Positions 1-21,796 of a DNA stretch of 21,796 nt are shown piece after piece. This DNA comes from a virus. The notes under the pieces are model-generated. The model saw only the letters and a program-made list of their open reading frames with translations, made no database searches and was not told where the DNA came from. The DNA lies in IMG/VR virus record IMGVR_UViG_3300025732_000304, positions 1 to 21,796 of that record. One strand, written 5' to 3'. Position 1 is the stretch's first letter; each line of letters starts with the position of its first letter. Made by a program: the position numbers and the translations under genes.

Positions 1-1
1 A

Positions 2-1996
2 ACAACACCTGATCAGGCTCCTGTAGCAAAAACTCCTGAATCACCTAAACCAACAACACCTACAACAGCAGTCGCTAAACCAGTAGAACAAAAACCTGCT
101 GTTCAAACAGAGATGAGTTGGTTCGACAAGATGAAAGCAGGAGTAAAGTCAGCATTAGGATTGCAATATGGTGCAGGCTTATCAGGTATTCCTAAAGAAC
201 CACCTAAGCCAGAGGCTAAATTAACATCTGCTGAAGCCGCAGAAAAAGCAAACCCATTAGGACTACGTTCTAACGCTATGGCATTTGGTCAAGAAAAAGA
301 TGTAGCACCAACTGGACCTAAAGAACAACCTTCAATGATACCGGGCATGATTGCTGCCACAGCGGCATCGCCTGAGGCAAGATTAGCAGAAGTTCAAAAA
401 GGTGCTGAAGAAAGAATAGCAAAAATCATGACGCCGGACAAGGGTATGGCTGACATGATGAAACAGTTTGGTATACAAAGTAAGAGTTTGCAAGATCAAA
501 TGAAACTTACACGTACTGGTACAGGAGATGAGAAGGCTAAGACTAGTCAAGAAATATTTGACGATATGCAAAAGAACATCTTCAAGTCTAGTACATCAAT
601 AGAAGATTTAGGAAAAACTCAATTAGAAACTGGAAAAACAACAACAGATAGTTTGAGACAGTTCCAACAGATGTTGGATATATCTAATAAGTCACTGGCT
701 AACTTAGCCATTAACTTTACTAAATTTGATAGTTTAATTAAGGGCACACTAGATGAAGTAAGCCCTGAGGATGCTACTAAAGAAGTTAAAGATCAAATTA
801 AGGGTGTATTAGGTGGCGCATTATTAGATATTGGTAAAATAAGAAATCAACTTAAAGACGTACAAGGTGCGGCAACAACTCCTCCACCTGGTGCAGTAAC
901 ATCGGGTACAGGTGGTGCAGTAACAGATAGCAGTGGTAAGCCAATTATGAGTAGCATGCCACCAAGCATGCCTTCTGCACCTCCACCAATGAAGCAAGAT
1001 GTAAAAGAAAATCTTGCTGGTATTACTGATGCATTAAAGAAACGTGGTATCACTGATGACAATTACATTAAAGCCGTATTAGGTAATGTAATGAAAGAGT
1101 CAGGTGGTAAAGTTGTTGGTGAAAACTTAAATTACGGTAAAACAAGTAATGAGCGTATTCGCAGTATCTTTGGAGAACGTGCATCAAAATACACTGATGA
1201 ACAGTTAAGTGAGATTAAAAAAGATCCTCAGCAAATGGCTGAGATGATGTATGGTGGTGGAACTAAGATCGGTAAGGGCATGGGTAATACAGAGCCCGGT
1301 GATGGATGGAAGTTCAGAGGTCGTGGATACATACAGTTAACTGGCAAGAATAATTATTCTGCCGCAAGTAAAGCAATATTTGGTGATGACAGATTAGTTG
1401 AAAATCCTGACTTAGTAAATGACCCCGGCATTGCTGCCGAAGTTACTGCATGGTACATGCAAAAAGGTCAAACAAGCATGGCTAGTAAACTTGGCATTGA
1501 TGCTAAGGGTGGAATGTCAGCAGACCAAGCACAGTTATTAGCAACAAGTCAGATTGCAGGTACAGCAATTAAACCTGGACAAGGTTATTTAGGTGGCGAA
1601 GTACTACAAAAAGTAGCGATGTATTCATCACAGATGCCCGGCGATTCAAGGCAAGGTGGCGAACGTGTAATGCAGGCATCGGGAGGTCTTATCGCAGACG
1701 GTCCCGAAACAGGTTATCCTGTACAACATCATGGACTAGAAATTACTGCTCCATTAGATTCAGAATCTATATTGATGAAGTTAGCCAAAACACAAGCCGA
1801 ATCGGCTGAAGGTAAAAATGTAATGGCTGAAGTTTCGGGTTCAAAACAAGAAGCAGGTTCAGATTCTACTAGAGAAATGATTGCAGCCAATATGGAAATT
1901 TATAGTATGATGGCAAGTAAGTTGGATCAAGTCATTGCCCAATTGAGTGATGGTAATGAAACTTCAAACAAGTTATTGAAGCATTCATTAGTCTAA
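2..1996 (+). CDS. GH19-type lysozyme/chitinase domain virion protein (5' partial)
   Basis: This is probably a virion-associated peptidoglycan hydrolase. The frame is open to the left edge, and the first 37 codons are a Pro/Thr/Ala/Lys-rich linker. The first in-frame ATG (113) has no good ribosome binding site, so the true start is probably outside the window. Residues below are numbered from that ATG. Residues 80-240 are helical and charged; 270-300 form a Pro/Gly/Ser linker. A GH19-like domain spans about 300-500: the likely catalytic Glu329 in MKESGG, then ENLNY, then the signature FRGRGYIQLTGKNNY at 401-415. Near 522-545 the segment GGLIADGPETGYPVQHHG resembles a motif often seen near the ends of tape-measure-like phage proteins. 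The gene sits directly before the portal gene, where T4 has tail-tube gp19. A lysis endolysin is less likely because of the size, the linkers and the position among structural genes. Family is clear; the virion location is inferred. Confidence 0.82.
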   Translation, partial: TTPDQAPVAKTPESPKPTTPTTAVAKPVEQKPAVQTEMSWFDKMKAGVKSALGLQYGAGLSGIPKEPPKPEAKLTSAEAAEKANPLGLRSNAMAFGQEKDVAPTGPKEQPSMIPGMIAATAASPEARLAEVQKGAEERIAKIMTPDKGMADMMKQFGIQSKSLQDQMKLTRTGTGDEKAKTSQEIFDDMQKNIFKSSTSIEDLGKTQLETGKTTTDSLRQFQQMLDISNKSLANLAINFTKFDSLIKGTLDEVSPEDATKEVKDQIKGVLGGALLDIGKIRNQLKDVQGAATTPPPGAVTSGTGGAVTDSSGKPIMSSMPPSMPSAPPPMKQDVKENLAGITDALKKRGITDDNYIKAVLGNVMKESGGKVVGENLNYGKTSNERIRSIFGERASKYTDEQLSEIKKDPQQMAEMMYGGGTKIGKGMGNTEPGDGWKFRGRGYIQLTGKNNYSAASKAIFGDDRLVENPDLVNDPGIAAEVTAWYMQKGQTSMASKLGIDAKGGMSADQAQLLATSQIAGTAIKPGQGYLGGEVLQKVAMYSSQMPGDSRQGGERVMQASGGLIADGPETGYPVQHHGLEITAPLDSESILMKLAKTQAESAEGKNVMAEVSGSKQEAGSDSTREMIAANMEIYSMMASKLDQVIAQLSDGNETSNKLLKHSLV

Positions 1997-1997
1997 T

Positions 1998-2005
1998 ACT
2001 AAATA
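1998..2005 (+). promoter_or_regulatory. T4-like late promoter element upstream of portal gene
   Basis: ACTAAATA begins two bases after the stop codon of the GH19 gene and resembles the T4 late consensus TATAAATA. Initiation about six bases downstream would give a leader of roughly 18 bases for the portal gene, which has no obvious Shine-Dalgarno sequence. Confidence 0.5.
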
Positions 2006-2028
2006 CTCTATACTCTGAACTAAAATCA

Positions 2029-3822
2029 ATGACTTATAAAAGAAAATTCCTTAACAAAAGTGGTATATCAAGCCCTATAAGCGGTGGCAATAGCAACGCC
2101 GGAGCGTGGAACGGCAGTCCTGGACAAAACGGAATGCCCACTGGAGGTTGGAATAATACAGATTTTGGATATAAGAACTATATGAGTAGACTTCCTGAAG
2201 TCTACACAGGTCATCCAAATCGTATAGAACGTTATAATCAATATGAAATGATGGACGTTGATGCTGAAATCAACGCATGTTTAGATATCATTTCAGAATT
2301 CAGCACACAACGCAACGAACATAATAAGACACCGTTTAACTTTGAATTCAAAGAGGATCCAACTCCCCATGAAGTTGAATTATTACAAAAGCAATTACAG
2401 CAATGGTGTAAGTTAAATGAGTTTGATAATCGTATCTTTAAAATTTTTAGAAACGTTATCAAATATGGTGATCAGATATTCGTTCGTGACCCAGAAAACT
2501 TTAAGTTATATTGGGTCGATATGGTTAAAGTTATTAAAGTTATCGTCAACGAGAGTGAAGGTAAAAAGCCGGAACAGTATGTACTTAAAGACTTAAACAT
2601 TAATTTACAGAATCTATCAGTAGCACAAAAAACTAATACTGACTTTGCTGCCAACCCAGCAACAGGCTTAGGTGGTACTGGTGGCGGAACAAACACACCT
2701 TATACTGTTCCGGCTATGCCGTATAACACTAGTGGTAGTAGATTTACATTGGGTCAAAGTGAAAGTGCAATTGACGGTAAACATATACTACACTTAAGTC
2801 TAACAGAAGGTCTTGATAGATTTTGGCCTTTTGGACAAAGTGTGTTAGAAAACATATTTAAAGTTTATAAACAAAAAGAATTACTTGAAGATGCTGTTCT
2901 AATCTATCGTGTACAACGTGCTCCTGAACGTAGAATGTTTAAGATTGACGTTGGTAACATGCCAAGTCATATGGCTATGGCATTCGTAGAACGCATTAAG
3001 AACGAAATCCATCAGCGTAGAATCCCATCTGTTTACGGTGGGCAGTCTGTAGTAGACGCCACATATAATCCATTATCAATGAATGAAGATTACTTCTTCC
3101 CTGTTACAGCGGATGGACGAGGATCTTCTGTAGAGGTTCTACCTGGTGGACAGAATCTCGGTGAGATTGATGACTTGCGTTATTTCAATAACAGATTAGC
3201 ACGTGGATTACGTGTACCAAGTTCATACTTACCAACTGGCCCTGATGATAACACTACACCGTTAAGTGATGGTCGTGTTGGCACAGCAATGATACAAGAG
3301 TTCAGGTTCAATCAATATTGCGAACGCTTGCAAAGTTATATTTCAATGAAACTTGATGAAGAATTTAAGTTATTCTTGCGTTGGCGTGGATTCAACATTG
3401 ATAGTGGACTGTTTCAATTACAATTCAATCCTCCACAGAACTTTGCAGCCTATCGTCAAAGTGAATTAGATACTGCCCGAGTTAGCACATTTGCTAGTAT
3501 GGAAGCATTTCCATATATCAGTAAACGTTTTGCATTAGAAAGATTCTTAGGATTAACTGAAGAAGAAATTACTAAGAACGAGAAACTTTGGCGTGAAGAG
3601 AATCAGAAAGATATATCTGAAGAACCCAAAGGCAGTGATTTACGTGGTGTGGGTGTATCTACGAGCGATATTGAAAGTGATGAGCAAACTGCTGATGACC
3701 TTGAAACAGGTGAAGAAGAAGCAGAATTAGGTGGTGAGGATGTTGCAGGACCTGTTGCAGGTCCCGAAACTGGCGCCCCAGCAGCCGCAGTAGCACCCGG
3801 CGGAGCCGCTCCCCCAGCATAA
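2029..3822 (+). CDS. gp20: T4-type portal vertex protein
   Basis: Portal (head-tail connector) protein of the T4 gp20 family. It forms the dodecameric ring at one capsid vertex, nucleates prohead assembly and is the channel for DNA packaging. The strongest marker is RAPERRMFKIDVGNMP at residues 297-312, a highly conserved gp20 segment used for environmental surveys. Other family-like stretches are YFFPVTADGRGSSVEVLPGG and the RLARGLRVPSSYLP segment. The length of 597 residues exceeds T4 gp20 (524). The excess is partly an acidic, then Ala/Pro/Gly-rich C-terminal tail from about residue 530, and partly a Gly/Asn-rich N-terminus. It is followed by the other head genes in T4 order. No clear ribosome binding site precedes the ATG. 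Confidence 0.97.
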   Translation: MTYKRKFLNKSGISSPISGGNSNAGAWNGSPGQNGMPTGGWNNTDFGYKNYMSRLPEVYTGHPNRIERYNQYEMMDVDAEINACLDIISEFSTQRNEHNKTPFNFEFKEDPTPHEVELLQKQLQQWCKLNEFDNRIFKIFRNVIKYGDQIFVRDPENFKLYWVDMVKVIKVIVNESEGKKPEQYVLKDLNINLQNLSVAQKTNTDFAANPATGLGGTGGGTNTPYTVPAMPYNTSGSRFTLGQSESAIDGKHILHLSLTEGLDRFWPFGQSVLENIFKVYKQKELLEDAVLIYRVQRAPERRMFKIDVGNMPSHMAMAFVERIKNEIHQRRIPSVYGGQSVVDATYNPLSMNEDYFFPVTADGRGSSVEVLPGGQNLGEIDDLRYFNNRLARGLRVPSSYLPTGPDDNTTPLSDGRVGTAMIQEFRFNQYCERLQSYISMKLDEEFKLFLRWRGFNIDSGLFQLQFNPPQNFAAYRQSELDTARVSTFASMEAFPYISKRFALERFLGLTEEEITKNEKLWREENQKDISEEPKGSDLRGVGVSTSDIESDEQTADDLETGEEEAELGGEDVAGPVAGPETGAPAAAVAPGGAAPPA

Positions 3823-3825
3823 ATA
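3818..3825 (+). promoter_or_regulatory. T4-like late promoter element overlapping portal stop codon
   Basis: CATAAATA overlaps the TAA stop of the portal gene and ends five bases before the ATG at 3831. By analogy with T4 late promoters, transcription would begin at or next to the A of that ATG, giving a leaderless mRNA. No Shine-Dalgarno sequence is present. Because it overlaps a stop codon, chance is possible, but the same geometry recurs at 8083 and at 9170 (minus strand). Confidence 0.45.
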
Positions 3826-3830
3826 ATACT

Positions 3831-4064
3831 ATGAAACTCTTTGAAATGTTCGACCCTCCTATATCAGGATATCAGGACTTAAGTTCTGATAACAGTAAAC
3901 CTGTGTGGAGAACAAGCCGTAAAACTAAACTAACATTAAAGCAAATACGTAAGTTACGTAAGATGATGGATGTTAGAAATTACGAAAAAAAGCAATATCT
4001 TAAAAAAGTTAGAGAACAATACGGGGCTAAGGCCAAAGACGAAGAAGGCGCACCCAGCGTTTAA
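3831..4064 (+). CDS. Small basic head-cluster protein, function unknown
   Basis: A 77-residue protein, eight bases after the portal stop. It lies in the region where T4 carries its small prohead core genes 67 and 68. The N-terminus is acidic/aromatic (MKLFEMFDPP), and the middle is strongly basic with a helical look (SRKTKLTLKQIRKLRKMMDV), ending in a short acidic tail. The charge and position suggest a small core or head component, perhaps binding the acidic core protein or DNA, but this is inference; I cannot assign it to gp68. The ORF is supported by its gene-like spacing, by a terminator right after it and by a late-promoter element just before it. There is no ribosome binding site, so translation would be leaderless or coupled to the portal gene. 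Confidence 0.75.
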   Translation: MKLFEMFDPPISGYQDLSSDNSKPVWRTSRKTKLTLKQIRKLRKMMDVRNYEKKQYLKKVREQYGAKAKDEEGAPSV

Positions 4065-4096
4065 AATCGTATATTAACCACAAAAACGTAAAAAAT

Positions 4097-4120
4097 TAGC
4101 ACTTAATGTGCTATTTTTTT
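4097..4120 (+). terminator. Rho-independent-type terminator
   Basis: Stem TAGCAC (4097-4102) pairs with GTGCTA (4108-4113) around a five-base loop, followed by seven T. An A-run just upstream could extend the pairing into the T tract. It separates the portal transcript from the next late promoter at 4129. Confidence 0.8.
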
Positions 4121-4128
4121 GACTAGCC

Positions 4129-4136
4129 GCTAAATA
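4129..4136 (+). promoter_or_regulatory. T4-like late promoter for core/protease/scaffold/capsid run
   Basis: GCTAAATA lies nine bases after the terminator T-run and 37 bases before the ATG at 4174. No further promoter-like element or terminator is evident in the spacers until after the capsid gene, so this element probably drives the whole four-gene run. Unlike the short-spacer promoters, it leaves room for a leader with a strong ribosome binding site (AGGAGA at 4160-4165). Confidence 0.6.
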
Positions 4137-4173
4137 ACTCTACAAAGCCATTTCTAATCAGGAGAAATTTACA

Positions 4174-5022
4174 ATGGATAACAAAAAATTTGAAACACTC
4201 ATTGACCTTATTATCAATGAGAATGAAGAACAAGCACGTGAATTATTTCACGAAATCGTAGTCGAAAAGAGCCGCGAAATCTATGAGTCCATCATGGACG
4301 AAGAGATGATGGAAGCCGCTGATGACGAAGAAGATGCGATTGAAGAATCAGCCGAAGAGGAAGAGGACGCAATCGAAGAGTCCATGGAAGATGACATGGA
4401 AGAAGGCCAAATGGTAGGACAAGTTGGCGACCTTCTTGACGAAATCAATGCTGAAGAATCAGGAGTAACCGAAGAAGAGGACGAAGAAGTATTTGACCTC
4501 GAAGCAGACGGCGAAGAAGATTTAGGCGACGAAGGCGATGCAGGTGGTGAAGGCATGGAAGATGCTGTAATTCGCATCGAAGATAAATTAGACCAGTTGA
4601 TGGCTGAATTCGAAGAAATCATGGGCGGCGAAGGCGGCGACATGGGTGACGAAGAGGACATGGGCGGTGATGAAGAAGTTGCAGCCGACGAAGAAGGCGA
4701 AGAAGCAATGATGGAAGCAGTGCAACTTCAAAAAGTTAGCGTTACACACGGTGACAACGGTGCTCAAACAAAGAGCCCAGGTTTACAGAATAGTGGACAA
4801 GCAGGAATGGACAGCAAGCCAGTAAAATTCTCTGGTCAAGCAGAAACAGTTCCAACAAGTCCTAAGGGACCAAGCAACCCATATTCTAAGGGTGAAACGC
4901 AAGTTAAGGGTGCAGGACAGTTTAAGAATGCTCCCGGACATAAAGGTGCTGACTTAAGTAAGGCTCCCGCTCCTAAGAAGGGCGACAACGGAGCAAATAC
5001 TAAGAGCATCGTTGCTAAGTAA
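4174..5022 (+). CDS. Acidic prohead core protein, gp67-like
   Basis: Likely internal core component of the prohead, comparable to T4 gp67, which is needed for core assembly and is degraded by gp21 at maturation. The N-terminal pattern of a short helix, ARELFHEIVVEKSREIYESI, then a long Glu/Asp tract mirrors the layout of T4 gp67 (80 residues). Here it is enlarged to 282 residues. Residues 40-185 are extremely acidic, with the phrase EEDAIEES repeated twice near residues 50-70. Residues 190-282 switch to a Lys/Gly/Pro/Asn-rich basic tail, which T4 gp67 lacks. IYE at residues 37-39 fits a gp21-type cleavage site. A strong Shine-Dalgarno (AGGAGAAA) supports the start. The gp67 assignment rests on pattern and position, not on strong identity. 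Confidence 0.75.
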   Translation: MDNKKFETLIDLIINENEEQARELFHEIVVEKSREIYESIMDEEMMEAADDEEDAIEESAEEEEDAIEESMEDDMEEGQMVGQVGDLLDEINAEESGVTEEEDEEVFDLEADGEEDLGDEGDAGGEGMEDAVIRIEDKLDQLMAEFEEIMGGEGGDMGDEEDMGGDEEVAADEEGEEAMMEAVQLQKVSVTHGDNGAQTKSPGLQNSGQAGMDSKPVKFSGQAETVPTSPKGPSNPYSKGETQVKGAGQFKNAPGHKGADLSKAPAPKKGDNGANTKSIVAK

Positions 5023-5037
5023 GGAAACTGAGAACAA

Positions 5038-5673
5038 ATGGCTTTGTATCTCAAAGAACATCTAACATTTGACCGCGCAAACATGGTGGTCGAGTCAATG
5101 GATGACCATAATGGAAAATCACTCTACATGAAGGGGATTTTCATTCAGGGTGGGGTAAAGAACGCAAATGAGCGTGTTTACCCCGTTTCTGAAATTGAGA
5201 ATGCAGTTAATACTCTCAATGAGCAAATTCAAAGCGGTTATTCAGTGTTAGGGGAAGTAGATCACCCGGACGATCTAAAGATTAACTTGGATCGTGTATC
5301 CCATATGATTACTCAAATGTGGATGGACGGTGCAAACGGATTTGGTAAATTGAAAATTTTACCAACACCAATGGGTGAGTTAGTAAAAACTATGCTCACT
5401 AGCGGTGTCAAACTAGGCGTTTCAAGTCGTGGATCAGGTAATGTAAACGACATGGACGGCAAAGTGAGTGATTTTGAAATAATCACAGTGGATATTGTTG
5501 CTCAACCTAGCGCACCAAACGCATATCCTAAAGCAATTTATGAGGGCATGATGAATATGAGGCATGGTCATAAGTTGATGGATATTGCTAAGGACGCTAA
5601 AGGCGACAAAAAAGTAGAAAAGTTTCTTAAAGAGGAAGTAATGCGCCTCATTAAGGATCTTAAAATCAATTAA
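5038..5673 (+). CDS. gp21: T4-type prohead maturation serine protease
   Basis: Homologue of T4 gp21, the protease enclosed in the prohead that cuts core and capsid proteins after scaffold assembly. Its length of 211 residues matches T4 gp21 (212). Visible motifs are GEVDHP with the likely catalytic His76, SHMI at 88-91, and GVSSRGSG at 127-134 containing the nucleophilic Ser129 or Ser130. The His-Ser spacing of about 54 agrees with the T4 enzyme. FEIITVDIVAQPSAPNA at 146-162 is the conserved strand that follows. A candidate self-cleavage site IYE|G occurs at 167-170, which would shed about 42 C-terminal residues on activation. The start has AAGGAAA 10 bases upstream. The gene sits between core and scaffold genes, as in T4. 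Confidence 0.95.
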   Translation: MALYLKEHLTFDRANMVVESMDDHNGKSLYMKGIFIQGGVKNANERVYPVSEIENAVNTLNEQIQSGYSVLGEVDHPDDLKINLDRVSHMITQMWMDGANGFGKLKILPTPMGELVKTMLTSGVKLGVSSRGSGNVNDMDGKVSDFEIITVDIVAQPSAPNAYPKAIYEGMMNMRHGHKLMDIAKDAKGDKKVEKFLKEEVMRLIKDLKIN

Positions 5674-5685
5674 GGGGAAAACAGC

Positions 5686-6795
5686 ATGTTAGATGCTATC
5701 AAACCATTACTTGAAAGCGGATTGATTAAGGAAGACGTTGCCCAGTCTCTCAATGAGGCATGGGAAGTTAAACTTAATGAAGCCCGTGAGCAAGTACGTG
5801 CTGAACTACGAGAAGAGTTCGCACAACGTTACGAGCATGATAGAAGTGTGATGGTTGAAGCCCTTGATAAGATGGTAACAGATAGTCTTTCAAGTGAGAT
5901 TTCAGAATTTCACACAGAAAGACAAGCAATGAACGAGGATCGTGTAAAGGCAAAATTACAGTTGCGTGAGCATGCTACTAAGTTCAATGATTTTATGGTA
6001 ACTAAGTTAGCAGAAGAAATCAAAGAACTACGTTCAGACCGTAAAGCAATGTTAGAAAATCAACAAAAACTTGAAAAGTTCGTTGTACATGCGCTTGCCC
6101 GTGAAATCAAAGAATTCTCACAGGACAAGAAAGCAGTCGTTGAAGCAAGAGTTAAGTTGGTTGCTGAAGGTCGCAAGAGACTTGAACAACTTAAAGCAAA
6201 ATTTGTTGCTGAAAGTGCATCAAGAATCAATAAGATTGTTACCACTCATCTCAAAGGTGAAATGTCACAACTTAAAGAAGATATCAAACAGGCTAAGGAA
6301 AATAATTTTGGACGTAAGTTGTTCGAAGCATTTGCAAGTGAATTCAGCGTTACTCATCTCAATGAGAAGGCAGACACTCGCAAGTTAGTCGCAACACTAC
6401 AACAAAAGGAAAAACAATTAGCCGAAGCCGCTAGCAAAGTTGCGCAAGCACAAAAGTTAGTGGAAAGCAAAGAAAAGGAAGTTCGCATTATTAAAGAGTC
6501 AACTCAACGTGAAAAGGTACTAGATGAACTTCTAGCACCATTAAACAATGAGAAGGCCCAAGTAATGAAGAGCCTGTTAGAAAGCGTTCAGACACCAAAA
6601 TTGAAGAATGCTTTTGATAAGTATCTACCAGCAGTTCTTAACACTGGCGCAGAAGTAAAGAAGGCCGAAAAGCCAACTTTAACTGAATCAGTTATTACAG
6701 AGGCTACTGGGGATAAATCTGCCAAGAAAGAAGTTAAAGAAGATTTCGAAGGACGTGACAACGTTATCGATATCAAGCGTCTGGCAGGGCTTTAA
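5686..6795 (+). CDS. gp22: T4-type prohead scaffold protein
   Basis: Main scaffold protein of the prohead core, equivalent to T4 gp22, on which the capsid shell assembles and which gp21 later degrades to peptides. Most of the protein (about residues 15-280) is highly charged, Lys/Glu/Ala-rich and heptad-like, consistent with long coiled coils. At 369 residues it is longer than T4 gp22 (269). Several LxE sites are present, including LNE|A at 22-25 and again at 30-33, plus LFE|A and LAE|A further on, the preferred gp21 pattern. The C-terminus DVIDIKR-type ending (NVIDIKRLAGL) is typical of this family. AAGGGGAAA lies before the ATG, 12 bases after the protease gene. Confidence 0.92.
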   Translation: MLDAIKPLLESGLIKEDVAQSLNEAWEVKLNEAREQVRAELREEFAQRYEHDRSVMVEALDKMVTDSLSSEISEFHTERQAMNEDRVKAKLQLREHATKFNDFMVTKLAEEIKELRSDRKAMLENQQKLEKFVVHALAREIKEFSQDKKAVVEARVKLVAEGRKRLEQLKAKFVAESASRINKIVTTHLKGEMSQLKEDIKQAKENNFGRKLFEAFASEFSVTHLNEKADTRKLVATLQQKEKQLAEAASKVAQAQKLVESKEKEVRIIKESTQREKVLDELLAPLNNEKAQVMKSLLESVQTPKLKNAFDKYLPAVLNTGAEVKKAEKPTLTESVITEATGDKSAKKEVKEDFEGRDNVIDIKRLAGL

Positions 6796-6826
6796 TTTTT
6801 TAAGACATATTAGGAGATAATTAAAA

Positions 6827-8023
6827 ATGTCAAAAGTTCTATTAGAAAGCCGTTGGGACGAGACCAAAGATGCCCTGTTAGAAGGCTTAAAAGGCACTCG
6901 CCGCTCAACAATGGGTGTTCTCCTTGAGAACACAAAGAAACAGTTACTTGCTGAATCTACAGCAGGTACAACAACTGCAGGTAATATCGCAACATTAAAC
7001 CGCGTTATTCTTCCAGTTATCCGTCGTGTGATGCCAACAGTTATTGCTAACGAGTTGGTTGGTGTTCAGCCAATGACCGGCCCAGTTGGTCAGATTCACA
7101 CATTACGTGTACGTTATGCACAGTCATTGACTGACAACTCAGCAGCTGCAACATCTGTAACAGCAGGTGAAGAAGCATTGAGCCCATTCAAGATTGCTCA
7201 GGCATACTCACGTGTACCATCAGGCGCAACAAGCACAAATTACTACACTGGTAATGACACTGCTACGCTTGAAGGTAACGGTGGTAAGCAGATCAGCGTA
7301 CAAATCTTACGTCAGGCTGTTGAAGCCAAATCACGTAAGTTACAAGCAAGATGGACATTCGAAGCCGCTCAGGACGCACAGTCACAGCATGGCATCGACG
7401 TTGAAGCAGAGATTATGGCAGCACTTGCACAAGAAATCACTGCTGAAATTGACCAAGAAATCTTGTTGTCATTAGCAACATTAGCATCAACTGAGTTCAC
7501 ATACAACCAGGCAACAGTTTCTGGTACTGCAACTTATGTTGGTGACGAGCATGCTGCCCTTGCAGTATTGATCAACCGTGTTGCTAACTTGATCGCACAA
7601 CGTACCCGTCGTGGCGCAGGTAACTGGTGTGTTGTTAGCCCAGCATCATTGACTGTTCTTCAGTCAGCAACAACATCAGCATTTGCACGTACAACAGAAG
7701 GTACATTCGAGGCTCCAACAAATACTAAGTTTGTTGGTACATTGAACGGTGCAATGCGTGTATTCGTTAACTCATATGCTCCTGATACACAACCTGTATT
7801 AGTTGGTTATAAGGGTTCAAGCGAGACTGACGCAGCCGCATTCTACTGCCCATACATTCCATTGATGAGCAGTGGTGTTGTTCTTGATCCATCAACATTC
7901 GAACCAGTAGTGTCATTCATGACACGTTATGGTTACATCGAATTAACTAACACAGCATCATCTTTCGGTAATGCTGCTGACTACGTTGGTGAGATCGCTG
8001 TTCAGAACCTCACATTCCAGTAA
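6827..8023 (+). CDS. gp23: T4-type major capsid protein
   Basis: Major capsid protein with the HK97 fold, T4 gp23 family. The strongest signature is near residues 60-90: LPVIRRVMPTVIANELVGVQ followed by PMTGPVGQIHTLRVRY. The N-terminal 45 residues are charged and helical like the T4 delta domain. They contain LxE sites after Glu19 (LLE|G), Glu34 (LLE|N) and Glu43 (LAE|S), where gp21 could trim the precursor. The end RYGYIELTNTASSFG and VGEIAVQNLTF fits gp23 proteins. At 398 residues it is clearly shorter than T4 gp23 (521), so a peripheral insertion domain is probably absent. TAGGAGATAA precedes the ATG, and a strong hairpin terminator follows. Confidence 0.97.
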   Translation: MSKVLLESRWDETKDALLEGLKGTRRSTMGVLLENTKKQLLAESTAGTTTAGNIATLNRVILPVIRRVMPTVIANELVGVQPMTGPVGQIHTLRVRYAQSLTDNSAAATSVTAGEEALSPFKIAQAYSRVPSGATSTNYYTGNDTATLEGNGGKQISVQILRQAVEAKSRKLQARWTFEAAQDAQSQHGIDVEAEIMAALAQEITAEIDQEILLSLATLASTEFTYNQATVSGTATYVGDEHAALAVLINRVANLIAQRTRRGAGNWCVVSPASLTVLQSATTSAFARTTEGTFEAPTNTKFVGTLNGAMRVFVNSYAPDTQPVLVGYKGSSETDAAAFYCPYIPLMSSGVVLDPSTFEPVVSFMTRYGYIELTNTASSFGNAADYVGEIAVQNLTFQ

Positions 8024-8054
8024 TCAAATCTTCTTTCGGGATGGGAAGGCAATT

Positions 8055-8079
8055 AAGCGCACTTTATGTGCGCTTTTTT
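8055..8079 (+). terminator. Strong intrinsic terminator after capsid gene
   Basis: An eight-base-pair perfect stem, AAGCGCAC (8055-8062) with GTGCGCTT (8068-8075), closes a TTTAT loop and runs into a T tract ending at 8079. It should end the capsid transcript and isolate the desaturase, which has its own late promoter element four bases later. Confidence 0.9.
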
Positions 8080-8082
8080 GTG

Positions 8083-8090
8083 GCTAAATA
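8083..8090 (+). promoter_or_regulatory. T4-like late promoter for desaturase
   Basis: GCTAAATA ends four bases before the desaturase ATG, immediately behind the capsid terminator. No Shine-Dalgarno is present. Initiation would fall at or inside the start codon region, pointing to a leaderless mRNA. Confidence 0.6.
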
Positions 8091-8094
8091 AACT

Positions 8095-8796
8095 ATGATT
8101 GAAATCCTATACACCCTCATAGCAACACATATCACTATTATATGTGTAACATTATTCTTACATCGTGGTCAAGCCCATAGAGGAATACAATTTCACCCAG
8201 TACTAAGTCACTTCATGCGTTTTTGGTTATGGCTAACTACAGGCATGGTCACAAAAGAATGGGTTGCAATACATCGTAAGCATCATAGATTTAGTGACGA
8301 ATTCAATGATCCACATAGTCCTAAAGTGTTTGGGATATGGCGTGTATTATTTGGTGGCGCATTTCTTTATGCTAATGCAGCCAAAGATAAAGATATGGTA
8401 AATCAGTATGGTGTGGGGACACCTGACGATTGGATAGAACGTAATGTATATACAAAGCACCCATGGTTAGGAATTACTTTGTTATTGATTGTAAATTTAC
8501 TTTGTTTTTCACTTTGGGGATTATTGATTTGGGTTATACAAATGATATGGATACCCTTTTGGGCAGCCGGCGTTATCAATGGTGTTGGACATTATGTAGG
8601 TTATAGAAACGGTATTACTAAAGATAACAGTCGTAATATATCACCTTGGGGTATTATTATAGGTGGCGAAGAATTGCATAACAATCATCATTTAGATCCT
8701 GCTAGTGTTAAATTGAGTCGTAAAAAGTTTGAGTTTGATATTGGATATTTTTATTGTATGGTCTTTAGTAAATTAAAATTACTATCAATTAAATAA
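8095..8796 (+). CDS. Membrane fatty acid desaturase (delta-9/DesC-like)
   Basis: Integral membrane di-iron fatty acid desaturase, expected to insert a double bond in acyl chains using oxygen and an electron donor. All three histidine boxes are intact: HRGQAH at 23-28, HRKHH at 60-64 with the following DPHSP at 72-76, and HNNHH at 195-199. The extra NGVGHY at 162-167 also fits the acyl-CoA/acyl-lipid delta-9 group. Hydrophobic segments lie near residues 3-22, 40-52, 125-150 and 150-165. The length of 233 is short for the family (commonly 260-330), with little N-terminal extension. It appears complete and not decayed. It lies between capsid and fibre genes, so it is a candidate auxiliary metabolic gene expressed late. 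Its stop overlaps the stop of the opposing HNH-type gene. Regiospecificity and substrate cannot be read from sequence. Confidence 0.92.
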   Translation: MIEILYTLIATHITIICVTLFLHRGQAHRGIQFHPVLSHFMRFWLWLTTGMVTKEWVAIHRKHHRFSDEFNDPHSPKVFGIWRVLFGGAFLYANAAKDKDMVNQYGVGTPDDWIERNVYTKHPWLGITLLLIVNLLCFSLWGLLIWVIQMIWIPFWAAGVINGVGHYVGYRNGITKDNSRNISPWGIIIGGEELHNNHHLDPASVKLSRKKFEFDIGYFYCMVFSKLKLLSIK

Positions 8797-9157
8797 TTCT
8801 AATATCAGCATCTACAGTTAAATTCAATAACGATTTCTTATTCACTTTGGATTTTTTCTTATGCAATCTATTACAATTGGCACATAATGTCATCAGATTC
8901 TTTTTTGCTAAATTCTTTTTATTGTTGTCCTTATAAACTAAATCTAGTTGACAGCGATCCTCTGCGACAAATCCACACTTATCACATTTACTTTTCTTTT
9001 CTAATAGGTGTTTATATTTAGGATTATAAATGCCCTTAGAACAGTCAGCGCAGTATTTGTGCCATTTTACAAAGCCCCTCTTACTTGTGCCGTTAGGTTT
9101 AGCAAGTGCGTTTCTACAGTTGATACAAATAGGTCTAGGTGGTTGTTGTATAAGCAT
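8789..9157 (-). CDS. HNH-type zinc-finger nuclease-like protein, motif degenerate
   Basis: Small protein with an HNH-type layout, the only minus-strand gene in the window. From the ATG at 9157 it has 122 residues. Two zinc-ribbon pairs are present: C11xxC14 with C36xxC39, and C58xxC61 with C92xxC95. The core reads CQLDLVYKDNNKKN, then NLMTLCANCNRLHK. In related phage HNH proteins the corresponding text is close to LDVDHKDGN and CANCHRLK. The usual His is therefore Tyr75, its preceding Asp is Val, and the last His is Asn96; Asn87 remains and His99 is shifted. It may be a weakened or DNA-binding-only homing-type nuclease. An upstream TTG at 9205 is in frame, but the TCTAAATA promoter element lies inside that extension, favouring the ATG. 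Confidence 0.75.
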   Translation of the reverse strand: MLIQQPPRPICINCRNALAKPNGTSKRGFVKWHKYCADCSKGIYNPKYKHLLEKKSKCDKCGFVAEDRCQLDLVYKDNNKKNLAKKNLMTLCANCNRLHKKKSKVNKKSLLNLTVDADIRII

Positions 9158-9162
9158 ATTAC

Positions 9163-9170
9163 TATTTAGA
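9163..9170 (-). promoter_or_regulatory. T4-like late promoter for minus-strand HNH gene
   Basis: Read on the minus strand this is TCTAAATA, ending five bases before the ATG at 9157. No ribosome binding site is present. The geometry equals that upstream of 3831 and 8095 and predicts a leaderless transcript starting at the ATG. Confidence 0.55.
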
Positions 9171-9195
9171 AAAAAGATCCCGTTGGTTCTTTTTT
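9170..9195. terminator. Possible bidirectional terminator hairpin
   Basis: AAAAAAGATCC (9170-9180) pairs with GGTTCTTTTTT (9185-9195) around loop CGTT, with one T-T mismatch; both strands end in a T run. It sits between the diverging HNH and fibre promoters, and could block desaturase read-through into the fibre gene. The stem is largely A-T, so the call is tentative. Confidence 0.4.
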
Positions 9196-9218
9196 GACTA
9201 CCCAATATACGTGTTTAT

Positions 9219-9226
9219 GATAAATA
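9219..9226 (+). promoter_or_regulatory. T4-like late promoter for first fibre gene
   Basis: GATAAATA lies 21 bases before the ATG at 9248. The leader carries a good ribosome binding site (AAGGGAAA, 9233-9240), in contrast to the leaderless-type promoters in the neighbouring island. Confidence 0.6.
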
Positions 9227-9247
9227 TGTAATAAGGGAAATAGAATA

Positions 9248-10729
9248 ATGTCAGCAGATCCATTTAACAGTATTGCGGGCTACTCCGCTGGGATACCGCC
9301 AGTCGCAGTTATAGATGCCAACGGCAATGTTGTTACTAACGTTAACACAGTTGGAAACGTTACTGCTAATGTTGTTTATGCAACTTACTACAGATTTGCA
9401 AATGGTGCATCGTTTACAGGGACTCCTGGTGGTAACGATACACAGATACAGTTTAATAATGCCGGTTCTTTTGGTGGCGTACCTAATGTTACATGGAACG
9501 GAAACACATTAACCTTAGGTGATGTTTCTTCACTGAGTATCACAGGTGGATTAAACGGCTACTTCTTACAAACTGATGGAGTAGGTGGTCTTACTTGGGC
9601 AGCCGGTGGCAACGGTGGCGCCGCAGTTCCTGGTGGCAGTAACACACAAGTTCAGTATAACGATAATGGTGTATTTGGCGGTGACGTAGATTTTGTATTC
9701 GATAAGACAACAAATACACTTACAGTACCTACAGTAAATGCAGTAAGTCATATTACTGCCGCAGGCAACATTACAAGTAATGCTAATATTGAAGCCAATG
9801 GTTATTTTGTAGGTAACGGTTATTATCTTACAGGTATTGCATCAGACTTAGCAAACTATGTTATACAACCTAATCAGAGTAATATAACAAGTGTAGGTAA
9901 TTTACTATATTTGGATTTGACTGGAGACATTAACAGTTCAGGTAACGCTAATTTCTCAGGTAACATTGTGGCAGGTAACATCAATCTTTCACGTAATGTT
10001 TCTGCTAGCAACGCAACATTCTCAAGTAATGTTACAGTTAATGGTAATTTAAGAGTTAACTACCCAGGTACATTACGTAGTTTAGGTAATGTAAACTTCT
10101 CAGGTTCTCCAAATATTAATTTGGGGACACTAGCAAACATTCGCATATCGGGTGGTGTTAACGGATATGTATTATCTACTGACGGTACAGGTAACTTAAG
10201 TTGGACTGCCGGCGGAGGTGGCGGAGGTAACGGTACACCAGGTGGTAGTAACACACAAGTTCAGTATAACAGTAGTAGTAGTTTCGGTGGAAGCCCGTAT
10301 CTTACATTTAACGATGTAACCAACACCTTTAACGTTGCAGGTAACCTAATAGCCAACTCAATTGAAATTGGATCAGGAGTTTACAAGTTCTCCAGATCAA
10401 ATGTTTATTTTGCTACAACTGCAACGATTGCTAATACATCATTAGTATCGTTGAATGCAAACGCAGTATCAAGTGTTGATTATGTTGTTATAGCAACAGA
10501 TACAACTTCGGGTAATAGACAAGTCAGTAAGTTATCTGCGGTTATGTTCCAAGCAACTTGTAACTATAACGAATACAGTACGTTGAGCGTTAACGGACTG
10601 GTAGGTAATTTAACAGTAGGATATGATCCAGGTAATATAATTTCACCTGCATCAGTAACGCTTTATGTTGAACCAACGAGTACAAATTTGTCATCATATA
10701 AGATACAAATGACTGTATACGAAGAGTAA
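9248..10729 (+). CDS. Repetitive tail-fibre-type structural protein 1
   Basis: A 493-residue protein that is probably part of the adsorption apparatus. Its N-terminus (FNSIAGYSAGIPPVAVIDAN) resembles those of the genes at 10766 and 14620, and may be the shared attachment domain. Inside are three copies of a module built on PGGSNTQVQYN plus FGG and a following beta segment (starting near residues 59, 131 and 331), and two copies of a module built on GGxNGYxLxTDGxGxLxW (near 100 and 300). Between them are short GNxNFSGN beta repeats. The C-terminal 110 residues are not repetitive and may form a distal or trimerising domain. AAGGGAAA supports the start. No enzymatic motif is visible; the role is inferred from composition and neighbours. 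Confidence 0.8.
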   Translation: MSADPFNSIAGYSAGIPPVAVIDANGNVVTNVNTVGNVTANVVYATYYRFANGASFTGTPGGNDTQIQFNNAGSFGGVPNVTWNGNTLTLGDVSSLSITGGLNGYFLQTDGVGGLTWAAGGNGGAAVPGGSNTQVQYNDNGVFGGDVDFVFDKTTNTLTVPTVNAVSHITAAGNITSNANIEANGYFVGNGYYLTGIASDLANYVIQPNQSNITSVGNLLYLDLTGDINSSGNANFSGNIVAGNINLSRNVSASNATFSSNVTVNGNLRVNYPGTLRSLGNVNFSGSPNINLGTLANIRISGGVNGYVLSTDGTGNLSWTAGGGGGGNGTPGGSNTQVQYNSSSSFGGSPYLTFNDVTNTFNVAGNLIANSIEIGSGVYKFSRSNVYFATTATIANTSLVSLNANAVSSVDYVVIATDTTSGNRQVSKLSAVMFQATCNYNEYSTLSVNGLVGNLTVGYDPGNIISPASVTLYVEPTSTNLSSYKIQMTVYEE

Positions 10730-10734
10730 AATTT

Positions 10735-10748
10735 GATAAATATAAATA
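10735..10748 (+). promoter_or_regulatory. Tandem late promoter element with exact TATAAATA
   Basis: GATAAATA (10735-10742) overlaps an exact T4 late consensus TATAAATA (10741-10748). A strong ribosome binding site AGGGGA (10753-10758) and the ATG at 10766 follow. This is the best late-promoter match in the window and probably drives the genes from 10766 through 18169. Confidence 0.75.
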
Positions 10749-10765
10749 GGACAGGGGATTTTTAA

Positions 10766-13700
10766 ATGGCACTTAAACCACTAAATTCAGTAGGCGGATT
10801 CTCAGTAGGAGAAACCCCCTCAAACGTTATCTACCCTAATGGATACATTACGGGTAGTGGCGCAACATTTTCAGGCAATTTGTTAATATCAAATTCCAAT
10901 GCAAGTTGGGGTGTATTAACAGATAACTTATATTATAGTAACGGTGTACCGTGGGACTTGCAGGCCGCAGCCGGCGCCAACTATGAAATTCAGTATAATA
11001 TTAGCAACAATTTTGCTGCCAGCCCAAACTTCACTTTCAATCCCTCAACAAATGTCCTAGAAGTTGTTGGCAACATCATTGGTACTAATGCTAATTTAGG
11101 TAACTTAGTAACTGCTAACTACGTAAACGTTGCAAATCAAGTTAATGGTAATGTAGCAAATTTCAGTGGTAATTTGACTTCATTAAACGCAAGTCTTGGC
11201 AACTTAGCAACGGCAAATTTTGTTAACGTTGCAAGCAATACAATTACAAGCAACTTAACAGTTAATCTTGAATTAGCAGGTAACACTGCAAACTTCAGTG
11301 GTAATGTAATTACTCCTAACTTAACGGTTAACCTTGAATTAGCAGGTAACACTGCAAACTTTATTGGTAATATAAATGCATTAAATGCTAATTTGGGCAA
11401 TCTTGGTAGAGCCAACTTTATAAGCGTTAACAGTAACGTTATTACAAATAATGCAACAGTCAATTTAGAATTTGTAGGTAACACTGCAAACTTTAGCGGT
11501 AATGTTATATTACCCAACTTAACAGTTAACACTACATTGGTTGGCAACGTTGCTAACTTCAGTGGCAATTTAACTGCGGCTAACGCAAACTTAGGTAATT
11601 TAGCAACTGCTAACTTTGTCAATGTGTCAAGTAATGTAAATGTTACTAACACGATGCAAGCAGGTAATGTCAGAACAGACAATCTATTGTATGCTAACGG
11701 TACTCCTTGGGACTTTCAAGAGGCGGCTGGTTCTAACACGCAAATCCAGTATAACATGGGTAATAACTTTGCCGCAAGCGCAAACTTTACCTATAATGAT
11801 GCGACCCAACAATTTACAGTATTGGGTAACGGACAATTTAATAATGCAAATTTAGGCAATTTAGCAACTGCTAATTTTATAAATGTAGCAAGTAATGTAC
11901 TTACATCTAACTTAACAGTAAACTTAGAACTTGCGGGTAATACAGCAAACTTCAGCGGCAACGTTGTAGTTCCAAACTTAACGGTTAATACAACATTACA
12001 GGGCAACGTTGCAAACTTCAGCGGTAACGTAATTGTTCCAAACTTAACAGTTAATACAACATTACAGGGTAATGTTGCAAACTTTAGTGGTAACTTAACA
12101 TCACTTAATGCGAACTTAGGTAACGTTGCAACTGCCAACTATGTAAACGTTGCAAGTAACTTAACAGTTAACGGTGAGTTATCAGGTAACACAGCAAACT
12201 TCAGTGGTAATGTAATTGTTCCTAATTTAACTGTAAATTTACAGTTGAATGGCAATACAGCAAACTTTACTGGTAATGTTGTTGCACCTAACTTAATTGG
12301 TGCGTTAGCAAACGGTAACAGTAACGTAAAAGTATACGGCAATGCTAACATTGAAATTAGTATTGGTGGTGTAGCAAATATTGCAACGTTTAATGGTAAT
12401 CAATTATATGTTGTAGGTAACATTGAATCTACAGCAGGTAATGTATTGGCTAATGGTAATGTTATAGCCAATGGTACTGTAAATGGTGCAAATGCCAATA
12501 TAACAGGGCAAGGTTTGTTTGGTAGCGTAAGAACTGCAAACATCAACGCACCAACAGGCAACTTAACAATTAGCGCCGCAGGTGTTGACGAAAACATTTA
12601 CATACTACCATCAGGTAATGGCGTAGTTGATTTTGGATTACACAGAATTACAGAACTTGGTGACCCAACACAACCGCATGATGCGGCAACTAAAGAATAC
12701 GTTGATAACATTGCTCAAGGCTTATCAATTCATAGTCCTGTAAGAGTTACAAGTACAACCAACTTAAATGCAACGTATGCTGACGGTGGTACCGCATTAA
12801 CTACTACAACGATTGCAGGCGGCAAAACAATTACTTTCAGTACCAATCATGGATTGCTTGTTGGTGATGAAATTTATTGGACAAGTTCATTTAACGGAAT
12901 TATATCAAATGATGCATATTTCGTCTATAGTACACCTGCATTAAATCAAATTACAGTTAAGGCTGGTTTCTATGGTGCAGAGGTTACAACACTTACAAAT
13001 GGTACAGGTTTAACACAGCCCGCACGTGGTAATCCAGGTGTTGGCGCAACCTTAACTAACGCAGGCGCAAACGTTGCACTTTCTATAGATAGTGTTGCTC
13101 TATCAACAACTAACAGAGTTTTGGTACAAGGTCAAACAAATGCATTTGAGAATGGTGTCTATACAGTAACAACTGTAGGTAATGGCTCAACTGCTTGGGT
13201 ATTGACAAGAGCAACAAACGAAGACCAATACGATCCTAAGAGTACATCAGGATTAGGTTATGGAGATTACTTCTTTGTACAACAAGGTACAAATGCAGCC
13301 GGCTCAAGTTATGTATTAACAACTCCAATTGGTGAAATTATATTTGGTGTAACTAATATTCTATTCAGTCAGTTTAGTGCATCAGGATCATACACAGCAG
13401 GTAATGGTATCGCAATTACAGGTACTATTATATCTGCGAACATTGATGGTGTAACAACTGATATAGTTGGTGGTAACATTGTTGTTAAATCAAGTGCAAA
13501 CTTAACAACACCAAATATCGGCGATGCAACATTCCAAAGTATTACTTGGAATAACGCAGGTAATGGAAACGTTACTGCAAATAATTTAAGTATTGGTAAT
13601 ATTGCTAATATCGGTGGTAACTTAACTGTTAGTGCAAACTTACAAGTAAGTTATGATATTGATAGTAATGCTAATATCTATAGTAATAACAGTGATGTAA

Positions 13701-14617
13701 CTAACTTCTTAACAGTTGGTTCTAACATTACCGGTAACAACATTACATCAAATAATTTAATTACTACAACTAATGCTAATATTAGTTCTAACTTAATAAC
13801 AAGTAATGCTACTGTTAACTTAGAACTTGCTGGTAATACAGCAAACTTCAGTGGCAACGTAGTGATGAACAATGCTACTGTTAACTTAGAACTTGCTGGT
13901 AATACAGCAAACTTCAGTGGTAACGTAATTCTTCCTAACTTAACAGTTAATTTAGAATTAGCAGGTAACACAGCAAACTTCAGTGGTACAGTTGTAGTTC
14001 CAAACTTAACTGTTAATAATAATATTGCTGGTAATACAGCAAACTTTACTGGAAATATTAGTGCCGCAAATGCAAACTTAGGTAATTTAGCAACTGCTAA
14101 CTTCTTTACTGGCACATTGATTAATGGTACAAGTAATGTTGCAATACCAACAACTAATGGTAATGTTAATATTACAGCAGGTGGAAATACTTCACTTGTA
14201 GTAACTGCAACCGGTGGCAACATTGTTGGTAACTTAAATGTATCAAGTACATTGTTTGCTAACGTTGCTAACGTAAGTAATTCAATTGTATTAGGTAACA
14301 CAGCAGTATATTGGGGCACAGTAACAACTAGCGCAATTACTGGTAATCAAACAATTGCAACAATTCCTACAGCAGGTGTAACTGGATACGAATTCATTGT
14401 TAAGGGTGTTGATAGTACAGGTAGTAAGTACAGTGTTGCAACAGTTACAGCAGTAACAAATGGCACAACAGTAGATTATGTAACATTTGCTACAGCCGCA
14501 TTAGGTGGTGCAACAGGTGTATTAGCAGTTAATGTTGTAGGTGGTAACATTGCATTGCAAGTTACTCCTTCAAGCAGTAACAGCACAGTTTGGACAACAC
14601 AATTTAGAACGATTTAA
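10766..14617 (+). CDS. Giant repetitive tail-fibre-type structural protein 2
   Basis: A 1283-residue, Asn/Thr/Val-rich protein with no cysteine that I could find. The N-terminus MALKPLNSVGGFSVGE matches the next gene. Residues 70-95 and 310-340 carry the IQYN...NFAASxNFT variant of the shared module. Three blocks of a 22-residue unit (typical unit NLTVNLELAGNTANFSGNVV) lie at about residues 125-290, 370-510 and 1010-1110, interleaved with units of the type NANLGNLATANFVNVASN. A separate domain at about 620-870 starts with DAATKEYVD (639-647), followed by GLSIHSPVRV and a TNRVLVQGQTNAFENGVYTV stretch; the fibre gene at 18196 has a paralogous copy. The C-terminal 120 residues are non-repetitive. 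It is likely an elongated trimeric beta fibre; that structure is inferred. Confidence 0.83.
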   Translation: MALKPLNSVGGFSVGETPSNVIYPNGYITGSGATFSGNLLISNSNASWGVLTDNLYYSNGVPWDLQAAAGANYEIQYNISNNFAASPNFTFNPSTNVLEVVGNIIGTNANLGNLVTANYVNVANQVNGNVANFSGNLTSLNASLGNLATANFVNVASNTITSNLTVNLELAGNTANFSGNVITPNLTVNLELAGNTANFIGNINALNANLGNLGRANFISVNSNVITNNATVNLEFVGNTANFSGNVILPNLTVNTTLVGNVANFSGNLTAANANLGNLATANFVNVSSNVNVTNTMQAGNVRTDNLLYANGTPWDFQEAAGSNTQIQYNMGNNFAASANFTYNDATQQFTVLGNGQFNNANLGNLATANFINVASNVLTSNLTVNLELAGNTANFSGNVVVPNLTVNTTLQGNVANFSGNVIVPNLTVNTTLQGNVANFSGNLTSLNANLGNVATANYVNVASNLTVNGELSGNTANFSGNVIVPNLTVNLQLNGNTANFTGNVVAPNLIGALANGNSNVKVYGNANIEISIGGVANIATFNGNQLYVVGNIESTAGNVLANGNVIANGTVNGANANITGQGLFGSVRTANINAPTGNLTISAAGVDENIYILPSGNGVVDFGLHRITELGDPTQPHDAATKEYVDNIAQGLSIHSPVRVTSTTNLNATYADGGTALTTTTIAGGKTITFSTNHGLLVGDEIYWTSSFNGIISNDAYFVYSTPALNQITVKAGFYGAEVTTLTNGTGLTQPARGNPGVGATLTNAGANVALSIDSVALSTTNRVLVQGQTNAFENGVYTVTTVGNGSTAWVLTRATNEDQYDPKSTSGLGYGDYFFVQQGTNAAGSSYVLTTPIGEIIFGVTNILFSQFSASGSYTAGNGIAITGTIISANIDGVTTDIVGGNIVVKSSANLTTPNIGDATFQSITWNNAGNGNVTANNLSIGNIANIGGNLTVSANLQVSYDIDSNANIYSNNSDVTNFLTVGSNITGNNITSNNLITTTNANISSNLITSNATVNLELAGNTANFSGNVVMNNATVNLELAGNTANFSGNVILPNLTVNLELAGNTANFSGTVVVPNLTVNNNIAGNTANFTGNISAANANLGNLATANFFTGTLINGTSNVAIPTTNGNVNITAGGNTSLVVTATGGNIVGNLNVSSTLFANVANVSNSIVLGNTAVYWGTVTTSAITGNQTIATIPTAGVTGYEFIVKGVDSTGSKYSVATVTAVTNGTTVDYVTFATAALGGATGVLAVNVVGGNIALQVTPSSSNSTVWTTQFRTI
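11140..11640 (+). repeat. 22-residue (66 bp) repeat block A
   Basis: Coding repeats in the 1283-residue protein: about four units of the NLTVNLELAGNTANFSGNV type, alternating with NLGNLATANFVNV-type units. Copies differ at both silent and replacement positions, so this block is relatively old. Confidence 0.85.
11830..12300 (+). repeat. 22-residue (66 bp) repeat block B
   Basis: About five units. Two neighbouring ones have a near-identical TVNTTLQGNVANFSGNV text, and their DNA starts 66 bases apart (11971 and 12037), with a few silent differences. Confidence 0.85.
13790..14110 (+). repeat. 22-residue (66 bp) repeat block C, most recent duplication
   Basis: Four units in tandem. A 50-base stretch is identical between 13805-13854 and 13871-13920, exactly 66 bases apart, which points to a recent duplication or gene conversion. 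Confidence 0.9.
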
Positions 14618-14619
14618 TT

Positions 14620-16377
14620 ATGGCATTAAAGTCTTTAAACAGTGAAGGTGGATTTGGTCTACTAAACGGAAACATTGTCATCGATAGTGATGGCAATTTT
14701 TTCGCAGCCAACCTTACTGTATCAGGGACTAGCAATTTAGGTCCCATCGCCAATGTAGTCATTACAGGTGGTAGCAACGGACAAGTTGTTGTAACAGACG
14801 GCAATGGAGTGTTGAGTTTTACTGATATGACCAGTGGGTCATCTAACCGTGCAGCCGTAATGCCATATTTGATTCCCAACGGTGAATCATATATTGTTGA
14901 AGAAAACTTTCAAGGTCTTTTCTTTGAACCAATTGAAATTGATGGTGAGTTTGAAGTAGATGGTATATTAATTGACGTTAGTGGTGCGGCATCTGGTGGT
15001 AATGGTACTCCAGGTGGTAGCAATACACAAGTACAATTTAATGATGGTAATACCTTTGCAGGTAATGCAGGACTTACATTTAATAAAACAAACACTACTC
15101 TTACAGCAAATAATTTAGCGGTTACAGCAACAACAGATTTAGGTAGTGTTGCAAATATTGTAATTACAGGCGGAGCCAATGGACAATTTTTACGCACTAA
15201 CGGTGGTGGAATATTAAATTGGGCAACCGTTGGTGATGCAACTAATGTATTGTATGTAAGTAAAGACGGTAACGATGGGAATAATGGCACATCACTAGAT
15301 AGTGCTAAATTAACAATTGCTGGTGCATGCGCAATAGCAACAGCAGGTACAACTATATTTGTTAAGTCAGGTGATTACACAGAAACTAATCCAGTTAGTG
15401 TTCCTGCAGGCGTAGCAATTGTTGGTGATAACTTAAGAACAGTCACAGTAAGACCTGCAACACCCACATCAGATATTTTTCATGTACGTAACAAATGTTA
15501 TGTTACAGGTATAACTTTCAGAGACCATTTAAATCCGGCTGCAGCCATTGCGTTCCCTACAGCAGGCGCCGGCAATATTACAACAAGTCCATATGTACAA
15601 AACTGTAGTTCAATTACTACAACTGGTTGTGGTATGCGTGTAGACGGTAGTTTAGCAGGTGGATTAAAATCAATGGTGTTAGACAGTTACACCCAGTTCA
15701 ATCAGGGCGGTAAAGGTATACACATATTGAATTCAGGTTATGCTCAGTTAGTGAGTATTTTTACTATTTGTTGTACCATTGGCGTACATTGCGAAAGCGG
15801 TGGACAATGTTCAGTGGCAAATAGTAACAATGCTTTTGGTGATTATGGATTATGGGCAGATGGACATAGCAGTTCACTATACGGTGGTAATGTCGTAACA
15901 TTCTTAAATGGTGTTACAATTATTGATAATTTACCACAACGTCCAGCAGTTAATGATAGTTTTCAATTTGCAGGTGATACCACGTGGTATACTGTAAAAA
16001 CTGCAACTGCATTAGTAGCAGGTGCTAGTACAATTACTTTTGATCAGCCAATTGGTAATACTCCTAGTGCCGGAACTGCTGTAAGTTTTTATCAGCCTAG
16101 TTTCATTAGCGCAAGTGGACAAACAATGGAATATGTTGGTACAGGTACAAATATATTGACGGCTACCCCAAGATTAGGTGGCATACCTGTACAAGCAAAT
16201 GAAGTTATTATGGCAAACGGTGGACTTGTCAGTTATACAAGTACTGATCAATTTGGTGACTTTAGAGTAGGCGAAGGATTAACTATCAATGAAGCAGCCG
16301 GCGTTATTACAGGTACAACGTTTGAAAAAAGTTTGTTTGCAATCATGACACCATATATACTAGCATTAGAGAATTAA
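14620..16377 (+). CDS. Right-handed beta-helix tail/fibre protein
   Basis: A 585-residue structural protein, probably a tailspike-like or fibre-associated component. Residues 1-20 (MALKSLNSEGGFGLLNG) match the N-terminus of the preceding gene, and GGSNGQVVVTDGNGVLSF plus GTPGGSNTQVQFN modules follow. Residues 85-125 contain LIPNGESYIVEENFQGLFF and an EVDGILID strand, common in phage neck/tail proteins. From about 210 to 455 there is a parallel beta-helix: VLYVSKDGNDGNNGTS, then IFVKSGDYTE, VAIVGDN, and repeated strand-turn units. Eight cysteines are confined to this domain; the neighbouring fibres have almost none. No sugar-cleaving active site can be assigned. The ATG is two bases after the previous stop and has no clear ribosome binding site, suggesting translational coupling. 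Confidence 0.82.
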   Translation: MALKSLNSEGGFGLLNGNIVIDSDGNFFAANLTVSGTSNLGPIANVVITGGSNGQVVVTDGNGVLSFTDMTSGSSNRAAVMPYLIPNGESYIVEENFQGLFFEPIEIDGEFEVDGILIDVSGAASGGNGTPGGSNTQVQFNDGNTFAGNAGLTFNKTNTTLTANNLAVTATTDLGSVANIVITGGANGQFLRTNGGGILNWATVGDATNVLYVSKDGNDGNNGTSLDSAKLTIAGACAIATAGTTIFVKSGDYTETNPVSVPAGVAIVGDNLRTVTVRPATPTSDIFHVRNKCYVTGITFRDHLNPAAAIAFPTAGAGNITTSPYVQNCSSITTTGCGMRVDGSLAGGLKSMVLDSYTQFNQGGKGIHILNSGYAQLVSIFTICCTIGVHCESGGQCSVANSNNAFGDYGLWADGHSSSLYGGNVVTFLNGVTIIDNLPQRPAVNDSFQFAGDTTWYTVKTATALVAGASTITFDQPIGNTPSAGTAVSFYQPSFISASGQTMEYVGTGTNILTATPRLGGIPVQANEVIMANGGLVSYTSTDQFGDFRVGEGLTINEAAGVITGTTFEKSLFAIMTPYILALEN

Positions 16378-16388
16378 AGGACACATAA

Positions 16389-16712
16389 ATGGCATCAACA
16401 ATTAACACGTTCAAATCATATGCAGTAAATGTAACTACAGCAGGTAATACGTTTTATACTACACCTGCATTAACTACATCAATTGTGTTATTGGCACAGG
16501 CTACCAACGTGGGTAACAGTGATGCTAACGTTACTTTTTATACATCAATAAATGGTAACACTGAAATAACAAAAGATTTTACAATACCGGTAGGTGATGC
16601 GGCAAGTATGCTTACAGGTAAATTAGTATTAGAAGCAGGCAATACAATCGGAGTTGTTGCTAATGCCAACTCACAGATTAAACTGACTGTAAGTTTACTT
16701 GAGACTACATAA
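16389..16712 (+). CDS. Small beta-rich structural protein, function unknown
   Basis: A 107-residue protein between two fibre genes. It is non-repetitive and looks like an all-beta sandwich: strands such as SIVLLAQATNVG, ANVTFYTSIN and QIKLTVSLLETT. Similar small proteins sit among structural genes of aquatic myoviruses, but I cannot assign a role. AAAGGA lies 8 bases before the ATG. Its stop codon overlaps the next ATG (TAATG), so the next gene is translationally coupled to it, which suggests the two products are made in linked amounts, for example as fibre partner or assembly factor. Confidence 0.75.
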   Translation: MASTINTFKSYAVNVTTAGNTFYTTPALTTSIVLLAQATNVGNSDANVTFYTSINGNTEITKDFTIPVGDAASMLTGKLVLEAGNTIGVVANANSQIKLTVSLLETT

Positions 16713-18169
16713 TGGCACAAGGACAACAGGTTTCACTATTAAGCGGTAGAGTTAAAAAGGTCCCAGCAACGAATGCGGACCCAAACCGCTATAACTGGTT
16801 AAATCTACAAAACGCAGAACCTGATTTAGGCGTACCCACAAGCAATGGTAGTTTCTTTACTAGTGATAGCAATGGCAATCGTAGTTGGTCAAACACTATA
16901 ACTGTTGCTAACTCTACTGCTAGTATTAAAAATTTAGTAGTTACTCAGTCAACAAATTTAGGTGCTATATCTAATATAGTTATTTTTGGTGGTAGTGTTG
17001 GTCAAGTAATGACCACAGATGGTGCCGGCAACCTAAGTTGGACTACACCCAGTGGAGGTGGGGGCGGCGGTGGAGCAAACATTACTGTAGATAACTTCAC
17101 AGGTAATGGAGTACAAACAACTTATACTCTTTCAGTTACTCCTGCAAATATTGATCAAACTTTTGTTAATTATAATGGTGTAACATTATTACGTGATGCA
17201 TATTCACTGAGTGGCGCAAATATTACGTTTGACAGTGCTCCTGCAAACGGATCACAGATTGAAGTTAGTATATTTGCAACAGCAAACGTTACTGTAAGTG
17301 AATTAGCCAACGGTACAAGTAACGTGAACATACCACTTCAAGATGGTCCTGTTTACATGTCTGTTAACGGCAACGCTAATATATTGACGGTAACAGGCAA
17401 CGGTATTATTGTAAATGGTACAAGTAATCTTGGCTCAAACACAAATGTACACATTACAGGCGGTAGTAACGGACAAGCATTAGTTACAGACGGTAATGGT
17501 AACCTAAGTTGGAACACAATTATATCATCGGTCTCTAACGTAACCAATGGTAATTCAAATATTGATATAGCCACAGCAGGTGGCAACATAACATTTAGTG
17601 CTAACGGAAACGCCAATGTAATGGTCATTTCTGGTAGCAAAATTAATTTAGGTAGCACAAGTAACTTAACAATTACTGGTGGTAGCAATGGACAAGCACT
17701 TATTACTGATGGAAACGGTAATTTAAGTTTTGGTAATGTAGCAGGTAGCCCTGGCGGATTTAACACATATGTACAGTTTAACGACAGCGGAAACTTTGCA
17801 GGTAGTGGTAAATTCGTTTGGAATAAAGTTTCTAATATATTAACAGTAAGCAATGTAACAATTTTAGGTAATAATAACGCACTGACATTCCAAAATGGAT
17901 CAGGAAATACAGTTAAATTTACTGTGCCTAGCACTGCGACTGACTCAACATTTGAAGTTCCAAATGCACCCGGTACCGTACAGCAAGTTTTAGGTATTGT
18001 CGCAGATGGCGCTACACAGCAGTTAGGTTGGAAAACAATGCCAACTAACTATGTAACAGTTCAATTGAGAGATACTACGACTTATCTATCTAGTCCCGTA
18101 CCAGTCTTGCGAGTGTACCCAGTACGCTTGAGAAACGGAACTTTCTTAGATTTAACAGTTACCCAATGA
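16712..18169 (+). CDS. Repetitive tail-fibre-type structural protein 3
   Basis: A 485-residue modular protein. Residues 1-45 (including NRYNWLNLQNAEPDLG) form a distinct N-terminus. Three GGSNGQALVTDGNGNLSW-type modules occur (near residues 90, 250 and 325), and one PGGFNTYVQFNDSGNFAGSG module near 350. Residues about 128-195 form a domain widespread in phage fibres, beginning FTGNGVQTTYTLSVTPANID, then VNYNGVTLLRDAYSLSG and ITFDSAPANGSQIEV. The last 60 residues are non-repetitive and basic, with RDTTTYLSSPVPVLRVYPVR, a plausible terminal domain. It starts inside the stop codon of the preceding gene. Fibre role inferred. Confidence 0.8.
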   Translation: MAQGQQVSLLSGRVKKVPATNADPNRYNWLNLQNAEPDLGVPTSNGSFFTSDSNGNRSWSNTITVANSTASIKNLVVTQSTNLGAISNIVIFGGSVGQVMTTDGAGNLSWTTPSGGGGGGGANITVDNFTGNGVQTTYTLSVTPANIDQTFVNYNGVTLLRDAYSLSGANITFDSAPANGSQIEVSIFATANVTVSELANGTSNVNIPLQDGPVYMSVNGNANILTVTGNGIIVNGTSNLGSNTNVHITGGSNGQALVTDGNGNLSWNTIISSVSNVTNGNSNIDIATAGGNITFSANGNANVMVISGSKINLGSTSNLTITGGSNGQALITDGNGNLSFGNVAGSPGGFNTYVQFNDSGNFAGSGKFVWNKVSNILTVSNVTILGNNNALTFQNGSGNTVKFTVPSTATDSTFEVPNAPGTVQQVLGIVADGATQQLGWKTMPTNYVTVQLRDTTTYLSSPVPVLRVYPVRLRNGTFLDLTVTQ

Positions 18170-18177
18170 GATAAATA
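18170..18177 (+). promoter_or_regulatory. T4-like late promoter for S74 fibre gene
   Basis: GATAAATA immediately follows the stop of the preceding gene and lies 18 bases before the ATG at 18196. A ribosome binding site AAGGA (18183-18187) lies in the short leader. Confidence 0.55.
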
Positions 18178-18195
18178 GATTGAAGGACATGAGAA

Positions 18196-21100
18196 ATGGC
18201 AAATAGATATCCGTTAGTAGCAAATGCGTCAACACTTACAATACAGGAACTTCCTAGTAATGACACCTTATTGGTTGACAATTTAACTAGCACAGGTAAT
18301 CTATCTGTCGCAGGTAATAGTAATTTGGGTCTTGTATCAACTGTTTTTATTACAGGTGGTACAAACGGACAATATTTAACAACAGATGGCAACGGTAACT
18401 TAAGTTTTACAACATTATCAGTCAGTACTGATAGTATCAGCAACGGTACAAGTAATGTTGCAATAGCAAGTAGCGGTGGAAACGTAGGAATTGGTGTAGC
18501 AGGTAATGCTAACGTTGTTAAAGTAACAGGGTCAAACGTACTTGTTACTGCAAATATTATTCCAACTGCTAATATTACATATGATTTGGGTACTAGCAGT
18601 AATCGTTTTAAAGATTTATGGTTAAGCAACAGCACAATTTATATTGGTGGTGCTACAATTACCACTGACGGTGGTAATCTTGTTCTTACCAACCCAGACG
18701 GTGGACAATCAGTTGTTAGTGGTAATCAAACATCTTCAAGTAACACATTAGTTGATGGTACAAGTAATATCGTTGTTAATACTAGCGGTAACATTAATTT
18801 AAGCGCAAACGGCACAGCCAATGTATTCAGAGTAACTGGTACTGGTGTAAACGTTGCAGGAACATTAAACGCAACTGGCAATGCAAATGCTGGTAACTTA
18901 GGTGTTAGTGGCAACGTACAAGCCGCATACTTTATTGGTAACGGTAGTCAATTATCAGGTATTGACGCAACAGCGATACAAAACGGTAACGCAAATGTAA
19001 AAACATATGCTAATGCTAACGTTGCAATTAGTGCAGCCGGCAATGCTAACATTGTGTTAGTAACAGGTACAGGCGCAGTAATCACAGGTACAGCAAATAT
19101 AACAGGTAATGCTAACGTAGGTAATTTGGGCGCAACAGGAGTTGTAGCAACTACATTAGGTGGTACATTAACAACGGCAGCACAGCCAAACGTAACTAGC
19201 GTAGGCACACTAACGAGTTTAACAGTAACAGGTAATGTCACCGCCGGCAATGTGAGCGGTACATTATTAACGGGCACATTAGCAACAGCAAGTCAACCTA
19301 ATGTTACTTCTTTAGGTACATTGTCAAGTTTAAATGTTACAGGTAATGCTAATACCGGTAACATAGGTGCAACAACTGGTGTATTCACTACAGTTGCAGG
19401 TAGTTTAACAACAGCAAGTCAGCCAAATATTACGTCTGTCGGTACATTAAGTTCATTAACAGTATCAGGCAACGTTACAACTGGCAACGTAAGCGGTACA
19501 TTAGTTACTGGTACATTGACAACTGGCGCACAACCAAATATAACAAGTTTAGGCACACTAACTTCTGCACTTAGCAGTGGTAATATTACAGCACAAGGTA
19601 ATTTAATATCAGATAATGTTATAGCAAGAACAGGAACATTAACATTAAGTGCAACTGGAAGTAACCAAGACGTTGATTTAAAACCAACAGGTACAGGTGT
19701 AGTTGATGTTTGGGGCGCAAGAATTAGTAATGTTGCAACACCAACTCAAGCAACAGATGCCGCAACTAAAGATTATGTAGACAGCGTAGCGCAAGGATTG
19801 CATGTACATGATAGTTGCTATGTAGCAACCACTGGTACATTGGCAACTGCGTCAGGCGGTACTGTAACTTACAATAATGGTTCAAGTGGCGTAGGTGCAA
19901 CACTAACTACGACCGGTACATACTTATTGATAGATGGTGCTAATGTTCAAACTGCAGGAACACGTATTCTTGTTAAGAACGAAAGCAATGGTGCATGGAA
20001 TGGTATTTACACATATACAAGTTCTACTGTTTTAACCAGAGCGACAGATTATGATACTACCGCAGAGGCAGCAGGCGGAGACTTCTTGTTCGTCACATCA
20101 GGAAGCACACAAGCAGATACAGGATGGGTGCAGACAACTGATAACCCAACTATCGGTACTACTGCTATAGTATTCACTCAGTTCTCAGGTGCTGGCACAT
20201 ATAGTGCAGGTACTGGTCTAACATTGACTGGTACACAATTTAATTTAAGCAATACAACTGTTACGGCTGCAAGTTATGGCAACGGAGATAGAGTTGCTAC
20301 ATTTACTGTAAACGCACAAGGTCAATTAACTGCGGCAGCCAATGCCGCAATTACAGCAAACGCAGCCAACTTAACTGGCACAACACTTGCATCAAGTATT
20401 ATAACTTCCAGTTTAACAAGTGTTGGTACACTAGGATCGTTGAGTGTAACAGGTAACGTAAGTGCTGGTAATGTCAGTGGTACATTATTAACAGGTACAT
20501 TAACAACAGCAAGTCAGCCAAACGTAACAAGTTTAGGAACATTAACTGGATTAGGCGTTAACGGAACATTAACTGCTGTAAATATTACTGCTAATACAGG
20601 TGTGTTTACAGGTAACGGTAGTGGATTAAGTGCAATTGCAGGTGCAAACGTTACAGGTACAGTTGCAAATGCAACTAATGCTACAACTGCAACAAGTGCT
20701 ACAAGTGCAACAACAGCCGGTACTGTAACGACGGCAGCGCAACCCAATATCACTTCTGTTGGCACATTGTCATCACTTACTGTAAGTGGTAATGCAAGCG
20801 CAGGAAACTTAAACACTTCAGGATCAGTTGTAGCAAGTACGTTAACAAGTAACGTAGCAACTGGTACTGCCCCATTAACTGTAACAAGTACAACACGTGT
20901 TGCTAACTTAAACGTTGCATATGCAAACGTTGCTGACTTTACAAACATGACTACATTGAGTACTGGCACTCAATACATAATGTTTGCAAACGCAGTTACC
21001 GGAAATGTACAAGAAGGTGCAAACACAATCTATTCAGCAAATATTGCTAATGGATCATTGACCGCTACAACATTTGTTGGAGCACTAAGTGGCGCCGCAA

Positions 21101-21639
21101 CAACAGCAGGTACCGTAACTACTGCGGCGCAACCTAACATTACTTCAGTTGGTACATTAAGTGCATTAACTGTTACTGCAACAATCACTGGCTCAGTAAG
21201 TGGTACAGCAGGAACCGTTACAACTGCGGCTCAACCAAACATTACATCAGTTGGTACATTAACCAGTTTAGCAGTTACAGGTAATATTACAGCAGGTAAC
21301 TTAACATGTTCAAGTGGTACTGTAACGGCTGCTACATTGACTGAAACATCAAGTATCACAATCAAAGAAAACTTTAGACCAATTGAAAATCCATTAGATG
21401 TTATCATGCAACTTGTTGGTCATATCTATGACAGAAAAGATGGCACAACTAAAGGAGAAGCAGGTCTAGTTGCTGAAGAAGTAGCACAAATACTTCCAAA
21501 CTTAGTTGGATTAGACAGTAAAGGTAATCCAGACAGTGTTAAGTATTCAAGATTGACTGTCTATTTGCTAGAGTCAATTAAAGTCCTTAAGGACGAGATT
21601 GATAGTCTTAAGGGCAAAAAACGCAAAACTAAGAAATAA
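18196..21639 (+). CDS. Tail fibre with C-terminal S74 intramolecular chaperone
   Basis: An 1147-residue fibre precursor. The start MANRYPLVAN with QELPSNDTLLVDN resembles a recurring N-terminus of aquatic phage structural proteins. GGTNGQYLTTDGNGNLSF follows near residue 56. Eight copies of a unit around QPNITSVGTLSSL occur from about residue 325 to 1025. A DAATKDYVD domain (521-529, extending to about 670) parallels the one in the gene at 10766. The last 96 residues are a Peptidase_S74 domain: SSITIKENFRPIENPLDVI, then a GLVAEEVAQILPNLV segment and VKYSRLTVYLLESIKVL. Ser1052 with Lys1057, spaced +5, matches the Ser-Lys pair of endosialidase-type chaperones, so self-cleavage before Ser1052 is expected after trimerisation. 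A Lys-rich tail ends the protein. Confidence 0.92.
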   Translation: MANRYPLVANASTLTIQELPSNDTLLVDNLTSTGNLSVAGNSNLGLVSTVFITGGTNGQYLTTDGNGNLSFTTLSVSTDSISNGTSNVAIASSGGNVGIGVAGNANVVKVTGSNVLVTANIIPTANITYDLGTSSNRFKDLWLSNSTIYIGGATITTDGGNLVLTNPDGGQSVVSGNQTSSSNTLVDGTSNIVVNTSGNINLSANGTANVFRVTGTGVNVAGTLNATGNANAGNLGVSGNVQAAYFIGNGSQLSGIDATAIQNGNANVKTYANANVAISAAGNANIVLVTGTGAVITGTANITGNANVGNLGATGVVATTLGGTLTTAAQPNVTSVGTLTSLTVTGNVTAGNVSGTLLTGTLATASQPNVTSLGTLSSLNVTGNANTGNIGATTGVFTTVAGSLTTASQPNITSVGTLSSLTVSGNVTTGNVSGTLVTGTLTTGAQPNITSLGTLTSALSSGNITAQGNLISDNVIARTGTLTLSATGSNQDVDLKPTGTGVVDVWGARISNVATPTQATDAATKDYVDSVAQGLHVHDSCYVATTGTLATASGGTVTYNNGSSGVGATLTTTGTYLLIDGANVQTAGTRILVKNESNGAWNGIYTYTSSTVLTRATDYDTTAEAAGGDFLFVTSGSTQADTGWVQTTDNPTIGTTAIVFTQFSGAGTYSAGTGLTLTGTQFNLSNTTVTAASYGNGDRVATFTVNAQGQLTAAANAAITANAANLTGTTLASSIITSSLTSVGTLGSLSVTGNVSAGNVSGTLLTGTLTTASQPNVTSLGTLTGLGVNGTLTAVNITANTGVFTGNGSGLSAIAGANVTGTVANATNATTATSATSATTAGTVTTAAQPNITSVGTLSSLTVSGNASAGNLNTSGSVVASTLTSNVATGTAPLTVTSTTRVANLNVAYANVADFTNMTTLSTGTQYIMFANAVTGNVQEGANTIYSANIANGSLTATTFVGALSGAATTAGTVTTAAQPNITSVGTLSALTVTATITGSVSGTAGTVTTAAQPNITSVGTLTSLAVTGNITAGNLTCSSGTVTAATLTETSSITIKENFRPIENPLDVIMQLVGHIYDRKDGTTKGEAGLVAEEVAQILPNLVGLDSKGNPDSVKYSRLTVYLLESIKVLKDEIDSLKGKKRKTKK
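19163..21270 (+). repeat. Dispersed QPNITSVGTL coding repeats (8 copies)
   Basis: Eight units of the form TTAAQPN(I/V)TS(V/L)GTL(T/S)SL, four clustered at about 19163-19575, one near 20515 and three between 20725 and 21270, plus one decayed copy near 20410. They are usually followed by a TVSGNV(T/S)AGNVSGTL strand unit. The repeats flank the DAATKDYVD domain on both sides. Confidence 0.85.
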
Positions 21640-21650
21640 GGTGGTGTAAA

Positions 21651-21796
21651 GTGGCTACACTAAAGAACACCACAATCAATGACACAGGGTTTTTTGGTTT
21701 ACCCGTAGGTACAACTGCACAGAGACCTGCGTCACCGGCTAACGGATACATGAGATTAAACACCACTACAAATTATGTAGAACTATATTTTAACAG
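21651..21796 (+). CDS. Start of a further fibre-type structural gene (3' partial)
   Basis: An open frame with a GTG start runs to the right edge (48 complete codons). TAAGGTGG (21637-21644) gives a good ribosome binding site six bases before the GTG. The product begins with ATLKNTTINDTGFFGLPV and continues GTTAQRPASPANGYMRLN, a motif common near the start of phage tail and fibre proteins (TTxQRPxSPxxGxxRxN). It lies 11 bases after the S74 fibre stop and is probably in the same transcript. Only the beginning is present, so neither size nor role can be given. Confidence 0.8.
   Translation, partial: MATLKNTTINDTGFFGLPVGTTAQRPASPANGYMRLNTTTNYVELYFN

Follow-up and report, generated by a model that had tools for sequence, protein, structure and literature searches.

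The open reading frame (ORF) at the left end of the window, that is, the whole linear IMG/VR record IMGVR_UViG_3300025732_000304 (21,796 bases), probably belongs to a T4-like, jumbo-type myovirus and encodes the C-terminal portion of its tape-measure protein (TMP), with a GH19 enzyme in it. The sequence shows the position of the gene, the N-terminal homology of its family to virion proteins of isolated phages, a GH19 fold with conserved residues, and the variety of modules found at the same place in relatives. For the window protein itself we infer a location in the virion, near the tail tip, a role as ruler, an enzymatic activity and an order of entry events. The frame is a single one, truncated at its 5′ side; as the record ends to the left of it, the start of the gene is absent from the window. 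The relevant features are the following:

2–1996, plus strand: C-terminal 664 aa of a probable tape-measure protein (complete relatives: L004, 1420 aa; L003, 1242 aa)
2–331, plus strand: Pro/Ala-rich linker, residues 1–110, 15% Pro (composition)
329–871, plus strand: charged stretch, residues 110–290, probably helical (composition)
872–991, plus strand: Pro-rich linker ahead of the enzyme, residues 290–330, 24% Pro (composition)
992–1636, plus strand: GH19 endolysin-type domain, residues ~331–545 (Pfam/PHROG, PDB sequence matches, model and fold search)
1097–1099, plus strand: E366, presumed catalytic Glu (family and 4ok7 alignments)
1121–1123, plus strand: E374, presumed second catalytic Glu (family and 4ok7 alignments)
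1340–1342, plus strand: T447 in RGRGYIQLTG, presumed active-site Thr (family and 4ok7 alignments)
1682–1741, plus strand: C-terminal motif GGLIADGPETGYPVQHHGLE, residues 561–580 (pattern survey of portal-adjacent ORFs)
1742–1993, plus strand: C-terminal tail, last residues KLDQVIAQLSDGNETSNKLLKHSLV (alignments of portal-adjacent ORFs)
2029–3822, plus strand: portal protein gp20, anchor of the survey (PF07230, 1.6e-102)

A sequence-only reading of this DNA had already proposed a GH19 domain next to the portal gene, and both points were confirmed: the PF07230 gene directly follows, and Pfam, PHROG and PDB sequence and fold searches agreed on the domain. PF00182 (Glyco_hydro_19) matched residues 435–493 (E 1.1e-6, 29 bits for a cut-off of 25.5) and PHROG 181 ('endolysin') residues 327–489 (4.9e-36). 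Phage-type GH19 enzymes topped the PDB sequence search (8p8e 4.1e-16, 9ms6 1.7e-15, 4ok7 2.8e-13) and also came first in a PDB fold search with an AlphaFold2 model of residues 327–550 (pLDDT 88.0), with 7r6s and 8p8e as best matches and 4ok7 at rank 5. E366, E374 and T447, which we take to be the catalytic or active-site residues, are invariant in the nine GH19 family rows and align with the SPN1S endolysin (4ok7), E366 standing opposite a Glu. As judged from alignments and the model, this is a GH19 fold with its presumed active-site residues intact, for which a peptidoglycan-cleaving activity can be predicted. The SPN1S endolysin and KTN6 gp46 (8p8e) share the fold and these residues, but they are free enzymes of ~220 residues, whereas the window domain is fused to a structural-type protein.

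Since the nearest relatives of the domain are GH19 endolysins, the gene might be taken for that of a free, holin-dependent endolysin acting in lysis at the end of infection. We reject this as highly improbable: rather than a small stand-alone enzyme, the domain is part of a 1242–1420 aa frame in the complete relatives, and the orthologues in isolates, which lack the enzyme, occur in virions. Moreover, a search of 50 whole records placed eight of 12 GH19 matches in the portal-adjacent gene and the remaining four, all on large contigs, in separate frames of 208–215 aa (that of G049 under the Pfam cut-off), the size that would be expected of true endolysins. Improbable as well is a TMP with a catalytically dead GH19 domain that would serve for wall binding or as bulk. 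Although GH19 activity is predicted only, and the hydrolase motif in the TMP of mycobacteriophage TM4 is dispensable for phage viability (PMC1796659), the invariance of the three residues speaks against a dead enzyme, and so does the occupation of the slot in relatives by unrelated wall enzymes, a pattern consistent with selection for cutting.

Relatives of the window ORF are encoded at nine IMG/VR loci (L007–L009, whose match range is identical to that of L006, were left out). Recovery of the full gene, a check suggested by the sequence-only reading, was achieved in two of these relatives, L004 and L003, the window record holding the C-terminal part only; residues 65–664 of the window ORF are 80% identical to L004. 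In both relatives the gene order is gp26-type gene (minus strand), long gene, portal gp20. In these relatives the interval is not the one between gp19 and gp20 that had been supposed, the upstream neighbour, which lies outside the window, being a gp26-type gene on the opposite strand (PF12322, 5.2e-13 in L004; the L003 protein is similar by reading only). In T4, too, gene 26 points away from genes 51-27-28-29, which places the T4 tape-measure gene, 29, beyond the same kind of junction as the window family, although we found no sequence similarity between them. Radical-SAM-like genes occur upstream of the gp26-type gene (L003:369–1490, by similarity in reading; L004:387–1400, PHROG 21308). Elsewhere in the window, a fatty-acid desaturase-like gene (8095–8796, plus strand; PF00487, 9e-16) directly follows the gene for the major capsid protein; at this place in the L004 contig there is a 237-aa frame with a different beginning.

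The best named relatives of the window portal belong to T4-like jumbo phages, including PA5oct, Phosso, Atu_ph07, XaC1 and CBB (48–54% identity). In these five isolates a gene of 709–845 aa occupies the same slot, and the minus-strand neighbour is annotated as 'baseplate hub subunit' in XaC1 only; in Vibrio 2.275 the arrangement is altered, with the PF12322 gene of that phage near by. We surveyed the ORF upstream of the portal in a set that is not exhaustive, as the best 80 of 586 portal matches were kept. Seven of the 80 portals (L036, L057, L063, L065, L073, L076 and L099) lie at a contig edge without an upstream ORF; the remainder, the window, L001–L006 and the five isolates make up 85 ORFs, many of them 5′-truncated (the ORFs taken from L066 and L082 stop more than 500 bases short of the portal).

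The N-terminal region, which lies outside the window, connects this family to known virion components. A profile built from 29 close metagenomic members matched one built from 20 distant metagenomic members with an E value of 6.6e-53, and the profile of close members matched the isolate set (PA5oct, Phosso, Atu_ph07, XaC1, CBB and Vibrio 2.275) at 3.4e-18; reversed-alignment controls gave 0.0014 and 0.023. Two of the isolate proteins are virion proteins: CBB_251 stands in the CBB virion table with the values 29 and 50.14, taken here as peptides and % coverage (PMC5259590), and PA5oct EST35_0148 is marked ESI-MS/MS in its record. Together with Atu_ph07 gp197, they share the slot and the N-terminal domain with the family of the window gene; they measure, however, 722–845 aa and have no recognised enzyme, whereas the window gene has GH19. 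Their lengths fit the measured tails at ~0.15 nm per residue, a value taken from PMC1796659 (114 aa for ~17 nm), in the only three isolate orthologues compared. The 722 aa of CBB predict 108 nm for a tail of 123.0 nm, which includes a collar of 7.4 nm and a baseplate of 14.7 nm (PMC5259590); the 845 aa of Atu_ph07 predict 127 nm for a tail of 136 nm (PMC6102473); and the 798 aa of PA5oct predict 120 nm for ~136 nm (PMC6950013).

The TMP published for Atu_ph07 is a different gene, gp701 (PMC6102473). We rejected this candidate (L107:30510–31124): it encodes 205 aa with a Phage_lysozyme2 match (PF18013, 1e-22) and is too short for the tail, and its name 'tail length tape measure protein' is probably wrong.

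Structural modelling of the N-terminal part, also proposed from the sequence alone, was carried out on 520 aa of L004 and gave an all-helical model (pLDDT 76.7). Its fold search against BFVD retrieved an Atu_ph07 protein of 845 aa (E 1e-3), which is as long as gp197, and named tape measures only weakly (E 0.0088 and above); the PDB fold search gave no match (best E 0.5). Searched as one sequence, T4 gp29 matched T4 only among 22 records (none of the other 21), and hhalign of the same single sequence against the N-terminal profiles found no link (E 0.27–0.57). Tape measures diverge fast, and for this reason the absence of detectable gp29 homology is weak evidence. By comparison, the N-terminal profile matched 18 of the 22 records, of which 11 had supplied its rows and seven had not (G033, G049, G051, Atu_ph07, XaC1, Vibrio 2.275 and CBB); those missed were PA5oct, Phosso, T4 and the window, whose record lacks the N-terminus. 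G039 has two tandem copies, and XaC1 a second, marginal match in a 107-aa frame. The tape-measure family PHROG 794 matched L004 (5e-14) and L003 (3e-15) and, in all, four of the 22 records, always within the portal-adjacent gene. This is also weak evidence, because the matched stretch (L004 399–757) is Gly/Ala-rich, including a glycine-zipper region (PF13488, 675–715), and because the family matches four of 14 control genomes as well.

At the other end of the protein, residues 561–580 of the window ORF include GPETGYPVQHHG, and C-terminal motifs of this kind may be typical of tape measures. A pattern built on it matched 30 of the 85 portal-adjacent ORFs (best 80 of 586 portals plus the added loci), in 26 of them at 77–106 residues from the C-terminal end. 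The motif and the tail after it form a block that can still be aligned where the enzyme modules differ.

Adjacency to the portal could also suggest a head-internal or pilot protein that is ejected with the DNA and carries GH19, the true TMP being another gene. Several observations agree with this: PHROG 14121, which contains the CBB, XaC1 and Vibrio 2.275 homologues, is labelled 'head and packaging', gp29 homology is not detectable, and the T7 gp16 lytic transglycosylase is called a virion lysin in a review (PMC5380687). Nevertheless, the gp26-type neighbour, the fit of gene length to the tails of three isolates and the C-terminal motif argue against it, and the gp29, phrog_794 and N-terminal profile searches yielded no other TMP candidate. 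We consider it unlikely. The suggestion of the sequence-only reading that this is an internal protein ejected with the DNA is less probable than a TMP, although in other phages a TMP also exits before the DNA; its hint at a tape measure was right, as the gene very probably encodes one. The assignment provides a TMP candidate for T4-like jumbo phages, a group in which the name went, in Atu_ph07, to a 205-aa protein with a tail-lysozyme match.

The survey of the portal-upstream interval that had been called for revealed several enzyme classes. In the 48 close ORFs, Pfam recognised GH19 (9), VanY (8), Phage_lysozyme (4), Amidase_2 (3), Peptidase_M15_4 (3), SLT (1) and LysM (1); some proteins enter more than one count (L022 both GH19 and VanY), the window and its near relatives L001–L004 make up five of the nine GH19 rows, and two matches, one Phage_lysozyme and one M15_4, have no traced member. 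The 37 distant and isolate ORFs gave VanY (8), SLT (2), M15_3 (2), Phage_lysozyme2 (1), Phage_lysozyme (1) and M15_4 (1). Taking the union of searches, a wall-enzyme module was recognised in ~30 of the 48 close ORFs from the best 80 of 586 portals, with weak matches in L027 (own HMM), L040, L051 and L052 (under the Pfam cut-off) and L071 (PHROG only), and the combined Pfam, PHROG, HMM and BLAST searches recognised no enzyme in the other 18, fragments included. In the 50 whole records, all 14 matches to PF00959, PF02557 and PF01510 fell, by coordinates, inside the portal-adjacent gene (three of the eight VanY matches being under the cut-off). At least six enzyme classes occupy one slot among the best 80 of 586 portals. 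The 1651-aa portal-adjacent ORF L034:1504–6456 combines GH19 with two LysM-like repeats and an M15-like peptidase region, the repeats and the peptidase being read by eye (the Pfam count has one LysM member).

In other phages, the TMP leaves the tail tube before the DNA. In the mechanism that we propose, the N-terminal helical part would set the tail length inside the tube and the last ~105 residues would anchor the TMP near the baseplate hub, with the GH19 muramidase-type domain just ahead of this anchor. Upon sheath contraction the TMP would come first out of the tube, and its GH19 domain would then open the peptidoglycan locally, allowing the tube and the DNA to pass. The slot would take up one enzyme or another as a cassette, be it GH19, GH24, lambda-type lysozyme, SLT, VanY/M15 peptidase or amidase.

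Wall enzymes inside tape measures are already known. The TM4 TMP has a peptidoglycan-hydrolase motif, mt3, embedded in the tape measure as the window enzyme is, which aids infection of stationary-phase cells (PMC1796659); TM4 is, however, a siphovirus with another enzyme, whereas the window gene is T4-like and has GH19 in a slot with several enzyme classes in relatives. T5 pb2 is listed as muralytic, and appears as tape measure in a cited title (PMC5380687); it is similar as a muralytic tape measure acting on a Gram-negative host, a likeness by description only, but T5 is a siphovirus. An enterococcal TMP likewise encloses a lysin, a GH23 transglycosylase, and that survey is reported to have seen no other lysin in TMPs (PMC10194240), in contrast with the at least six enzyme classes of the slot described here. 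One database record already applies the name tape measure to a protein with GH19: the ~2268-aa protein of Klebsiella phage Miami is a 'tape measure protein' in MT701590 and a 'chitinase' in RefSeq. Like the window family, it is a very long protein, and its GH19 stretch is 38% identical over 149 residues; nevertheless, the gene neighbourhood differs and the GH19 part alone could be aligned. A 'moraphage' paper is reported to have identified no tape measure (PMC12619734), and a term search of a 2026 jumbo-phage review found no 'tape measure' in it (PMC13282480). PMC8776804 and PMC3314691 each contain both 'tape measure' and 'GH19', so the combination of GH19 with a tape measure may already have been published; among the matches listed in our literature search, no title or abstract start described this slot.

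T4 itself has its tail lysozyme in gp5, where it lyses the wall at entry as we propose here for an enzyme placed on the tape measure instead. In Atu_ph07, the gp5 homologue gp699 (PF04717; L107:27705–30299) has at ~502–654 a lambda-lysozyme-type domain (PDB 3d3d 5.2e-6, 1am7 5.5e-6), and a related domain occurs in eight of the 85 portal-adjacent ORFs, the best being those of L059 (46%, 7e-30) and L026 (48%, 1e-23). The same gp699 ends in a trypsin-like domain (PF13365, 6e-17). For CBB, a lysozyme is reported at the end of the gp5 homologue (PMC5259590), and both phages thus have lytic domains on or beside gp5. Among 17 gp5 homologues from the window clade, neither the GH19 HMM nor BLAST queries with the Atu_ph07 domain and with gp701 found a lytic domain, whole-record searches with PF00959, PF02557, PF00182 and PF01510 gave no match at these 17 places, and neither did all of Pfam reveal one in the five that were scanned with it (three of these in part). 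The 17 homologues keep a conserved, unnamed C-terminal region, which may have a lytic role; by reading, the region after the beta-helix is conserved in L103:7736–10873 and other gp5 homologues ('P.QL...G.LKPG...TG..G'). In Synechococcus phage BUCT-ZZ01, GH19 lies in a gene annotated as gp5. As the lambda-type module is found in the Atu_ph07 gp5 homologue, whereas the 17 homologues of the clade showed no recognisable lytic domain, it seems that the wall enzyme was transferred from the spike to the tape measure and that it is exchanged as a cassette. The idea of a solution to wall penetration different from that of T4 gp5 is therefore supported, with the enzyme in a very probable TMP. An enzyme for entry may thus be a module that changes place between spike and tape measure and is open to exchange, a point of interest for host range and for finding new lysins.

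As to the rate of exchange, we give about even chances to a model in which the TMP is a docking rail, with the enzyme swapped between phages and between TMP and gp5 far faster than the portal changes, while the N-terminal domain and the ~105-residue anchor are kept; if so, fast cassette exchange would let phages track the chemistry of host walls. The portals of L041 and L042 are 96% identical, yet the TMPs of the two (1413 and 950 aa) align over 156 N-terminal (26%) and 64 C-terminal (33%) columns only. L037, a fragment, and L038 (portals 91% identical) have GH24 and amidase, respectively, and only their last 124 columns align (65%). L006, which is 5′-truncated, shares with L004 a portal at 56% and GH19 at 64% over 230 columns, nothing else being aligned. 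By contrast, L022 and L004 (portals 89%) align nearly end to end, with 38% over 1274 columns, and this alignment, together with the labels shared among many tree neighbours, speaks against fast swapping.

On a 44-row portal tree, the enzyme labels require 20 changes, with a least possible number of eight and a shuffled mean of 26.4 (as low in 0 of 200 shuffles). Lying between the minimum and the shuffled mean, this number indicates that the labels are partly inherited and partly exchanged. GH19 was clustered (0 of 500 shuffles as low) and amidase less so (10 of 500), without clustering for VanY (122 of 500) or for GH24, lambda-type ('GH104') and M15 (500 of 500 each). We assigned the labels ourselves, with L040, L051 and L052 as VanY under the cut-off; the tree left out L043, L045, L050 and L071, and L006, on a very long branch, was placed without certainty. 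L053 was labelled 'none', though it is M15 peptidase-like on reading. This locus has two tandem tape-measure-like genes before one portal (L053:1790–4216 and L053:4223–6982; 809 and 920 aa), 24% identical over 349 residues, the second of which seems, by eye, to carry the M15-type peptidase. Finally, at the end of contig G001 (L104:1–15042), the region of baseplate genes has a single open frame that exceeds 5,000 aa and runs off the contig.
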